Shown: piece after piece, positions 1 through 64,000 of the stretch
How positions within the stretch are numbered: position 1 is the first letter of the stretch
How the letters are laid out: every line of letters begins with the position of its first letter
Assembly (NCBI GenBank): GCA_022729705.1
Contig: DZAX01000007.1
Location: forward strand, 24,409-88,408
Length of the DNA: 64,000 nucleotides
DNA from: Helicobacter cetorum
GTDB lineage: Bacteria > Campylobacterota > Campylobacteria > Campylobacterales > UBA6016
Reading direction: 5' to 3'
Translations under genes and position numbers: made by a program
The notes under the pieces: model-generated
What the model saw: only the letters and a program-made list of their open reading frames with translations
Told to the model about the DNA's origin: nothing
Database searches by the model: none

Positions 1-423
1 CGGCTCTGCGAGCGTCGCTTGATACACCTTGGAAATATGCTTTTTTGGGCTTGTAAGCGAGTGATTTAAATCGCCGTCGTCGGTTAACAAAATAGCACCT
101 GTGGTGTCGATATCCAATCTTCCCACAGTGGCAATCTTCGGATTTCTACGCTGCCATCTATCGGGAAGTAGCGAATAAATAAGCTTGCCGCCATCGTCGT
201 GAGAGCAGATAAAGCCTGAGGGCTTGTTTAGCAAAATAGTCAGGCTTTCGGGATCAAGAGGCTCTCCCTCAACCGTGACCTCATGATGAAAAACCTTTAA
301 GGAAAGGTCAAAAACTCTTATTTTATTTACGCACACTTCATTGTCTTTGATAAAAAATTTTGCGCTTCTTCGCAAGCAATATCCAAGATTTGACAACAAA
401 GCGTCAAGGCGTTTTTTTTGCAT
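1..423 (-). CDS. rsuA: 16S rRNA pseudouridine synthase, RsuA/RluB family (5' part; runs off the window)
   Basis: The minus-strand frame opens with ATG at 423 and stays open to the window edge, giving the first 141 residues. An N-terminal S4-like RNA-binding segment (RLDALLSNLGYCLRRSAKFF) is followed by the catalytic-domain start NKPSGFICS and the family hallmark GRLDIDTTG, whose second Asp is the catalytic residue in pseudouridine synthases. NKPSGFICSHDD resembles RsuA (U516 of 16S rRNA) more than RluB, but the truncation prevents a firm choice. The start lies next to a transposase remnant and a repeat, so its native upstream region has probably been remodelled. Confidence 0.85.
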   Translation of the reverse strand, partial: MQKKRLDALLSNLGYCLRRSAKFFIKDNEVCVNKIRVFDLSLKVFHHEVTVEGEPLDPESLTILLNKPSGFICSHDDGGKLIYSLLPDRWQRRNPKIATVGRLDIDTTGAILLTDDGDLNHSLTSPKKHISKVYQATLAEP

Positions 424-446
424 ATAGATTTATCCTTGTGTAGCTC

Positions 447-541
447 TCATATAGCGGTAAGCCGCGAGAGCTGTCTGCCAAAGACCTCATTTTGGGGCAA
501 TGCTTCAAAATGTGAGAATTAATCAGATAGTTTAATTGAAC
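447..541 (+). repeat. Family B hairpin repeat, copy B1
   Basis: Copy of a dispersed element whose core is a small GCGG/CCGC hairpin, a GAGAGC box, a TCATTTTGGG-type stem-loop, then GAGAATTAAT and TTTAATTG. The stem here is TTTTGGGGCAATGCTTCAAAA. It abuts the transposase remnant directly and supplies the C-terminal part of the 404-676 open frame. Confidence 0.6.
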
Positions 542-731
542 CCTCAACTTATGGTAAGGGTTATCTTTAAAAAGCTCAGGATTTGAGTCAAACTTTCTAG
601 GTAATGTATCATAGGGACTTTTAAACTTCAAAGCTTTCAATTTCTTTTGGTGATTGTAATAAAGCAAGTAGCTCATCTATCGTCTCATAAGGATAAGTTT
701 TGGTCGTAGCGTTTTTAATGGTCTCGTTAAA
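541..731 (-). pseudogene. IS481-like transposase, C-terminal remnant (frameshifted)
   Basis: Read on the minus strand, 731-690 encodes FNETIKNATTKTYPYETIDELL, split here as FNETIKNATTK and TYPYETIDELL, and a one-frame shift continues as YYNHQKKLKALKFKSPYDTL. These match the end of an IS481/IS3-type DDE integrase core (the ERFN... and YN.QR...L...P segments). The frame then runs into a family B repeat. The stretch 541-677 is identical, base for base, to 28266-28402. An apparent ORF at 404-676 is this remnant fused to the repeat and is not counted as a gene. Confidence 0.65.
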
Positions 732-733
732 TA

Positions 734-779
734 GACTTCTTGCAAAACTCTCTATGAAATGAGTGCTTCAAAGAGCTAT
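734..779 (+). repeat. Putative IS terminal repeat (copy 1)
   Basis: Begins GACTTCTTGCAAAACTCTCT and continues through ATGAAATGAGTGCTTCAAAG. The same sequence, inverted and with one change (GAGTGC to GAGCGC), lies at 28420-28465 beside the second transposase remnant, and its first 15 bases recur at 34634. It is probably an insertion-sequence end. Confidence 0.5.
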
Positions 780-789
780 AGGGTCAAAA

Positions 790-905
790 TCTATTGATTT
801 TGGGAACTCATCATTTTGAAGCATTGCCCCAAAATGAGATCTTCAGCGTGAGGGCTCTTGCGGCTAGCCGCTCTAAGAATTTCAAGTTTAATCAGAGGGT
901 TTAAT
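790..905 (-). repeat. Family B hairpin repeat, copy B2, with inverted flank
   Basis: The minus strand of 790-876 gives the family B order: GCGGCTAGCCGC, AAGAGCCCTC, GAAGATCTCATTTTGGGG and its paired arm. The next bases on the plus strand (877-905) carry the AATCAGAGGGTTTAATT tail seen at other copies, so two partial copies seem to meet head to head. No gene lies in 732-1048 apart from these repeats. Confidence 0.5.
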
Positions 906-1048
906 TAGCGCTTCGGCGAGACTCGATGCAGATAAATAAAAAGCTTGAGCGAGTGCCTTTTGGGCTTTGCTCTTGTTTATGCGTGACATCAGATAGGCTC
1001 TCAATATAAACGGCTTTTGGGTAGAATAAAAGCAAAAAAAGAGAAAAA

Positions 1049-2242
1049 ATGTATATTCCAAGAAAAAGCAAATTTGATCCAGATAAGAGCGGATATTTTG
1101 GAGAGTTTGGCGGGCGGTTTGTGCCTGAAACTTTGATGCCGCTACTTATAGACCTTGACGAGACGTATAAAAAAATAAGATTTGACGAAGAGTTTTGGAA
1201 GGAGGCGGATTATTATCTAAAAGAGTATGTCGGACGCCCATCCTTACTCACCTACGCCGCCAATATCTCAAAAGAGCTAGGCGCAAAAATATACCTCAAA
1301 AGAGAAGATCTAAATCACACCGGAAGCCACAAGATAAACAACGTAATCTTGCAAGCTTTGGTTGCAAAAAGACTTGGCAAAACCAAGGTAATAGCAGAGA
1401 CTGGAGCCGGTCAACACGGCGTTGCTACAGCTACGGCGTGTGCTCTTTTTGGTATGGAGTGTGAAGTGTTTATGGGAGCAAAAGACGTGGCAAGACAAGA
1501 GCTAAACGTCTTTCGCATGAAGCTGCTAGGCGCAAAAGTACACTCCGTAGAATCCGGCTCCAAAACGCTTAAAGACGCAATGAATGACGCAATAAGACAC
1601 TGGGTCACAAATGCAAAAGACACCTACTACATGATAGGCACAGTAGCGGGTCCGCACCCATACCCAATGATGGTTCGCGACTTTCAAGCCATCATCGGAT
1701 ACGAAGCAAAAGCGCAAATACTCCGCCTTGAAAGACGCTTGCCCGACATGGTAGTGGCTTGCATAGGCGGCGGAAGCAACGCTATGGGGCTTTTTAGCCA
1801 CTTTTTGGAAGAAGAGGGCGTGACTTGCCTTGGCGTAGAAGCAGGCGGAAAAGGCGTAGAGACAAGCGAACACGGAGCAAGCTTGCAAAAAGGGAGAGCG
1901 GGAGTACTTCACGGACAGATGAGCTACCTACTCCAGAACGAAGACGGACAGATTGAAGAAGCGTACTCCATATCAGCCGGACTTGACTATCCGGGAATTG
2001 GTCCGGAACACGCATATCTATTTGAGAGCAAAGCGGCAAAATACGAGTCTGTGACGGATGAAGAGGCACTGGAGGCTTTTGTATGGCTAAGCCAAAAAGA
2101 GGGAATTATTCCCGCATTTGAAAGCTCGCACGCCGTGGCGCAACTCAAAAAAATGGACATAAAAGGCAAGCTAATTATCGTCAATATCTCCGGTAGAGGT
2201 GATAAGGATATGACACAGGCAAAAGAGATTTTGAAGTTTTGA
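1049..2242 (+). CDS. trpB: Tryptophan synthase beta subunit
   Basis: Makes L-tryptophan from indole and serine with PLP, normally as an alpha2-beta2 complex with TrpA in the cytoplasm. At 397 aa it has the full family length. The PLP lysine is K95 in HTGSHKINN, the catalytic Glu lies in AETGAGQHG (116-124), and the phosphate-binding loop is GGGSNAMG (240-247). The GGRFVPETL start is typical of TrpB1. It stands alone here, with no trp neighbours, between repeats on both sides, so the rest of the pathway, including trpA, must be elsewhere. The ATG has a weak purine-rich upstream (AAAAAAAGAG). Confidence 0.96.
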
Positions 2243-2326
2243 GATTTGGTTTTTGAACGGTAAAAATACAGACTATTATGCTTAAGGTTTGACCTTATGC
2301 GCTAAAAAATGCGAAGATGCGCTATT

Positions 2327-2420
2327 TCTCCGGCGAAGCCGGTAGCTTCAGGGGGTTGCAAGGGACATTTATGTCCCTGCCGCCTATACGGGCTTTGCCC
2401 GTATAGGCGCGTAACATCAA
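2327..2420 (+). repeat. Family A structured repeat, copy A1
   Basis: Full copy: hairpin 1 CTCCGGCGAAGCCGG, the invariant TAGCTTCAGGGGG box, hairpin 2 GGGACATTTATGTCCC, hairpin 3 CCTATACGGG/CCCGTATAGG with a CTTTG loop, then GTAACATCAA. It lies between convergent trpB and the metallopeptidase gene, so it is not in a leader position here and may serve as a transcription end. Confidence 0.75.
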
Positions 2421-2424
2421 TATT

Positions 2425-3072
2425 TCAGTAAATAAAAAGTAGTCGCCCATTTTCCTTTAACCACTTTTCGCTCTCCTTATAAGTCGGCGATAGTGCGGCG
2501 ACGCGCGCCCAGAAGTGGCTTGAGTGGTTGAACTCTTTTAGATGACATATTTCATGGATTATGACGTACTCTATGACGCTTTTTGGCGCACCTACCAGCC
2601 TAATGCTAAAGTTTAATGTTTTTTTGGCTGAGCAACTTCCCCATCTACTTTTTGTGTCCCTAAAGAAGAGCTTTTCGTAGGTTATACCATAAAAGTTTGC
2701 TATATTTTCAGTTTTTTGGGTTATAACTCTTTTTGCCTCGTCTCTCAAAAACTCTCTAAAATGCTCTTTTTTTGAAAGGCTTAGCACCCCGTCTTCAAAT
2801 ATGTATTTTCTTCTCTGTAACGGGTTAAAAGAGATTGGCGTTTTGCTCCCTAAGTACAAAAAATGTCCGTCAAGTTCCGCTTTTTTTGCGTCAAACGAGC
2901 GTTGTCTCTCTATCATTTTGCTTAGTTTGACCACATTTGCATTGGCGAAGTCTATACATTTTGATTCAGATAGATACGCCGGAGCGCTAATTAGCAAAGC
3001 TCCGCCCTCTTTTACCTCTATTTTGAGCCTTTTTATTTTTTTATCTCTTTTTATTTCAATTTTTTCAAACAT
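2425..3072 (-). CDS. YgjP-type (DUF45/M48-like) zinc metallopeptidase
   Basis: Contains the zinc-binding motif HEICH within IIHEICHLKEFNHSSHFW, preceded by RWGSCS, the usual signature of the YgjP/SprT-like DUF45 family. The 215-aa product from the ATG at 3072 fits the family (about 220-240 aa); an upstream in-frame extension to 3333 would read through the start of the divergent gene and looks non-homologous, so I reject it. No signal peptide or membrane segment, so it is cytoplasmic. The substrate is unknown in this family. The gene is divergent from the FTR-rhodanese gene with 45 bp between starts, and its 3' end lies 4 bp from repeat A1. Confidence 0.85.
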   Translation of the reverse strand: MFEKIEIKRDKKIKRLKIEVKEGGALLISAPAYLSESKCIDFANANVVKLSKMIERQRSFDAKKAELDGHFLYLGSKTPISFNPLQRRKYIFEDGVLSLSKKEHFREFLRDEAKRVITQKTENIANFYGITYEKLFFRDTKSRWGSCSAKKTLNFSIRLVGAPKSVIEYVIIHEICHLKEFNHSSHFWARVAALSPTYKESEKWLKENGRLLFIY

Positions 3073-3117
3073 TTGGTATACTCTCTCATAAATACACATT
3101 ATCATCAGGATTACAAT

Positions 3118-3846
3118 ATGAGTCAAATAAAAATGATAGACCCACATACCGAAGAGTTCCAGTCGGAGCTCAAAAAGACTATAGATTTTACCGACAAAGT
3201 AATAAAACAGTTCGGCTTTGTATATAACCCCGATATGGAGATTACACAAAGCATACAGTTTGGTCTTACTAGAAATAAGTTGATTTATGACAAAAGATAC
3301 TGCCCCTGTTTTTTTGTGACAGGCGATAAACAAGAGGATAGGGTATGTCCGTGTAAGCCCGCTATCGAAAACGAAATTCCATCAGAGGGGCTTTGTCATT
3401 GCGGGATATTTTGTACGCCTGAGTTTGCTGCGACAAAAGCGATGGAAGAGAGCTTGGAAGAGGCTGTGCATCAACACTCAAGAGGGCTTAAAAAAGAGGA
3501 GTGCGAGCTTCTACTTGCAAAAGCTCAAATGGACAGCGAAGAGCTGGAGGCTTTACTCGAAGCAAGAACGCTTGGAATGGTAAGCTTTAAGCTTGTGGAC
3601 GTAAGAGAGTGGATGGAGTACAAAAACTTTAGAATAAGAGGCGTGGACTTCTTGGTTCCGACGACAAGCTTTTATGACTCCGTAAAAGAGTTAAACGAGT
3701 TTAAAAATGAAACTATCATAGTCTATTGCCATGTTGGCTCAAGAAGCGCTTATTGTCAAAAGACTCTAAAAGATTTGGGCTTTAAAAAAGTATCTAATTT
3801 ACAAAGAGGAATAGTAAGCTACCGAGGCGAACTGGATAAAGGCTAG
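3118..3846 (+). CDS. Ferredoxin:thioredoxin reductase catalytic-domain protein fused to rhodanese
   Basis: Residues about 50-105 carry CPC (62-64), CPC (77-79) and CHC (93-95), the cysteine set that in FTR beta subunits holds a [4Fe-4S] cluster and the redox-active disulfide. The C-terminal half (about 150-242) is a rhodanese domain: VDVREWMEY, then active-site C204 in YCHVGSRS and the LQRGIVSY end typical of single-domain rhodaneses. The fusion could link ferredoxin-derived electrons with persulfide sulfur. The start is the ATG at 3118 with an AGGA 7 bp upstream; the frame is open upstream to 3073 but that part overlaps the divergent gene. It precedes rarA by 4 bp. The physiological partner is not shown by the sequence. 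Confidence 0.88.
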   Translation: MSQIKMIDPHTEEFQSELKKTIDFTDKVIKQFGFVYNPDMEITQSIQFGLTRNKLIYDKRYCPCFFVTGDKQEDRVCPCKPAIENEIPSEGLCHCGIFCTPEFAATKAMEESLEEAVHQHSRGLKKEECELLLAKAQMDSEELEALLEARTLGMVSFKLVDVREWMEYKNFRIRGVDFLVPTTSFYDSVKELNEFKNETIIVYCHVGSRSAYCQKTLKDLGFKKVSNLQRGIVSYRGELDKG

Positions 3847-3850
3847 TATT

Positions 3851-5077
3851 TTGAGTTTGGCTCAAATACTTCGCCCCTCCTCTTTGGAGGATTTTTTGGG
3901 GCAAAAACATCTGCTTGGCGCCGAGGCTCCTTTTTTGCGGCTTGTCGAGGCGGGTTCTATTCCGCACTCTTTTTTCTTCGGTCCTCCCGGAACCGGCAAA
4001 ACATCTCTCGCTCGTATTATCGCCGCAAAGTTGGAGGCTAATTTTTTTGAGTTTAACGCCACAAGCGTAAAGATAGACGACATAAGAAAAGCCGTAGACG
4101 CAAACAAAAACTCTTTTACAAAACCGCTGATTTTTATAGACGAAGTGCATAGGCTCTCAAAAACACAGCAAGAGGTGTTGCTTCCGATTATGGAGAATAA
4201 GTTTGCGCTTATAATCGGCGCCTCTACAGAAAACCCGTTTTTTTCGCTAACAGGCGGTATTCGCTCGCGTTCTATGCTGTTTGAGTTTTTTTCGCTAACG
4301 GATGATGATTTGAGGAAGGCTCTTGCAAAAGGGTTGCAATCGCTTGGCAAAGAGGCGGACGAGGATGCGGCGGAGTATCTCGTGCACTCTTCATCGGGCG
4401 ACGCAAGAGCTATGCTAACTTTGCTGGAGTTTGCCGCAAAGCTCGAAGATAGGATTACGCTAGACATCCTCAAAAAACTTAGACCACAAGCCTTGACGGA
4501 TGGAGCAGGGGAGTCTGAGACGCATTACAATCTCGCAAGCGCTCTTATCAAAAGCGTAAGAGGCTCCGATGAAAACGCCGCCGTGTATTATCTGGCGCGT
4601 CTTCTTGCTGGAGGTGAGGAGCCTCGATTTGTCGCACGCCGTCTAGCCATACTTGCCGCCGAAGACATAGGCAACGCAAATCCAAACGCCCTGCAACTAG
4701 CGAACGCCGCTTTTTCGTTGGTAGAAAAGATAGGTATGCCGGAATCCAGAATTATCCTCTCGCAACTGACGATATATCTAGCTTGCTGCCCAAAATCAAA
4801 CTCCGCTTATACAGCGATAGACGATGCCTTGGCTTTGGTGGAGAGCGGCGAAATACAGCCGGTGCCGCCACATCTTAAAGACGCACATTTTGCCGGAGCA
4901 AAAACTCTTGGAAGAGGGGTGGGCTACAAGTACCCGCACGATTTTGGCGGCTGGGCGGAGCAACAATATACGCAAAAACCGCTTGATATAGTAAAGCTAA
5001 AAGATATTGGGTTTGAAAAGACGCTAAAAGAGTGGCTAGGGAAGATAAGAGTCCGCCTTACAAACTATCCCGTATAG
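3851..5077 (+). CDS. rarA: Replication-associated recombination protein A (RarA/MgsA AAA+ ATPase)
   Basis: AAA+ clamp-loader-like ATPase acting at stalled forks. Walker A is GPPGTGKT (44-51), Walker B is LIFIDEVH (93-100), sensor 1 lies in IGASTENPFF, followed by the MgsA C-terminal tetramerisation part (AEDIGNANP, YKYPHDFGGW). The length (408 aa) is a little short at the N-terminus but matches the usual start of the AAA core. The best start is TTG at 3851, just after the previous stop, giving SLAQILRPSSLEDFLGQ; this frame stays open further upstream but only inside the preceding gene. Probably co-transcribed with the FTR-rhodanese gene. Confidence 0.95.
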   Translation: MSLAQILRPSSLEDFLGQKHLLGAEAPFLRLVEAGSIPHSFFFGPPGTGKTSLARIIAAKLEANFFEFNATSVKIDDIRKAVDANKNSFTKPLIFIDEVHRLSKTQQEVLLPIMENKFALIIGASTENPFFSLTGGIRSRSMLFEFFSLTDDDLRKALAKGLQSLGKEADEDAAEYLVHSSSGDARAMLTLLEFAAKLEDRITLDILKKLRPQALTDGAGESETHYNLASALIKSVRGSDENAAVYYLARLLAGGEEPRFVARRLAILAAEDIGNANPNALQLANAAFSLVEKIGMPESRIILSQLTIYLACCPKSNSAYTAIDDALALVESGEIQPVPPHLKDAHFAGAKTLGRGVGYKYPHDFGGWAEQQYTQKPLDIVKLKDIGFEKTLKEWLGKIRVRLTNYPV

Positions 5078-5155
5078 GAGGGTTTTTTTGTATAAGTTTT
5101 AATGGGATTGATAGTTTAAATATAAAGAAGAGACCAGCACAAGTAAAATACTTAG

Positions 5156-5231
5156 TGGTGGCTCGAGGCAGAATCGAACTGCCGACACGCAGATTTTCAG
5201 TCTACTGCTCTACCGACTGAGCTATCGAGCC
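5156..5231 (-). tRNA. tRNA-Phe (GAA)
   Basis: On the minus strand the 7-bp acceptor arms GGCTCGA/TCGAGCC pair perfectly and are followed by an encoded ACCA end. The D arm is GCTC...GAGC, the anticodon arm GTAGA-CTGAAAA-TCTGC holds anticodon GAA, and the T arm is GGCAG-TTCGATT-CTGCC. All invariant positions fit a class I tRNA. Confidence 0.97.
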
Positions 5232-5281
5232 AAACTTTCTAGCGTCGCTAAAAAGGAAACGGGATTATAATAGCCAAACAC

Positions 5282-6481
5282 TTAAACTTTACTTAAAGCT
5301 AGTACAAATTCTTTAAATTTTTCTCCGCGCTCTTTGTAGCCGCTGAATTGGTCAAGGCTTGCGGCGGCTGGTGAGAGCATTCCGACGCTGTTTATGTCCA
5401 TTTTGGCGGACATTTTGGCGACCGCCGTTTGAAGTACGCCGCACTTTTCGCACGCTATAGCGTATTTGGCACACAACTCAAAAACTCTGTCTTGATTGGA
5501 ACCGATAGCAAACACCTCAATACCTTTGCCTGACAAAAATTCAAATAGAGGCGTAAGCTCTTGTCCTTTATCGTCCCCACCCAAAATCAGCGCCACTCTT
5601 TTGTCTTCGTAGTTTTTGACCGCCTCTATCGTAGCGTCTAGGTTTGTAGCTTTGCTGTCATCCACCCACAATCTGCCAAAAGCGTCTCTAAACTCCTCTT
5701 GTCTGTGACCGTCGATATTAAAAGTGTTAATAAGCTCATAATCAACTTCGTTAAATAGCACTTTTGTGACCGATAGAGCCATTAAGGCGTCAAGCAAAAA
5801 TACCCCTTTAAACTTTAGCTTTGAGCAATCTATATCAAAATACGCCGCCAAATCCTCAGCGCTCTCATAACCCACAAAAAACCCGTTTGTCGGGGTCTCT
5901 TTGTACTTTGACGGCGCGACTATCATCTCGCCCTCATTCATAGACGCAAAAGGCTTTAACTTTGCCGCTTCATACTCCTCCATGCTTTTGTGCCAGCTCA
6001 CATGATCGGGTGTTATCGGCAAAAGTAGATAGATATTTGGCTTTGCTTTTGTTGTGTAGTGCATCGTAAACGAACTGGTTTCCAGTATCCACATATTTGC
6101 ATTTTCGTCCATTTGGGCGAGCGGAGAGCCTATGTTGCCCCCGACATCCGCGCCGCGCTTTTTGAGTAGATGATAAAGCATTTGCGTAGTCGTCGTCTTG
6201 CCGTTTGTGCCGCTAATCCATACGCTAAAAGGCATCGTATCAGCAAATAGGTCGTATTCGCTTATCAGGTGTTTTGCCGCTTTTGTAAGCGGGTGATGCG
6301 GCGGTATGCCGGGACTTGTTACTTCCAGCTTACTTGCGTCTGGGTCAAATAGATGAGAGGGGAAAATAGTGTTGCCTTTTTCATCCTCTTTTATCTCTTT
6401 TGTGTTGTCGTCAAATATTTTGCAACCGCCAAATCTGTCCGCTATCGCTTTTGTTGTTTTTCCGTATCCGAGTAGGGTCAT
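5282..6481 (-). CDS. murD: UDP-N-acetylmuramoyl-L-alanine:D-glutamate ligase
   Basis: Adds D-Glu to UDP-MurNAc-L-Ala in peptidoglycan precursor synthesis (cytoplasmic, ATP-dependent). The P-loop GTNGKTT is at 91-97, the Mur ligase central domain includes LPITPDHVSWH, and the C-terminal domain carries ILGGDDKGQ and SPAAASLDQF. At 399 aa it is shorter than the E. coli enzyme (438 aa), as is common in Campylobacterota. The ATG at 6481 overlaps the stop of the upstream gene as ATGA, so translation is coupled to an accessory gene rather than directly to mraY, its usual neighbour. Confidence 0.95.
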   Translation of the reverse strand: MTLLGYGKTTKAIADRFGGCKIFDDNTKEIKEDEKGNTIFPSHLFDPDASKLEVTSPGIPPHHPLTKAAKHLISEYDLFADTMPFSVWISGTNGKTTTTQMLYHLLKKRGADVGGNIGSPLAQMDENANMWILETSSFTMHYTTKAKPNIYLLLPITPDHVSWHKSMEEYEAAKLKPFASMNEGEMIVAPSKYKETPTNGFFVGYESAEDLAAYFDIDCSKLKFKGVFLLDALMALSVTKVLFNEVDYELINTFNIDGHRQEEFRDAFGRLWVDDSKATNLDATIEAVKNYEDKRVALILGGDDKGQELTPLFEFLSGKGIEVFAIGSNQDRVFELCAKYAIACEKCGVLQTAVAKMSAKMDINSVGMLSPAAASLDQFSGYKERGEKFKEFVLALSKV

Positions 6482-6999
6482 AGAAACTTACTTTCATAAA
6501 AATTTTTACATTCAAGAACAAGTATTTTTTCAAACATAAATTTATACCTCTGCATATTATTAGAAATGTGTTGATGTATCTTATCTCTCGAGTTTCTAAC
6601 TTTATATACAAGTATAAAAATTTGCCGCCCTGAACGATAAGCATCACAACTCAAACCGAATTTATTTAAAAAGATACTTAGCAAATGAACAGAATCTGCC
6701 ATTTTTAAAAATATACTATATTGTCTTTCTTTTTTATTGAACCACGCTAAAGGGTCGTTAACTTTTGTTAAGTCTTTAAACTCAACAAAAATCCATTTAT
6801 TGCAGTTGGCGCTTATAAGCAACATATCCGCTGATTTTAATGTGCTTATGCCAAATTGTCTGCAAAAAATATCTTTAACTTTGTCGAAATTTATATACTG
6901 CCGACCATTGTCTGGACAGCATCTATCGCTAACTATATCTAAATTGTCAAATACATTTGGCAAAGTAGTAATATTTGTATTAATGGAGGCTACTACCAT
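6478..6999 (-). CDS. Putative PD-(D/E)XK-like nuclease paired with an AAA ATPase
   Basis: I recognise no named family. The 173-aa protein has the spacing D58-(X14)-E73-F-K75, in SADMLL...FVEFKD, with hydrophobic strands on both sides (DMLLIS, KWIFVEF). This is the usual look of a PD-(D/E)XK nuclease or related fold, and RQIFILVYKV could be a further core strand. No membrane segment. It overlaps the ATPase gene upstream by 7 bp and murD downstream by 4 bp, so it is co-translated with both. The composition is more AT-rich than murD and mraY, suggesting insertion. Function as the effector of an ATPase-driven defence module is inference. Confidence 0.55.
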   Translation of the reverse strand: MVVASINTNITTLPNVFDNLDIVSDRCCPDNGRQYINFDKVKDIFCRQFGISTLKSADMLLISANCNKWIFVEFKDLTKVNDPLAWFNKKERQYSIFLKMADSVHLLSIFLNKFGLSCDAYRSGRQIFILVYKVRNSRDKIHQHISNNMQRYKFMFEKILVLECKNFYESKFL

Positions 7000-8012
7000 T
7001 CAATACTATCTATCTGCGTTTTTTCTATCGTATCAAATGGATCGGCTAGTTTTTTAAATATCGGCTCCAAATCATGCGTAACATCTTTTATTGTAGACAT
7101 TAAGTCATATTCTGCTTTTTCGGCTAAATAAAAATTTGTTTTATCGCTGATTCCTTCTTTGTCACTATAGACCTTCAAGGCTTCAATCATATAAGGGCTA
7201 TGTGAATTGACTATTACAAAAATGCCGTGTTTTGCCAATGCAATAATAAGTTCCGCATATTTTAACTGCCAAGCTGGATGTAAATGTACTTCAGGCTCAT
7301 CCAAAATTAAAACAGAATTCTCTTTGAACGAACCATTAGATATTAGTATTTGCAACAACCCAAACATTTTAACTCCGCTAGCTGCGCATATCATCGGGAT
7401 TTTGATATCAGGATTAGAATGCTTCACAAATACAAAATCATTGCTTTTTATGTCAAAAAATAAACTACCATCTATGGTATTACCGATTTTGTCTACCAAG
7501 TCTTTCATAGGGATGTTTAATTCATCGTCATCAGAGCCTAAATCCTCACGAAATAGTCTAAAAATTAAGTCATATATGTAAAATGGCAATATTGTTTCGT
7601 AGCCTTCAGAGCTTCGCAAAGATTCAGACTCTAAAATATACCTTCCCAAAGATAGTGTTAAAGGTGCTTCAATATAAAAAATAACATCAGATAAGCGTTC
7701 ATTTATTGTGGCTTTTCGTCTTTTTGTATTGCTGATACTATAGGAAATAATTGCATTGTCATCGTTGTCAAATAGTGACATGTTACCGTTTATTTTGCCA
7801 AAGGTTAAAAATTTATCGTTTGTTGTTCTAAAAACTTTTTTAAATAGTTTTCCATCGGCGTCTTCTTCTTTGCTAGCCCTATATTTTAAAAAATATAGGG
7901 CTTTTCCAACCGTACTTTTCCCCGTATCATTCTCCCCTGCAATAACCGTAAGACCATCCAGCTTTACGTCTGCGTTCTCTAGCATACCGATATTTTCTAG
8001 CTTTATTTTCAC
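6993..8012 (-). CDS. AAA ATPase of the AAA_15/AAA_21 (OLD-like, ABC-type) group
   Basis: ABC-type ATPase of 339 aa: Walker A GENDTGKS (26-33), signature-like ASGVK (211-215), Walker B LILDEPEVHLHP (235-246) and the H-loop NSHSP (269-273). The pattern of N-terminal Walker A, long insert and C-terminal HLHP motif is that of OLD-family and abortive-infection ATPases. There is no fused TOPRIM domain, so the effector is probably the next gene, which overlaps by 7 bp. It starts 10 bp after mraY and uses the mur operon transcript. ATP-dependent control of the partner nuclease is inferred from PtuA/AriA/GajA-like systems, not shown. Confidence 0.85.
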   Translation of the reverse strand: MKIKLENIGMLENADVKLDGLTVIAGENDTGKSTVGKALYFLKYRASKEEDADGKLFKKVFRTTNDKFLTFGKINGNMSLFDNDDNAIISYSISNTKRRKATINERLSDVIFYIEAPLTLSLGRYILESESLRSSEGYETILPFYIYDLIFRLFREDLGSDDDELNIPMKDLVDKIGNTIDGSLFFDIKSNDFVFVKHSNPDIKIPMICAASGVKMFGLLQILISNGSFKENSVLILDEPEVHLHPAWQLKYAELIIALAKHGIFVIVNSHSPYMIEALKVYSDKEGISDKTNFYLAEKAEYDLMSTIKDVTHDLEPIFKKLADPFDTIEKTQIDSIEW

Positions 8013-8022
8013 AAAAGCTCTT

Positions 8023-9087
8023 TTATCTAATTTTTATAGTAAGCAAAGCAATAATATTAGAAAGTAAAGCGATTATCCAAAAACGCACGATTATCTTATT
8101 CTCCGCCCATTTTTTCATCTCAAAGTGGTGATGTAGCGGCGCCATCAAAAATACTCTTTTTCCGCGCGATTTGAAAGAGGCTATTTGGATGATGACCGAC
8201 ATTGTCTCTAGCACAAAGATAAACCCGATGACAATAAGAAGTATTTCGCTTTTTGAGACGATGGCGATAAGACCGAGAAGGGCGCCTATTGGTAAGCTTC
8301 CGCTATCGCCCATGAATACTTCCGCCGGATTTGAGTTGTACCACAAAAATCCTAGCAGGGCGCCGGTCATTGAGAATGCGACTACGGAAAGCTCCCCTAC
8401 GCCGATAATCTTTGGCATAAACAAATAGCCGCTCAAAATAGCATTTCCGGTGATGTATACGAGTATGCCAAGGGAAATAAAAGCAAACACGCTAGGCACG
8501 GTGGCTAAACCATCTAGACCGTCCGTAATATTTACGGCGTTGCTGGCGGCTACAATTACGAGAGCCCAAAAAGGAATAGCAAAAATACCCATATCAAAAA
8601 GTTGGTTTTTGACAAAAGGAACATAAAAAGAGCTTGGAAAATCCAAATAAAAAAAGATAAACGCAGAGATGATAAACGCTACAGAAAACTGACCATATAG
8701 CTTGCCTCTAGCGGACAATCCTAAGTCGTTTTTAGCACTTGCTATTTTGCCCAAATCATCCGTTAGACCTATCGCCATAAACCCGAGCATTAGCAGTGCC
8801 GATGAAATCACATACATATCGTCCATTTTGGCGGATAAGATCACCGCTAGCAGAGTTGCGGACATAAAGACTATGCCGCCCATAGTGGGGGTGTTCTTTT
8901 TGCCCTGATGCGTCTCGGGCGCTAAAGCGTATATGGGTTGTTTCATTTTTTTTGATTTTGCCCAGCGTATAAAGCTTGGCATCATGGCGATTGTGAGTAA
9001 AAACGCCACAAAAAAACCTATCAAAGCCCGAACTGTAATATAGTGAAAAATATTTACGCCGTAGTAGCTATAGAGCCAATAAAACAT
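8023..9087 (-). CDS. mraY: Phospho-N-acetylmuramoyl-pentapeptide transferase
   Basis: Transfers phospho-MurNAc-pentapeptide to undecaprenyl phosphate, making lipid I at the inner membrane. About ten hydrophobic segments; conserved motifs are TMGGIVF, the Asp-rich LTDDLGK, NAVNITDGLDGLA, MGDSGSLPIG and the histidine motif APLHHHFE. I chose the ATG at 9087 (MFYWLYSYYG, 354 aa) because it has AGAGGGA upstream and matches the family start; the frame is open for 10 more codons upstream. It is divergent from gpmI, with 123 bp between starts that must hold both promoters. Confidence 0.96.
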   Translation of the reverse strand: MFYWLYSYYGVNIFHYITVRALIGFFVAFLLTIAMMPSFIRWAKSKKMKQPIYALAPETHQGKKNTPTMGGIVFMSATLLAVILSAKMDDMYVISSALLMLGFMAIGLTDDLGKIASAKNDLGLSARGKLYGQFSVAFIISAFIFFYLDFPSSFYVPFVKNQLFDMGIFAIPFWALVIVAASNAVNITDGLDGLATVPSVFAFISLGILVYITGNAILSGYLFMPKIIGVGELSVVAFSMTGALLGFLWYNSNPAEVFMGDSGSLPIGALLGLIAIVSKSEILLIVIGFIFVLETMSVIIQIASFKSRGKRVFLMAPLHHHFEMKKWAENKIIVRFWIIALLSNIIALLTIKIR

Positions 9088-9210
9088 TGAGCTTATCCCT
9101 CTTGTTATAAAAGCCAAATTTTAGTAAACTTTACCTAAATATGTCCGAACTTTAGTGGGGCTTGTTTTGGCTATGCCAGTCGCTTAAAGCGAATAAAAAA
9201 GGTTTTTAAG

Positions 9211-10695
9211 ATGAGAAAAAAGACGGTTTTGATAATAACGGACGGCATAGGTCACTCTGAAAAAAAAGAGTTTAATGCTTTTTACTCTGCAAACAAACCG
9301 ACATACGACTATTTGTTTGCTAACGCACCTTATTCGCTTGTCAAGACGCACGGGCTAAGTGTTGGTTTGCCGGAGGGGCAGATGGGAAATAGCGAAGTTG
9401 GGCATATGACGATAGGTAGCGGAAGAATTCTCTATCAAGATCTTGTAAAAGTATCTTTAGCGTTGCAAGACGGCTCTCTTGAGGCGCATCCAAAACTCCA
9501 AGAGCTTTTCGTCTCCTGTGGCGATATACATATAGCCGGGCTTGTTTCGGATGGCGGCGTTCACTCGCACATATCTCACATAGCGGGTCTTGCAAATATA
9601 GCGAAAAAAAACGGGAAAAAAGTGTGGCTTCATGCGATAACCGACGGTAGAGACGTAAGCCCAACCTCTTCAAAAGAGTTTGTGGCAGAGCTTTTAAAAG
9701 TTTGCGGTGAAGACGTCAAGCTGGCGAGCATAAGCGGAAGATTTTACTCTATGGATAGAGACAACCGTTGGGATAGGGTTGAAAAGGGCTACATGGCTAT
9801 TGCTGAGGCGACGCCAAAAACAGAGCTTGAACCGCTTGCGTATATAGACGAGGAGTATGCGAAAGATATAACCGACGAGTTTTTGACAAGTGCGGCTTTT
9901 GACGGATATGAGGGCATAAAAGAGGGTGACGGCTTTATCTTTGCAAATTTCAGAAGCGATCGCGCTAGAGAGATAGTTACGGCTCTTGGCAAAGAGGATT
10001 TTAACGGCTTTGAAAGAGTTTACAAAAAAATAAACATGGTTACGATGACTGAATACTCAAAAGAGTTTGACTATCCAATCTTGTTTGAAAAAGACGAACC
10101 AAAAAATACATTAGCCGAAATAATTGCGGCGGCCGGCGTCTCTCAACTGCATACGGCTGAAACAGAAAAATATGCGCATGTTACTTTTTTTCTCAACGGC
10201 GGCGTAGAGACTCCATATCCTGATGAAACTAGGGTATTAATACCAAGCCCGAAAGTAAAAACGTACGACGAAAAACCACAGATGAGCGCCGAAGAGGTGG
10301 CGGACGCTGTGCTCAAAGCAATGGATGAAGAGTACGGGTTTGTGGTCGTCAATTTTGCCAACGGCGATATGGTGGGGCATACCGGTAATTTTGAGGCGGC
10401 TATAAAAGCCGTTGAAACGGTTGACGCTTGCCTTGGCAGAATAATTGAAAAAGCTAAAGAAAAAGAGTACTCCATACTTCTTACCTCTGATCACGGAAAT
10501 TGCGAAGAGATGAGAGACTCCGAGGGGCATACGCTCACAAACCATACCGTTGGAAGTGTATACTGCTTTGTTATCGACGAAGAAGTCAAAAGCGTAAAAG
10601 AGGGCGGACTAAACAATATAGCCTCAACGGTGCTTGCACTAATGGGGCTAGAAAAACCCTCAGAAATGGATGAGGCGCTGATAAAAATAAGCTAA
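9211..10695 (+). CDS. gpmI: 2,3-bisphosphoglycerate-independent phosphoglycerate mutase
   Basis: Interconverts 3- and 2-phosphoglycerate with two Mn2+ ions. The alkaline-phosphatase-type metal site starts at D11 (ITDGIGH), the phosphorylated serine is S61 in GQMGNSEVGHM, and later metal ligands are in ANGDMVGHTG and TSDHGNCEEM. The length of 494 aa is typical for the Campylobacterota iPGM, which is slightly shorter than in other bacteria. The order gpmI-fabG-acpP-fabF-accA downstream is conserved in Campylobacter. Confidence 0.96.
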   Translation: MRKKTVLIITDGIGHSEKKEFNAFYSANKPTYDYLFANAPYSLVKTHGLSVGLPEGQMGNSEVGHMTIGSGRILYQDLVKVSLALQDGSLEAHPKLQELFVSCGDIHIAGLVSDGGVHSHISHIAGLANIAKKNGKKVWLHAITDGRDVSPTSSKEFVAELLKVCGEDVKLASISGRFYSMDRDNRWDRVEKGYMAIAEATPKTELEPLAYIDEEYAKDITDEFLTSAAFDGYEGIKEGDGFIFANFRSDRAREIVTALGKEDFNGFERVYKKINMVTMTEYSKEFDYPILFEKDEPKNTLAEIIAAAGVSQLHTAETEKYAHVTFFLNGGVETPYPDETRVLIPSPKVKTYDEKPQMSAEEVADAVLKAMDEEYGFVVVNFANGDMVGHTGNFEAAIKAVETVDACLGRIIEKAKEKEYSILLTSDHGNCEEMRDSEGHTLTNHTVGSVYCFVIDEEVKSVKEGGLNNIASTVLALMGLEKPSEMDEALIKIS

Positions 10696-10714
10696 GCTGT
10701 GCATTTAAAATATA

Positions 10715-10805
10715 CTCTCCCGCTAAGCGGGTAGCTTTAGGGGGTTGTAGGGACATTTATGTCCATGCCGTCAATACGAGCTTTGCTCGTATTGACGTTT
10801 AACAT
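10715..10805 (+). repeat. Family A structured repeat, copy A2 (leader of fabG)
   Basis: Hairpin 1 CCCGCTAAGCGGG, box TAGCTTTAGGGGG, hairpin 2 GGGACATTTATGTCC, hairpin 3 TCAATACGAG/CTCGTATTGA, then TTTAACAT. It ends 23 bp before the fabG ATG in sense orientation. Confidence 0.75.
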
Positions 10806-10827
10806 TGAATATATAACAAGGATTGTA

Positions 10828-11571
10828 ATGACTTTTACCGGAAAAAACGTGCTAATTACAGGAGCTAGCAGAGGAATTGGCTCAGAAATAGCTAGATACC
10901 TTGCAAAGCAAGGATTAAAAGTATGGATCAACTACCGCTCTAGTGCTGCTGAAGCTGATAATCTAAAAGAGGAGATTGAGGCGCAAGGGCTTAAAGCCGC
11001 TGTTATTGGTTTTGACGCAAGCGACGAAGAGGCTTTTGTGGACGCCGTAAAACTTATTGTGGACGCAGACGGAAGCCTTGATTATTTGGTAAATAACGCC
11101 GGAATAACAAATGATAAGCTATCTATTAGAATGAAAGTAGGGGAGTTTGAGAGCGTAATAAAAGCAAATCTTACATCCGCTTTTATCGGGTGCAGAGAGG
11201 CTCTTAAGTCGATGAGCAAAAATAGATTTGGAAGCATCGTCAACATCGCCTCCATAGTTGGCGAGACGGGTAATGCAGGTCAAACTAACTATTCGGCCAG
11301 TAAAGGCGGTATGTTAGCCATGACAAAAAGTTTTGCACAAGAGGGAGCCGCTAGATTTATTAGATTTAACAGCGTTACCCCTGGATTTATAGAGACAGAC
11401 ATGACAAATGAATTAAAAGAAGAGATAAAAAACCATTATATAGACAAAATTCCTTTAAAAAGATTTGGAAAACCTGTTGAAATAGCGAGTGCTGTGGCGT
11501 TTTTATTGTCGGACGAAGCTTCTTATATTACGGGCGAGACGCTAAAAGTTAACGGCGGAATGCTAATGTAG
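10828..11571 (+). CDS. fabG: 3-oxoacyl-[acyl-carrier-protein] reductase
   Basis: NADPH-dependent reduction of 3-ketoacyl-ACP in type II fatty acid synthesis. SDR fold with TGASRGIG at 10-17, NNAG, the catalytic Ser in IVNIASIVG and YSASKGG with Tyr/Lys. 247 aa, the normal FabG length. The start is ATG 10828 with AAGGAT upstream; the frame remains open upstream into repeat A2, but those 23 codons are repeat sequence and are not counted. The repeat separates it from gpmI. Confidence 0.95.
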   Translation: MTFTGKNVLITGASRGIGSEIARYLAKQGLKVWINYRSSAAEADNLKEEIEAQGLKAAVIGFDASDEEAFVDAVKLIVDADGSLDYLVNNAGITNDKLSIRMKVGEFESVIKANLTSAFIGCREALKSMSKNRFGSIVNIASIVGETGNAGQTNYSASKGGMLAMTKSFAQEGAARFIRFNSVTPGFIETDMTNELKEEIKNHYIDKIPLKRFGKPVEIASAVAFLLSDEASYITGETLKVNGGMLM

Positions 11572-11639
11572 CGTAAAAACTACTCAAAAAAGCCTGCTCG
11601 TGCGGTGCGTATTTGCTTGTTTGGAGTATAATTTTAACA

Positions 11640-11656
11640 CTTGCTTTGATATAATG
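11640..11656 (+). promoter_or_regulatory. Likely promoter of acpP
   Basis: A consensus -10 TATAAT (11650-11655) follows CTTGCTTTGA, about 32 bp before the acpP ATG; the -35 region is weak and AT-rich, as is usual for sigma-70 promoters of Campylobacterota. A further TATAAT-like box lies at 11627. Confidence 0.5.
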
Positions 11657-11687
11657 TTTCGTTTAAAAATTCCCTTGGGAGAGGTTT

Positions 11688-11921
11688 ATGGCTATTTTTG
11701 ATGATGTAAAAGCGGTTGTTGTAGAACAACTAAATGTTGGTGTCGACGAGGTAAAACCCGAGTCTAAATTTGTAGAAGACCTTGGCGCAGATAGCCTTGA
11801 TGTTGTAGAGCTTGTTATGGCGCTTGAGGAGAAGTTTGACGTTGAAATTCCAGACGATCAAGCGGAAAAAATTCAGACAGTGCAAAACGCTGTAGAGTTT
11901 ATCGAAAACATTAAAAAATAA
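11688..11921 (+). CDS. acpP: Acyl carrier protein
   Basis: Carries growing acyl chains on phosphopantetheine. S36 in the DSL motif ([11 protein letters not shown]) is the attachment site. 77 aa, acidic, with the expected [16 protein letters not shown] helix. GGGAGAGG stands 7 bp before the ATG, a strong ribosome binding site matching the high demand for ACP. It has its own promoter and is followed by an intrinsic terminator, so it can be expressed apart from fabF. Confidence 0.97.
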
Positions 11922-11930
11922 ATAGATAAA

Positions 11931-11955
11931 ACTCCGAATCTCTCGGAGTTTTTTT
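11931..11955 (+). terminator. Intrinsic terminator after acpP
   Basis: ACTCCGA and TCGGAGT form a 7-bp stem with a 5-nt loop, followed by a run of seven T. It lies 10 bp after the acpP stop and before fabF, so fabF may receive only read-through transcription or use its own promoter. Confidence 0.85.
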
Positions 11956-11978
11956 ATCTCACTTCAAATTCTTCGGAG

Positions 11979-13226
11979 ATGACAGCAGTGAAAAGAGTAG
12001 TAGTAACAGGTATAAGCATCGTATCATCTTTAGGTCAAGACGCAAAAAGTTCTTTTGAGGCTATACTAAACGGCAAGTGTGGCATCGAAAGGATTTCTTT
12101 GTTTGATCCTGAAAACTTTCCCGTGCAAATCGCCGGCGAAGTAAAAGGTTTTGACCCTACAACTGTAATGGATGCAAAAGAGGTCAAAAAATCAGATAGA
12201 TTTATTCAGCTTGGACTTAAAAGTGCAATAGACGCTTTTAAAGACTCAGGGCTTTCAAAAGACGCTATAAACGCAGAGAGGTTTGGCGTGTCTGCGGCAA
12301 GCGGAATAGGCGGCTTGCCGACTATAGAAAAAAACTCCTTAATACTCTCCGAGCAAGGACATAGGAGAGTCTCCCCATTTTTTATTCCCTCAGCTCTTGC
12401 AAATCTTCTTGGTGGAATCACAAGTATAGAGCTTGGGCTTAAAGGGCCAAATCTATGCGCCGTAACCGCGTGCGCCGCTGGAACTCACGCTATAAACGAG
12501 GGCGTTAAGTGCATCATGCTAGGGCAAGCGGATGCGATGCTTGTGGTTGGAGCCGAGGCGGCTATTTGTCCTATAGGCATAGCCGGATTTGCATCTATGA
12601 AGGCTCTTTCAACAAGAAATGACGACCCGCAAGGTGCGTCAAGACCGTTTGATACTAGAAGAGATGGTTTTGTTATGGGCGAAGGCTCTGCGACTCTTAT
12701 TTTGGAAGAGTATGAGGCGGCAAAAAAAAGAGGCGCTAATATATATGGCGAGATTATCGGATTTGGCGAAAGCGGCGACGCAAATCATATCACAACTCCG
12801 GCGCCTGAGGGCGAGGGCGCTTATAGGGCTATGCGGGCGGCGGTAGAGTTTGCGAAAGCGAAAATCGGTGATTTTAAAATAGATTATGTAAACGCTCACG
12901 GCACCAGTACAAAGTATAATGACTGGTATGAGACAATGGCTCTTAAAAAGCTCTTTGGCGGCAAAGAGAACTGCCCGCCTCTCAGCTCTACAAAAGGCGC
13001 CACGGGGCACTGCCTAGGAGCCGCTGGAACTATAGAAGCCGCTATCGCTCTTATGTCGATGTGGGACTCCATTGCGCCGGCGACTATAAACTATACAACG
13101 CCGGATGCGGATTGCGATTTGGATTATATACCAAACAACGCTAGAGAGTTAAAAATGGATATTGTCATGAGCAACTCTTTTGGTTTCGGCGGAACAAACG
13201 GCGTTGTTATCTTCAAAAAAGTCTAA
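11979..13226 (+). CDS. fabF: 3-oxoacyl-[acyl-carrier-protein] synthase II
   Basis: Condenses acyl-ACP with malonyl-ACP. Thiolase-fold ketosynthase with active-site C165 in TACAAGTH and the two histidines in NAHGTST and KGATGHCLGA; the C-terminal NSFGFGGTN is conserved. 415 aa, as expected. The ATG at 11979 (MTAVKRVVV) is given; GTG at 11988 is an alternative. It runs directly into accA with a 4-bp gap, joining chain elongation with malonyl-CoA supply. Confidence 0.96.
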   Translation: MTAVKRVVVTGISIVSSLGQDAKSSFEAILNGKCGIERISLFDPENFPVQIAGEVKGFDPTTVMDAKEVKKSDRFIQLGLKSAIDAFKDSGLSKDAINAERFGVSAASGIGGLPTIEKNSLILSEQGHRRVSPFFIPSALANLLGGITSIELGLKGPNLCAVTACAAGTHAINEGVKCIMLGQADAMLVVGAEAAICPIGIAGFASMKALSTRNDDPQGASRPFDTRRDGFVMGEGSATLILEEYEAAKKRGANIYGEIIGFGESGDANHITTPAPEGEGAYRAMRAAVEFAKAKIGDFKIDYVNAHGTSTKYNDWYETMALKKLFGGKENCPPLSSTKGATGHCLGAAGTIEAAIALMSMWDSIAPATINYTTPDADCDLDYIPNNARELKMDIVMSNSFGFGGTNGVVIFKKV

Positions 13227-13230
13227 GTAG

Positions 13231-14169
13231 TTGGCTTTTTATTTAGATTTTGAAAAAAAAATACAGCAGCTGCAAGAAGAGATAGAGCTAAGTAGCGTCA
13301 AAAAAGATTTTCACGCCGTGGAAATTTTACAAAAAGAGCTAGATAAAGAGGTCGTTAAGACATTTAAAAATCTAAATGAGTATCAAAAGCTTCAGCTTGC
13401 CCGTCACCAAGATAGACCGTATGCGCTTGATTATATCCATTTGATAATGAGCGACGCTTACGAGATTCATGGGGATAGACACTTTAGGGATGACGCTTCT
13501 ATTGTATGCTTTATCGGCAAAATAGGCGATGTGAATTGCGTCGTAATTGGCGAAGAAAAGGGGAGGGGTACTAAAAACAAAATACAAAGAAATTTTGGTA
13601 TGCCTCATCCTGAGGGCTACAGAAAAGCTCTTCGTGCGGCAAAGCTCGCCGAGAAGTTTAACCTTCCTATTTTAATGCTTATAGACACCCCCGGAGCGTA
13701 CCCGGGGCTTGGAGCCGAGGAGAGAGGGCAGTCTGAGGCGATAGCTAGAAATCTTCTTGAGCTCTCCCGGATAGAAGCCATAACCATATCTATTGTTATT
13801 GGCGAGGGCGGTAGCGGCGGAGCTTTGGCTATAGGCGTAGCCGATAGGCTTGCCATGATGAGATATAGTGTTTTTAGTGTTATATCGCCGGAGGGGTGCG
13901 CCGCAATTTTGTGGAGTGATGCTTCAAAAGTAGAGACCGCGACAAACGCTCTAAAAATAACGCCTGACGACTTAAAATTTTTGGGCTTAATAGATGATGT
14001 CATAGATGAGCCGGTTATAGGGGCGCATAGGGACAAAGAGGGCGCCGCAGAGGCTCTAAAGGGTTATTTTCTAAGCTCCATACAAGAGCTTAGCTCTTTT
14101 GATAATGAGACAAGAAACGCTGCTAGATACAAAAAACTAATGAGTTTGGGCAGGTTTGAGGAGCGATAG
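13231..14169 (+). CDS. accA: Acetyl-CoA carboxylase carboxyltransferase subunit alpha
   Basis: Transfers CO2 from carboxybiotin to acetyl-CoA together with AccD. The crotonase-type domain carries GRDRPY-like [45 protein letters not shown] and [11 protein letters not shown], all classic for AccA. 312 aa, full length. The start is TTG at 13231, which restores the conserved [11 protein letters not shown]-terminus; there is no ATG in a suitable place. It is the last gene of the fatty-acid cluster. Confidence 0.96.
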
Positions 14170-14182
14170 CTAGATTGAATTT

Positions 14183-14227
14183 GTCACCGATACAAGCAAA
14201 GCTTGTATCGGTGCATAATATCAATAT
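14183..14227 (+). repeat. Family A partial repeat, copy A13 (hairpin 3 only)
   Basis: CACCGATACAAG and CTTGTATCGGTG pair as a 12-bp stem, followed by CATAATATCAAT, the usual end of the element. It lies between convergent accA and the bc1 operon and could act as a bidirectional transcription stop, although there is no T-run directly after the stem. Confidence 0.6.
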
Positions 14228-14228
14228 T

Positions 14229-15065
14229 TTAGTGAATTTCTTTAAATTTTGAGACTTTCCATAGGTATGTTATTACCGTAAGAATTGCAAAATATCCTAA
14301 AATCCATATTGCTAACGAACTTCTTTCTTCTTTTGACGGATCGCCAACTTTCTCTAAGTGTTGAATCACTTTAGCTTGCGCTTGTTCTGTGAGCCCCACT
14401 CTTGGCATAGTCGTTCCGTGAAGAAGTTTTTGCGGATCATTAATAAAGCCGTGAAGATAATGCTCGCCCTGGGATTTTATTACCTGCGATAAGTCCGGAG
14501 GCGTTGAGCCCATATACTCTTTAATTCTAGCGTCGCCGACAACTCTTTTTACGCCGTCATATTTGATAGAGTGACATCTTGCACACGCCTCTTCTGTTAT
14601 CTGTTTTGGCGTCAAATTTTTGTTTGCGATACTATCAAAGTATGCTACAAGATGCCCTGCGTCTTCTGCTGATATGCCGAGACTTGGCATTGCATATTTA
14701 CCTGGTTTTGCTTTTACCGCATTTTCAGGATTTTGAATAAAGTTGGAGAGAAAATTGTGGTCATATATAGCCGCAATATTAGATAAATCAGGCGGAACTA
14801 CGCCGTATGTATTTGCCGCATCCGCATCGCTCATAGCTAGCTTTACGCCCTCTTTATTGATTGAGTGGCAAGAGATACATTGTGTGGCGGCAATCTCTTT
14901 GCCTTTTGCCGCATTACCGGAAGTTGGCTGTTTTGGCAAATCTTTAAACGCAAAGTCCGCCGGAGTTACTTCAGGATGCATAACATGGTGTGCGTAAGGT
15001 TCAACGCCCCAATACGTAAGCCCTACAAAAAATATTAAAACAGCTAGTATTTTTAGTTCTCTCAT
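14229..15065 (-). CDS. petC: Diheme cytochrome c subunit of the bc1 complex
   Basis: Accepts electrons from the Rieske protein in ubiquinol/menaquinol:cytochrome c reductase. Two CXXCH heme sites (CISCH and CARCH), each in a cytochrome-c-like domain followed by a PDLS and a MP.G-type axial methionine region (KYAMPSLG, TTMPRVG). An N-terminal hydrophobic anchor and a C-terminal membrane helix (SSLAIWILGYFAILTVI) place both domains in the periplasm. 278 aa. The diheme form is the one known in Campylobacterota. It follows petB after 3 bp. Confidence 0.92.
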   Translation of the reverse strand: MRELKILAVLIFFVGLTYWGVEPYAHHVMHPEVTPADFAFKDLPKQPTSGNAAKGKEIAATQCISCHSINKEGVKLAMSDADAANTYGVVPPDLSNIAAIYDHNFLSNFIQNPENAVKAKPGKYAMPSLGISAEDAGHLVAYFDSIANKNLTPKQITEEACARCHSIKYDGVKRVVGDARIKEYMGSTPPDLSQVIKSQGEHYLHGFINDPQKLLHGTTMPRVGLTEQAQAKVIQHLEKVGDPSKEERSSLAIWILGYFAILTVITYLWKVSKFKEIH

Positions 15066-15068
15066 CTC

Positions 15069-16283
15069 CTAGCCTCTCTTTCTTTCGATATAAGTTATTA
15101 ATGGAAGCACAACCAAAAGGAGTACTAAAAACGATACGGAGAATACAAAACCAATCCATGCGTTAATACCGGTTGGAGGAAGTTTGCCGTACACGGTTAG
15201 TCCTATCATAACAAACAATAGAGCCCAAAACCAAACCGCAAACATCGGTCTCTTGTGCGCCGGTTTTACGCTAGGGCTTCTATCAAGCCACGGAAGAAGA
15301 AAGAATATAACGTTGGCTATACCAAACGCCATAAGCCCAAGGTTTGAACTAAAGAAGAATCCTCTTAGAACTTCATAAGACCATAGAAAATACCACTCAG
15401 GATAGATGTGCGGAGGCGTTTTCATAGAGTCTGCCGGAATAAAGTTGATAGGATCCATAGCAAAGTTAAAATGGAAGAATACTAGATAGAAGAAGAATAT
15501 CATGAAGCCAGAAAGAATAAAGAAGTCCTCGGCAAGAAAGGTAGGCCAAAAAGGCATAACTTTTGAACCTTTTTTGTCTCCGGCTTTGAATTTTGCCGCT
15601 TCCGCTTCAAAATCTATCTCTTCACCCTCTTGGTTGTTAACGTGAGGAATTCTAAGAGAGTACATGTGAAGAGCTACTATACCCATAATAATTAGAGGTA
15701 AAATAACGACGTGAAGAGCAAAAAATCTAGTAAGCGTAGCGTCGGCTACAACATAGTTTCCTCTAATCCAAATAACCAAATCAGCGCCTATAAACGGAAT
15801 ACCGCCAAATAGGTTTGTAATAACTTGTGCCGCCCAGTAACTCATTTGACCCCATGGAAGCATATAGCCGGAAAAGCCTTCTGCGGAGAATGTTACAAAA
15901 AGAAGCATACCGCTTATCCATATCATCTCTCTACCACCCTTATATGAGCCGTAATAAATAGCGACAAACATATGGATATAGATTACAAGAAAGACAACAG
16001 AAGCTGCAACCGCATGCACATGTCTAAAAAGCCAACCATATGCGACTTCGCGCATAATAGTTTGGTTGACGCTGTCAAAAGCAAGCGCCGTATCTGGTTT
16101 GTAGTACATTAGTAGAAACATTCCGGAAACTATAAGAAGCGTAAACAGCGTTGCAAGCACAACGCCAAAGCTCCACAGAAAGTTGATGTTTTTTGGAATC
16201 CAATACTCAGTCATCATGACCTTTGTAAGTGCCGTAGTGTTTAATCTAGCGTCAATCCAGCTTTTATTTTTATCAATTGCCAT
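15069..16283 (-). CDS. petB: Cytochrome b of the bc1 complex
   Basis: Membrane subunit carrying two b hemes and the quinone sites. Conserved histidine pairs appear in RHVHAVAAS and FALHVVILPLIIMGIVALH; the Qo-site signature PEWYFLW is intact. 404 aa with about eight membrane helices, the fused full-length form (not the split b6/subunit IV form). It sits between petA and petC in the standard order and is close-packed with both. Confidence 0.95.
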   Translation of the reverse strand: MAIDKNKSWIDARLNTTALTKVMMTEYWIPKNINFLWSFGVVLATLFTLLIVSGMFLLMYYKPDTALAFDSVNQTIMREVAYGWLFRHVHAVAASVVFLVIYIHMFVAIYYGSYKGGREMIWISGMLLFVTFSAEGFSGYMLPWGQMSYWAAQVITNLFGGIPFIGADLVIWIRGNYVVADATLTRFFALHVVILPLIIMGIVALHMYSLRIPHVNNQEGEEIDFEAEAAKFKAGDKKGSKVMPFWPTFLAEDFFILSGFMIFFFYLVFFHFNFAMDPINFIPADSMKTPPHIYPEWYFLWSYEVLRGFFFSSNLGLMAFGIANVIFFLLPWLDRSPSVKPAHKRPMFAVWFWALLFVMIGLTVYGKLPPTGINAWIGFVFSVSFLVLLLVVLPLITYIERKRG

Positions 16284-16297
16284 TTATTTCCCTTCTC

Positions 16298-16810
16298 TTA
16301 TGCTTTCAGCTCAGGGGCTAGTTTTTTATACTCTTCGCCCTCTTCGCCAAGCATTATTTTTGTTCCGTCTACCTTGAAAGGAGGAATAACAAGCGGTTTT
16401 GGAGGAGGTCCGAAAGTATTAACACCGTTTATGTCAAACTCGCCGCCGTGACATGCGCACTTAAACTGCTTTGTCTCAGGCGCATACGCCGGTATACATC
16501 CAAGATGTGTACATATTGCGATTACAACGACAAAATCATCGTTTCCTACTTTGACAGTAGAGTTATTTTTTGACGCCGGCATATCCGGCGTTTTTTTGAG
16601 GATAAATACAGGTTTGCCTCTAAACTCTACCGTTCTTAACTCACCGGCTTTCATTGTAGATACATCTACCTTGGTTACTCCTCCAGCGACTACGCTAGGA
16701 AGCGGATCCCAGGTCTTTGCCATACTATATGCCGCAGCACCGCCGCCGATACCGGCAAAAGTGCCGAGGGCGGTTAGTAAAAAATCCCTCTTCGACTCAT
16801 CAACAGCCAT
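16298..16810 (-). CDS. petA: Rieske iron-sulfur protein of the bc1 complex
   Basis: [2Fe-2S] protein that transfers electrons from quinol to cytochrome c. Ligands lie in CTHLGC and CACHGG; the Pro loop GPPPKPL follows. The N-terminus has a Tat-like KRDFLLTALGTFAG segment that also serves as the membrane anchor. I chose the ATG at 16810 (170 aa) because AAGGAGAATCTT stands just upstream; the open frame extends 11 codons further without a ribosome binding site. First gene of the petABC operon. Confidence 0.94.
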   Translation of the reverse strand: MAVDESKRDFLLTALGTFAGIGGGAAAYSMAKTWDPLPSVVAGGVTKVDVSTMKAGELRTVEFRGKPVFILKKTPDMPASKNNSTVKVGNDDFVVVIAICTHLGCIPAYAPETKQFKCACHGGEFDINGVNTFGPPPKPLVIPPFKVDGTKIMLGEEGEEYKKLAPELKA

Positions 16811-16929
16811 AAGATTCTCCTTATAAAATAAAAAATAGCCCATTTGACAAAATTAGCGTCAAATTTTCAAGCCTACTAATTATATTTACAAAACTGTAAA
16901 TATATGATAAATTTTGAATAAATTCTACA

Positions 16930-18798
16930 TTATTTTTTTTGCAACTTAAGATATATCAATATAACATCTGCTGCCGCAGGCGTTACGCCGCTTATCTGAC
17001 TGGCTCCAAAGAGTGTTGTGGGGTTTGCTTTTTTTAGTTTTTCGACTATTTCAAAGCTTAATCCCGGCAGATCGTCATATACAAAATCTGTTGGGATCTT
17101 TACGTTTATATAGGTTTTCATCTTTTCTATCTGTTTTTGTTGCTTTTTGATGTAGTGAAAATATTTGCATTCTGTTAGGATTAGCTCTTTTATCTCATCG
17201 TCTAGCTCGGCTGTTTCCGGCAGTAGTTTGATTAGTTTTTCTTTGTCAAAACCACTTCTGCCTATAAGATTTATATAGAGCGTCTTGTCGCTGATAGGCT
17301 CCTCGCCCATCTCTTCAAGTAGCTTTAAATTCTCCCTAGAGGATGTAAAAGAGCGCTCTTCCAAATTTGCCATAAACAATGACAATATATTTTTTTTATG
17401 CAACATTTTTGCATACATATCTTCAGATACGAGTCCAATCCCATATCCGTAAGAGCTTAGTCTAATATCCGCATTATCTTCTCTCAAAAGCAGTCTATAC
17501 TCCGCCCTTGACGTAAACATACGATACGGTTCGTTTGTGCCTTTGGTCACAAGGTCATCTATCAAAACGCCGATATATCCCTCTTCCCTGCCGATTACCA
17601 ACGGGGCTTTATTTTTTATCTTAAGAGCCGCATTTACGCCTGCGATTAAGCCTTGCGCCGCCGCCTCTTCATATCCTGTGGTTCCGTTGATTTGTCCGGC
17701 CAGATAAAGCCCTTTTATTTTTTTTGTTTCTAGGGTATGCAAAAGCTCTGTCGGTTGCACAAAGTCATACTCTATAGCATAGCCGTATCTGGTGATTACC
17801 GCGTTTTCAAGCCCCTCTACGCTTCGTATCATATCCACCTGCACGTCTATCGGAAGGCTCGTTGCCATACCGTTGATGTAGTATTCGTCCGCCTCTTTTG
17901 TTTGAGGCTCTACAAAGAGATGATGCCTGTCTTTATCTGCAAATCTATATATTTTATCCTCTACGCTTGGGCAGTATCTAGGTCCCACGCCTTGAATCTG
18001 TCCCGAAAAGAGTGGCGCTCTATCGAAGTTTTGCCTAATGATTTCGTGCGTGTTGTGGTTTGTGTGCGCTATATAGCAGGGAAGCTGATTTGGGTTAAAG
18101 TTTTTTTTGTCAGTTTTGAAACTAAAAGGTATTGGCGTCTCATCTCCGCCCTGAGCTTCCATTTTTGAAAAATCTATAGTTTTTGCGTCTATTCTAGGGC
18201 ATGTCCCCGTCTTTAGTCGCCCCACTTCAAAACCAAGCTCTCTTAGTCTATCCGACAACCCTTTTGCGGCAAACTCTCCAAACCTGCCAGCCTCTTTTTG
18301 AAACTCGCCAATATGAATTAAACCGTTTAAAAAAGTTCCAGTCGTAAGAACGACCGCTTTTGCGTAGTATCTATTGCCAAGCTCGGTTATTACGCCTCTT
18401 ATTTCCCCGTCTTCTACGCTCAAATCAACTACTAAATCCTGCTTTGTTTCCAAGTTTTCACTGTTTAGGCAGACGGTTTTTGCAAAATTGTTGTATTCGT
18501 CCATGTCGATTTGCGCTCTTGAACCGCGTACAGCGGGACCTTTTGCATCGTTTAGAATACGATATTGTATGCCGCATCTGTCGGTTGCTTCACCCATAAA
18601 CCCGCCAAGTGCGTCAACCTCTTTTACAAGATGTCCCTTGGCTAAGCCGCCTATCGCGGGGTTGCAACTAGTCGCGCCTATTCTGTCAATTAAAATCGTA
18701 AGCAGAAGCGTGTTAAGCCCCATTTTTGAAGACGCAAGAGCCGCTTCTATACCGGCGTGTCCCGCTCCAACTACTATTAAGTCGTAATGATGAGTCAT
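16930..18798 (-). CDS. mnmG: tRNA U34 carboxymethylaminomethyl-modifying enzyme, FAD subunit
   Basis: With MnmE it installs cmnm5 at the wobble uridine of several tRNAs. FAD-binding [11 protein letters not shown] at the N-terminus, [31 protein letters not shown] and the C-terminal [18 protein letters not shown]...ISGVTPAA are all family hallmarks. 622 aa is the normal length. The start ATG (18798) is preceded by a degenerate family A element in sense orientation. An MnmC-like oxidoreductase, which would act on the MnmEG product, is encoded at 60437-61549. Confidence 0.96.
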
Positions 18799-18811
18799 GT
18801 GTGTCCATATT

Positions 18812-18891
18812 TGATGTTACGCAACGACGAACAAAGTCCGTCGTTGCTACGCTGAGCGCTTAGCTACTAAAGCTAGCCGCCGTGAGGCGGC
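18812..18891 (-). repeat. Family A structured repeat, copy A9 (leader of mnmG, degenerate)
   Basis: On the minus strand: hairpin 1 GCCGCCTCACGGCGGC, box TAGCTTTAGTAGC, a changed middle, hairpin 3 CAACGACGGACTTTGTTCGT with its paired arm, then GCGTAACATCAA 13 bp before the mnmG start. Hairpin 2 is lost. Confidence 0.6.
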
Positions 18892-18922
18892 AGAGTTAAG
18901 TCGTATCTGATTTATTTTTGTA

Positions 18923-18966
18923 TAAAAAGATGAGCTTATTTTAGCAAATTTGCGCTAATTTAGCTC
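18923..18966 (-). terminator. Likely intrinsic terminator of the 98-aa gene
   Basis: GAGCT/AGCTC and inner TTAGC/GCTAA arms form a hairpin; on the minus strand it is followed by TCTTTTT. It lies 29 bp downstream of the 18995-19291 gene. Confidence 0.5.
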
Positions 18967-18994
18967 TTTGCGCGCGGGCTTTGCCGCGTGCGGA

Positions 18995-19291
18995 TTAAGA
19001 GGCTCTTTGTTCGTTTGCTAGTTTGCTAAGATAGCGTTGTTTTCTTAGCTTTTTATCTGTTTTTGAGAGTTTGCAGAGGTTTGTACCCGCTTCGTACATC
19101 ATTGAGCCGTTTACAAGAGAGTAGACTCTTCTTTTTGAGTCGCCAAAAGTTACTTCAATGGTTTCATTGTCCAAAAGTACTTTTTTAACGCCGTTGTATT
19201 CGTTTAGCCCGATTCGTAGGATTTTTGTTTTGTTTTTGAAGATTTGAAGATGACTGCCTGTGGTTTTGTAGCTGATTTCGCACTCATTCAT
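18995..19291 (-). CDS. Hypothetical protein (98 aa, basic)
   Basis: I do not recognise it. The product is strongly basic at the C-terminus (KTDKKLRKQRYLSKLANEQR) and has a beta-rich first half (LQIFKNKTKILRIGLNEYN, KVLLDNETIEVTFGDSKRRV). There is no signal peptide, membrane segment or cysteine motif. Its neighbours are mnmG (same strand, after repeat A9) and a divergent NYN-domain gene, neither of which suggests a role. A terminator-like hairpin follows. A real gene is supported by its codon pattern and the distinct hairpin, but a function cannot be given. Confidence 0.6.
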   Translation of the reverse strand: MNECEISYKTTGSHLQIFKNKTKILRIGLNEYNGVKKVLLDNETIEVTFGDSKRRVYSLVNGSMMYEAGTNLCKLSKTDKKLRKQRYLSKLANEQRAS

Positions 19292-19480
19292 ATAACTACC
19301 CCCGCCTTGTTTTTAAAAGCCCCAAATATTACTTTATCATTCCTGAAATAATGAAATTATCGCCTTTGCTTACTCGTTTTTTTCGATATTTGGGAGTTTA
19401 TTGGCGTTTTTGATAAAATTTATATTTGTTGCAATAAAAGGCGCGGCGTAAGCCATATTTAGAAAAAATAGTGCGATACC

Positions 19481-19575
19481 TCTCCCGCATTTATGCGGGT
19501 AGCTTCAGGGGGTGCAGGGACGCTCGCGTCCTTGCCATAAATAGGGGCTTTGCCGCTATTTATGCGTAACATCAA
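19481..19575 (+). repeat. Family A structured repeat, copy A3 (leader of the NYN gene)
   Basis: Hairpin 1 CCCGCATTTATGCGGG, box TAGCTTCAGGGGG, hairpin 2 GGGACGCTCGCGTCC (a full change from the usual ATTTAT loop/stem that keeps pairing), hairpin 3 CATAAATAGGGG/CCGCTATTTATG, then CGTAACATCAA 17 bp before the start. The rest of 19292-19592 shows only AT-rich promoter-like sequence. Confidence 0.75.
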
Positions 19576-19592
19576 ATTAGACAAGGCAAAAT

Positions 19593-20336
19593 ATGAGTCA
19601 AAAAGGTATTGGTGGGCATAGGCTGGCTGTGCTTATAGACGCGGAAAACGCGCAAGCTTCTCTCGCTCCCTATCTTCTCTCGGAGATAGCCAAATACGGC
19701 GTGGCTAGCGTGAAGAGGATATATGGAGACTGGACGAAACCGCAGCTTGGCGGTTGGAAAGAGACACTTCTGACTCACTCTATACAGCCGATGCAGCAGT
19801 TTAGCTACACAACCGGCAAAAACGCCACCGATAGTGCGCTTATCATAGACGCTATGGATTTGCTTTATACGGCAAAATTTGACGGGTTTTGTATCGTCTC
19901 CTCCGATAGCGACTTTACCAGGCTTGCCGCTAGGATAAGAGAGTCGGGGCTTGTCGTATACGGCTTTGGAAAGCGTCAGACGCCAAAAGCTTTTGTGGCG
20001 GCGTGCGATAAGTTTATCTACACCGAAATCTTAAAAGAGGAGAAAGAGGGAGGCGCGGAGGTTGCGCTAAAGCCAACCAAAGAGAGTCCAAAAGACGAAA
20101 AACTACGCACACTCCTATCCGTCGCCGTAGAGGATTCGGGAGATGAAAACGGCTGGGCGAACCTAGGCGCCGTGGGAAGCGAAATCAACAAATACTCTCC
20201 TGATTTTGACCCTAGAAACTATGGATTTAAAAAACTAAGCGATTTGATAAAAGCCACCGGAATGTTTGAGTTTGATGAAAGAGACCACAAAAATTCACAA
20301 ACAAAAACTGTATATGTAAGATTAAGAAGAAAGTAA
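19593..20336 (+). CDS. NYN (LabA/DUF88-type) ribonuclease-domain protein with C-terminal OST-HTH/LOTUS domain
   Basis: Residues about 10-145 are a PIN-like NYN domain: acidic metal-site residues in LIDAEN, GKNATDSALIIDAMD and SSDSDF, the classic MARF1/LabA layout. Residues about 165-247 (LRTLLSVAVEDS...WANLGAVGSEINKYSPDFDPRNYGFKKLSDLIKA) match the OST-HTH/LOTUS RNA-binding domain. The combination predicts an RNA-cleaving or RNA-regulating protein. 247 aa, cytoplasmic. The gene is bracketed by family A copies in inverted orientation (A3 before, A10 after). The RNA target is unknown. Confidence 0.85.
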   Translation: MSQKGIGGHRLAVLIDAENAQASLAPYLLSEIAKYGVASVKRIYGDWTKPQLGGWKETLLTHSIQPMQQFSYTTGKNATDSALIIDAMDLLYTAKFDGFCIVSSDSDFTRLAARIRESGLVVYGFGKRQTPKAFVAACDKFIYTEILKEEKEGGAEVALKPTKESPKDEKLRTLLSVAVEDSGDENGWANLGAVGSEINKYSPDFDPRNYGFKKLSDLIKATGMFEFDERDHKNSQTKTVYVRLRRK

Positions 20337-20338
20337 TC

Positions 20339-20406
20339 AAAGCCCGTGTTAGCGGCAAGGATAAATGTCCCTGCACCCCCTAAAAAGCTCCTGCGTATAC
20401 GCAAGA
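20339..20406 (-). repeat. Family A structured repeat, copy A10
   Basis: Minus strand: hairpin 1 TTGCGTATACGCAGGAGC, box TTTTAGGGGGTGC, hairpin 2 AGGGACATTTATCC, then a cut-down hairpin 3 ending at ACACGGGCTTT. It starts 3 bp after the NYN stop and continues directly into family B copy B3. Confidence 0.6.
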
Positions 20407-20512
20407 GAGCGGCAAGCCGCGAGAGCCCTCTGCTGAAGAGCTAATTTCTGGCTTTGCCAGAAATTTGAGAATTACATCAAAATGAGTGCAATGCCTCATT
20501 TTTGCGAAATTT
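20404..20512 (+). repeat. Family B hairpin repeat, copy B3
   Basis: GCGGCAAGCCGC, GAGAGCCCTCTGC, TGAAGAGC, then a stem AATTTCTGGCTTTGCCAGAA with its partner and GAGAATTA. The stem sequence differs from other copies (TTTTGGGC/GCCCAAAA) but still pairs. It leads into the upstream region of the cyclic-nucleotide-binding gene. Confidence 0.6.
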
Positions 20513-20602
20513 AATAATAAAAAATGTATATTCTCCTACTAAGAGGTATACTTCTTACAAGAAGTCTATTAACAAAAAAGTCCCGCAAAGGAAATCTAAA
20601 AA

Positions 20603-21007
20603 ATGCTTGAGGATAAAAAATTTGACCCTAGAAAATTATCCGCATACGGAACTGTAAAAAAAATCGACCCGGGCGATACGATTATTAGAGAGGGCGATTC
20701 TGGCGAAGAGATGTATATTATTCTGCAAGGCAAAGTGACGATTGAGGTTGGCAGCATGATAGTAGGAGAACTTGGAGGCGGCGATTTTTTTGGTGAGATG
20801 AGCTTAATAGACAAAGAGCCAAGAAGTGCCACCGTAACCGCAGCTCAAACGTCGCTTCTATTTGTAATTAACGAAGCGAATTTTGAGAGAGTTATCGCAT
20901 GGGAGCCTGAGATTGCTATGCGAATCATGAAGAGTCTCTCAAAACGCCTAAGAGACATGAACCAAGAACTGAGAAATATTTTTGATAGACAGAGACAGAG
21001 ACCATAA
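20603..21007 (+). CDS. Single-domain cyclic-nucleotide-binding protein (CAP_ED)
   Basis: 134 aa consisting almost only of a cNMP-binding beta-barrel. The phosphate-binding cassette is GDFFGEMSLIDKEPRSATV with the conserved Glu and Arg, so ligand binding is plausible. No helix-turn-helix follows (only about 20 residues remain), so it is not a Crp-type transcription factor by itself; it may pair with another protein. GGAAATCT precedes the ATG. It stands alone between family B copies B3 and B4. Confidence 0.85.
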   Translation: MLEDKKFDPRKLSAYGTVKKIDPGDTIIREGDSGEEMYIILQGKVTIEVGSMIVGELGGGDFFGEMSLIDKEPRSATVTAAQTSLLFVINEANFERVIAWEPEIAMRIMKSLSKRLRDMNQELRNIFDRQRQRP

Positions 21008-21075
21008 GCGGCAAGTAGCGAGAGCTCTTGCGCCGAAGAGTTCATTTTGGGCTTTGTTAAAAATGCGAGAATTCA
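21006..21075 (+). repeat. Family B hairpin repeat, copy B4
   Basis: Starts at the stop codon of the cyclic-nucleotide-binding gene: GCGGCAAGTAGC, GAGAGCTCTTGCGC, GAAGAGTTCATTTTGGGC, a damaged right arm, then GCGAGAATTCATTA. Its end reaches the 3' end of the convergent galE gene. Confidence 0.55.
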
Positions 21076-22050
21076 TTATAGTCTCCTCTCCCACTCATAA
21101 GCGCTTTTACAAATTAACTCAATGTCGTCGTATTTTGGCTTCCAGTTAAGAGTGTTTAGTATTTTTTGGTTGTTGGATATAAGCAAAGACGGGTCTCCGG
21201 CTCGTCTATCGACAAATTCAGCCACAAAGTCTACGCCGCTCACTTTTTTGACGCTCTCTATAACCTCTTTAACGCTATAGCCTCTTCCGTATCCGCAATT
21301 GAATATATCACTTTTGCCGCCCTCTTGCAGGTAACTAAGAGCCGACAAGTGCGCCGACGCCAAATCGTCTATGTGTATATAGTCTCTTACGCAAGTACAA
21401 TCTTGCGTGTCGTAATCAGAGCCGAATATAAACATCTTTTTTCTCTTGCCGCAAGCGGTTTCAGAGGCTACTTTGATAAGGTGTGTTGCGTTTGGAAATC
21501 TTTGACCGATTTGTCCGTCCATAGAGGCTCCGGCTACGTTAAAATAACGCAAAATCACGAACTTAAAAGCGCTGTTTGCCGTAGCCGTATCTTTTAGCAC
21601 CTGCTCGCTCATAAGCTTGCTAAATCCATACGGATTAATCGGGGAGAGTTGACTCTCCTCGGTAACCACACCCTCCACAGGCTCCCCATAAACAGCGGCT
21701 GTAGAAGAGAAGATAAAATATTTTACACCAGCGTTTACGGCGCATTTTACAAGATTTGTCGTGTTTACCGTATTGTTCATATAGTACTTAAGCGGATTTT
21801 CAACGGACTCAGGCACGACGATACTTGCCGCAAAATGAATAATAGCGTCAAACTTTTCATCAAGCAAAAATTTCTCAACAAAGGCAAAATCAGATAAATC
21901 AGCCCTTACAAGACGCCCAAAAAGAATAGAGTCTTCAAATCCGGTAGTTAAGTTGTCAAGGACGGTTATATCAAAGCCTCCCGCCTCGCCAAGTTGTTTT
22001 ACCATATGGCTTCCTATATATCCGGCTCCGCCTGTTATGAGAATTTTCAT
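21076..22050 (-). CDS. galE: UDP-glucose 4-epimerase
   Basis: Interconverts UDP-Glc/UDP-Gal (or the GlcNAc/GalNAc forms) with bound NAD. Extended SDR: GGAGYIGSH at the N-terminus, SSTAAVYGEP with the catalytic Ser, and NPYGFSKLMSE with the YXXXK pair (Y, K). 324 aa. I choose the ATG at 22050, which overlaps the upstream glycosyltransferase stop as ATGA; a GTG two codons earlier is possible. Last gene of the minus-strand polysaccharide cluster, so it probably supplies its galactose-type sugar donor. Confidence 0.93.
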   Translation of the reverse strand: MKILITGGAGYIGSHMVKQLGEAGGFDITVLDNLTTGFEDSILFGRLVRADLSDFAFVEKFLLDEKFDAIIHFAASIVVPESVENPLKYYMNNTVNTTNLVKCAVNAGVKYFIFSSTAAVYGEPVEGVVTEESQLSPINPYGFSKLMSEQVLKDTATANSAFKFVILRYFNVAGASMDGQIGQRFPNATHLIKVASETACGKRKKMFIFGSDYDTQDCTCVRDYIHIDDLASAHLSALSYLQEGGKSDIFNCGYGRGYSVKEVIESVKKVSGVDFVAEFVDRRAGDPSLLISNNQKILNTLNWKPKYDDIELICKSAYEWERRL

Positions 22051-23192
22051 GCGCACACCCCAAGTATTAAATTTTTATATATTTCTATTGATTTTTCTTT
22101 TGAAAAAAACTCCGCTCTTTTTGGAGCGTTTGCGCGATATTCGCTCCTTAGCGTATCATCTTCAATCATTTTGCGCATGGCGACGGATAAAAACTTATGC
22201 GTGTCAAGTCCTACCAAAATACCATATTCCGCCCTCTCAAGCCCGCTTGCAAGCATATCGCCCATTCCGCCCAAAATCTCTCTCGGACCGCTCTTACAAT
22301 CAGTGGAAATAACAGGCAAAGAACACGCCAAAGCCTCTATCAGCACAGTCGGAAGCCCCTCAAGGCGAGAGCTCATCACAAAGCAATCTGCGGCGGCAAA
22401 GTAAGAGTATGGGTTTTCGCAAAATCCAAAAAAATGGACTCTCTCATGGATTCCCATCTCAACCGCCAAAAACTTTAGCTCCCTCTCCAGCTCGCCCGCC
22501 CCAAGCACCCACAACCTGCAAAACGGTTCAAGCGCCGCAAACGCTTTAAATAAAAATGGATAGTTTTTTGACTCCACAAGTCGCCCTGCGGTGACAAAAA
22601 TAAATGAATCGCTCTGTCTGGGCTGTTTTAAAAGAGCCAAAATACGGATTTTTTGCGTGTCCACCGGATTATAAATGACTGTTATTTTATCTTTTTTTAC
22701 GCCAAAATTTTGTAACAAATCGGTTTTAATTCCATTTGACACCGCAACAACGGCGTCGGCTATTTGGTAAGACATGGAGAGAGCTTTTTTTAAAATCTTC
22801 TCAGCAAAACTATCAGCGTAATAACCGGAGAGCGTCGTGTGCTCAGCGGCGATAAGCTTTAATTTTGGATAAATCAGCCTTGAGAGAGCCGCAATAATGG
22901 TCGGTCTAGAAAGACAAGAGACAACAACGTCTATGCGATTTTTTCTACAATAGCTTGCAAACACAAAAACCAGCTTGAAAATAGAGAGTGCTTTTTGCAT
23001 CAAAGAGTTTTCTACGTCGTGCTTGTACAAACTAACAACCTCAACGCCAAGACTCTCATAATTTTGAACCGGGCTTACCGTGACTATAGAGACATCAAAG
23101 TGACTCTTGAGTCCAAGCGCTAATTCTAAGGCTACTTTTTCGGCTCCTCCGCCTCCTAGCGAATATATAAAAATTACTACTTTTTTTCTCAC
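22047..23192 (-). CDS. Glycosyltransferase family 4 (GT-B)
   Basis: Retaining GT-B enzyme of surface polysaccharide synthesis. The N-terminal nucleotide-fold start GGGGAEKVALELA and the C-terminal donor site SSRLEGLPTVLIEALACSLPVI (EX7E motif) are clear. 381 aa, no membrane helix, so cytoplasmic or peripherally bound. It overlaps galE downstream and the acetyltransferase upstream by 4 bp each. Sugar specificity cannot be read from sequence. Confidence 0.9.
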   Translation of the reverse strand: MRKKVVIFIYSLGGGGAEKVALELALGLKSHFDVSIVTVSPVQNYESLGVEVVSLYKHDVENSLMQKALSIFKLVFVFASYCRKNRIDVVVSCLSRPTIIAALSRLIYPKLKLIAAEHTTLSGYYADSFAEKILKKALSMSYQIADAVVAVSNGIKTDLLQNFGVKKDKITVIYNPVDTQKIRILALLKQPRQSDSFIFVTAGRLVESKNYPFLFKAFAALEPFCRLWVLGAGELERELKFLAVEMGIHERVHFFGFCENPYSYFAAADCFVMSSRLEGLPTVLIEALACSLPVISTDCKSGPREILGGMGDMLASGLERAEYGILVGLDTHKFLSVAMRKMIEDDTLRSEYRANAPKRAEFFSKEKSIEIYKNLILGVCA

Positions 23193-23746
23193 ACCCTTTT
23201 CTTTATACTTGAATTTGAAATTTTAACCGCAACAATACCGCCAACCGTAATATAAGGCTCTTCTACGCTTTTTGTCACCACGGCGTTTGCGGCTACCGTC
23301 ACGCCCTCGGCTATATGCACGGCGCCGATAATTTTTGCCCCTGGACCGATATAGCAGTTGTCGCCTATCGTCGGGGCGTCAGGATTTTTGAGGTCTTCGC
23401 CTATCAACACCCCCGCTCCGGCTATTGTGCAATTCTTGCCTATACGCACTTTACCGTTTATCACTATATCTCCATAGTGCCCTAGCTCCAGTCCCGCCCC
23501 GCAAGAGTTTGGCGATATACTAAATCCAAGCCTAACGGAGGCTTGCTGAAATCTATATCTAATCCACAGCGTATAAAATTTTGAAAAAAAAGAGTTTTTG
23601 CAGTTGAGACGATACTCCAAAAGTCGCAAAAGCTTCTGAAACTTCCAAATCTCATGAAAATATCGATCGCGAAAACCGTCCCCAACTCTTAGGACTTTTT
23701 TATCAGCCTCCAAATACTCCAAATACTCTTTTTTGTCATGAATCAT
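23189..23746 (-). CDS. Serine-acetyltransferase-like hexapeptide acyltransferase
   Basis: The C-terminal part (about 95-175) is a left-handed beta-helix of hexapeptide repeats (VINGKVRIGKNCTIAGAGVLIG, split here as VINGKV and IGKNCTIAGAG; IGDNCYIGPGAKIIG), with GLELGHYGDIVIN before it as in the CysE/colanic-acid acetyltransferase group. 185 aa. Its place between glycosyltransferase genes, with 4-bp overlaps on both sides, points to O-acetylation of a sugar residue rather than cysteine synthesis; that role is inferred. Confidence 0.85.
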   Translation of the reverse strand: MIHDKKEYLEYLEADKKVLRVGDGFRDRYFHEIWKFQKLLRLLEYRLNCKNSFFSKFYTLWIRYRFQQASVRLGFSISPNSCGAGLELGHYGDIVINGKVRIGKNCTIAGAGVLIGEDLKNPDAPTIGDNCYIGPGAKIIGAVHIAEGVTVAANAVVTKSVEEPYITVGGIVAVKISNSSIKKRV

Positions 23747-24858
23747 GTATCAAGCAACTCTAAAACCGTATTTTTTACGTTTAGGGTGATACTAAAATCA
23801 TCTACAGCTCTTTTTCTCCATAAAGACGGGTTTTTGATGGCATACTCAAGCTTTTCGCATAAATCGTCAACATCGCCGCTTTTAAACACATATCTTATAT
23901 CGTTTACAATAAGCCCCATGTCGCCGACATTGCTAACGACTACGGTTCGATCACAGCTCATAGCCTCCAAAAGGCTAAGAGGCATTGCCTCGCCAAGACT
24001 TGGCAGACAAAAGATATTGATGGCGTTGTAAAATCCTCTAAGTTCGCTTATTAGCCCAAGCCATAAAAATCTATGAGAGTACTCATCCAAAATCTCTATA
24101 CACTGCTCTTGTATTGTCTCATCGCCATCCCCAGCCGCTACAAACATCAGATGGGGATACTTAGCCAAAAGCCTTTTTGCGGCTTCGGCTAAAAGCGGAT
24201 ACCCTTTCATTCTATCAACCCTAGCCACAATACCTATTACAAGCATATTTTTTGAAATATGGTTTAGAGTCCTAAAAGCGTCTCCAGACGTCTCGTCCGG
24301 CTCAAAATATATGGTGTTTATACCGTTATACACAACAACCGCCTTATCCATATCAAATCCGGCTTCTTTGTGATACTCGTAAGCCGAATGGCTGACGCAT
24401 ATTATCTTCTCCGGATACTTTGACAAAACTTTTTGAAGCCAAAATACCATTTTGACAAAAGAGCCATAACTTCTATAGTCGATAAAGGCGGAGTGAAGCG
24501 TCCATGCAAGGTTGTATCTTTTTTTCGCAAACACCCTTGCAACTTGACTAAAGATATTCATCTCACCTAGGTGAGAGTAGACAACATCCGGCGAAAACTC
24601 GTTTAGAGTCGATATGTATGATGAGAGAAATCCGATTACATCAAAGCGTCCGCCTTTTTCGAGATTAATATATGTAAGCCCCTGTATCTGTTTTGCGTTT
24701 TCTTCCATGACACCGCCGTACATAGTGACTAGACACACCTCAAAACGCCCCTTATCTAAGGCTTTTAAAAAAGACAACACCTGCTTTTCGGCTCCGCCTA
24801 CATCAAGACACCTTATGGCGACAAGTAACCGTATTTTTTTATTTTTCCAGTTTTGCAA
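23743..24858 (-). CDS. Glycosyltransferase family 4 (GT-B)
   Basis: GT-B enzyme: CLDVGGAEKQVLSFLKALD at the N-terminus, VARVDRMKGYPLLAEAAKRL, and the donor motif PSLGEAMPLSLLEAMSCD. 371 aa. The start overlaps the end of the next upstream glycosyltransferase by 20 bp. Part of the co-translated run 21076-27940; acceptor and donor unknown. Confidence 0.9.
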   Translation of the reverse strand: MQNWKNKKIRLLVAIRCLDVGGAEKQVLSFLKALDKGRFEVCLVTMYGGVMEENAKQIQGLTYINLEKGGRFDVIGFLSSYISTLNEFSPDVVYSHLGEMNIFSQVARVFAKKRYNLAWTLHSAFIDYRSYGSFVKMVFWLQKVLSKYPEKIICVSHSAYEYHKEAGFDMDKAVVVYNGINTIYFEPDETSGDAFRTLNHISKNMLVIGIVARVDRMKGYPLLAEAAKRLLAKYPHLMFVAAGDGDETIQEQCIEILDEYSHRFLWLGLISELRGFYNAINIFCLPSLGEAMPLSLLEAMSCDRTVVVSNVGDMGLIVNDIRYVFKSGDVDDLCEKLEYAIKNPSLWRKRAVDDFSITLNVKNTVLELLDT

Positions 24859-25900
24859 AGATTACCTTCCATTTGGCGGCTATTTTTAAAACGCCCAGTT
24901 TATCTTTTATTTTTGTCGCTTCATTTGCAATCCGCTCTCTTTTTTCATCATCTGCAATAAGCAAAGAGAGGGACGCGCTAAGAGCTCTTACGTCGCCCTC
25001 TCTTATAAGTACGCCGTCCTCGCCGTCTGTTATTATTTCAGATGGGCCAGTCTTACAGTCAAAGGCGATTGAAGCGCATCCGCAACTCATCGCTTCGCAA
25101 AGAACCATCGGAAACCCCTCCTCTCTTGATGAAAGAACAAACAAAGAGGAGATAAAATAAAAAGAGGCGACATCTTTTTGCGCGCTGGCGAGAGCTATAA
25201 ACTTATTCTTAGGAGAACTTGCCGCAAGCCTCAAAAGAGCCTCTTTTTCATCCCCTTCTCCGACGATAATAAGCCGCCAATCTTTTGTATCAGCTGCGTT
25301 AAAAGCTTTGATAAGTCTCTCAAAGCCTTTTGAATGTGTCAATCTACCAACGCCTAAAACAATTTTTTGCCGCACCGCACCGCTTGGCTCAAATGGAGTA
25401 AGCGGATTTGGCAAAACTTCCAAGCGCTTTATCTTTTTGTAGTTTACAGCGTCCGCATTTGTCAAAATAGTCACAACGCTTGATAGCGGATAAACGACTT
25501 TTCTCACAGCCCGCCAAACTCTTGACTTCAAAAAATCGTAATTACTATGTTCGCACGCTATCACGGGAAGCCTAAGAGTTTTTGCCGCCAAAATAGAAAC
25601 AATATTTGTATGCGTCAAAAAAGATACCGCCACATCGGGTTTTATCTCTTTTATCTTATTTCTTAACTTCAAAATTCTACCAAAATTATTCAAAACCGCT
25701 TCTACCTGCGAGCTAGATACGGCTCCAAGCTCTAAATCATGTATTTTTATCTTTTTGTCAATCTCATAAAATATATCTTCACCCTCCAAAACGCAAATAT
25801 CCACCTCATAGCCAGAGTTTGCAAAATGATTTGCCATAATAGACAACACCCTCTCCGCTCCGCCCATCTTTAGAGAGTGAATGACAAATAGAAGTTTCAT
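24839..25900 (-). CDS. Glycosyltransferase family 4 (GT-B)
   Basis: GT-B enzyme: IHSLKMGGAERVLSIMANHF, VGRLTHSKGFERLIKAF and SSREEGFPMVLCEAMSCG. The ATG at 25900 (353 aa) overlaps the methyltransferase stop as ATGA and gives the standard MKLLFVIHSL start; a TTG two codons upstream is a weaker choice. Family resemblance to the GalNAc-transferring PglA/PglJ group is possible but not decisive. Confidence 0.9.
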   Translation of the reverse strand: MKLLFVIHSLKMGGAERVLSIMANHFANSGYEVDICVLEGEDIFYEIDKKIKIHDLELGAVSSSQVEAVLNNFGRILKLRNKIKEIKPDVAVSFLTHTNIVSILAAKTLRLPVIACEHSNYDFLKSRVWRAVRKVVYPLSSVVTILTNADAVNYKKIKRLEVLPNPLTPFEPSGAVRQKIVLGVGRLTHSKGFERLIKAFNAADTKDWRLIIVGEGDEKEALLRLAASSPKNKFIALASAQKDVASFYFISSLFVLSSREEGFPMVLCEAMSCGCASIAFDCKTGPSEIITDGEDGVLIREGDVRALSASLSLLIADDEKRERIANEATKIKDKLGVLKIAAKWKVIFAKLEK

Positions 25901-26706
25901 GCACAAGCTCTAGAAACTACCACGATAGAGGGAGCAAAAGTGCTCGTAGCCGGCAAAAGCCCAAGTTTTGACTCAAAAAACCATAATAACTTAGAAAAAC
26001 GCGTAAGCTGCTTATAAATCTGATAGCCGATTCCGCTCTCTCTATCTTTAAAACACCATGACAACATCCCAAAATTAGAAGAACAGAGATAGCCGCCCCA
26101 AACAATCTCTAAGCCCGCTTTTTTGTGCGCCTCCATCAAATCGCGCAAATCGTACATTACATGCGCATCGTAAACATCCTTGTTCCATTTTCGCATCAAA
26201 AACCCATAAATCGTTTTTTTATTATTTGGAATAAGAGTAAAAATGACGCCTTCCGGCTTTGCGAAAACGCCTATGGCTCTTAAAATATTCGGTAAATCGT
26301 GAAAATGCTCCACCACCCCATGGCTCATTACAAAATCGAATCGCGTCAACATACTTTCAGGCGGAGTAAACATATCGGCGCACACTACATCAACATCGAC
26401 GCCGGCGCTTTTTGCTTTATTTGACAATCTATCGCATGCCGTCTCTACATAGTCAAGACCAAAACAAGAGGTTGGAGTTAGCTTTTTGCAAACTTCTATC
26501 AGCGCGTCTGAATCGCCGGCTCCAACCTCCAAAACGCTTCCGCCGCCAAAATACTCTTTTATCTTTTCAAACACAAGTTTATACGGCATATTTCTAAAAT
26601 CATTATAATTGATAGGGATATGCAAAACCTCTCCTCTAGCCGAGTAATACCCCTCCCAATCCTCCGGCGTAGAGGCTCTTTCATCCAAGATTTTATTTTG
26701 CTCCAT
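25897..26706 (-). CDS. SAM-dependent methyltransferase (class I)
   Basis: Rossmann-fold methyltransferase: motif I VLEVGAGDSDALIEV, then CFGLDYVE and MSHGVVEHFHD. 269 aa, cytoplasmic. Placed in the polysaccharide operon between the flippase and glycosyltransferases, it most likely methylates a sugar or lipid-linked intermediate (inference). It overlaps the flippase gene by 14 bp. Confidence 0.85.
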   Translation of the reverse strand: MEQNKILDERASTPEDWEGYYSARGEVLHIPINYNDFRNMPYKLVFEKIKEYFGGGSVLEVGAGDSDALIEVCKKLTPTSCFGLDYVETACDRLSNKAKSAGVDVDVVCADMFTPPESMLTRFDFVMSHGVVEHFHDLPNILRAIGVFAKPEGVIFTLIPNNKKTIYGFLMRKWNKDVYDAHVMYDLRDLMEAHKKAGLEIVWGGYLCSSNFGMLSWCFKDRESGIGYQIYKQLTRFSKLLWFFESKLGLLPATSTFAPSIVVVSRACA

Positions 26707-27940
26707 CGGTTCCCTTAAATTTTTTTATTTTCCACAAAAGCCCGCTAAACACCGCGACTTCTATCAACACATACAAAAAAGCCGCTCCGTGGCTTTTGGC
26801 AAAAAATACCGCAAAAATAGAGACAAACAGGGCGCCTACGGAGATAGTCAAAAAAAACATCTTCATCTTAGAAGCCAAATCTCTAATCACAATATAGCCG
26901 CTATACATCAACGTATTTATCGCCACAAATACAGGTCCCGCCGCCATAATCATAAGTAGCGCAGCAGACTCCTCAAAGCCGCTTCCAAGCGCCAACGAGA
27001 CTATAGTGTCCGCAAACACAAACACGCCTAAAGCAAGAGAACCCATAACCAAAAGAGTAATTATAACGGCTCTTTTTATGAAAATATCAGCGTATTTTAC
27101 GCTGTTTTTTGTGAGTTCTGCGATTTTTGGAAAAATAGCAGAGGATACAGGGGCAAACAGCCCCGATAAAGCCAAGACAATTTTTTGCGCTCCGACAAAA
27201 ACAGCGATTTCGCTTTTGGTTGCTAAGATTGTAAGCATAAAAGCTGGGAGGTTATTGTAAAAGGCGACAGCTATATTTGCTGTAAATAGATGCCACGCTC
27301 CGTTTATGGCTTGCCTTAGCTCGTCTATGCGTGGGGCGTTAAGCGAGAGGGAGAATTTTTTGTACACATAATGGTTTGCGATAAGTGAAAAAAAAGTCCA
27401 TGAGAGGGCGGATGCAAAAGAGACAAACACAATATCATCCGCTGATTTTACAAAATAGATAGTAAGAAGTGCGCCAAAAATCTGGGCTGAGAGGCTAAAC
27501 ACAAGAAGCGGTAAAACCCTCTGGACGCCTTGAAAAAGCCAGGTCGGCATAAGAGCTTGCGAAAGTATAGAGAGCCACATAAAAGCGTAAAGCCAAAAAG
27601 GAGCAGAAAACACAAACGAAAAACCTATCATAATAAATAAAGAAGCGAAACCAATAGCCCCTTTAATCACAAAGACAATCATCCACAGCTTTGAGAGTGC
27701 CGCGCTGTCGTTTTTGAGCATAGCACACTCTTTTGTAGCCCAGAGATAAAAACCAAAATCTATCAAAATCTGAATATAAGCGCCAAGAACCCAAAGCGTA
27801 GCAAGGGAGCCAAATCCGTCAACTCCAAGCGTCCTTGAGAGGTACGGCAATAGTAAAAAAGGGACTACATAGCTAAAAAGTTGCAAAAAAAGCAAAATAG
27901 AGGCGTTTTGAAACAATGCGGAGCTTTTGAGGTTTTTCAT
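26693..27940 (-). CDS. Polysaccharide flippase (Wzx/MATE-like)
   Basis: 415 aa with about twelve hydrophobic helices, N-terminal SYVVPFLLLPYLSRTLGVDGFGSLA typical of O-antigen flippases (quoted family hallmark: LPYLSRTLG). Translocates lipid-linked repeat units across the inner membrane. First gene of the minus-strand cluster. A second flippase of similar type (413 aa, LPYLVITLGVEKFG) starts at 28658 on the opposite strand, so two export routes adjoin. Confidence 0.9.
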   Translation of the reverse strand: MKNLKSSALFQNASILLFLQLFSYVVPFLLLPYLSRTLGVDGFGSLATLWVLGAYIQILIDFGFYLWATKECAMLKNDSAALSKLWMIVFVIKGAIGFASLFIMIGFSFVFSAPFWLYAFMWLSILSQALMPTWLFQGVQRVLPLLVFSLSAQIFGALLTIYFVKSADDIVFVSFASALSWTFFSLIANHYVYKKFSLSLNAPRIDELRQAINGAWHLFTANIAVAFYNNLPAFMLTILATKSEIAVFVGAQKIVLALSGLFAPVSSAIFPKIAELTKNSVKYADIFIKRAVIITLLVMGSLALGVFVFADTIVSLALGSGFEESAALLMIMAAGPVFVAINTLMYSGYIVIRDLASKMKMFFLTISVGALFVSIFAVFFAKSHGAAFLYVLIEVAVFSGLLWKIKKFKGTDGAK

Positions 27941-27954
27941 TCTTTATAAAGAAA

Positions 27955-28203
27955 CTATTTTTTGCAAGGTTTTACTTCCAACTCTTTTGACAACGCCTCT
28001 ATAGTTTGAACGCCAAATCCGTTTACCTCTTTTAACTCAGCCACACTCTCAAAACACTTTTTCTTTCTATATTCGATTATAGAGTCCGCTTTTTTTGAGC
28101 CTATTTTTTTTATCGTCATCAACTCCTCTTTTGAGGCACTGTTTATATCTACGCTCGCGAAAGATGATACGACAAAAAACGATAAAAACAGTGTCTTTTT
28201 CAT
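27955..28203 (-). CDS. ComEA-like helix-hairpin-helix protein (exported)
   Basis: 82 aa: a signal peptide (MKKTLFLSFFVVSSFASV) followed by a tandem HhH domain, DINSASKEELMTIKKIGSKKADSIIEYR, given here as DINSASKEEL and IGSKKADSIIEYR. This is the single-domain ComEA type that binds DNA in the periplasm during natural transformation. It stands 14 bp upstream of the flippase gene on the same strand, with no other competence gene nearby, as is common in Campylobacterota. Confidence 0.88.
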   Translation of the reverse strand: MKKTLFLSFFVVSSFASVDINSASKEELMTIKKIGSKKADSIIEYRKKKCFESVAELKEVNGFGVQTIEALSKELEVKPCKK

Positions 28204-28265
28204 ACTATGGCACCTTTTTTTTGAAGTTTAAATATTCTTTGATTTTACAACCTAAGTGTTTAGTC

Positions 28266-28402
28266 CCCTCAACTTATGGTAAGGGTTATCTTTAAAAAGC
28301 TCAGGATTTGAGTCAAACTTTCTAGGTAATGTATCATAGGGACTTTTAAACTTCAAAGCTTTCAATTTCTTTTGGTGATTGTAATAAAGCAAGTAGCTCA
28401 TC
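28266..28402 (-). pseudogene. IS481-like transposase C-terminal remnant (second copy)
   Basis: 137 bp identical to 541-677. On the minus strand it encodes YYNHQKKLKALKFKSPYDTL and PELFKDNPYHKL, the end of an IS481-type integrase core; the remaining transposase is missing. An inverted copy of the putative terminal repeat lies 18 bp further at 28420-28465. 28204-28657 has no intact gene: it holds this remnant, the terminal repeat, about 90 bp of AT-rich sequence and repeat A4. Confidence 0.65.
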
Positions 28403-28419
28403 AAGTGTTTTTTAGCAAA

Positions 28420-28465
28420 TAGCTCTTTGAAGCGCTCATTTCATAGAGAGTTTTGCAAGAAGTCT
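28420..28465 (-). repeat. Putative IS terminal repeat (copy 2)
   Basis: Minus strand begins GACTTCTTGCAAAACTCTCT and matches 734-779 with one change. Together with the transposase remnant it marks an internally deleted insertion sequence. Confidence 0.5.
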
Positions 28466-28560
28466 AGCATATCAGCTTTTGCGGTAACGCTTGCTATAAT
28501 AACGGTATTAATAACCAAAAAAGGCGACTCATTGGATGATAACTAATTTTACGCACACAC

Positions 28561-28655
28561 TCCCCCGCATTCATGCGGGAAACTTTAGGGGGTTGCAAGG
28601 GACATTTATGTCCCTGCCGTTAATATGGGCTTCGCCCATATTAACGTATAACATA
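28561..28655 (+). repeat. Family A structured repeat, copy A4 (leader of a flippase gene)
   Basis: Hairpin 1 CCCGCATTCATGCGGG, box AACTTTAGGGGG, hairpin 2 GGGACATTTATGTCCC, hairpin 3 TTAATATGGG/CCCATATTAA with a CTTCG loop, then ATAACAT. It ends 3 bp before the ATG at 28658, so the ribosome binding site would lie inside or beside the element. Confidence 0.75.
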
Positions 28656-28657
28656 AA

Positions 28658-29899
28658 ATGATTAAAAGCATAAGAACGCAAAAAAAACTGCTCTCAAATA
28701 TACTCTCTCTAATGGTCTTGCAGGGCGCAAACTATATTTTGCCGCTTATCACGCTACCTTATCTTGTCATAACTCTTGGCGTGGAAAAATTCGGTATTTT
28801 GGCGTTTGCCCAAGCTATAATCACATACCTAAACACCCTTGTGGATTACGGCTTTAATCTCTCAGCCACTAGAGCCATCGCGACCAACTCGCAAGACTCC
28901 AAAAACGTCTCTTCGGTGTTTATATCCGTCATACTCATCAAGATATTTTTACTGTGTGTTTCGTTTGTGATTTTGTCTGTTTTGATAAGCTCTTTTGATC
29001 GCATCGGCTCGGAGGCTATCGTGTACTATATGGCGTTTGGCGCACTTATTGGAAATCTGCTTTTTCCGGTTTGGTATTTTCAGGGAACTGAGGATATGAA
29101 GTATATTACTTATATCAATATCCTCTCAAAGCTTCTTTTTACCGTCGCAATTTTTGTTTTTGTGCATGAGCGGGCTGATTATGCCATGGTGCCTATGCTA
29201 AACTCGCTAGGTCTTATTATCGGCGGTGCTATTGCGCTTTTTATTGCGATTAGAAGGATAGAGTTTCATATTCCGACGTTTGAGTATGTCAAATCAATTT
29301 TTAAAGAGAGCACGTCGCTTTTTGTCTCCAACGCCTCTATCTCGCTGTTTACCGCTAGTAATACGCTGATTTTGGGGCTTTTTGCGAGTAACGCCGTTGT
29401 TGGTATATACGCTGCGATAGAAAGGTTGATGACAGCCATAAAATACTTTTACGCTCCATTGTATCAAGGTCTTTTTCCTTGGCTTGCCAAAAAAGATAGG
29501 GTTTCTATAGTTGGATTTGTATCTAGGTTTTTCCCGTATATCGGAGTGTTTGGTCTCTTGGTTACTATCCTAATAGCCGCTTTTGCACATCCTATTTTGA
29601 CGCTAATTTACCAAAACAAAACCATTGGCGACCACTATGAGGTTCTTCAAATATTTTCTCTCGTATCGGTTTTTAATGCAACAAGTATGCTTTTTAATTA
29701 TCTATTTTTGAATGTTATGAGAGAGTATAAGGAGCGAATGAGAATACTGCTTATTACGGGGTTTTTTAATGTGATTAGTGGGACGATATTAGCTTACAGT
29801 TTTGGGCTAATCGGCGTCGTCTGCTCAGTTACCGCCACGGAAGCCTTGCTTCTTGTGCTTAGTTATTTAAAATTTAAATCCATAAAAAGGAGCTTGTGA
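28658..29899 (+). CDS. Polysaccharide flippase (Wzx-like)
   Basis: 413 aa, about twelve membrane helices; the N-terminal ANYILPLITLPYLVITLG and the WYFQGTEDMKYIT loop are typical of O-antigen flippases. First gene of a plus-strand cluster (flippase, GT, polymerase, GT). No Shine-Dalgarno sequence is visible between repeat A4 and the ATG, so translation may depend on the repeat or on a start a few codons inside. Confidence 0.9.
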   Translation: MIKSIRTQKKLLSNILSLMVLQGANYILPLITLPYLVITLGVEKFGILAFAQAIITYLNTLVDYGFNLSATRAIATNSQDSKNVSSVFISVILIKIFLLCVSFVILSVLISSFDRIGSEAIVYYMAFGALIGNLLFPVWYFQGTEDMKYITYINILSKLLFTVAIFVFVHERADYAMVPMLNSLGLIIGGAIALFIAIRRIEFHIPTFEYVKSIFKESTSLFVSNASISLFTASNTLILGLFASNAVVGIYAAIERLMTAIKYFYAPLYQGLFPWLAKKDRVSIVGFVSRFFPYIGVFGLLVTILIAAFAHPILTLIYQNKTIGDHYEVLQIFSLVSVFNATSMLFNYLFLNVMREYKERMRILLITGFFNVISGTILAYSFGLIGVVCSVTATEALLLVLSYLKFKSIKRSL

Positions 29900-30070
29900 T
29901 AAAAAAATCTTAAAATCGGTGCTGTTTTATATCACTTTGTATAAAATTTTGAAGATAAGATATGCCGCTGTGGCGACTATGATGACGATTATTCTCAGAA
30001 GATACGGTATGTATACATGCGAAAACCACCACAAACACACTCTAGCAAAATGCGGCAAAATTTATTAGAA
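29899..30070 (+). other. Gap with a possible decayed short reading frame
   Basis: After the flippase stop, a frame from about 29934 reads LYKILKIRYAAVATMM and on to a stop at 30065 without a start codon, preceded in another frame by KIGAVLYHFV. This looks like a frameshifted remnant of a short gene, but I cannot assign a family. Confidence 0.25.
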
Positions 30071-30082
30071 AAAGAGGGAAAA

Positions 30083-30943
30083 ATGCAGACGCTAATATGT
30101 CTTAACACTTGCAAAAGAGCAATCGCCGTCAAGGCTATCATCTGGAGTTATGTGGAGTTTGTAAAGTCCAGAGACGATTTTTTTCTAGTTGTCGGGCTTG
30201 ACGGGGACGATAAAGATACTATTAGTTATTGCAAAGAGTTTGGCATTCCTCTTGTGTATTCTGATGAAAACGAGGGTGTTGGATTGTCAAAAAACAGAGT
30301 ACTATCTACTTTTGGCGATTTTGACTACTACTTTTTTATTGAAGACGACGTTGAGCTTTTAAATCCAAAAGTGTTTGATGCGCATATCGAAGTTTCCAAA
30401 AAATCCGGCATACACCACTTCTCTTCATTTGAGAGAAAACGGATAATAGACGAAGTCGCTAGGACGGAGGTTGGGGGCTATACGATTATCCACAGCATGT
30501 TTGGCGGTGCGCCGTTTAACTTTTTTACCAAAGAGGGGCTAAAGAGTGTGGGCGGCTGGCACGATATGTTTGCGACGTATAAGCGTTTTGGGCATACGGA
30601 GCACACTTATAGATTTGTAAACGCTGGGTTGTCAAAATATCCGTTTAGCGTGATTGACGAGCTTATCGAGGGGTATCTTGGCTGGAATGACCCTATAAGC
30701 GTCACAAAAATCAAAGTTCAAACGACGGTAAATAGGGTGTTTCAAGGGGAGAGCGACTTGATGGATGAGAAGCTTTCTTATTATCCGGTAAAAACTTTAT
30801 CACCGTTTCATCTGACAAAAAATCTGGATAAGTCGGGGTTTAAAAAAGATAGTTTTGCATTTATCCATAGATGGAGATTTAAGCTTCAAATGTGTGGCTT
30901 AAACACTCTTAGACAACTAAAAAGGGCGATTGTTGCCCGCTAA
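30083..30943 (+). CDS. Glycosyltransferase family 2-like protein
   Basis: GT-A fold: GLDGDDKDTISYC in the nucleotide-binding half and the DXD-like FIEDDVELL after GVGLSKNRVLS. 286 aa from the ATG at 30083 (AGAGGGAAAA upstream); the frame is open to 30017 but those residues look unlike the family. It has VGGWHDMF, an acceptor-side element seen in related GT2 proteins. In the plus-strand cluster between a flippase and a polymerase. Confidence 0.8.
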   Translation: MQTLICLNTCKRAIAVKAIIWSYVEFVKSRDDFFLVVGLDGDDKDTISYCKEFGIPLVYSDENEGVGLSKNRVLSTFGDFDYYFFIEDDVELLNPKVFDAHIEVSKKSGIHHFSSFERKRIIDEVARTEVGGYTIIHSMFGGAPFNFFTKEGLKSVGGWHDMFATYKRFGHTEHTYRFVNAGLSKYPFSVIDELIEGYLGWNDPISVTKIKVQTTVNRVFQGESDLMDEKLSYYPVKTLSPFHLTKNLDKSGFKKDSFAFIHRWRFKLQMCGLNTLRQLKRAIVAR

Positions 30944-32099
30944 ATGGACGGTCTTTTTGTTGGCGTTAGCTGTTTTAACGCCAATGTATGGGAGTCTATT
31001 TGGACATTTCCATGCAAACGTTGCGCTATATGGCGTGTACTTTTCCGGTCTTACCTTTTTTCTATTTGCCAACTTCAAGCAGATGCTTTTTAGCAAACTA
31101 GACGCACTTGTGCTACTTTTTAACCTTTTTTTTATCGCCTCGCTTGCATACACCGTTAACCAAGATTTTAAAACGGAGATGATACTATTTGCGATACTCC
31201 CGCTCTTTTATTTCAATGGTAAACTGCTTATTTATACAAACTCGCACACGCTTTTTTTTAGATTTATTGTGTTAATTATTTTTGCCGTAAACGTATATGT
31301 GTTTTTAAAATTAAGCGAAAACGGCTTTAAATATCACACATACTATCGCTATTCAAGTTCTTGGCTGCTTCTTGATTATTTGACGTTGGCACTCTTTGAT
31401 TTGCTTGCGGCTATCATACTTTATGCGACCAATGTTATAGCAAACAAATATATTAAAAGCGGAATAATATTGCTTTTTTTGTTTATGATACTAATATCCG
31501 GCGCTCGTTATTCGATTCTTTTTTTGGGTCTATCTCTATTTATCTTTTTTATGTTGCTTCCCGCCGCCAAAAAGCTCTCATCGGTTGTGGTTGGCGGCTC
31601 TGCGATAACTCTGATTTTGCTTGGAAGCTCAAAAATACAAGATTTGTTTGCCTATACTATCTTTCGTATGAGCAACATCTCAAGTGGGCATGACGCTTCG
31701 CTGGACGGGCGTGAAAACGTGCTAAATCTATCCTTGGCACTTATAGACAAAAATCCAATCTTTGGATATGGTCTCAATAGCTCAGAGGCGCTTTTGTATC
31801 CGATACCTTTTCCGCACAATATGCTAATAGAGGCGTTTTTGGAGACGGGACTTTTGAATACTGTGATATTAGCCACGATTGTCGGCTCTGTGCTTATCAT
31901 GGGGTTAAGGCTCTTTTGGCGAAACAAAAACTACTTTAGCGGGATTTTTATTATCGACCTCTATCTTATTATGTCGCATCTAAAGTCGTTTTCGATTGCC
32001 GAGGGGAAGATGCTGTTTTTCTTTTTTGGTATCACAATGGGTTTTTATAGCGTCTATTTTAAAAAACTTCACTATCAAGGCGAGGAGCCTCAAAAATGA
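30930..32099 (+). CDS. O-antigen polymerase/ligase-like membrane protein (Wzy/WaaL family)
   Basis: 389 aa with about ten to eleven hydrophobic helices and a large loop before PIFGYGLNSSEALLYPIPFPHNMLIEAFLETG; the GYG...PHN..LE pattern is typical of the Wzy_C/O-antigen ligase superfamily. It starts at TTG (30930) within the last codons of the GT2 gene, after AAAGGG. Whether it polymerises repeat units or ligates glycans to lipid A cannot be decided. It overlaps the next GT by 4 bp. Confidence 0.8.
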   Translation: MLPAKWTVFLLALAVLTPMYGSLFGHFHANVALYGVYFSGLTFFLFANFKQMLFSKLDALVLLFNLFFIASLAYTVNQDFKTEMILFAILPLFYFNGKLLIYTNSHTLFFRFIVLIIFAVNVYVFLKLSENGFKYHTYYRYSSSWLLLDYLTLALFDLLAAIILYATNVIANKYIKSGIILLFLFMILISGARYSILFLGLSLFIFFMLLPAAKKLSSVVVGGSAITLILLGSSKIQDLFAYTIFRMSNISSGHDASLDGRENVLNLSLALIDKNPIFGYGLNSSEALLYPIPFPHNMLIEAFLETGLLNTVILATIVGSVLIMGLRLFWRNKNYFSGIFIIDLYLIMSHLKSFSIAEGKMLFFFFGITMGFYSVYFKKLHYQGEEPQK

Positions 32100-32917
32100 A
32101 ACTTACAATCCTAGTCGCCACGATGAACGAAAACTTAGCCTCTTTAAAAGAGAAGCTTTTGAGGCTTCCTGCACATATTGACGTTGTGATTTGCCATCAG
32201 ATAACAAAAGAGCAAGACGACTTTGAGGGTGCTAAAAACGAAATTGAGGCGATACGAGAGAATATAAAAGTGGTTCAAAAGCGTGAAAGAGGATTGTCAA
32301 AAAGCAGAAACGTCGCGCTATCTGCGGTAAAAAGCGGAGTATGTCTTATCACGGACGATGATGTGGAGTTTGACGAACATCTTTATGAGCAGATAAAAGA
32401 AGCATACGAGGCGTATCCCGATGCGGACGTAATCACGTTTCAAGCAAAAACGCCGGAGGGGGAGTTTTTCAAGCCGTACAAAAACGAATCGTTTGTTCAT
32501 GCGATGAAGAGCGCCGCTAAAGTCTCGTCGATTGAGATTAGCTTTAAGGCGGAGTCTATCGGCAAAAGCGGTGTTTTTTTTGATGAGAGATTTGGGCTTG
32601 GCTCTTTGTATGCGACAGGGGAGGAGTATATATTTTTGGCTGATGCACTTAAAAAAGGGCTTACCCTGCGCTACTACCCAAAAACTATAGCACTCCACCC
32701 AAAAGAGAGTTCAGGCTCTGTGTTTGATGAAAAAATGTTTATAGCCAAAGGCGCGATGTTTGCCAGAGTTTTTGGCGCAAAATCTTACGCGGTCTCTTTG
32801 CTATTTGCGCTAAAAAAATATCCCAAATACAAACATAATCTAGGTTTGATAAGCGCATTTTTGCGTATGAGAGAGGGCGTGATGGCAATTATGGTTAGCG
32901 CCAAAAGCCGCTCTTAA
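32096..32917 (+). CDS. Glycosyltransferase family 2
   Basis: GT-A fold with VVQKRERGLSKSRNVALSA and the divalent-metal motif ITDDDVEFDEH; HP at ALHPKESSG and FGLGSLYATGEEYIFLAD on the acceptor side. 273 aa. It overlaps the polymerase gene as ATGA. Its SKSRN and TDDD pattern resembles the 30083 gene product, suggesting related enzymes in one pathway. Confidence 0.85.
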   Translation: MKLTILVATMNENLASLKEKLLRLPAHIDVVICHQITKEQDDFEGAKNEIEAIRENIKVVQKRERGLSKSRNVALSAVKSGVCLITDDDVEFDEHLYEQIKEAYEAYPDADVITFQAKTPEGEFFKPYKNESFVHAMKSAAKVSSIEISFKAESIGKSGVFFDERFGLGSLYATGEEYIFLADALKKGLTLRYYPKTIALHPKESSGSVFDEKMFIAKGAMFARVFGAKSYAVSLLFALKKYPKYKHNLGLISAFLRMREGVMAIMVSAKSRS

Positions 32918-32933
32918 TATCGCCGTTAGAGAG

Positions 32934-32946
32934 TTTAGTTTATAAT
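32934..32946 (+). promoter_or_regulatory. Likely -10 region of the lptM-nadB operon
   Basis: TATAAT at 32941-32946 after an AT-rich GTTTAGTT stretch, 54 bp before the ATG of the lipoprotein gene and 24 bp after the preceding stop. Confidence 0.45.
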
Positions 32947-33000
32947 CCTTCTCTTTTTTATTTTACAAAAATATACCTTCTTATTTGAGGCAAACGATAT

Positions 33001-33156
33001 ATGTTTAAAAAGTTTAGCTCCGTGTTTTATGTTGCTATTGTAGCTGCGCTGTTTTTGGCGGGATGCGGCTACAAAGGCGCCCCGGTCTACAAAGAAAATA
33101 ACAAAACGATAGACTACAACGTAACCCAAAGCTCTGATAGTTCGAGCCGGATGTGA
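33001..33156 (+). CDS. lptM: LptM-like small lipoprotein (51 aa)
   Basis: Signal peptide with lipobox LAGC, then GYKGAPVYKE, matching the CGxKGPLY start of LptM (YifL), the small lipoprotein that helps mature the LptD-LptE LPS translocon. The mature part is only about 30 residues and ends in a Ser-rich tail. Too short for many gene callers, but it has a promoter upstream and its stop overlaps the nadB GTG as GTGA, so the two are co-translated. LPS-related function is inferred from the N-terminal motif alone. Confidence 0.75.
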   Translation: MFKKFSSVFYVAIVAALFLAGCGYKGAPVYKENNKTIDYNVTQSSDSSSRM

Positions 33157-34592
33157 TTGACGTTCTTATTATTGGAGCCGGCGTAGCCGGACTCTATACG
33201 GCTATTAATCTTCCAAAAAACCTAAAAGTTTTAGTTTTGTCAAAAAGCGAACCATCCGCCTCAAACACCTACTTAGCGCAAGGCGGCGTGGCTGTCAGTA
33301 AAAGCGAGACGGACGTCGCTTTGCATATAGAAGACACAATAAAAGCCGGCGCCGGACTTTGCGACAAAGAAGCGGTAGAAATCTTATGCAAAAACAGCAT
33401 GAAAGAGATTAAAAACCTGATAAATATGGGTATGCGCTTTGACGAAAACGACAGAGGCGAACTGATGCTTACAAAAGAGGCGGCGCACTCCACTCCTAGG
33501 ATACTGCACGCCGATGGGGACGCTACAGGCAGGGCTTTGTCTGAATTTTTGTATGAAAAATCTCCTTGTGAGATAAGAGACCATACCGTGGTTGTGGATT
33601 TGCTTATTGATGAGGGCGTATGCTATGGTGTGACCGTGCTTACAAAAGATGAAAAATTAGAAAATATCTACGCAAAAAAGGTGATTATAGCAAGCGGCGG
33701 AGTCGGCTCCTTGTACAAATACAGCACAAACGACACCTCAATATCAGCAGACCTACACGGCGTAATAGTCGAAAAAGGCGGAGTTTTGCAAGATATGGAG
33801 ATGATGCAGTTTCACCCTACCGTCTACCACGACCCGCGTTATGCTAGAAAAGTGCTTTTGACCGAGGCGTTAAGAGGCGAGGGTGCGTATGTGGTGGATG
33901 ATGAGGGTAGGCGGTTTTTGTTTGATTATGACGAGAGGGGCGAGCTTGCTCCTAGGGACATACTATCAAGAGCGGTCGCTGACTATATAAAAAAAAGCTC
34001 CAAAAAAGCGTATCTCTCGTTTGATGTCTTCGATAAAGAGTTTTTTGTGCATAGATTTCCAAATATCTACTCAAACATGAAGAGCCTAGGTTTTGACCTA
34101 CCGCATGACAATGTGCCGATATATCCGGCTTTTCACTACTCTATCGGCGGCATCAAGTGCTCTCTTGACACAAGAGCTCATGGTATCGGTAATCTTTTTG
34201 TGGTAGGCGAAGCTGCGTCAAACAGAGTTCACGGCGCAAACCGACTAGCAAGCAACTCTTTATTAGAGGGGCTCGTATTTGGCAAAATAGCCGCCGAAAG
34301 AATAGCTTCCGAGAGTTTTGAAGACAAACAAAAAGAGTTTGAGCCGACAAAAGAGCTACTCTTTAAAAGCGGCGATACGCTCATTAAAGACGAAATAAGA
34401 GAGCTAATGTGGAATGATGCGTCTATCGCAAGAAACGTAAAAGACCTAACGACGGCCGATGAGCGACTAGAGGAGCTGATATTCTCAAAACCGGGTAGAA
34501 TGGCTAGACTGAGGCTAAAAGTAGCGCAAAATATTGCTAGGGCGGCACTAAGTAGAAAAGAGTCTATGGGAGCGCATTGTATAGGCTTTTAA
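33153..34592 (+). CDS. nadB: L-aspartate oxidase
   Basis: FAD enzyme making iminoaspartate for NAD synthesis. GAGVAGLYTA for FAD binding, SNTYLAQGGVAVS, MQFHPTVYH, RGEGAYVVDDEGRRF and SNRVHGANRLASNSLLEGLVFG are all conserved. 479 aa, somewhat shorter than E. coli (540 aa) at the C-terminal helical domain. The start is GTG at 33153. nadA/nadC are not nearby. Confidence 0.94.
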   Translation: MIDVLIIGAGVAGLYTAINLPKNLKVLVLSKSEPSASNTYLAQGGVAVSKSETDVALHIEDTIKAGAGLCDKEAVEILCKNSMKEIKNLINMGMRFDENDRGELMLTKEAAHSTPRILHADGDATGRALSEFLYEKSPCEIRDHTVVVDLLIDEGVCYGVTVLTKDEKLENIYAKKVIIASGGVGSLYKYSTNDTSISADLHGVIVEKGGVLQDMEMMQFHPTVYHDPRYARKVLLTEALRGEGAYVVDDEGRRFLFDYDERGELAPRDILSRAVADYIKKSSKKAYLSFDVFDKEFFVHRFPNIYSNMKSLGFDLPHDNVPIYPAFHYSIGGIKCSLDTRAHGIGNLFVVGEAASNRVHGANRLASNSLLEGLVFGKIAAERIASESFEDKQKEFEPTKELLFKSGDTLIKDEIRELMWNDASIARNVKDLTTADERLEELIFSKPGRMARLRLKVAQNIARAALSRKESMGAHCIGF

Positions 34593-34669
34593 AGCTGATA
34601 TTTTAAAAAGTTATTTGGAAATTTGGGGGCATTGGACTTCTTGCAAAACCCTCTATTATACCTGAAGAA

Positions 34670-34740
34670 TGGGGGGGGCTAAACGCCTAAGCAACTCTCC
34701 TTTGCAACCCCCCAAAAGTTACCCGCGCGCACGGGAGTGT
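34670..34740 (-). repeat. Family A structured repeat, copy A11 (degenerate)
   Basis: Minus strand: hairpin 1 CCCGTGCGCGCGGG, box TAACTTTTGGGGGG, a reduced hairpin 2, and a lost hairpin 3 followed by a run of eight C (eight G on the plus strand at 34671-34678). A piece of the IS terminal repeat (GACTTCTTGCAAAA) lies just before at 34634. Confidence 0.5.
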
Positions 34741-34812
34741 AAAATAAGCTATGACTTGCCCAAAAATTAGCTTTTTTTCGCTAACATTACGAAAAAACGG
34801 GGGTTAAACGAC

Positions 34813-35364
34813 ATGAGAATAAGATCCGCGCATGCTCCCTACATAGCAAATAAAATCAGTTTGGATCTCTTTAATAGCGGTCTTGCACAGATGAAGCAGG
34901 GTATGGAGCCGATAAAAGCCGTTTGCCTTAAAGTAATAGACGACGACCTCGACCTTGAAGCTTCCGTGGATGAGAAAGTAAGAAAGCTTTTGGAACAAAA
35001 TGAAGATGAGATAGAGTTTCTTAGCCCAGATAGAAGACAACTTTTTTGGATGGTAAAACGAAAAGTAGCCGGAGAGATGGGGCTAATTCTAGAGCAAGAG
35101 GAGCGTTTTAACTCTATGGCTCACAAAATACTCGACGAAATCTGGAATGAAGATTTAGCCGATTACAATGTAACAGAAACGAGAATAAAGACTGTTATAG
35201 TAAAGGCTATGCTTGATTTTGTAAAAAGTCAGGACGCAATCGAAGACTCAGTAAAAGAAAAAGTACGAAACTACAAACGCAACCTAACAGAGGGAAGCGA
35301 AGAGTATGAGATAGTTGTGCAAAAACTTTATGAAGATGAACTAACAAAGAGAGGGATGTTGTGA
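34813..35364 (+). CDS. DUF507 family protein
   Basis: 183 aa, mostly helical and acidic, with the duplicated DUF507 layout: HAPYIANKISLDLFNSG at the start and a second half ending YEIVVQKLYEDELTKRGML. No catalytic motif is evident. In Campylobacterota and Deltaproteobacteria, genes of this family often sit just before carA, as here with a 4-bp overlap, hinting at a link to pyrimidine/arginine metabolism, but its function is unknown. Confidence 0.85.
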   Translation: MRIRSAHAPYIANKISLDLFNSGLAQMKQGMEPIKAVCLKVIDDDLDLEASVDEKVRKLLEQNEDEIEFLSPDRRQLFWMVKRKVAGEMGLILEQEERFNSMAHKILDEIWNEDLADYNVTETRIKTVIVKAMLDFVKSQDAIEDSVKEKVRNYKRNLTEGSEEYEIVVQKLYEDELTKRGML

Positions 35365-36479
35365 GAGTAGCTCTTTATCTGCAAAACGGCGTATATTTGG
35401 AAGGCTCCTCTTTTGGGGCTGAGGGAACAAGCGTAGGCGAGATTGTGTTTAACACCTCCCTTACCGGCTATCAAGAGATTATTTCAGACCCTAGCTATGC
35501 GGGACAGTTTATCACCTTTACAATGCCGGAAATCGGCAATGTAGGCGTAAATGAAGATGACAACGAAAGCAGAGGCGTATACGCAAAAGCGGTGATAGTA
35601 AGAAACTATCAAGCCGACTACTCAAACTTTAGAGGAACTGAAAATCTATCTGAGTATCTAAAAAAACACGGAATTATCGGTATTTGTAGCATAGACACTA
35701 GATTTTTGACTAAGATTATGAGAGAAGAGGGCGCAATGCCGGCTATCGCCTCCACGGAGTGTTTTGACAAAGAGGAGCTTGCAAAAAAACTTGCAAATAG
35801 CCCAAAAATCGGCGACATCAACTACATCAAAGAAGTAAGCTCAAAAGAGGCTTACACGCACACCCAAGCGGCGTGGAACGAGATGAGTTTTTGTTACAAA
35901 GAGCCGCAAAATGAGCTTAAAAAAATCATCGCTTACGATTTTGGCGCAAAACTAAACATTCTAAACGAGCTAACCGAAGCGGGGGCTTGCGTAGAGGTGG
36001 TTCCGCACCACACAAAAGCGGACGGCGTTATCGAAAAGTTTAGAAGCGGCGAGATTAAAGGAGTGTTTTTGTCAAACGGCCCTGGGGATCCTCTTGTGCT
36101 CACCGAAGAGGTTGCGGAGATTAAAAAGCTTATTGAGGCGGATATTCCGATATTTGGTATCTGTCTTGGTCATCAGCTTCTATCGATAGCGTTTGGGTAT
36201 GAGACGTACAAGCTAAAATTTGGTCACCACGGCGGCAACCACCCTGTAAAAAACCTAAAAACAGGCGGCGTAGAGATAACGGCGCAAAATCACAACTACA
36301 ATGTGCCCGATGAGATACTAGAAGTCGCGGAGCCGACGCATATCAATCTATTTGACAACACGATAGAGGGGCTTAGGTACAAAAACAAAAAAGTGTTTAG
36401 CGTGCAGTTTCACCCTGAAAGCTCGCCGGGACCGCATGAAAGTAAATATTTGTTCAGAGAGTTCGTAGAGAATATTTAA
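35361..36479 (+). CDS. carA: Carbamoyl-phosphate synthase small (glutaminase) subunit
   Basis: Releases ammonia from glutamine for CarB. N-terminal CPSase domain (TSLTGYQEIISDPSYAGQ) and class I amidotransferase domain with nucleophile Cys in GICLGHQLLS, SNGPGDP, and the His/Glu pair in QFHPESSPGP. 372 aa. The start is GTG at 35361 overlapping the DUF507 stop. carB is not in the window. Confidence 0.96.
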   Translation: MRVALYLQNGVYLEGSSFGAEGTSVGEIVFNTSLTGYQEIISDPSYAGQFITFTMPEIGNVGVNEDDNESRGVYAKAVIVRNYQADYSNFRGTENLSEYLKKHGIIGICSIDTRFLTKIMREEGAMPAIASTECFDKEELAKKLANSPKIGDINYIKEVSSKEAYTHTQAAWNEMSFCYKEPQNELKKIIAYDFGAKLNILNELTEAGACVEVVPHHTKADGVIEKFRSGEIKGVFLSNGPGDPLVLTEEVAEIKKLIEADIPIFGICLGHQLLSIAFGYETYKLKFGHHGGNHPVKNLKTGGVEITAQNHNYNVPDEILEVAEPTHINLFDNTIEGLRYKNKKVFSVQFHPESSPGPHESKYLFREFVENI

Positions 36480-37225
36480 TGCTCTACACTCTCTTTTCGC
36501 CCTCCGAAGCCAAAGACGAGGGCGGTGCCCTCCCCTGCTTAAACTCAAAATCTTTTATTTTTCCGCTTCTTTATGAAAAACGTCTTGAATTACTACAAAA
36601 ATTTGAAAATTACAAAAATAGACTAAACGAAAAAGAGCTTTTAGAGTTTTTTGAGCTAAAGTCGCTTTGTGAGACGAGCGAGCTTAGAGGCAGTGTCTTT
36701 GAGCTTCAAACGCAAAAAGCGATTCTTAGATATACGGGGGTAGCATATAAAGCTCTTGATTTTTATTCGCTGGACAATCATGCAAAAGAGTATCTATTTA
36801 ATCAAGTCGTTATCTTCTCAAACCTCTTTGGAGCCGTGCTGGCGCAAGATGAAATACCAAACTACAAACTAAAGCAAGGCGCAAAAATAGACGGGATAGA
36901 CGCCGCAAAATACTACAGCAAAGAGTTTTCGACTTCCCTTGACGCTACGTTTGAGGGGTGCGAGATTTTGGATTTGCGCGCCGGATACTATGAGAAGTTT
37001 TATAAACCAAAAGTAAAAACGCTAAAGCCAAAGTTTTTAAAAAATGGCAAGATAGTAAGCCACAACGCAAAAGAGTATAGAGGGCTTTTTTTGAGAGAGG
37101 CGGCTATCGCCAAAGCAGCCAATATCGACGACATAATGAAAATAAATATAAAAAATCTCAAACTCATAGAAGTAATAGAGGTAAAAAACTACATAGAACC
37201 AATCTTCGAAACTAATCATTATTGA
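36479..37225 (+). CDS. yaaA: YaaA family (DUF328) protein
   Basis: 248 aa with the YaaA signatures FSPSEAKDEGGA at the N-terminus and Y(T)GVAYKALDF with FSNLFGAVLAQDEIPNYKL in the middle. E. coli YaaA limits free iron and DNA damage during peroxide stress. The start overlaps the carA stop by one base. No direct functional link to carA is visible. Confidence 0.88.
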   Translation: MLYTLFSPSEAKDEGGALPCLNSKSFIFPLLYEKRLELLQKFENYKNRLNEKELLEFFELKSLCETSELRGSVFELQTQKAILRYTGVAYKALDFYSLDNHAKEYLFNQVVIFSNLFGAVLAQDEIPNYKLKQGAKIDGIDAAKYYSKEFSTSLDATFEGCEILDLRAGYYEKFYKPKVKTLKPKFLKNGKIVSHNAKEYRGLFLREAAIAKAANIDDIMKINIKNLKLIEVIEVKNYIEPIFETNHY

Positions 37226-37255
37226 CAACAAACGGTTACAAAGCTATGTTATACT
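37222..37255 (+). promoter_or_regulatory. Candidate promoter of the hox operon
   Basis: TTGACA (37222-37227) is followed 17 bp later by TATGTT (37245-37250), with TATACT overlapping at 37250-37255. It lies about 50 bp before hoxE in the only gap ahead of the operon. The -10 is imperfect. Confidence 0.4.
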
Positions 37256-37302
37256 TACAAGGTGTAAAATAAAGAAAACTACTCCCAAAAAAGGTTTTAG
37301 AT

Positions 37303-37794
37303 ATGCTGTTGTCAGTGAAGCCTCAAGCACCAAACGACCCGCGCTACAAAGCCCTAGACAGAGCAATGAAAAAGCTAGGCTATGCCAAATCCTCGCTAAT
37401 AGAGTCCCTGCACGCCGCACAAGAAGCTTTCGGCTTTTTGGACGACGAACCTATGAAATTTGTGGCGGCATCTTTGCGTCTTCCACTCTCAAAAGTGTAC
37501 GGCGTAGCGACTTTTTATCACTACTTTACGCTAAAGCCATCCGGCGAACACACATGCGTAGTCTGCACAGGAACCGCCTGCTATATCAAAGGCACAAACA
37601 AAATTGTGGACGGCGTATGCAAAAAGTATAAGATAAAAGCCGGAGACACGACAAAAGACGGTAAGCTATCTCTAATGACCGCTAGATGTATCGGCTGTTG
37701 CGGTATCGCTCCAGCGGCCGTATTTGACGGCGAAGTATTGGGAACTTTGGACGCCGACAAAACACTACAAAAAATTGAAGGTATGCTCGCATGA
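37303..37794 (+). CDS. hoxE: NAD-linked [NiFe] hydrogenase diaphorase subunit HoxE
   Basis: NuoE-like [2Fe-2S] subunit of the bidirectional group 3d hydrogenase. Four cluster cysteines in CTGTACY and ARCIGCCG; the N-terminal helical domain ([28 protein letters not shown]) is typical. 163 aa. First gene of hoxEFUYH; overlaps hoxF by 4 bp. Confidence 0.93.
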
Positions 37795-39398
37795 TAACGC
37801 ATATAGAAGAGCTAGAAGAGATAACGGCAAAAGTAAAAGCCGAAGAAGAGAGACTTGAAGAGATAATATCGGTTTGTACGGGAACAGCATGTATTGCGGT
37901 TGGAAGCGATAAATTGCTAGAAAGTATTAGAAGTGAGCTCGCCAAAAGCGGGCTTAGCAACTACAAAGCAAAAGGCGTGGGTTGCAAAGGGCTATGCTCC
38001 AGAGGTCCGCTTGTCACTCTTGATAAAAAAGGCGAACTATACGAGGGGCTTGTTTCGGATGAAGCGGAAGCTTTTGTAAAAGCCATATCTGAGAAAAAAA
38101 GCTACGAGCCGCGTCTTGGCGATATAAACGCAAGCTTTTTTAACAAGCAGAAAAAAATAGTACTTGAAAACTCCGGCGTAATAGACCCTGAAAATATAGA
38201 GGAGTATATCGCAAGAGGCGGTTATAGTGCGCTACTTAAAGCCATTATAGAGATGAGCCAAAACAGCGTAATCGACGAGGTGAGAAATAGCGGACTTAGA
38301 GGACGCGGCGGCGGCGGTTATCCGACGGGACTAAAATGGCAAACGGTCGCAAAATCAGCGGGAGCTCAAAAGTATGTGGTATGCAACGGCGACGAGGGGG
38401 ATCCGGGCGCATTTATGGATAGAAGCGTTATGGAAGCCGACCCGCATAGAGTGCTAGAGGGTATGGCGATAGCGGGATATGCGATAGGCGCCGACACAGG
38501 TTATCTGTATGTGAGAGCGGAGTATCCTTTGGCGGTCAAAATGCTTAAAAAAGCGATAAAAGACGCCCAAAAATGCGGACTTCTAGGCAAAAATATAGCG
38601 GGTACAAACTTTAGTTTTCACGTCGAAGTACGTCTTGGTGCGGGGGCTTTTGTGTGCGGCGAAGAGACTGCATTGCTTGCCTCAATAGAGGGTAAAAGAG
38701 GTATGCCTCGTCCTCGTCCTCCGTTTCCGGCGATGAAAGGGCTCTTTGGCAAGCCGACGCTGATAAACAATGTAGAGAGTTTTGCAAATATCGCACCTAT
38801 CGTCAGACACGGAGCCTCTTATCTAAACTCTATAGGCACAGAAAAAAGCAAAGGCACGAAAGTATTTGCGCTAACCGGCAATATCGTAAACGCCGGAATC
38901 GTAGAGGTGCCAATGGGTATGAGCCTACGCGAAATCGTATTTGATATAGGCGGCGGCATAGCAAGCGGCAAAGCGTTTAAAGCGGTTCAAACGGGTGGGC
39001 CATCGGGCGGTTGTATTCCGGCTGAGCATCTTGATTTGCCTGTGGATTATGACTCTTTGGTCTCTATCGGCTCCATGATGGGCTCTGGGGGCATGATAGT
39101 CATGGATGAGAGTTCAAATATGGTGGATGTGGCTAGATTTTTTATGGAGTTTTGTATGTCTGAGTCTTGCGGCAAATGCGTGCCTTGTCGCGTAGGAACA
39201 GTACAAATGCACAACCTGCTGGGCAAAATCATAGACGGCAAAGCGGATGGTTGCGATATGGAAAATCTTGAAAAACTATGCCACACGGTAAAGGCCACAA
39301 GCCTTTGCGGACTTGGTCAATCGGCACCAAATCCGATACTTAGCACAATGAAGTTTTTTAGGTCGGAATATATGGAATTTGAAGCGTGCGAGAGGTAG
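37791..39398 (+). CDS. hoxF: Hydrogenase diaphorase subunit HoxF (NAD/FMN)
   Basis: NuoF-like subunit carrying FMN and the NAD site. N-terminal thioredoxin-like [2Fe-2S] domain ([14 protein letters not shown]), then FMN/NADH motifs [16 protein letters not shown] and [13 protein letters not shown], and the [4Fe-4S] motif [12 protein letters not shown]...TSLCGLG. 535 aa. It hands electrons between NAD(H) and the cluster chain to HoxU. Length and domain order are standard. Confidence 0.95.
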
Positions 39399-39401
39399 AA
39401 A

Positions 39402-40118
39402 ATGGGTGATATTAAAACACTAAAAATAAACGGCATAGACGTAAGCGGCGCTGGAAATGAAACCATATTGGAGATAGCCAGACAAAACAATATCTTTATC
39501 CCGACTCTTTGCTACCTGGAGGGCTTAAGCGCATACGGCGCTTGTAGACTCTGCCTTGTGGAGGTAAAAGGCTCAAACAAGCTTCTTACGGCTTGTACAT
39601 CTTTTATTGAAGAGGGCATGGAAGTAACAACTGAAACTGAAAAATTAAAAGATTACCGCAAAACAATACTTAGCATGATGTTTTCGGAGAGAAATCACAC
39701 TTGTTCGGTATGCGTTACAAACGGTGATTGCGAGCTTCAAGATATGGCGGTAACTCTTGAAATGGAACACTCAAGCGTAAACTATCTGTATCCAAAAGTA
39801 GAAGTAGATGCTTCACATGAGGAGTTTATGCTTGATCACAATAGATGTATTCTCTGCGCTAGATGTATCAGAGTGTGCGACGAGATAGAGGGCGCACACG
39901 TTTGGGATGTGAAAAATAGAGGCATAAACGCAAGAGTCATCACAGGCTTCAACCAACCATGGGGCGAGACAGACACATGTACGACGTGCGGCAAATGCGT
40001 AGCCGTATGCCCGACGGGAACGCTCACGCACAAAGGCAGATCCGCCGGAGAAGAGCACAAAAATAGAGCGTTGCTATTAAATCTACTAAGAGTTCGGGAG
40101 GGCGTCAATGAAGCTTAA
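39402..40118 (+). CDS. hoxU: Hydrogenase diaphorase subunit HoxU
   Basis: NuoG N-terminal-like iron-sulfur protein: a plant-ferredoxin [2Fe-2S] site (CYLEGLSAYGACRLC...TACTS), the His-Cys3 [4Fe-4S] site (HTCSVCVTNGDCELQ) and two [4Fe-4S] sites (CILCARCIRVC and CTTCGKCVAVCPTG). 238 aa. Connects HoxF to the HoxYH module. Overlaps hoxY by 11 bp. Confidence 0.95.
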   Translation: MGDIKTLKINGIDVSGAGNETILEIARQNNIFIPTLCYLEGLSAYGACRLCLVEVKGSNKLLTACTSFIEEGMEVTTETEKLKDYRKTILSMMFSERNHTCSVCVTNGDCELQDMAVTLEMEHSSVNYLYPKVEVDASHEEFMLDHNRCILCARCIRVCDEIEGAHVWDVKNRGINARVITGFNQPWGETDTCTTCGKCVAVCPTGTLTHKGRSAGEEHKNRALLLNLLRVREGVNEA

Positions 40119-40641
40119 GTTTGCCACAGTTTGGCTTGATGGATGTTCGGGATGTCATATGAGTTTTCTCGATATGGATGAAAAACTGTTTGAACTAAAT
40201 GATAGAGTAGAAGTGGTCTGCTCGCCGTATGTGGATGCAAAAGAGTTCCCGCAAGGGGTAGACCTTGTGCTAGTAGAGGGTGCGGTAAGCGGCGAAGAGG
40301 ATATACACAAACTCAAAAAGATAAGAGAGAGAGCCAAAAAGATAGTAGCTTTCGGAGACTGCGCCGTAACGGGCAACGTAACGGCTATGCGTAACATTTG
40401 CGGACTTGAAGAGGCGTTTCATACGGCCTATATTGAAAATGCAACTATAACCTCTGATAGCTTTCCCGCCGCTGTACTTCCGGTACAGCTAGAAAATGTC
40501 GTACCGCTAAACGAAGTGGTTCATATAGACTACTTTTTGCCCGGCTGCCCTCCTCCCGCCGCCGCTATCGAAGAGCTACTTTTTGCGCTTCTTGACGGTA
40601 GAGAACCAAATATCGCACACCTAACACGTTTTGGGAAGTAA
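40108..40641 (+). CDS. hoxY: [NiFe] hydrogenase small subunit HoxY
   Basis: Holds the proximal [4Fe-4S] cluster; ligands in GCSGCHMSF, FGDCAVTGN and LPGCPPPA. 177 aa, no Tat signal, so the enzyme is cytoplasmic as expected for group 3d. Follows hoxU and precedes hoxH by 3 bp. Confidence 0.95.
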   Translation: MKLKFATVWLDGCSGCHMSFLDMDEKLFELNDRVEVVCSPYVDAKEFPQGVDLVLVEGAVSGEEDIHKLKKIRERAKKIVAFGDCAVTGNVTAMRNICGLEEAFHTAYIENATITSDSFPAAVLPVQLENVVPLNEVVHIDYFLPGCPPPAAAIEELLFALLDGREPNIAHLTRFGK

Positions 40642-40644
40642 AGA

Positions 40645-42054
40645 ATGAAAAAAATAACGATAGATCCGGTAACAAGAATAGAAGGTCACGCCAAAATAAC
40701 CATAGATATTGACGACGCGGGTAATGCGGTAGACGCAAAAATACATGTAACGCAATTTCGCGGATTTGAGAAGTTTTGCCAGGGTAGACCCTTTGGCGAA
40801 ATGCCATCTCTTATGGCTAGAACATGCGGTATCTGTCCTGTAAGCCACTTAGTATCAGGCGCAAAAGCGGGCGATGGGCTACTTAGCGTCAAAGTACCAA
40901 AGACCGGCGCAAACCTAAGGCGCATTATTAATTTGGCGCAAATCATGCAATCCCACAGCCTAAACTTTTTTCATCTATCAAGCCCCGATATACTACTAGG
41001 TTTTGACGCCGACCCTAAAGATAGAAACATCTTTTATTTAATGAGCAAAGAGCCCGCTATCGCCAAAATGGGTATAGGCTTAAGAGCGTTTGGTCAAGGA
41101 ATCATAGAGCTTTTAGGTAAAAAGAGAATACATCCGGCATGGATAGTACCCGGGGGCGTAAACGCTCCGTTAGACCCGGCTCACAGAGAAGAGATACTCT
41201 CCAAGATAGATGAAAAAAAACAAGACGCGTTAAAAGCGATAGAACTATTCAAATCAAAACTATCGTCGTTTCCAAACGAAATAGCCGCTTTAGCAAACTT
41301 TGACACACTGTTTATGTCGATGATTGGCAAAGACGGCGAACTTGACCACTACGACGGCAAGATAAAGTTTATTGACGCAAAAGGCGCCACTATAGCCGAA
41401 AACCTAGAACCGTCCGACTATCAAAGCTACATTGGCGAAAAAGTAGAGGATTTTAGCTTTATGAAGTCTCCATACTATCTGCCATACGGACTAGAAAAAG
41501 GAGTGTATAGAGTAGGACCCTTGGCTAGACTAAATATCGCAAAAAGATGCGGAACGCCGCTGGCAGATAAAGAACTAGGCGTATTCAAAAGCTATGCGCC
41601 CACACAGAATGCAAGCTTTTTTTATCACTACGCTAGACTTATCGAGGTTCTTTATTGTATTGAAAAGATAGAGGAACTACTAAACGAACCTGATATTCTC
41701 TCAGATCATGTAAGGGCGGTGGCAAAATTAAACGAGTTTGAAGCTGTGGGTATGAGCGAAGCGCCAAGAGGCACTCTGCTTCACCACTACAAAACCGACA
41801 AAAACGGATTAATCACCTACGCAAATCTAATCATAGCCACAGGAAACAATAACCTAGCGATGAACGCAGGTATTACGCAAGCGGCAAAAGCGTTTGTAAA
41901 AGGGGATTTTGGGCAAGGCGCCTTAAACCGCGTAGAAGCGGTTATCAGGGCGTTTGACCCATGCCTAAGTTGCGCTACTCATGCGCAAGGCAAGATGGGC
42001 TTTGAGGTTGCGTTTAGACGCGGCGGGGAAGTTGTGGACAGGAAGTTTATATAG
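40645..42054 (+). CDS. hoxH: [NiFe] hydrogenase large subunit HoxH
   Basis: Contains the Ni-Fe active site: N-terminal RTCGICPVSH and C-terminal DPCLSCATH each give two cysteines. The C-terminal motif is followed by about 20 further residues (QGKMGFEVAFRRGGEVVDRK), the extension cut off by a maturation protease (HoxW type) after nickel insertion; no such protease is encoded in the window. 469 aa. Reversible H2/NAD+ chemistry is known for this family. Confidence 0.95.
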   Translation: MKKITIDPVTRIEGHAKITIDIDDAGNAVDAKIHVTQFRGFEKFCQGRPFGEMPSLMARTCGICPVSHLVSGAKAGDGLLSVKVPKTGANLRRIINLAQIMQSHSLNFFHLSSPDILLGFDADPKDRNIFYLMSKEPAIAKMGIGLRAFGQGIIELLGKKRIHPAWIVPGGVNAPLDPAHREEILSKIDEKKQDALKAIELFKSKLSSFPNEIAALANFDTLFMSMIGKDGELDHYDGKIKFIDAKGATIAENLEPSDYQSYIGEKVEDFSFMKSPYYLPYGLEKGVYRVGPLARLNIAKRCGTPLADKELGVFKSYAPTQNASFFYHYARLIEVLYCIEKIEELLNEPDILSDHVRAVAKLNEFEAVGMSEAPRGTLLHHYKTDKNGLITYANLIIATGNNNLAMNAGITQAAKAFVKGDFGQGALNRVEAVIRAFDPCLSCATHAQGKMGFEVAFRRGGEVVDRKFI

Positions 42055-42083
42055 CACATGCATATAAGCTCACAACATTAGTT

Positions 42084-42180
42084 ACTCTCCCGCACGAGCG
42101 GGTAGCTTTGGGGGGGGATGCAAGGGACATTTATATCCCTGCCGTTAATATGGGCTTTGCCTGTATTAACGTGTAACATT
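42084..42180 (+). repeat. Family A structured repeat, copy A5 (leader of an ATPase gene)
   Basis: Hairpin 1 CCCGCACGAGCGGG, box TAGCTTTGGGGGGGG (eight G), hairpin 2 GGGACATTTATATCCC, hairpin 3 TTAATATGGG/CCTGTATTAA (one G-T wobble), then GTGTAACATT. It ends 18 bp before the GTG at 42199. Confidence 0.75.
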
Positions 42181-42198
42181 TATTTTTAGAGGCGTATC

Positions 42199-43383
42199 GT
42201 GATAAAAAATTTCTTTTTATTTTTAAAATCTCTTCTTGGAAAGCAATATTCAAGAAATGAAGTGTTTGGTCTTTCAAGGACGCTATCGCTAAACTATGTA
42301 GAGAGAGCCTATGTAGACGACGAGTTTAGACGAGAACTATCAAAAGATTCACATATAGTGATTTTCGGCGGCTCCAAGCAGGGAAAAACGTCGTTAAGAA
42401 AAAAATGCCTACTAGATAGTCAATATATTTTGTTGCAATGCTCCAACAAGATGAAGCTTGGCGATTTATTTACAGGGATACTTAAGCAAGCCGGTTTTAA
42501 TATTCAAACAAACAGTATAGACCCCGAAGATCCAAACGATGTGGTCACCGCCTTAGGAAGCATCAACTTTGACAAACTTATCGTTCTTGAAGATTTTCAC
42601 TACCTCCCCGTAGATACGCAAAAAGACTTCTCTATAGCTCTAAAAACTATTCATGAAACCTCAAAATATAAATTTATTCTCACGGCTGTATGGCTGGAAG
42701 ATAATAGGTTAATCATTTTTAATAGCGATCTTACAGGCAGAGTCATCTCTATAAACGCCGACAAGTGGAGCGAAGACGACCTTATGAGGGTTATAGATAA
42801 AGGCGGAGAGTTATTAAATATCGATTTTGATAAAGATTTTAAAATTGAGCTTGTAAAAAACTGCTTTGATAGCGTTTATATAATTCAAGAGGCGTGCAAT
42901 AGCTTGTGCGAACACTGCGCGATAGACGGTTGGCAACCAAAACGCATTCAGGTGGGAGCCAAAACAGATGTTGCGGCTTTAATTAAAAAAGCGATTAATA
43001 AACAAAGCGCAAGATACGAATCTTTCTTAACTAAAGTTGCAGATGGACACGGAGCTACCGAGTTTGCAATGTACAAGTGGATTCTTTATGCCGTTGTCAA
43101 AAGCAAAATTAGTAGGCTGGAGAGAGGACTTCCCTTTGAGGACATAAGAGATATTATAAAAAATGAGCACCCCAAAAAAGATATGCTCAATATTGGCAAT
43201 ATCACACAATCACTAAATTCGCTCGCTTCTTTGCAGATCAAAAAAGGGGTTATGCCTATAATAATCGACTATGACAAAACAAACAATAAATTAAACGTCG
43301 TAGAAAAAAGCTTTTTAATTTGGCTAAATAGCAATGATTCTAGCACTCTTGCGATAAAGATAATAAGCAGTGAAGAGGCTTAG
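42199..43383 (+). CDS. Predicted AAA/STAND-like P-loop ATPase
   Basis: 394 aa. Walker A is GGSKQGKTS (about 56-64), Walker B LIVLEDFHYLP (about 131-141), sensor-like TAVWLEDNRL; the AAA_22/ORC-STAND type layout. The rest is helical (residues 200-330) with a possible winged-helix end (IGNITQSLNSLASLQIKKGVMP). GTG start. The Hox genes just upstream are separated by repeat A5, so it is probably a separate transcription unit. Single-gene ATPases of this form are common in accessory regions; a defence or DNA-linked role is conceivable but not shown. Confidence 0.7.
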   Translation: MIKNFFLFLKSLLGKQYSRNEVFGLSRTLSLNYVERAYVDDEFRRELSKDSHIVIFGGSKQGKTSLRKKCLLDSQYILLQCSNKMKLGDLFTGILKQAGFNIQTNSIDPEDPNDVVTALGSINFDKLIVLEDFHYLPVDTQKDFSIALKTIHETSKYKFILTAVWLEDNRLIIFNSDLTGRVISINADKWSEDDLMRVIDKGGELLNIDFDKDFKIELVKNCFDSVYIIQEACNSLCEHCAIDGWQPKRIQVGAKTDVAALIKKAINKQSARYESFLTKVADGHGATEFAMYKWILYAVVKSKISRLERGLPFEDIRDIIKNEHPKKDMLNIGNITQSLNSLASLQIKKGVMPIIIDYDKTNNKLNVVEKSFLIWLNSNDSSTLAIKIISSEEA

Positions 43384-43412
43384 CAAACAAGGAAACCATC
43401 ATCGTGAACACC

Positions 43413-43955
43413 TTATTTCCAAAGCCCGCCAAAATCAAACTCAAATTCGCAATCCACGACACTAAAACTATATGTTTCGTTTTTAAATTCGCCCACTTCT
43501 AAGAATTTGCCGTTTTGGAGATAAAAAAGCGTCGCCGTTTCAGAGCTTGGATAGACGAGAATGTAGTATTTTACTCCCGCTTCTTCGTAAAGCGAGTATT
43601 TGACGGCTCTATCTTTGTGGGCGCTTGAACGGCTTATCACTTCAAATATGATTGAGGGTGTGGTTTTTAGCTTTGTGTTCCATGGTTCTTCGTCGCATAC
43701 TACGAGATTGTCGGGTTGCAATATTGTATCTTCGGCTATTACCCAGTCTACCGGAAGATACGCTTTGCATCTTTTGCAATTTTCAAGTCTTTTCTCTAGC
43801 TCAAACGCTATTCGCTGACTAATTCGTTGATGTCTTGACGCAGGCGCCGGACTCATCGCATACGCCACACCGTCGATAATCTCCCATCTGCCTTCCCACT
43901 CTTTATAATCTTCATAAGTGTAATGAGGCAGATCTTCTAGCTTTATCGCCGCCAT
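43413..43955 (-). CDS. Uma2 family (DUF820) restriction-endonuclease-fold protein
   Basis: 180 aa with the PD-(D/E)XK pattern of Uma2: YEDYKEW...EIIDGVAYAMSPAP, catalytic-type D in ILQPDNLVV, E in IIFEVISRSS and the AVKYSLYEEAGVKYYILVYP end. Such proteins are abundant in mobile or accessory positions; no substrate is known. It is convergent with the ATPase gene (30 bp apart) and has family A copy A6 in sense orientation 21 bp before its start. Confidence 0.88.
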   Translation of the reverse strand: MAAIKLEDLPHYTYEDYKEWEGRWEIIDGVAYAMSPAPASRHQRISQRIAFELEKRLENCKRCKAYLPVDWVIAEDTILQPDNLVVCDEEPWNTKLKTTPSIIFEVISRSSAHKDRAVKYSLYEEAGVKYYILVYPSSETATLFYLQNGKFLEVGEFKNETYSFSVVDCEFEFDFGGLWK

Positions 43956-43975
43956 TTTCTACTCCTTATTATTAG

Positions 43976-44066
43976 ATGTTACGCATAAATACGGGCAAAG
44001 CCCGTATTTATGGCAAGGACATAAATGTCCCTGCACCCCCTAAAGCTTTGCGCATAAATGCGCAAG
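43976..44066 (-). repeat. Family A structured repeat, copy A6 (leader of the Uma2 gene)
   Basis: Minus strand: hairpin 1 TTGCGCATTTATGCGCAA, box AGCTTTAGGGGG, hairpin 2 GGGACATTTATGTCC, hairpin 3 CATAAATACGGG/CCCGTATTTATG, then CGTAACAT. Pairing in hairpin 3 extends to 12 bp. Confidence 0.75.
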
Positions 44067-44097
44067 AAAAAGTAAGCTTAATTTTTAATATAGCGCA

Positions 44098-45054
44098 TTA
44101 TACCAAATTTTTAGCGGTGCGAATAACCTCGTCCGCTTCTATTAACCTCATGCAATCGTGGTGTTTTAGCGGGCAAACTCTTTTTTTGCACGGTCTGCAC
44201 TCCATATCTTTTTTGACCGCTATATAGTGCGGATTGCCCCATGCGCCGGTCTCTGCGTCGTCCGTGGAGCCGAAAATCGCGACGGTCGGGGTCTTGAAGG
44301 CGGCGGCGATGTGCATAGGGCCGCTGTCGTTTGTGATAAAAAGTTTGGCGGAGGCTATGAGGTCTATGAGTTCACGCATACTGGTTTTGCCGACTAGATT
44401 GCGGTAGTTTGCGACACCGTTTTTTATGAGGACGTTTTCTACTTCAACTCCTATAGCCGCTTCGTTTGGCGCACCGACGATTACTATGTCGTATTGTGCA
44501 GAGATAGTGCTTGCTGTTTCGCCAAATTTTGCGGCTTCCCATCTCTTTGCTTCGCCGTAAGCGGCTCCGGGGTTGATGATGCAGAGATTTTGCGACGGGG
44601 CGTTTGAGGTTAGTTTTAACTCCTCTTTGACAACAGGACAAAACTCTCTTACAAGCTCCAAATATCGCACAACCTGATGAGATTTTTTGTTTTCTCGCAG
44701 CGCATGCGTGAGGCAGATAGAGCGAAACTCTCTAGCGTAGCCAACTCTCGTTTTTGAGCCTGTAAAGAGTAGAAAAAGAGCCGATAAAAATGAGTTTTGA
44801 AATGTTATGGCAACATCGAAACTTCCAAGTTCGCGAGCTTTTTTGTAAAGCCACAAAATACGGCTTTTTGAGTTTTTGCCCTTATCCACCACAAGCCGCT
44901 CCACTCTATCGTCAAGCACAAATAAAGAAATCGCCGCCGAGGAGCCTACAAGCGTAAAACGCGCGTCTTTATATGAGGCTTTGAGGCTTTCTATAGCCGC
45001 CGTAGCCATTACAGCGTCTCCTAGCCAGTTTGGAAGACGGATAAGTATTCTCAT
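44098..45054 (-). CDS. waaF: ADP-heptose:LPS heptosyltransferase II-like (GT9)
   Basis: GT9 heptosyltransferase adding heptose to the LPS inner core. RLPNWLGDAVMATAA at the N-terminus, NPGAAYGEAKRW in the donor domain, and FITNDSGPMHIAAAF plus FGSTD at the C-terminus, all standard. 318 aa. It begins within the stop of the upstream GT4 gene (ATGA). Last gene of a five-gene minus-strand polysaccharide operon. Confidence 0.92.
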   Translation of the reverse strand: MRILIRLPNWLGDAVMATAAIESLKASYKDARFTLVGSSAAISLFVLDDRVERLVVDKGKNSKSRILWLYKKARELGSFDVAITFQNSFLSALFLLFTGSKTRVGYAREFRSICLTHALRENKKSHQVVRYLELVREFCPVVKEELKLTSNAPSQNLCIINPGAAYGEAKRWEAAKFGETASTISAQYDIVIVGAPNEAAIGVEVENVLIKNGVANYRNLVGKTSMRELIDLIASAKLFITNDSGPMHIAAAFKTPTVAIFGSTDDAETGAWGNPHYIAVKKDMECRPCKKRVCPLKHHDCMRLIEADEVIRTAKNLV

Positions 45055-46127
45055 AGTTTCTCCAGTATGCTTAGCGTCTCTTGCGTGTTGCGCTCTACGC
45101 TAAACTTTTCGGCTAAAGCTCTACTTTGCGTCTTAACGCTCTGCAAATAATCTTCATCACACAAAAGAGTGTTTAGCTCTGTCAAAATCTCCATATCGCT
45201 TGGGCTTTTCATCACAAACTTATCATCCAAAATCTCAGAGGCGCCGTTTTGAGCTGTGGTAATTACGGCGCAGCCCGCCGCCAAAGCCTCCAAACACACA
45301 TTTGAAAACGGCTCATAGCGAGTTGGAAACAAAAAAATATCGGTGGCGGCAAAAAACAGCTCCGCATCCGCCCTAGCTCCCGTAAAAATAGCGTCTACCC
45401 CAAGAAAAGCCGCTTCGTCTCTGTATTTTTGCATATTTCGCTCTTTGCCTACGACAAACGCTTTGTAACTACGAGGTTGCAACTTTGATAAAAGAGTCAA
45501 AAACTCCGACACCCCTTTTCTAGCAAAACCGCTACCGACAAAAAGAATAGTCTTGACCTCACCAAAAGCACCAAACTCCGCCTCCAAACGCTTTTTAGCA
45601 CCCAAGGCGGAAATGTCGTTTTTTGGAGCTCCGTTGTAGACAACCTCTATTTTTGACGCATCAATACTGTAATATTTTATGATGTCATTTTTTACAAATT
45701 TTGAGTTTGCAATTATTTTTTTTGCGTTTTGAAAGGTTCGTTTTTCTAGCCAAAGATAGGTAAAGTGAAGCGGATTGAGTAGTATTTTTCGCCGTTTTTC
45801 GCCGTTTTCGACTCTTGCGTTTATCCACGCCAGATGTACGCCGTCCCCCGCTCTATACACATCCGCGCAAGGGATTCGCTCAAGCGAAAAAAGTAGTTCG
45901 CCCATCTTTTTTTGTCCGCAAACGCCAAACGCAAATAGCGCCGCCCGAATAAAAGATGGTAAAAATTTTGGCGCAAAAATTGTAAGCGCATTTTTGGCGC
46001 GCCAATTTGTAGAGGCTATGCGGTAATCGATATTTTTTGATTCCAAAGAGGAGCAAAGCCTTGAGAGGTAGTTTTCAGCTCCCCCAAAAGGCGTATATTT
46101 TAGCCTTACAAAGAGGAGCGGTTTCAA
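45051..46127 (-). CDS. Glycosyltransferase family 4 (GT-B)
   Basis: 358 aa. FGGAENYLSRLCSSL at the N-terminus, FVGSGFARKGVSEFL and the EX7E donor motif FPTRYEPFSNVCLEALAAG. Adjacent to waaF, which suggests LPS core synthesis. The sequence KIIANSKFVKNDIIKYY is the usual GT4 linker segment. Sugar unknown. Confidence 0.9.
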   Translation of the reverse strand: MKPLLFVRLKYTPFGGAENYLSRLCSSLESKNIDYRIASTNWRAKNALTIFAPKFLPSFIRAALFAFGVCGQKKMGELLFSLERIPCADVYRAGDGVHLAWINARVENGEKRRKILLNPLHFTYLWLEKRTFQNAKKIIANSKFVKNDIIKYYSIDASKIEVVYNGAPKNDISALGAKKRLEAEFGAFGEVKTILFVGSGFARKGVSEFLTLLSKLQPRSYKAFVVGKERNMQKYRDEAAFLGVDAIFTGARADAELFFAATDIFLFPTRYEPFSNVCLEALAAGCAVITTAQNGASEILDDKFVMKSPSDMEILTELNTLLCDEDYLQSVKTQSRALAEKFSVERNTQETLSILEKL

Positions 46128-46130
46128 AGA

Positions 46131-47387
46131 TTAAAGCCTCTTATCCGCTACGCCTTTTGGCAAAAACCCTTTAATGTCGTATACTACGGCGCCATCTTTT
46201 TTGAGAGAGTTTATATCCAAAGTTCTAAACTCTTTATGCGCCACGGCAAGAACCACCGCATCATAATCATTTGCCGGCTCTTTGACCAAAGATACTCCGT
46301 ACTCATGCTCCACCTCCGCCGAGTCCGCCCAAGGGTCGTATATATCCGTGACGCAACCAAAATCTTTAAGTTCGCTAATCACGTCCACCACGCGAGAGTT
46401 TCGTATATCGGGGCAGTTTTCTTTAAAGGTTATGCCAAGCACCAACACCTTTGCGCCGTCCACTTTAAACGATTTTTTGATGAGTAGCTTCACAATCTCT
46501 TTGGCGACATATGCGCCCATATTGTCGTTGATTCTTCTACCGGACAAAATCACCTCAGGGTAGTAGCCAAGGCTTTCGGCTTTAAAAGTAAGATAATACG
46601 GGTCAACGCCTATGCAGTGTCCGCCGACAAGCCCTGGACGAAACGGTAGAAAGTTCCATTTTGTACCCGCCGCCTCTAGTACATCTATTGTGTCTATGCC
46701 CATTTTGTTAAAGATAAGAGATAGTTCGTTTACAAACGCTATATTGATGTCGCGTTGTGAGTTTTCGATTACCTTTGCCGCTTCCGCAACCTTGATAGAG
46801 GAGGCTTTGTGTGTTCCGGCTGTGATGATTGAGGCGTAAAGAGCGTCCACCATATCGGCGATTTCAGGCGTGGAACCACTTGTGACTTTGAGAATTTTTG
46901 TAACCGTATGCTCTTTGTCACCCGGATTGATACGCTCAGGGCTGTAGCCGCAAAAAAAGTCTTCGTTAAAGACGAGTCCGCTTACTTTTTCAAGCACAGG
47001 CACACATTTTTCTTCCGTACACCCAGGATATACGGTGCTTTCATATATGACGACATCGCCTTTTTTTAGAGCATATCCAACCGTCTCGGAGGCTTTGACA
47101 AGAGGGGTCAAATCCGGTCTTTTGTGTGCGTCAACAGGGGTTGGCACGGTGACGATAAAGACGTTGCAACTTTTTAGTTCCTCTTTATCGCAAGAGTAGC
47201 TAAGATTTGTAGACGATTTTAGATTTGCTTCGTCAACCTCTAATGTTCTATCAAATCCGCTTTTTAGCTCCTCAATCCTGCTTTTGTTTATGTCAAAGCC
47301 GACTACCTCATATTTTTTGCCAAACTCAACCGCAAGCGGAAGCCCTACGTAACCTAGTCCTATGATTGCCAATCTATTATTATTCAC
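46131..47387 (-). CDS. Nucleotide-sugar dehydrogenase, UDP-HexNAc type (WbpO/TviB-like)
   Basis: Oxidises C6 of a UDP-N-acetylhexosamine to the uronic acid with two NAD+. NAD-binding [10 protein letters not shown], catalytic Cys in [13 protein letters not shown], and the RRINDNMG motif that is typical of UDP-GlcNAc/GalNAc dehydrogenases rather than UDP-glucose ones. 418 aa. GTG start with AGGAGT 6 bp upstream, overlapping ugd by 8 bp. Two different sugar dehydrogenases in tandem suggest a surface glycan with both hexuronic and N-acetylhexosaminuronic acids. Confidence 0.88.
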
Positions 47388-48711
47388 TTTTTACTCCTAT
47401 TTGGTAGTACTCAAAACCAAGCTCTTGTAGCTTTGAAGCGTTGTATTGATTTCTTCCGTCAAAAATTATCTTGTTGTTTAGCAGTTTTGCCGCCTCTTCA
47501 AAATCAGGACTTCTAAACTCTTTCCACTCCGTCACCAAAAACATAGCGTCCGCACCTTTTAGAGCATCGTATTTTGAGCCTGTAAACTCCATTGAGGGCA
47601 GCTCTTCCTCCAAATAGTGTGCGGCTTCGTTTACCGCTTTTGGGTCGTATGCTTTGATTGAGGCACCTCTTTTTACAAGCTCTTTGATGAGCGTAATACT
47701 AGGAGCGTCTCTCATGTCGTCAGTTTCGGGTTTAAAGCTAAGACCCCAAACGCAAAATATAAGACCTTGCATATCTTCGCCAAATCTTTTTACCGCTTTT
47801 TGAGCCAGACTTAGTTTTTGGTTTTTATTGACCGCTTCCACCGCTTTTAGGATTTTTGGCTCGTACCCTGCGTCTATCGCTGTTTTTTCAAGAGCTTTTA
47901 CATCTTTTGGAAAGCAACTACCGCCGTATCCGCATCCCGGATAGATGAAGGTGTACCCTATTCTGCTATCGGAGCCTATGCCGACTCTTACTTTGTTTAT
48001 ATCCGCCCCTACTCTTTCGCATATTTGCGCAATTTCGTTGATAAAGCTAATTTTTGTGGCGAGCATCGCATTTGCCGCATATTTGGTCATCTCAGCTGAG
48101 CGAATATCCATCTCTATGAATCTATCTCTATTTCTAGTAAACGGAGTGTATAGCTCTCTCATTTTTTTCATCGTATTTTCATCGTCAGCCCCGATAACAA
48201 CACGGTCTGGCTTCATAAAATCCTCTATCGCCGCACCCTCTTTTAAAAACTCAGGGTTTGAAACCACGGAAAATGCTATATCAACCCCTCTTTTTGCAAG
48301 CTCATCCGATATAGCCGCCCTTACTTTGTCCGCCGTGCCGACGGGAACAGTTGACTTATCCACCACTATCGTTTCTTGCGAAAGATGTTCACCAATACTT
48401 TTTGCCACACCCAAAACATATTGCAAATCAGCACTTCCGTCTTCGCCCATAGGCGTTCCCACGGCGATAAAGCATATATCCGTAGCTTGCAAAGCGCCTT
48501 TAATATCTGTTGTAAACTTAAGAGAGTTTTTTTTGTAGTTTTCTTTTACCAAAAGCTCCAAACCCGGCTCATATATAGGGATGATTCCATTTTTTAAATG
48601 TTCTATTTTTTTCTCATCTACATCGACGCACCAAACCTCATTGCCCATCTCGGCAAAACAAGTTCCAGTGACAAGACCGACATAGCCTGTACCAATAACT
48701 GATATTTTCAA
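47380..48711 (-). CDS. ugd: UDP-glucose 6-dehydrogenase
   Basis: Makes UDP-glucuronate. [17 protein letters not shown] for NAD binding, [12 protein letters not shown], and the catalytic Cys in [17 protein letters not shown]-terminal domain [17 protein letters not shown]. 443 aa. TTG is the best start codon (48711), giving the normal [14 protein letters not shown]; no ATG is available at the N-terminus. First gene of the operon with 46131-47387 and two glycosyltransferases; repeat A7 lies about 107 bp upstream on the other strand. Confidence 0.95.
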
Positions 48712-48818
48712 CTTTTACCCTTGAAATAAATATTTTTTAGATTTTACACAAAAGCTGTTTTAGGCTCCCGATTTGCATCGATATTGATGGAATGACCAGT
48801 CTTACGCACCAAAATATT

Positions 48819-48911
48819 TCTCCGGCAAAGCCGGTAGCTTTAGGGGGTGCAGGGACATTTATGTCCTTGCCGCTAATGCGAGCTTTTGCTTGTATTAGCG
48901 CATAACATCAA
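48819..48911 (+). repeat. Family A structured repeat, copy A7
   Basis: Hairpin 1 CTCCGGCAAAGCCGG, box TAGCTTTAGGGGG, hairpin 2 GGGACATTTATGTCC, hairpin 3 GCTAATGCGAG/CTTGTATTAGC (with mismatches), then GCATAACATCAA. It lies antisense over the 3' end of the 48873-50225 gene and supplies its stop codon. Confidence 0.75.
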
Positions 48912-50225
48912 TGAAAAAGCCAAAAAGAGAGCCGCCAAAAACATAAACTCTTCAAGCATATGATCTCTAGCTACGCCGTCTATACACATCCTGAAGAAAA
49001 AACCGCCCGTCAAAAAAAGTAGCAAAAGCGAATAGTAGTCTTGCCTTTGCATAAACCCTCTAAGCCCCACAAAAGAGAGTCCAAGCAAAAACGTCGTCCA
49101 GCCGACAATCATAATAACTCCGCCGCCGACTCCAAAATCTATTAGGGAGCTATGAGAGGCTCTCGTAGGGCTACCCTCTTTATATTTGTTTGTTCTATAA
49201 AGCCCAAAAGCGTCTCTAGCAAAACCGCTTCCAAGCGGGGACTCTGCGATAAAAGATATTCCCGCCGCAATCCAAGCCGGTCTTTCGTAGTTTGAATCGT
49301 TAACTGCACTCCCGTCTTTTAGCTTTGGAAGCAGATAAAGTTTTGTATCTATCCATGCTTTGTGCTTGTCTATGTCAACCGCAATAGCGATAGTCTCAAA
49401 TAGATTGTTCCAACGCTCGTCTCGTTTGATGTTTGCCGCAAGTAAAGAGAATGCGACAATGGAGGCAAAAAGGGTCATCGCCAAAAGCGTAAATCTATTT
49501 TTGTTTTGTTTTAGCGCATATAGAGCAAGTACCGCCAAAGTAAAAAACATAAAAAAAACTCCGACGATACCAAGCCTAGCCCCCTCAAAAAACAGAGAGA
49601 TAAACGAAAGAGCCGTCGCCAATAAAATAAACGTCCAGTTTAGCGGTAAAATCCTCTTGTGATAGATAGTTCTAAAAAAGATTTCGCTTAGCAAAATAGC
49701 GATGGCAATATTTGTCAAAACATTTGCCCTATCTCTGCCGTTTGTAAGCCCTTTTAGCTTATCTTGAAGCTCGCCGCTCTCATGAAAAAGCCAAAGCGCC
49801 TCAAAAAATATATACAAAATATGGAGTAAAACAGCAGCAAAGACGGCAAGCAGTATGTTTGTCTTAGAAGCGGCGCTGTTTGCAAGAGCCAACCCTAGAA
49901 AAAAGCAAAAAACAGACAAAAGCCATTGAGAATTTATCTCTTCAAGCGAGTGGGCGGTGTAATCACACAAAAAAATAGCCACAATATATAGCCAAATCGT
50001 AAGTAGTATGAGTATTGATGAAAAAAACAGCGTTATGCGTTCCCTAAAAATCTTTTTAATATCAAAGCGCTTTAGATACAAATAGCCTACAAAAACGCTC
50101 AAAATGGCTATCAACATATATCGTATAGCGTTTGTGTGAGGAATGGGCCAAACAAAAACCAAAGCTCCGACAATCCATACAATCGCAGTTTCCAAATTCA
50201 AATATTCAGCGCCTATAATTTTCAC
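48873..50225 (-). CDS. O-antigen ligase/polymerase-like membrane protein
   Basis: 450 aa, ten or more membrane helices, a large periplasmic loop ending SPLGSGFARDAFGLYR and RASHSSLIDFGVGGG: the Wzy_C/WaaL superfamily pattern. GTG start. The last 13 residues (LMLCANTSKSSH and stop) are encoded by repeat A7, so the native C-terminus was probably replaced when the repeat arrived. It could be the ligase for the nearby LPS core genes; specificity cannot be read. Confidence 0.8.
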   Translation of the reverse strand: MKIIGAEYLNLETAIVWIVGALVFVWPIPHTNAIRYMLIAILSVFVGYLYLKRFDIKKIFRERITLFFSSILILLTIWLYIVAIFLCDYTAHSLEEINSQWLLSVFCFFLGLALANSAASKTNILLAVFAAVLLHILYIFFEALWLFHESGELQDKLKGLTNGRDRANVLTNIAIAILLSEIFFRTIYHKRILPLNWTFILLATALSFISLFFEGARLGIVGVFFMFFTLAVLALYALKQNKNRFTLLAMTLFASIVAFSLLAANIKRDERWNNLFETIAIAVDIDKHKAWIDTKLYLLPKLKDGSAVNDSNYERPAWIAAGISFIAESPLGSGFARDAFGLYRTNKYKEGSPTRASHSSLIDFGVGGGVIMIVGWTTFLLGLSFVGLRGFMQRQDYYSLLLLFLTGGFFFRMCIDGVARDHMLEEFMFLAALFLAFSLMLCANTSKSSH

Positions 50226-50264
50226 AACTTTCTCACTTTTTATCGCCGCACAGAAGCTTTGGGG

Positions 50265-50270
50265 TATAAT
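50265..50270 (+). promoter_or_regulatory. Likely -10 box of the CgeB-like gene
   Basis: TATAAT preceded by TTTGGGG, 51 bp before the GTG start at 50322, in the gap between divergent genes. Confidence 0.45.
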
Positions 50271-50321
50271 TTACTATCGCTCATATTAGCAAAGGTTCAA
50301 ATTATACCAAAGGGTGCATTT

Positions 50322-51377
50322 GTGATAAAAAAAGCGTTAATAGTCTACTCCTCAAAGCCGCCGATAGCAAACTATTTAGCATCCTCTTTCGCAAAACTAG
50401 GCATAGAGTCAAAGATATTTTTTGCCGACAAAAACCACTGGCTTGATAGATATGTGTTTCACGCAATTAACAAACAGTTGCACAACTTTAGGATTCTGCC
50501 AAAAAACAAAAATCTTTTCTCAAGCCACCCTCTAACGCACAAAAACTTTAGAAGCGCCAATCTAATCGCCGCTTTTGACGAGTTTGAACCGGATTTAGTC
50601 ATATTGGTAAGAGGTATCAACTTTTCAAAAGAGAGTCTTGCGTACATATCCGGCAAAAAAAGGGTTTTTGGCTGGTGGGTCGAAAAAGAGGAGAGAGTCG
50701 AAGAGGCGCTCTCAGAGATAGACTACTTCGGACACTACTTTTTTATCAACTCCTCGTGCGTAGACGCGGCACGCCAAAGGGGCAAGCAAGACGTCTCTTT
50801 GCTTCATCACTCGGTGGATACAAATAGTTTTTGCAAACTGCCAAATGTCGTCAAAAAAATAGATATTTGCTTTGTCGGCAACTGGTCTTCTAAAAGACAG
50901 ATTATCATAGAGGCTTTACTAAAAGTGACAAGCAATATCTCCATATTCGGCGGTAAGTGGCTCAAAAAAAACATCCTAAACCCACGACTTGCAATGTGCG
51001 TAAAAGGCACATACATAGACGGAGAGGCACTAAATCTGCTATACAACCAAAGCAAAATAGTCCTAAACATAACAAACTGGGGTTTTGGCGAGGGGAATAA
51101 AAGAAGCGGTATGAATATGAGAGTCCTTGAGGTTCCCGCCACCGGAAGCTTTTTGCTCACAGACAGCTCCAAAGACCTAGAAGCCCTCATATCGCCGGAT
51201 ACCCATCTAGCCGTCTACAAAGACCTCGACGAGTGCGTCCTAAAAGCGACATACTATCTTGCAAACGAAGAAGAGAGGGAAAACATAGCAAAAGAGGGGC
51301 AAGAGTTTGTCAAAAATAGCTACAGCTATGACAGTCTTGCGGGGGAGATAATTAGGATATATGAAAATGCAGATTAG
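50322..51377 (+). CDS. CgeB-like glycosyltransferase (GT-B, DUF3880/Glyco_trans_1_2 type)
   Basis: 351 aa. The C-terminal part IVLNITNWGFGEGNKRSGMNMRVLEVPATGSFLLTD, here given as LNITNWGFGEGNKRSG and RVLEVPATGSFLLTD, matches the CgeB-type domain, and IDICFVGNWSSKRQ opens the donor half. The start is GTG at 50322 with AAGGGTG upstream; the frame is open back to 50136 but that part crosses the divergent gene. It is probably another LPS/glycan transferase linked to the cluster at 44-50 kb, on the opposite strand. Confidence 0.8.
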   Translation: MIKKALIVYSSKPPIANYLASSFAKLGIESKIFFADKNHWLDRYVFHAINKQLHNFRILPKNKNLFSSHPLTHKNFRSANLIAAFDEFEPDLVILVRGINFSKESLAYISGKKRVFGWWVEKEERVEEALSEIDYFGHYFFINSSCVDAARQRGKQDVSLLHHSVDTNSFCKLPNVVKKIDICFVGNWSSKRQIIIEALLKVTSNISIFGGKWLKKNILNPRLAMCVKGTYIDGEALNLLYNQSKIVLNITNWGFGEGNKRSGMNMRVLEVPATGSFLLTDSSKDLEALISPDTHLAVYKDLDECVLKATYYLANEEERENIAKEGQEFVKNSYSYDSLAGEIIRIYENAD

Positions 51378-51409
51378 AAGCAAGCAATCAAAACGTCTAT
51401 TTCTTAACT

Positions 51410-51475
51410 TTTGCCGAAGACCTCATTTTGGGCAAAGCCCAAAATATGAGAATTAATTCAGAGGGTTTAATTGGC
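51410..51475 (+). repeat. Family B hairpin repeat, copy B5
   Basis: GCCGAAGACC, perfect stem TCATTTTGGGC/GCCCAAAATATGA around AAA, then GAGAATTAAT and CAGAGGGTTTAATTGGC. The first hairpin (GCGG) is missing. Confidence 0.6.
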
Positions 51476-51549
51476 GGCTAAGACTCCTAGGTTTAAGGCT
51501 GTGTAGGTGGTAGTAATTTGATAGTGCGAAGTAGAAAAAAATTAAACTC

Positions 51550-51584
51550 TTTGTTTGGCTTTTGTTATAATTGCGCCAAACAAA
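51550..51584 (+). promoter_or_regulatory. Promoter and operator of the RelE-type toxin-antitoxin operon
   Basis: A perfect 10-bp inverted repeat TTTGTTTGGC (51550-51559) and GCCAAACAAA (51575-51584) encloses the -10 box TATAAT (51566-51571). The placement fits autorepression by the antitoxin or the toxin-antitoxin complex. AGGAGC follows, 8 bp before the antitoxin ATG. Confidence 0.7.
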
Positions 51585-51598
51585 TAAGGAGCATTTAA

Positions 51599-51814
51599 AT
51601 GCAAACCGTTGTATTAAGAGTAAGCGACGATTTTATGCCAAAGCTCAATGCATTGCTCGATATTTTGCCAAAAAACAAAGTAAAAATAAAAAATTCCCAA
51701 AAAGACGAACTAATCAAAAAAATAACCGACGAGTTTAAAGAGTCTTTGGCTGAAGCAGAGGCTGGAAATACGATAAAAACAGGTAAAACCGTCGTACTAA
51801 ATGCCAAAATTTGA
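51599..51814 (+). CDS. Putative antitoxin of a type II system
   Basis: 71 aa, starting MQTVVLRVSDDFMPKLNALLDILP, a possible ribbon-helix-like N-terminus, then a charged helical tail (IKKITDEFKESLAEAEAG) that could wrap the toxin. No named family is recognised. It overlaps the RelE-like gene by 14 bp and follows a symmetric operator, the two features that identify it as an antitoxin. Confidence 0.7.
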   Translation: MQTVVLRVSDDFMPKLNALLDILPKNKVKIKNSQKDELIKKITDEFKESLAEAEAGNTIKTGKTVVLNAKI

Positions 51815-52133
51815 TATTACAAAAACTCCATTTTTTGAAAAGCGTGTAAGAGAGCTTAAGAAGCGTTTTGGAAATATCGAAGAAGACCTGGATGGTTGGA
51901 GTGAGCACCTAAACGATATAGAAGAGCTCGGCGTCCAGCTAAAAAGCAATGTCTATAAAGTGCGCATAGCAAACAGCGATAAAAATAGAGGCAAGAGTAG
52001 CGGATATAGACTTATCGTATATCTAAAACTTTGCAATAATGAATTGGTTTTTATTTATATTTACGATAAAAGCGATATAGAAAATATAAGCGAAAATGAA
52101 CTTGATAAAGCCATAATGAATATTATAAACTAA
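51801..52133 (+). CDS. RelE/ParE-superfamily toxin
   Basis: 110 aa: TPFFEKRVRELKKRFGNIEEDL at the N-terminus, GVQLKSNVYKVRIANSDKNRGKSSGYRLIVYLK in the core (the KVRIAN...GKSSGYRLI element is typical of RelE-like toxins), and VFIYIYDKSDIENISENEL at the end. The probable action is mRNA cleavage at the ribosome or gyrase inhibition; which of the two cannot be read. Follows the antitoxin in the usual order. Confidence 0.75.
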   Translation: MPKFDITKTPFFEKRVRELKKRFGNIEEDLDGWSEHLNDIEELGVQLKSNVYKVRIANSDKNRGKSSGYRLIVYLKLCNNELVFIYIYDKSDIENISENELDKAIMNIIN

Positions 52134-52136
52134 AGC

Positions 52137-52177
52137 CTTACTAATACGGGTTTTGCTCGTATTAGCGCATAACATCA
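52137..52177 (+). repeat. Family A partial repeat, copy A12 (hairpin 3 only)
   Basis: CTAATACGGG/CTCGTATTAG around TTTTG, then GCATAACATCAA. It starts just after the toxin stop. Confidence 0.6.
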
Positions 52178-52185
52178 AAACAAAA

Positions 52186-52291
52186 ATGGGAAACCAAAAT
52201 GCTACAATACAAAAAATGAGATAAATGACCTCTCAATAAAAGAGAAAATTGAAATTTCGGAAATTATAAAATCTATTAAAGCGAATCATTG
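52186..52291 (+). pseudogene. Possible frameshifted small ORF
   Basis: ATG at 52186 reads MGNQNATIQKM then stops; with a single-base shift the frame continues as NEINDLSIKEKIEISEIIK and ends at the TGA at 52289. It may be the remnant of a small antitoxin-like gene. Coding is not certain. Confidence 0.3.
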
Positions 52292-52583
52292 ACCGCCCTT
52301 AAAACCATTCTCTTTTTCATCCTGATATAATTTGTGTAGCTTTGTATCCCTACCGCCAATGGCTTTTTGATCAAAACGACCCTAATCAGACTCCACCACC
52401 AAAAAACTCCCCCCACTTTAAGCTCTTTTTCAGCGGGGGGGGTAACATCTATTACAAATTATCACAAAAAAATAATAAATATCATAAGCGCTCAAACTAT
52501 CGCCAATAATCGCCAATAATCACCCAAAAGCCACCCATATCACAAACCAAACCCAAAAACCCAAAAAACAGGAGCATAGCCAA
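52292..52583 (+). other. Upstream region of the adhesin gene: hairpin with G8 tract and short tandem repeat
   Basis: No gene. It holds a TATAAT-like box (52325), a C6/G8 hairpin (about 52408-52442, eight G at 52435-52442) followed by TAACAT as in family A, and the direct repeat CGCCAATAAT twice (52501-52520). Strand composition shifts to A/C-rich before the adhesin start. Confidence 0.5.
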
Positions 52584-55190
52584 ATGGCAAAAGCATACTT
52601 AGAACCAACAGACCAAACCTTCACAGCAAACAACCCCAATACAACCATCTACGGTCAAGACGGACAACAAAGCATAGTAATATCGGGGAGCGCCTCCAAC
52701 ATCATCTTGGATCAAAACATAGAAGAGATACTGTTGCAAAAACCATCGACTGACTACACATACAAACAAACCGGAAATACCCTAAAGCTTTATGAAGTAA
52801 ACACCCTAATACTCTCCATCACACTGCAAGGAGACAATGACGGCACAAAGCTGATATTCTCAAACGGCTACGCCTACGCCACCCTGCAAGACTCCATAAT
52901 GAAACTAGGAGGCTCCACCTCCTCGCAAACAGAAGACGCAAGCATAAGAGTATTTGACCAAAACCAAGTAATAAATCCCCTAACCCTAAAAACAACAACC
53001 CCATCAAACAACCAATCATCAGTAGCCTCAGATACAAACTTCACACTGACATTTAGCGAAAGCGTCACAGCGGGGAGCGCCAAATACATCACAATCAAAA
53101 AAACAAATGACAACAGCACAATAACCACAATAGAAACCACAGACCCACAAATAACAATAAACGGCGACACAGTCACGATAAACCCAACCAACAATCTACC
53201 AACAGACTCAGGCTACTACATCCTAATAGACAAAGGAGCTTTTGTAAGCTCTAGCGGCTCGATGTATGAGGGGATTAGCTCTAGCGGAGCGTTTGGCTTC
53301 TCTACCCCCGTCACATACTACCCAGACCCATCGCCGGCTCCAGCTCCAGCTCCGCCAGCAGACACGACCGCCCCGACACTATCAAGCTCTACACCGATAG
53401 GCGACGCGACGGGAGTAGCCCAAAGCGCAAATATAGTACTGACGATGAGTGAAAACGTCACAGCGGTAACGGGTAAAAACATCACTATCAAAAAAACAAG
53501 CGATAACTCGACGGTAGCGACGATAGACGCGGCGGACGCTCAGGTGAGCGTAGCGGGGAGTGTGGTGACGATAAACCAAGCGATAACGCTAGGGTCAAAT
53601 ACGGGGTATTATGTGTTGGTGGATAACGGGGCTTTTAAGGACTCGGCGAATAATGTCTATGCGGGGATAAGCTCAAATACGGCTCTTAGTTTTACTACGG
53701 CTATCAATCCGAATGTAAGCCTAACTACTATAGCCGCAGGAACAGGCGGATTTGCAATCAATGGAGAAGCGGCGTTCGACAATAGCGGCGCCTCCGTCTC
53801 CTCCGCCGGAGACGTAAACGGAGACGGTTTAGCCGATTTGATTGTTGGGGCTCTAGGTAATGACGCAACAGCCTCAGACGCCGGAAGAAGCTACGTAGTA
53901 TTCGGCAAAAGCGACACAACTATGGTAAGCCTAGCTACCATAGCCGCAGGAACAGGCGGATTTGCAATCAACGGAGAAGCGGCATGGGACTATAGCGGCG
54001 TCCCCGTCTCCTCAGCCGGAGACGTAAACGGAGACGGTCTAGCGGATTTGATAGTTGGAGCTTATCGGAATGACACAACAGCCACAGACGCAGGAAGAAG
54101 CTACGTAGTTTTCGGCAAAAGCGACGGCGGTGTAGTAAGCCTATCCACCATAGCCACAGGAACAGGCGGATTTGCAATCAATGGAGAAGCGGCTAACGAC
54201 GGAAGCGGCGGATCCGTCTCCTCCGCCGGAGACGTAAACGGAGACGGTCTAGCTGATTTGATTGTTGGGGCTAGATATAACGACACAACAGCCTCAAACG
54301 CCGGAAGAAGCTACGTAGTATTCGGCAAAAGCGACGGCGGCGTAGTAAGTCTATCCACCATAGCCACAGGAACAGGCGGATTTGCAATCAATGGAGAAGC
54401 GGCGGATGACGAAAGCGGCACCTCCGTCTCCTCTGCCGGAGACATAAACGGAGACGGTCTAGCTGATTTGATTGTTGGGGCTTATCTAAACAACACAACA
54501 GCCACAGACGCCGGAAGAAGCTACGTCATCTTCGGCGGCTCCCAATGGCTAACAGAAAGCATAACCGGCTCCGGTACGGTAAACGGCACAGCCGCAAGCG
54601 AAGCCCTAATAGGCTCCTCCTCCCCAGACACCCTAACCGGAAATGGCGGCATAGATAGATTCTACTCAGGAGACGGAGCCGACACAATAATCCTAACACC
54701 CACCGACATAACAAACCTATCCGATAACGGAGCAGGCTTCCCAAAAGCCGCAGTAGACGGAGGAGGAGACATAGACACCCTAAGACTATCAAACGGAGCA
54801 AACCTTGATTTGACGGTAGTAGCCAACCAAGGAGCCGCCGGAGTAGAAGAAAACAGCCGAATAGAAAGCATAGAGTGTATTGACCTAGCCACAGACACAG
54901 CGGCAAACGCAGTAACCCTAACAATAAAAGACGTAATAGACATAAGCGGAATGAACCTATTCAATTCAGGCAACGGCTACACAGGTCTGGCCGCAAGCGT
55001 CTCAAAACACCAAATCATAATAGAGGGAGGAGCAACCGACACGCTAACAATCAACGAAGGAACCGGAACCTTCACAAACACCACAACGGCAACATACGGA
55101 GGAAACACCTACAACGTATACGAAAACGCGACTTCTAATGCGCAGATTTTGGTTTTGAATGTTGTGGGGGTTACGAATAATGATGTGTAA
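52584..55190 (+). CDS. Large repeat-rich extracellular protein (Big_5 Ig-like domains, FG-GAP repeats, RTX-like Ca site)
   Basis: 868 aa. Residues 1-130 form a beta-rich N-terminal part (VISGSASNIILDQNIEEILLQ). Two Big_5/SbsA-type Ig-like domains follow (about 138-245 and 263-375), each with FSESV/MSENV, ITIKKT and ILIDKGAF-like elements, joined by a PDPSPAPAPAPPAD linker. Four FG-GAP repeats of 70 residues (378-655) share FAINGEAA and DVNGDGLADLIVGA, which can bind Ca2+. A glycine/aspartate stretch (SSSPDTLTGNGGIDRF, SGDGADTI) resembles an RTX site. There is no Sec signal, so type I secretion is likely; the transporter is not in the window. A surface adhesin role is inferred. Confidence 0.82.
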   Translation: MAKAYLEPTDQTFTANNPNTTIYGQDGQQSIVISGSASNIILDQNIEEILLQKPSTDYTYKQTGNTLKLYEVNTLILSITLQGDNDGTKLIFSNGYAYATLQDSIMKLGGSTSSQTEDASIRVFDQNQVINPLTLKTTTPSNNQSSVASDTNFTLTFSESVTAGSAKYITIKKTNDNSTITTIETTDPQITINGDTVTINPTNNLPTDSGYYILIDKGAFVSSSGSMYEGISSSGAFGFSTPVTYYPDPSPAPAPAPPADTTAPTLSSSTPIGDATGVAQSANIVLTMSENVTAVTGKNITIKKTSDNSTVATIDAADAQVSVAGSVVTINQAITLGSNTGYYVLVDNGAFKDSANNVYAGISSNTALSFTTAINPNVSLTTIAAGTGGFAINGEAAFDNSGASVSSAGDVNGDGLADLIVGALGNDATASDAGRSYVVFGKSDTTMVSLATIAAGTGGFAINGEAAWDYSGVPVSSAGDVNGDGLADLIVGAYRNDTTATDAGRSYVVFGKSDGGVVSLSTIATGTGGFAINGEAANDGSGGSVSSAGDVNGDGLADLIVGARYNDTTASNAGRSYVVFGKSDGGVVSLSTIATGTGGFAINGEAADDESGTSVSSAGDINGDGLADLIVGAYLNNTTATDAGRSYVIFGGSQWLTESITGSGTVNGTAASEALIGSSSPDTLTGNGGIDRFYSGDGADTIILTPTDITNLSDNGAGFPKAAVDGGGDIDTLRLSNGANLDLTVVANQGAAGVEENSRIESIECIDLATDTAANAVTLTIKDVIDISGMNLFNSGNGYTGLAASVSKHQIIIEGGATDTLTINEGTGTFTNTTTATYGGNTYNVYENATSNAQILVLNVVGVTNNDV
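53715..54544 (+). repeat. Four tandem 210-bp direct repeats encoding FG-GAP units
   Basis: Unit starts at 53715, 53925, 54135 and 54345. The units are nearly identical at the DNA level (GGAACAGGCGGATTTGCAAT, GCCGGAAGAAGCTACGTAGT occur in each), so copy number could change by recombination. Confidence 0.85.
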
Positions 55191-55205
55191 GCAAAGGAGA
55201 TAACA

Positions 55206-55742
55206 ATGAAAATCCAACCGGTTCAGTTTCCGTATTTTTTCTACGCTACATTGATGGATGGCGGTTTGTATCACAGTGGAATAGAAGAGTTTAGGGGCGA
55301 ACAAAAACCGATCGTAGCTGCTACTAGGGGTAGACTATTTTACAATAAGTTTAAGGACGAAAACTCTACCGAACAGATAACGGCGGCTTTACGTTTAGTC
55401 GGCAAACAGCTGATTCAAGGGGTTTTATTTTATCCAAATCCAGAAAAAGCTCTTGATTTACAACTAAAATTAGACGAGCTGGAGTTTAATTTTCATTATA
55501 AAGACGATACGTCAAATAAACGTCCTAGAACACGCGTTTATTTACGAAATTTGATTGTATGTGTTGATGAAAATGGAGCCTCTCATTTGGCATGGTGCTA
55601 TATTTATCACTCGATAGAACCAGAGCTTAGAAAGCTTGTAGCAATAAACAATGATTTAACCGCTGGGGTGGAGTATACGCCAATAGATTGCAAGACTTAT
55701 GAGGAAATGATTGAAAATAGAGGGTTTACTACATTGGGGTAA
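55206..55742 (+). CDS. Gamma-glutamylcyclotransferase-like (AIG2/GGCT fold) protein
   Basis: 178 aa. FFYATLMDGGLYHSG is the GGCT-like YGTLM phosphate/substrate loop (here YATLM); ATRGRLFYNK, GVLFYP, LDELEFN and the C-terminal AWCYIYHS follow the family order. The usual catalytic Glu lies in or near LDELEF but its identity is not certain. AAGGAGAT stands 6 bp before the ATG and only 15 bp separate it from the adhesin stop, so they are probably co-transcribed. Substrate unknown. Confidence 0.7.
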   Translation: MKIQPVQFPYFFYATLMDGGLYHSGIEEFRGEQKPIVAATRGRLFYNKFKDENSTEQITAALRLVGKQLIQGVLFYPNPEKALDLQLKLDELEFNFHYKDDTSNKRPRTRVYLRNLIVCVDENGASHLAWCYIYHSIEPELRKLVAINNDLTAGVEYTPIDCKTYEEMIENRGFTTLG

Positions 55743-55940
55743 TAGCGGATGCGCAGCTCGAACCACATTGGCAAACTCATTGAGATGTTTTCAACCCAAA
55801 AGCGGGCGGCGAGTCCGTTTTTGGTAGCATTAATGCATTAGCGCTTTGGCTGGGTACGGCATTCAGGTACCCGGTACCTTTTTGATTCCAACCGATATTT
55901 TTAAGAAAAGCGCCATTTCAAGAAACGGTGCTTTCTTATG
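55743..55940 (+). other. Inter-cassette sequence with palindromes
   Basis: GGCAAACTCATTGAGATG and TTTTCAACCC resemble the sequence after the second membrane module (56350-56385). GCATTAATGC, GGGTAC/GTACCC (55852-55872) with a second GGTACC, and a stem AAAGCGCC/GGTGCTTT (55914-55939) that may end transcription follow. No gene is seen. Confidence 0.45.
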
Positions 55941-55973
55941 TTTTATTGCTTGGATATTTGATATAATCGCAAT

Positions 55974-56228
55974 ATGAGCAAAAAAGATAGTTTAAAAGAA
56001 AAAATAGCCACACTTAGAGAAGAGTTTAAAAGCGCGTTTATTCTATTTGTTACGATTATAACGGGCTCCGCAACAGTGGCATATCAGACGCTATTAAAAA
56101 ATATTCCGCCTGTATTTGGTTTTTTGGCTTTGAGCGGTTTTGTCGTTTTGGTGTTTATAGCTATCTATATGAAAAAAACAAAAGACAAAATGGATATTTT
56201 GATAGACGATTTGGAGGATTTGGAATGA
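55974..56228 (+). CDS. Small membrane protein, first gene of bicistronic module 1
   Basis: 84 aa: a charged amphipathic N-terminal helix (SKKDSLKEKIATLREEFKSA), two membrane helices (FILFVTIITGSATVAYQTL and FGFLALSGFVVLVFIAIYM) and an acidic tail (DILIDDLEDLE). A -10 like GATATAAT lies 15 bp before the ATG. It overlaps the next tiny gene as ATGA. The same layout recurs at 56420 and, decayed, at 57921. I know no described function; related small proteins occur in many bacteria as unnamed ORFs. Confidence 0.75.
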   Translation: MSKKDSLKEKIATLREEFKSAFILFVTIITGSATVAYQTLLKNIPPVFGFLALSGFVVLVFIAIYMKKTKDKMDILIDDLEDLE

Positions 56229-56326
56229 CTGAAATAGGCGTTATCGCTCTTGGATTGGTTTTATCGGCTATTGTAATTTTTACCTTGAAGTCAATTTCTA
56301 GTGTAAACCATAAGAAGAGCGCCTAA
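56225..56326 (+). CDS. Tiny single-helix membrane protein, second gene of module 1 (33 aa)
   Basis: MTEIGVIALGLVLSAIVIFT and a short basic tail (SVNHKKSA). One membrane helix. ATGA overlap with the preceding gene implies strict co-translation. Counterparts of 29 and 33 aa follow the other modules, supporting that it is a real gene. Confidence 0.65.
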   Translation: MTEIGVIALGLVLSAIVIFTLKSISSVNHKKSA

Positions 56327-56390
56327 TAGCGAGTGCCAGACCCCTTTAGCAAACTTTTCCAACTCTCCATAGAGATATTTTCGACCAAAA
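56327..56390 (+). repeat. Inter-cassette repeat (copy near module 2)
   Basis: GAGTGCCAGACCCCTTTAGC, then CAAACTTTTCC and GATATTTTCGACC. GTCAGCCCCCTTTAGT versions lie at 56797 and 57834, and a variant at 58188. Confidence 0.5.
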
Positions 56391-56419
56391 TTTATTACAA
56401 CCTCCGATATAATCATCGC

Positions 56420-56653
56420 ATGGCAAAAATAGATAAAATAAAAGAACAAATCGGTTGGCTGAAAGTTATTTTTGGCGTATTGGTTGCTATTGACATCTCT
56501 TTAGTCGGTTGGCTGGCAAATAGTTACGATAAAAGCGACATCGCCACGGTAAAGATTTATCTATGTCTGTTCGCTATTATTTTGATTTCTATAGGCATTG
56601 TGTTTACCAATAAAAAAGCGCTTAGCAATATTGACGAATTAGGAGAACTATGA
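56420..56653 (+). CDS. Small membrane protein, first gene of bicistronic module 2
   Basis: 77 aa: basic N-terminal helix AKIDKIKEQIGWLKV, two membrane helices (VIFGVLVAIDISLVGWLA and IYLCLFAIILISIGIVF) and an acidic end (NIDELGEL). Preceded by TTATTACAACCTCCGATATAA, a promoter-like leader of which a near copy stands before the decayed module at 57118. The ATG at 56420 is favoured; the frame is open to 56333 inside the inter-cassette repeat. Confidence 0.75.
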   Translation: MAKIDKIKEQIGWLKVIFGVLVAIDISLVGWLANSYDKSDIATVKIYLCLFAIILISIGIVFTNKKALSNIDELGEL

Positions 56654-56739
56654 TGGAATTGATTTTTATCTTAGCTGTGACTATAGTGTTTGGCTCGATA
56701 GCATATTCAGTTTATGAAACGGTAACCCATGCTAAATAG
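56650..56739 (+). CDS. Tiny single-helix membrane protein, second gene of module 2 (29 aa)
   Basis: MMELIFILAVTIVFGSIAYS and YETVTHAK: one membrane helix with a short tail. Its ATG overlaps the stop of the first gene (ATGATG). Similar in size and topology to 56225-56326 and 58067-58168. Confidence 0.65.
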   Translation: MMELIFILAVTIVFGSIAYSVYETVTHAK

Positions 56740-56794
56740 CGTTCTACCCTGCGGCGTGGGAGGTATTGACGAGGAGGCTAAAAATTATGGTACG

Positions 56795-56895
56795 AGAGTC
56801 AGCCCCCTTTAGTAAAAAACGACGAACTTCACCAAAAATCTTTGCGCGATATATAAAGATAAAAAAATGGGTGTCAGGCACTCTTTTATGCATAA
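56795..56895 (+). repeat. Inter-cassette repeats (GTCAGCCCCCTTTAGT and GTGTCAGGCACTC)
   Basis: GAGTCAGCCCCCTTTAGT at about 56796-56813 and GGGTGTCAGGCACTCTTTTA at 56868-56887. The GTGTCAGGCAC word recurs at 56996-57010. Such short repeated words resemble REP-type sequences mobilised by RAYT transposases, but no such transposase is in the window. Confidence 0.5.
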
Positions 56896-56952
56896 TGCGC
56901 ATTCTCTCAAGTCTCCAAATTCATTTTTTATTTTATTTGATATAAATGGTAT

Positions 56953-57015
56953 ATGGCAAAAATAGACGAGATAAAAGAAAAAGAAATGGGAAAAGGGTGT
57001 CAGGCACTCTTTTAA
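56953..57015 (+). pseudogene. Decayed first gene of a membrane module (3)
   Basis: MAKIDEIKEKEMGKG then a stop within the GTGTCAGGCACTC word: only the first eight codons of the conserved N-terminal helix remain. GATATAAA stands upstream as at the other modules. Confidence 0.55.
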
Positions 57016-57117
57016 GTAAAAATTGGACAATCCAAAAATCCCTTAAAGTCAAAAATATATTGTCTGCACAATTTCAACTTTTAAGCTTTTTATTACAATC
57101 TCCGATATAATAATCAT

Positions 57118-57177
57118 ATGGGCAAAATAGATAAAATAAAAGAGATTTCCGCCAATAAAATTTTAAAAGGAGTTTGA
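57118..57177 (+). pseudogene. Decayed first gene of a membrane module (4), now leader of a GNAT toxin-antitoxin pair
   Basis: MGKIDKIKEISANKILKGV and stop, preceded by the leader TTATTACAATCTCCGATATA. The module's promoter and first codons have joined the toxin-antitoxin genes, and the stop lies 1 bp before the antitoxin ATG. Confidence 0.55.
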
Positions 57178-57178
57178 T

Positions 57179-57343
57179 ATGGCGCTAGCGATGGTTCATA
57201 ATCATGTAGTCAACATCAAAACCCCAAAAGTAAGCGCAAAAGTTCATAAAAAACTTGAAGAAGCTCCCGTCTCGCATGAAAAAATCAAAAAAGCTATGGC
57301 TATGAAATTTGCGTTAAAAGATGGCAAAACATTTGGATTTTGA
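57179..57343 (+). CDS. Small putative antitoxin paired with a GNAT toxin (54 aa)
   Basis: MALAMVHNHVVNIKTPKVSA, then a helical basic part (KVHKKLEEAPVSHEKIKKAM). Too short for many callers. AAAGGAG lies 8 bp before the ATG, a good ribosome binding site. It overlaps the GNAT gene by 23 bp, in the order antitoxin-toxin. No RHH domain is obvious, so the assignment rests on position. Confidence 0.6.
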   Translation: MALAMVHNHVVNIKTPKVSAKVHKKLEEAPVSHEKIKKAMAMKFALKDGKTFGF

Positions 57344-57797
57344 GCTAATCAAACCGACAAAAGAATTTTTGTATTCCGGCGATTTTTGGCGTAGGCTCAA
57401 AGTTGGACGCAAGAGCGAGAGAAGTTATCTCAAAAAATTAGTGAGTTTATCCAAAAAAGATAAGACAAATATTGTCATGCTCATCAAAAACAATGAAATC
57501 GCCGGACTTATCGCCCTCTCTGCATTCAGAATCGATGATTTGCCTTGCGTTCAAGTGGATTATCTGTTTGTGTCGGCGCCGTATCGAAAACAAACTTTTT
57601 TGGAATTAGACAATATCAAAATCTCTCAATACTTAATAAACTATGCTATCCAATCAAGCACTCAAATCAAAAAGACAGTCGCCATAAAGTTTTTACTGCT
57701 CTTGCCTGCTGACGACAACCTTGTAAAAACTTACGACGAAATGGATTTTAAGCCGTTGCACTCAAAAACAAAGTGGATGGTTTTTAAACTGGCATAG
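57321..57797 (+). CDS. GNAT-fold acetyltransferase, probable toxin
   Basis: 158 aa. The acetyl-CoA region is VQVDYLFVSAPYRKQTFLEL, with a divergent RXXG/A-like loop, preceded by LIKNNEIAGLIALSAF and followed by YDEMDFKPL. The size and the overlapping small upstream gene fit TacT/AtaT-type toxins that acetylate aminoacyl-tRNA; that activity is inferred only. The acceptor loop is less conserved than in typical GNATs. Confidence 0.65.
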   Translation: MAKHLDFELIKPTKEFLYSGDFWRRLKVGRKSERSYLKKLVSLSKKDKTNIVMLIKNNEIAGLIALSAFRIDDLPCVQVDYLFVSAPYRKQTFLELDNIKISQYLINYAIQSSTQIKKTVAIKFLLLLPADDNLVKTYDEMDFKPLHSKTKWMVFKLA

Positions 57798-57828
57798 GTT
57801 TTTGAAATGGTACAAGTGCGAGCATGCA

Positions 57829-57890
57829 ATAGAGTCAGCCCCCTTTAGTCCCCGACGTTTAAAATCAACCGAACGGTAAACCAACTATCA
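57829..57890 (+). repeat. Inter-cassette repeat (copy after the GNAT gene)
   Basis: GAGTCAGCCCCCTTTAGTCC, CCCGACGTTTAAAA, ACGGTAAACCAACTAT. A diverged copy with CCCGACGTTTGAAAA, TAGTAAATCAGCTAT lies at 58188-58275. Confidence 0.5.
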
Positions 57891-57920
57891 TATTAATTCA
57901 ATACACGATAAAATCAAGCA

Positions 57921-58080
57921 ATGAGAAAAGAGCAGATAAAAGAAGAAATCATAACTTTGAGAGATGACAATAAACACGGTTTTATTGTCTTAATGGCTCT
58001 GGCGACTGCGTCTGTAACTGTATAAAGAAAAAATAGACGCATTAATCAAAGAACCATGGGAACTAAATGACGCTAAATGA
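57921..58080 (+). pseudogene. Decayed first gene of membrane module 5
   Basis: MRKEQIKEEIITLRDDNKHGF and the first membrane helix (IVLMALATASVTV) end at a stop at 58023-58025; in the next frame YKEKIDALIKEPWELNDAK continues, matching the C-terminal tail of the 84-aa protein of module 1 (KDKMDILIDDLEDLE). The second helix has been deleted and the frame broken. Confidence 0.6.
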
Positions 58081-58168
58081 GATTATAGGCTCTATTGGTA
58101 TTTTGGCGGTTATGACAACCGTTACATATATGGTTATTACGCCTGGAGGACACAACTATAAGCATTAG
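58067..58168 (+). CDS. Tiny single-helix membrane protein, second gene of module 5 (33 aa)
   Basis: MTLNEIIGSIGILAVMTTVT and a tail ITPGGHNYKH. Still open although its partner gene is broken; overlaps the broken frame by 14 bp, keeping the arrangement of modules 1 and 2. Confidence 0.55.
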   Translation: MTLNEIIGSIGILAVMTTVTYMVITPGGHNYKH

Positions 58169-58415
58169 TCGATTGGCTGGTTAAGATATGCCCGCCCTTA
58201 TTTGTCCCCGACGTTTGAAAACAAACAAAAAAAGGTTTACCACTTGGTAACCAGCCGAATAGTAAATCAGCTATAGAGGATTATGCAAATAATTTTGGAC
58301 GGTCTCGAAAAGAGGAAGAAAAAGTTGTCTTGACAAACGGGGGTAGCATATTGTCGGATGTTCAATAAGAGTTGGATAAAATCGCGTCAAAAGTCCCCGC
58401 AAAAGGCGAATTGTT
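58169..58415 (+). other. Gap before glyS: diverged inter-cassette repeat
   Basis: Contains the second CCCCGACGTTTGAAAA copy, the inverted GGTTTACC/GGTAACC pair, and short open stretches such as MQIILDGLEKRKKKLS (58281) without clear coding support. The glyS ribosome binding site is probably AAAGGCG (58401). Confidence 0.4.
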
Positions 58416-60440
58416 ATGATAAATAGTGAGTTTTTGATAGAAATAGGCATGGAGGAGCTTCCGGCTATTCCGTTTTTGAAAGAGGTGCAAAATTTGGTGC
58501 CAAAATGGGAGAGTATACTGCAAAAAAACGGCTTTGACTCGAAGTTTGAGCTTTTTTATACCCCTAGACGAATTACGTTGTATTCAAAAGATTTTAAACG
58601 CAAAGCAAGCGACGAGGAGCTAGAGCTATGGGGGCCGCCCGTAGCGGTTGCTATAAAAGACGGAGTGCCGACAAAAGCGTATGAGAGCTTTTTGTCCAAA
58701 AACTCTCTCGGCGCAAACGAGGTGTCAACAGCCCAAAAAGACGGTAAAGAGTGTCTATACGCCAAAAAAATGGTAGTCGGCAAAACAATAGATGAGAGCC
58801 TAAATGAGATGGTAAACGAGTGGTTAAAATCTCTGCATTTTGGCAAATCAATGAGATGGGGGAGTCTTGATGAGAGCTTTATCCGTCCTATTAGATGGAT
58901 AGTCGCTCTTTTTGGCTCCTCTGCGCTTAGCGTAGAGGCTTACGGCGTAAAATCGGGCGAGCATAGCTACGGGCACAGGCAAGAGTCGTTTCAGCCTATC
59001 CATATTCTAAACACACAAGATTATTTTACAAAGCTTGCATCTGCGGGCGTTATGCTACTCTCCTATCAGCGTGAGACAAAAATACTTGACGATATAAAAG
59101 CCATTGAAGAAAAGTGCGGTTTTGAGGTGGAGATAGATAAAGAGCTTTTGGCGGAGGTCGTCGCTATTACGGAGTATCCTACGGCTCTTCTTGGGGCTTT
59201 TGACGAAGCTTTTTTGAAGATTCCATCGGAGGTTATTATCACCTCCATGAAAGAAAATCAACGATATTTTCCGGTTTTTGAGGGCGGACGACTTTCAAAT
59301 CACTTTGTGGTTGTCTCAAACGCTTTTATAGAGAGTTTTGACAAGGTGGTCGCCGGCAATGAGCGTGTGCTAAAGGCTAGACTCTCAGACGCACTGTTTT
59401 TTTATGAAAACGACTTAAAGAAGGGGTTGTCAAATGACGGTCTTTCAAACGTTGTATTTGTGGAGGGGCTTGGAAGCGTCGCCGATAAGGTGGAAAGAGA
59501 GGTTGAGATTGCTGCTTATCTAGCCAAAACCCTGAAGATTGAAGGCAACGATAGAGAAAATCTACTGCAAGCGGCTAGGCTTGGCAAGGCTGATTTGATG
59601 AGCGAAGTCGTATATGAGTTTGGCGAACTCCAAGGTGTGATGGGGCGATACTACGCAAAAGCTATGGGGCTTGATGAAGCTATAGCCGAGGCGATAAAAG
59701 AGCAGTATATGCCAAAAGGGGAAGAGGGGGAACTACCAAAGACGCTTGCTGGAAGTCTTCTTTCAATAAGCGTAAAGTTGGACTCTCTTATGGGGCTCTT
59801 TAGCGTTGGTATGACTCCGACAGGCTCCAAAGATCCGTACGCTCTTCGCCGTGCGGCTATTGGGGCTATAAAAAATCTGCTACATTTTTCTATCAATATC
59901 GATATATCAAAAACAATAAAAGAGTTGTCGGCAAAATATAAGCCGTTTGATGTTGAAAAACTAGAGGGCTTCATACTAGAAAGGCTCTATCAGCTATTTT
60001 CAGACGTTAATCCAAGCGTTATCAAGGCGGTTTTATCTAGCGGCGATAGGGATTTGCTATCAATCGCCGAAAAAGTGGAGGCGCTAAACTTTTTTGTCAA
60101 AAAGACGGAGTTTAAAGAGCAGTTTATTACGTTTAAAAGGGTTGCGAATATATCCAAAGACGTGGAGCTTGAGGGCGAATTGCCTATAAATACGGAGCTT
60201 TTGGATGATGATTATGAGGCTTTGCTATGGGCGGCGTATATACATCACGATTATGAAAACGCCTCTTATCACGAGATACTTAGTGCGCTTTTCTCTCTCA
60301 AAAAGCCGCTTGACGACTTCTTTGAAAACTGCCTTGTAAATGCGGACGATGAAGCGGTACGCACAAATAGAAAAAACCTAATAGCAAGAGTCTACAAGCA
60401 GTTTTTGGCGGTTGCAGATATTAAGGAAATAGGGGTTTGA
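58416..60440 (+). CDS. glyS: Glycyl-tRNA synthetase beta subunit
   Basis: Beta subunit of the bacterial alpha2-beta2 enzyme, needed for tRNA recognition. Starts FLIEIGMEELPAIPF, the family hallmark; RWG...FIRPIRWI, SYGHR, KENQRYFPVFE and the GSKDPYALRRAAIG segment follow, with an anticodon-binding C-terminal domain (FFENCLVNADDEAVRTNRKNLIA is the conserved FFDxVMV..D equivalent; note it reads FFENCLVNADD). 674 aa. The alpha subunit (glyQ) is not in the window. It overlaps the next gene as TTGA. Confidence 0.95.
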   Translation: MINSEFLIEIGMEELPAIPFLKEVQNLVPKWESILQKNGFDSKFELFYTPRRITLYSKDFKRKASDEELELWGPPVAVAIKDGVPTKAYESFLSKNSLGANEVSTAQKDGKECLYAKKMVVGKTIDESLNEMVNEWLKSLHFGKSMRWGSLDESFIRPIRWIVALFGSSALSVEAYGVKSGEHSYGHRQESFQPIHILNTQDYFTKLASAGVMLLSYQRETKILDDIKAIEEKCGFEVEIDKELLAEVVAITEYPTALLGAFDEAFLKIPSEVIITSMKENQRYFPVFEGGRLSNHFVVVSNAFIESFDKVVAGNERVLKARLSDALFFYENDLKKGLSNDGLSNVVFVEGLGSVADKVEREVEIAAYLAKTLKIEGNDRENLLQAARLGKADLMSEVVYEFGELQGVMGRYYAKAMGLDEAIAEAIKEQYMPKGEEGELPKTLAGSLLSISVKLDSLMGLFSVGMTPTGSKDPYALRRAAIGAIKNLLHFSINIDISKTIKELSAKYKPFDVEKLEGFILERLYQLFSDVNPSVIKAVLSSGDRDLLSIAEKVEALNFFVKKTEFKEQFITFKRVANISKDVELEGELPINTELLDDDYEALLWAAYIHHDYENASYHEILSALFSLKKPLDDFFENCLVNADDEAVRTNRKNLIARVYKQFLAVADIKEIGV

Positions 60441-61549
60441 TAGATTATCTCATCGTAGGCGGCGGTATAGCGGGGGCGAGCGTCGCTTATTTTTTGAAAA
60501 AAGGCGGTGCAAAAGTCGCCATAATTGACGATACGGGATTTGGAGCCGCGGCCTCTTTGGCGGCTGGAGCTTTTATCAATCCAGTCATGGGTAAACCATC
60601 AAAATTTAAAGATTTTGCCGACGAGGCGTTTAGATTTTCGGTCGCTTTTTATCTTGAAAACTTCCCAGGGCTATTTAATAGATGCGGTTCGCTAATCTAT
60701 CCGAAAAATGAAAAGACAAAAGAGGAGTTTGCCACTCTTGGCTCCAACATTCCTTCAGTCTATGAACTTTTACAGACTCCGCCTTTTGAGTCTTTGACAA
60801 AAGAGGTCTTTTCGCTTGGGGCGTATCTAGTAAAAGACTCCGGCATAATCAATCCAAAAGCCCTGATAGAGGCGATGCTTGAAAATATTGAAAGATATGA
60901 TATTTGCGCCGACAAACTAGACTTTGACGGCGTTGCGTATACTGTTGGCGATATTTGCGCAAAAAACGTTATATTGGCGCAGGGAGCCAAAGAGCCGATT
61001 ATTAAAGAGGCGTATCTAAGCTCGCAACTAGCCTCCTTGTGGGGGCAAAAGGTGAAGATAAAGGCGAATATAGCCGACTCTTTTAATATCTCTTCAAAGG
61101 TGCATATCGCATCATCCGACGGCGTTTTGGCGATAGGGGCGACACACATCAACACAAAAGAGTCTTTGCCGATAGATAGAGAGACTTCGCTTATGCTGAT
61201 AAACGAAGCTAGAGGGGCTCTTAATATCGGAGATTTTGAGGTTATAGAGGAGATTGGCGGTATGCGCTGTACTTCCATAGATCACTTTCCTCTTGCGGGT
61301 AGCGTGTATGACTCCGCAAAAACTATTGAGCGTTTTCCGTCGCTATTGCACGGCGCTAGGCTCAGCAAAGAAGAGCCGAATAAGCACAAAAATCTATATA
61401 TCCATACAGGGCATGGGAGCAGAGCGTTTATATTAGCTCCGTTTACCGCGTCGATATTGGCGCGACATCTTTTGAATGCCAAACCAATACCACAAAGCGT
61501 AGACCCTGCAAGGCTTCTTTATAGATTTTTCAAAAAGCGTTTACTATAA
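60437..61549 (+). CDS. FAD-dependent oxidoreductase, MnmC(o)-like
   Basis: 370 aa DAO-family protein: GGGIAGASVAYFLKKGGAKV for FAD, SLAAGAFINPVMGK and TGHGSRAFILAPFTASILARHL, the pattern of the C-terminal domain of MnmC, which removes the carboxymethyl group of cmnm5(s2)U34. The methyltransferase half is absent. TTG start overlapping the glyS stop. As mnmG is present (16930-18798), a role in wobble uridine modification is plausible; other DAO substrates cannot be excluded. Confidence 0.75.
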   Translation: MIDYLIVGGGIAGASVAYFLKKGGAKVAIIDDTGFGAAASLAAGAFINPVMGKPSKFKDFADEAFRFSVAFYLENFPGLFNRCGSLIYPKNEKTKEEFATLGSNIPSVYELLQTPPFESLTKEVFSLGAYLVKDSGIINPKALIEAMLENIERYDICADKLDFDGVAYTVGDICAKNVILAQGAKEPIIKEAYLSSQLASLWGQKVKIKANIADSFNISSKVHIASSDGVLAIGATHINTKESLPIDRETSLMLINEARGALNIGDFEVIEEIGGMRCTSIDHFPLAGSVYDSAKTIERFPSLLHGARLSKEEPNKHKNLYIHTGHGSRAFILAPFTASILARHLLNAKPIPQSVDPARLLYRFFKKRLL

Positions 61550-62173
61550 ATCAAGCATTTTAAGATTATTTTTCGTGTCTACCGTCCACTGTCTTCTATT
61601 TCCGGTATCAATATGTATAAAGTTTTTCATATGATAAAAGCCGACTCCGCCTTTTGTCATGATAACGCCAAGATGTCCGATGAGCGAAGCATCAAGTTCG
61701 TCTATCGATATATCTATCGCTTTTCCTTTGATGTGAAAAGAGTTTTTGGCGGCGCCCTCTAGGTTTGAGTTTGTCTTTTTAGAGCGGTAGCCGCTATTGA
61801 TATTTATCGGTTTTCTGATGTCAAGGCTTAAAAGCGTATTTTGTATTTTGTATGTTACGTTAAGCAAATTTGCGTCTATTGATTTTATTTTGCCGCCGCC
61901 GGATATATCTCTCATAATCCAACAGAATTTTTTGTACGCTTCAAAGTTGTATTCGCCGTTTGCAAAAAAAACTTCTTTAAACTGCTCCCCACTCTCTTTT
62001 CTAGTTAGCCAAATAAACCTCTCGTCGCCGTCTTCTCTTAAAAGCTCATTTTGCTTCTCTTCTAATCCTGAATCTTTTGTATGTATAAAGCGTGTCGAGT
62101 CAAACGCATTTGCAATTTCTGGTAAAAGTAGAGGAGCAGCGATAGAGGCTATTAAAAACTCTCTTCTATTCAT
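61544..62173 (-). CDS. DUF882/YcbK-type peptidase (M15-like) with Tat signal
   Basis: 209 aa. N-terminal Tat-like signal NRREFLIASIAAPLLLP. The M15 metallopeptidase-type pattern follows: INSGYRSKKTN, SFHIKGKAIDI (H...D zinc ligands) and FIHIDTGNRRQW near the end. Predicted periplasmic peptidoglycan or cell-wall peptidase. It converges with the MnmC-like gene, overlapping by 6 bp, and lies 10 bp after the coiled-coil gene, probably in one operon. Confidence 0.85.
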   Translation of the reverse strand: MNRREFLIASIAAPLLLPEIANAFDSTRFIHTKDSGLEEKQNELLREDGDERFIWLTRKESGEQFKEVFFANGEYNFEAYKKFCWIMRDISGGGKIKSIDANLLNVTYKIQNTLLSLDIRKPININSGYRSKKTNSNLEGAAKNSFHIKGKAIDISIDELDASLIGHLGVIMTKGGVGFYHMKNFIHIDTGNRRQWTVDTKNNLKMLDL

Positions 62174-62183
62174 AATATTCCGC

Positions 62184-63650
62184 CTATACTTTTATTCCCC
62201 GCTTTGTAAGAGCTACCGCTAGGGCGTCGTTCATGGATTCAAATTTCTCGTCCAAATCTTTTTGCGAGGCTAGAAATTTTGCTATCTTACCTTCTTCTTC
62301 TTTTCGTCTTTTTTCAAGCCTACTAAGGTCAAATTTTAATTTTTCCCTATCTTGAGAAAGTAGTTTGTTTTGAATTTCTAGTTTTTTTCTATTTTCATAC
62401 AGAGTATCCTCTTTTACGGTAACCTTTTTGAGATTTAGTGTTTTTTCTCTGACTTCCGTCTGTATTTTTTTTCTCTCATCATCATTTTGGCAACTGTTTT
62501 GAGCCCATTTTAGGTCGCTTAGCTCTTTTTCTATCCTAGCTTCTTCTCTTGAGACATCTCTATTCTCCGTCTCAATAACGTCAAGATCTTTTTTGACTTT
62601 GCCAATCTCTTCATTTAGCCCCTCTATCTTGTGGATAAGCTCGGTTATCTGCTCTATAAGGGTTAGTATAAAAGCTTGTCTTGAAGAGGTGGTTTCGTGT
62701 ATTTTTATTCTTTGCATCAAAATACTGGTGATTGTAGATAGGTGCCATTTTGCTCCACTTTTGTCTATTATCTCCGGCATTCTAAACTTATTTCTGTTCT
62801 CATCAACTTCTACTTCGCCAGAGTATTTTTTTAAAAAAGCTTCGGCGTTTGGATTTTTGTCAGTAACCAGTTCTTGAATTGAGAGAGCCATTTTTTTGTG
62901 TATTAGCATCCAGTTTTCTTTGATAAGTAGACTTGCTAAAACCTCAAGCGTTACGTCGTCTTCTTCCAAGTACTCTTTTAAAAAACTAACTATATTTGTC
63001 TGAAAAACCTTTATGTAGTTTTTTGTAAAGTAATCATGGGTGATAATTCTAAAGTCAAGCTCGTTTTCCGAAATACGCTCGGCTATCCCGTTGATAATCT
63101 CTCTTTCGGCTTCCATATTTTCAAATATAGAGCGTTTGAGCATTGAGAGCCTCTCTTTTGAAAGAGAGCTTCTTATCTGCTCTCTACGGATACGCTCCTC
63201 TTCTTCCGGGCTTTGCTTAAATTTTTTAATGACCATTTTGTCATTTAAAAAAAGCACAACGTCTTTTTCTGACATTTTTAGCCGTTCTTTTACTCTTTGT
63301 TTTATCCTCTCTTTAATCTCCGGCGACAAGCTTTCCAAAGGTATGCCAAATCTCTCAAATAGTCCTTTTGTGTTTATGTTGACGTTGTCGGCGGAAGAGT
63401 CTGAGGATTCATTTTTTTTGGACTCTTCGATAAACATCTCTTGAATCGCATCTATTAGTTGAGGTGGAATTAGCGGAGCCCCGCCCCATCTTTTGATAAA
63501 TATTTCATTTTGTTTGAAAATAATAATATCTTTACTTTCTAGGTCAAATACATGCTTTATTGTATTTCTGAGGTACTCTTTTTGTGTTGAGCTCTGCATG
63601 TTTGACACAGAGTCCAAAAGAGCCCTTGCGGTGTCTTCATTAAACCTCAA
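62184..63650 (-). CDS. Long coiled-coil protein of unknown function
   Basis: 488 aa; not assigned to a family. Residues 1-180 are mixed and charged with two similar segments, DIIIFKQNEIFIKRW and DVVLFLNDKMVIKKF, each following a stretch of helix: a duplicated small domain. Residues 330-480 are a strong coiled coil (IEGLNEEIGKVKKDLDV, SQDREKLKFDLSRLEKRRKE). No signal peptide or membrane helix, so it is cytoplasmic. Preceded by family A copy A8 in sense orientation, 150 bp before the start. A structural or scaffolding role is possible. Confidence 0.7.
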   Translation of the reverse strand: MRFNEDTARALLDSVSNMQSSTQKEYLRNTIKHVFDLESKDIIIFKQNEIFIKRWGGAPLIPPQLIDAIQEMFIEESKKNESSDSSADNVNINTKGLFERFGIPLESLSPEIKERIKQRVKERLKMSEKDVVLFLNDKMVIKKFKQSPEEEERIRREQIRSSLSKERLSMLKRSIFENMEAEREIINGIAERISENELDFRIITHDYFTKNYIKVFQTNIVSFLKEYLEEDDVTLEVLASLLIKENWMLIHKKMALSIQELVTDKNPNAEAFLKKYSGEVEVDENRNKFRMPEIIDKSGAKWHLSTITSILMQRIKIHETTSSRQAFILTLIEQITELIHKIEGLNEEIGKVKKDLDVIETENRDVSREEARIEKELSDLKWAQNSCQNDDERKKIQTEVREKTLNLKKVTVKEDTLYENRKKLEIQNKLLSQDREKLKFDLSRLEKRRKEEEGKIAKFLASQKDLDEKFESMNDALAVALTKRGIKV

Positions 63651-63798
63651 AAGTCCGTCTTCTGTTTGTGCTAATACTGATTGATCTCCAAAGCCGGAGA
63701 TAACTCTTTTTAAATTTTCCAGAGTATTCGTACGCTTTCACTTGTAATTTTAATGCTATATTATACATTTTTACCCTTTTATTTTTTTGAATACCCAA

Positions 63799-63893
63799 TA
63801 TTACGCGCCAATACAGGCAAAGCCCGTATTGGCGGCAGGGACATAAATGCCCCTTGCATCCCCTGAAGTTGCCCGCACGTGTGGGGAGGGGAG
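63799..63893 (-). repeat. Family A structured repeat, copy A8 (upstream of the coiled-coil gene)
   Basis: Minus strand: hairpin 1 CCCCACACGTGCGGG, box CAACTTCAGGGG, hairpin 2 GGGGCATTTATGTCCC, hairpin 3 CCAATACGGG/CCTGTATTGG, then CGCGTAAT. It occupies the gene-free end (63651-64000); the open frame crossing it (63640-63975) is not considered coding. The last 100 bp show nothing recognisable. Confidence 0.7.
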
Positions 63894-64000
63894 GGTTACT
63901 GGCGCTATCGCATCTAAATTTGATTTTCCCTTGCAAAGTTAGATATGATAACTCATCTTTCGCACCTAAATCCAAGCAATTCCTCCGTCGCGCTCCGTAG

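Follow-up and report, generated by a model that had tools for sequence, protein, structure and literature searches.

A conserved fusion of an FTR catalytic domain with a rhodanese in Campylobacterota, and its possible role as a ferredoxin-dependent persulfide reductase

Introduction

What task would bring the catalytic domain of a ferredoxin:thioredoxin reductase (FTR; FTRc domain) and a rhodanese together in one polypeptide? The question is raised by a single gene in a stretch of 64,000 nucleotides from contig DZAX01000007.1 of Helicobacter cetorum, referred to here as the window. An earlier note had read this gene as an FTR catalytic domain fused to a rhodanese, and had proposed that the protein may pass electrons from ferredoxin to persulfide or thioredoxin-like carriers in sulfur metabolism. 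Our literature search found no study describing an FTRc-rhodanese fusion.

Gene and domain organization

The gene runs on the forward strand from an ATG at 3118 to a TAG stop at 3844-3846 (3118-3846, open reading frame list and sequence) and encodes 242 amino acids. The proposed fusion is borne out by two Pfam matches, FeThRed_B (PF02943) over residues 17-117 (E 3.2e-31, 108 bits against a cut-off of 22) and Rhodanese (PF00581) over residues 141-236 (E 2.1e-14, 54 bits against a cut-off of 22), and C204 lies in the rhodanese part of the sequence, as had been claimed. The two-part gene product is real and conserved, and its architecture is secure. The features of the locus are as follows.

3107..3110 (+), Shine-Dalgarno-like AGGA, 7 nt upstream of the ATG (sequence)
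3118..3846 (+), FTRc-rhodanese fusion gene (open reading frame, Pfam)
3166..3468 (+), catalytic FTR domain of the ferredoxin:disulfide reductase (FDR) type, residues 17-117 (PF02943; PDB 4tpu, 7pwe, 1dj7)
3301..3309 (+), first CPC, with C62 a predicted cluster ligand and C64 predicted to be redox-active (invariant 81/81; plant-type FTR homology)
3346..3354 (+), second CPC, with C77 and C79 predicted cluster ligands (invariant 81/81)
3394..3402 (+), CHC, with C93 a predicted cluster ligand, H94, and C95 predicted to be redox-active (invariant 81/81)
3412..3414 (+), C99, invariant as a seventh cysteine and absent from 1dj7, 4tpu and 7pwe (alignments)
3469..3537 (+), linker with a conserved HSRG at residues 120-123 (each residue at least 99% conserved)
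3538..3825 (+), rhodanese domain, residues 141-236 (PF00581; Foldseek)
3727..3744 (+), rhodanese active-site loop C204-H-V-G-S-R209 (C204, G207 and R209 invariant 81/81)
3851..5077 (+), RarA/MgsA-type AAA+ ATPase, 4 nt downstream of the fusion (open reading frame list, Pfam; kept in the two nearest relatives)

Following homology with plant-type FTR, we take C62, C77, C79 and C93 to be the residues that hold the predicted cluster, and C64/C95 to be the predicted redox pair.

The AlphaFold model of the fusion has a mean pLDDT of 92, with its weakest block at residues 111-120 (69), and a pTM of 0.58. Both domains are well formed in the model, while their mutual placement is unsure, because the pTM is 0.58 despite the high pLDDT. 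In a Foldseek search with this model the FTR half matched 7pwe, 4tpu and 1dj7 with a probability of 1.00, and the rhodanese half matched numerous rhodaneses, among them the one in the NADH-dependent persulfide reductase Npsr (3nta).

Two other classifications were considered and rejected. PADLOC gave no defence-gene match for the fusion. Among NCBIfam models, the one that comes nearest to the FTR domain is the FtrB double-selenoprotein family (NF041072), for which the score of 66 bits is far below the cut-off of 160 bits; unlike members of that family the fusion has cysteines and no selenocysteine, and its open reading frame contains no in-frame TGA. TGA-bearing standalone FTRc genes in genomes G238 and G219 were likewise rejected as selenoproteins and are ordinary genes, the match extending beyond the stop.

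Conservation and cysteine spacing

The homologues are the best 80 of 343 relatives in a scan of the genome collection, and almost all of them bear the label Campylobacterota. Identity to the query is mostly 55-60% among the 81 fusion proteins, in all of which the six FTR cysteines, H94, C99, D161, R163, C204, G207, R209 and S210 are invariant. The rhodanese part thus has both its DVR motif, with D161 and R163, and its C-x-x-G-x-R loop. Since 43 columns are invariant over the 51 rows of the alignment, the pattern is no chance match, and the invariance of the six FTR cysteines, C99 and C204-x-x-G-x-R in 81 sequences argues that neither active site is decaying. C99 lies four residues past the presumed redox-active C95. 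It also occurs in standalone FTRc of Campylobacterota and is absent from divergent copies in G061 and G191. These divergent copies make up a second FTRc type (L087:1710-2360, reverse strand, and L088:1911-2600, forward strand; reading frames of 217-230 amino acids) with the pattern CPC-X14-CPC-X12-CHC and a different C-terminal part.

The cysteine pattern of the fusion is CPC-X12-CPC-X13-CHC, a count that proved correct when repeated, as did the X16/X8 attributed to plant and cyanobacterial FTR, which is found in the PDB alignment of 1dj7. The use of this spacing as a distinguishing argument did not survive the comparison. The first gap measures 11, 12, 17 or 18 residues among the 80 homologues (best 80 of 343 relatives) and only the second is constant, at 13, so that the exact spacing is undiagnostic and was rejected as a signature. 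The solved FDRs 4tpu and 7pwe both read X14/X12 in the PDB alignment, so that non-plant spacing is usual outside the photosynthetic FTR. Judged from these alignments, the departure from plant spacing groups the FTR domain with the FDRs and is not unusual in itself.

Relation to known enzymes

The PF02943 match, the six cysteines in a CPC/CPC/C[HY]C arrangement and the FTRc fold of the model place the protein among FDR/FTR catalytic domains. A plant-type heterodimeric FTR would have X16/X8 in place of X12/X13 and an FTRv partner. The earlier note had pointed to the lack of a variable subunit nearby, and this now extends to the whole source genome, in which a PF02941 search found no FTRv while the control cyanobacterium Synechococcus was positive. 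The catalytic chain of plant and cyanobacterial FTR (1dj7, 2pu9) shares the fold, the six cysteines and the CHC histidine with the fusion, and differs in its spacing, its FTRv partner and its unfused state.

The solved structures 4tpu and 7pwe provide a precedent for FDRs with fused domains. The FDR of Methanosarcina acetivorans (4tpu) has the FTRc fold, two CPC motifs with a C-x-C, non-plant spacing and an additional domain C-terminal to the FTR domain; in contrast to the present fusion, this domain is a rubredoxin and not a rhodanese, the third motif is CYC instead of CHC, and C99 is absent. The glutaredoxin-FDR of Desulfotalea psychrophila (7pwe) likewise joins FTRc to a thiol-handling domain, but the glutaredoxin is N-terminal to the FTR domain, and the protein again has CYC and no C99. 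The class that suits the fusion best is that of the FDRs, with the rhodanese as partner domain.

The other relevant design is that of Npsr (3nta, 6pfz), in which sulfur is taken up by the cysteine of a rhodanese attached C-terminally to a disulfide reductase. Npsr depends on FAD, CoA and NADH and its reductase domain is unrelated, and FeThRed_B and Rhodanese are the only matches above the Pfam cut-off in the fusion, with no Npsr-type FAD/NADH reductase domain found there. Homology is therefore limited to the rhodanese, and the likeness is otherwise an analogy of design.

Distribution and genomic context

We sampled 249 Campylobacteria genomes from across the class, of which 77 have FTRc and 66 have the fusion; the source genome has this fusion as its only FTRc copy. 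Families f2 and f3, which are probably host-associated, make up most of the sample, and FTRc is almost absent from them (one standalone copy, in G167). By our reading of the family labels, only seven genomes outside these two families have no FTRc. Named carriers among the best 80 of 343 relatives include Sulfurimonas, Sulfuricurvum, Sulfurovum, Nitratifractor, Malaciobacter and Poseidonibacter, and the fusion is widespread in free-living relatives within the Campylobacterota.

The neighbours in the window are a trpB-like gene, a YgjP-like metallopeptidase and the RarA-type ATPase (Pfam), with no sulfur genes near the fusion in the window. Sulfurimonas-type loci have the order argG, fusion, rplI, hslV, hslU, era, and loci in other lineages have different housekeeping neighbours (both by sequence reading). 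A conserved operon was rejected, as the neighbours are housekeeping genes whose order is local to lineages.

More informative are the relatives in which the two domains are encoded separately. An FTRc gene with a rhodanese gene beside it, in the order of the fused domains, occurs in G219, G221, G204 and G225 (family f4) and in G224 (family f5), where the two reading frames overlap by 8 nt, and on the Sulfurovum mangrovi plasmid NZ_CP087125, where they are named separately in the record. G219, G221 and G225 have the fusion in addition to the separate pair, family f5 has a standalone FTRc immediately before the fusion, and the remaining standalone FTRc genes have no adjoining rhodanese. Since the partners are fused in some lineages and adjacent as separate genes in others, a working partnership of the domains is well supported. 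The separate-gene rows involve three label changes on the FTRc tree, most branches of which are weakly supported, and a single origin would be compatible with it.

Some of these loci have other features. Within a few genes of the S. mangrovi pair are those for a thioredoxin-family protein and an NrfD/PsrC-type subunit, which may be coincidence. Two family f5 clusters (L086:2619-6302 and L098:2433-5394) have the order FTRc, FTRc-rhodanese or rhodanese, then a DUF7897 protein, and lie near a P-II gene (P-II in L098; by sequence in L085); ahead of the DUF7897 protein, L086 additionally has two small proteins that match nothing in Pfam and a further rhodanese. The viral contig IMGVR_UViG_3300005430_001001, which has an apparent DNA ligase gene, also carries a standalone FTRc (L102:4989-5312) whose CHCGIFC motif is of the Campylobacterota type. 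This FTRc groups with a Nitratifractor copy on a long branch of the FTRc tree and is possibly a phage-carried redox gene.

Proposed function

We propose, at slightly less than even confidence, that the protein joins a single-domain rhodanese to an FDR, in other words to an FTR catalytic domain that works without FTRv, and acts as a ferredoxin-dependent persulfide reductase. In NADH persulfide reductase the C-terminal rhodanese cysteine is the initial sulfur acceptor and passes sulfur to the disulfide reductase centre (PMC7969121), and the same design with an FDR replacing the flavoprotein would give such an enzyme. C204 of the rhodanese would take sulfane sulfur from thiosulfate, polysulfide or a low-molecular-weight persulfide to form a persulfide. 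The C64/C95 dithiol of the FTR domain would attack this persulfide, releasing sulfide and leaving a C64-C95 disulfide, which ferredoxin would re-reduce with two single electrons passed by way of a [4Fe-4S] cluster that has C62, C77, C79 and C93 as its ligands. The contact between C204 and C64/C95 is hypothetical, given the unsure domain placement in the model (pTM 0.58). The cluster, the ferredoxin donor, the persulfide substrate and the direction are features that we infer for the fusion; reading frames of 90-111 amino acids with Fer4 in the source genome are possible ferredoxins. The flow of electrons from ferredoxin to persulfide that had been suggested earlier is consistent with the fusion itself, the intact active sites, the lack of FTRv and the adjacent gene pairs, and we infer it as the most economical mechanism. 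The reading is weakened by the lack, in most lineages, of a neighbour gene that indicates sulfur metabolism, and sulfur taken up by the rhodanese may be donated instead of being presented for reduction.

Donation of sulfur is central to one alternative, in which the FTR domain serves only thiol maintenance, using ferredoxin to re-reduce the rhodanese cysteine when this is oxidized or trapped in a disulfide, and an acceptor such as an enzyme of tRNA thiolation or cofactor synthesis receives sulfur from the rhodanese. The housekeeping neighbours and the fully conserved rhodanese loop would suit this, as would a putative TtcA-like gene (cluster c35, by sequence reading) at a distance of 3-4 genes in three loci of the Sulfurovum type, but most lineages have no linked acceptor gene and a dedicated ferredoxin reductase serving one carrier would be unusual, so that we regard it as improbable. 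Somewhat less improbable, though still unlikely, is a general FDR-type reductase of thioredoxin- or glutaredoxin-like disulfides, with the rhodanese as a docking or regulatory domain and no catalytic partner. The Methanosarcina FDR reduces a thioredoxin (PMC6262447), and standalone FTRc without a rhodanese in several relatives implies that FTRc has a role of its own; against this, the invariant C-x-x-G-x-R loop would be needless in a domain used only for docking. A TrxB-like protein is moreover present in all 249 genomes, leaving no obvious need for ferredoxin-driven reduction of thioredoxin.

A dedicated, Sox-linked part in thiosulfate or sulfide oxidation, moving electrons between sulfur carriers and ferredoxin, appears very improbable. 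The expected co-occurrence with sulfur oxidation genes is found in one direction: all 39 SoxB genomes (38 above the cut-off and one truncated match) carry FTRc, and SoxB occurs in none of the 172 FTRc-negative genomes. In the other direction it fails, as 38 of the 77 FTRc genomes have no SoxB. Six SoxB genomes have no fusion. No SoxB was found in the source genome, which does have FTRc, and the protein was rejected as a Sox component on these grounds; the loci examined show no linkage to sox genes. The correlation of SoxB with FTRc is itself confounded with lineage, because nearly all FTRc-negative genomes belong to two families. Together with the housekeeping neighbours, these observations leave the link to sulfur oxidation weak.

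Returning to the persulfide reductase, its cellular role would be cytosolic, using ferredoxin in the management of reactive sulfur in free-living Campylobacterota. A more specific form of the proposal, which we hold as doubtful, is an iron-sulfur persulfide reductase for protein or small-molecule persulfides, conserved across these bacteria and driven by low-potential electrons, with C99 as a third thiol in the sulfur relay.

Significance

Solved structures already exist for FDRs fused to rubredoxin and to glutaredoxin, and the new part is the rhodanese as partner. Being a single gene that is present in cultured Sulfurimonas, Malaciobacter and Poseidonibacter, the fusion is directly testable. 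If the proposal is true, the enzyme would be an iron-sulfur counterpart of the flavin-based persulfide reductases, and the reduction of persulfides with ferredoxin would tie central low-potential metabolism to the control of reactive sulfur in sulfur bacteria of vents and sediments.
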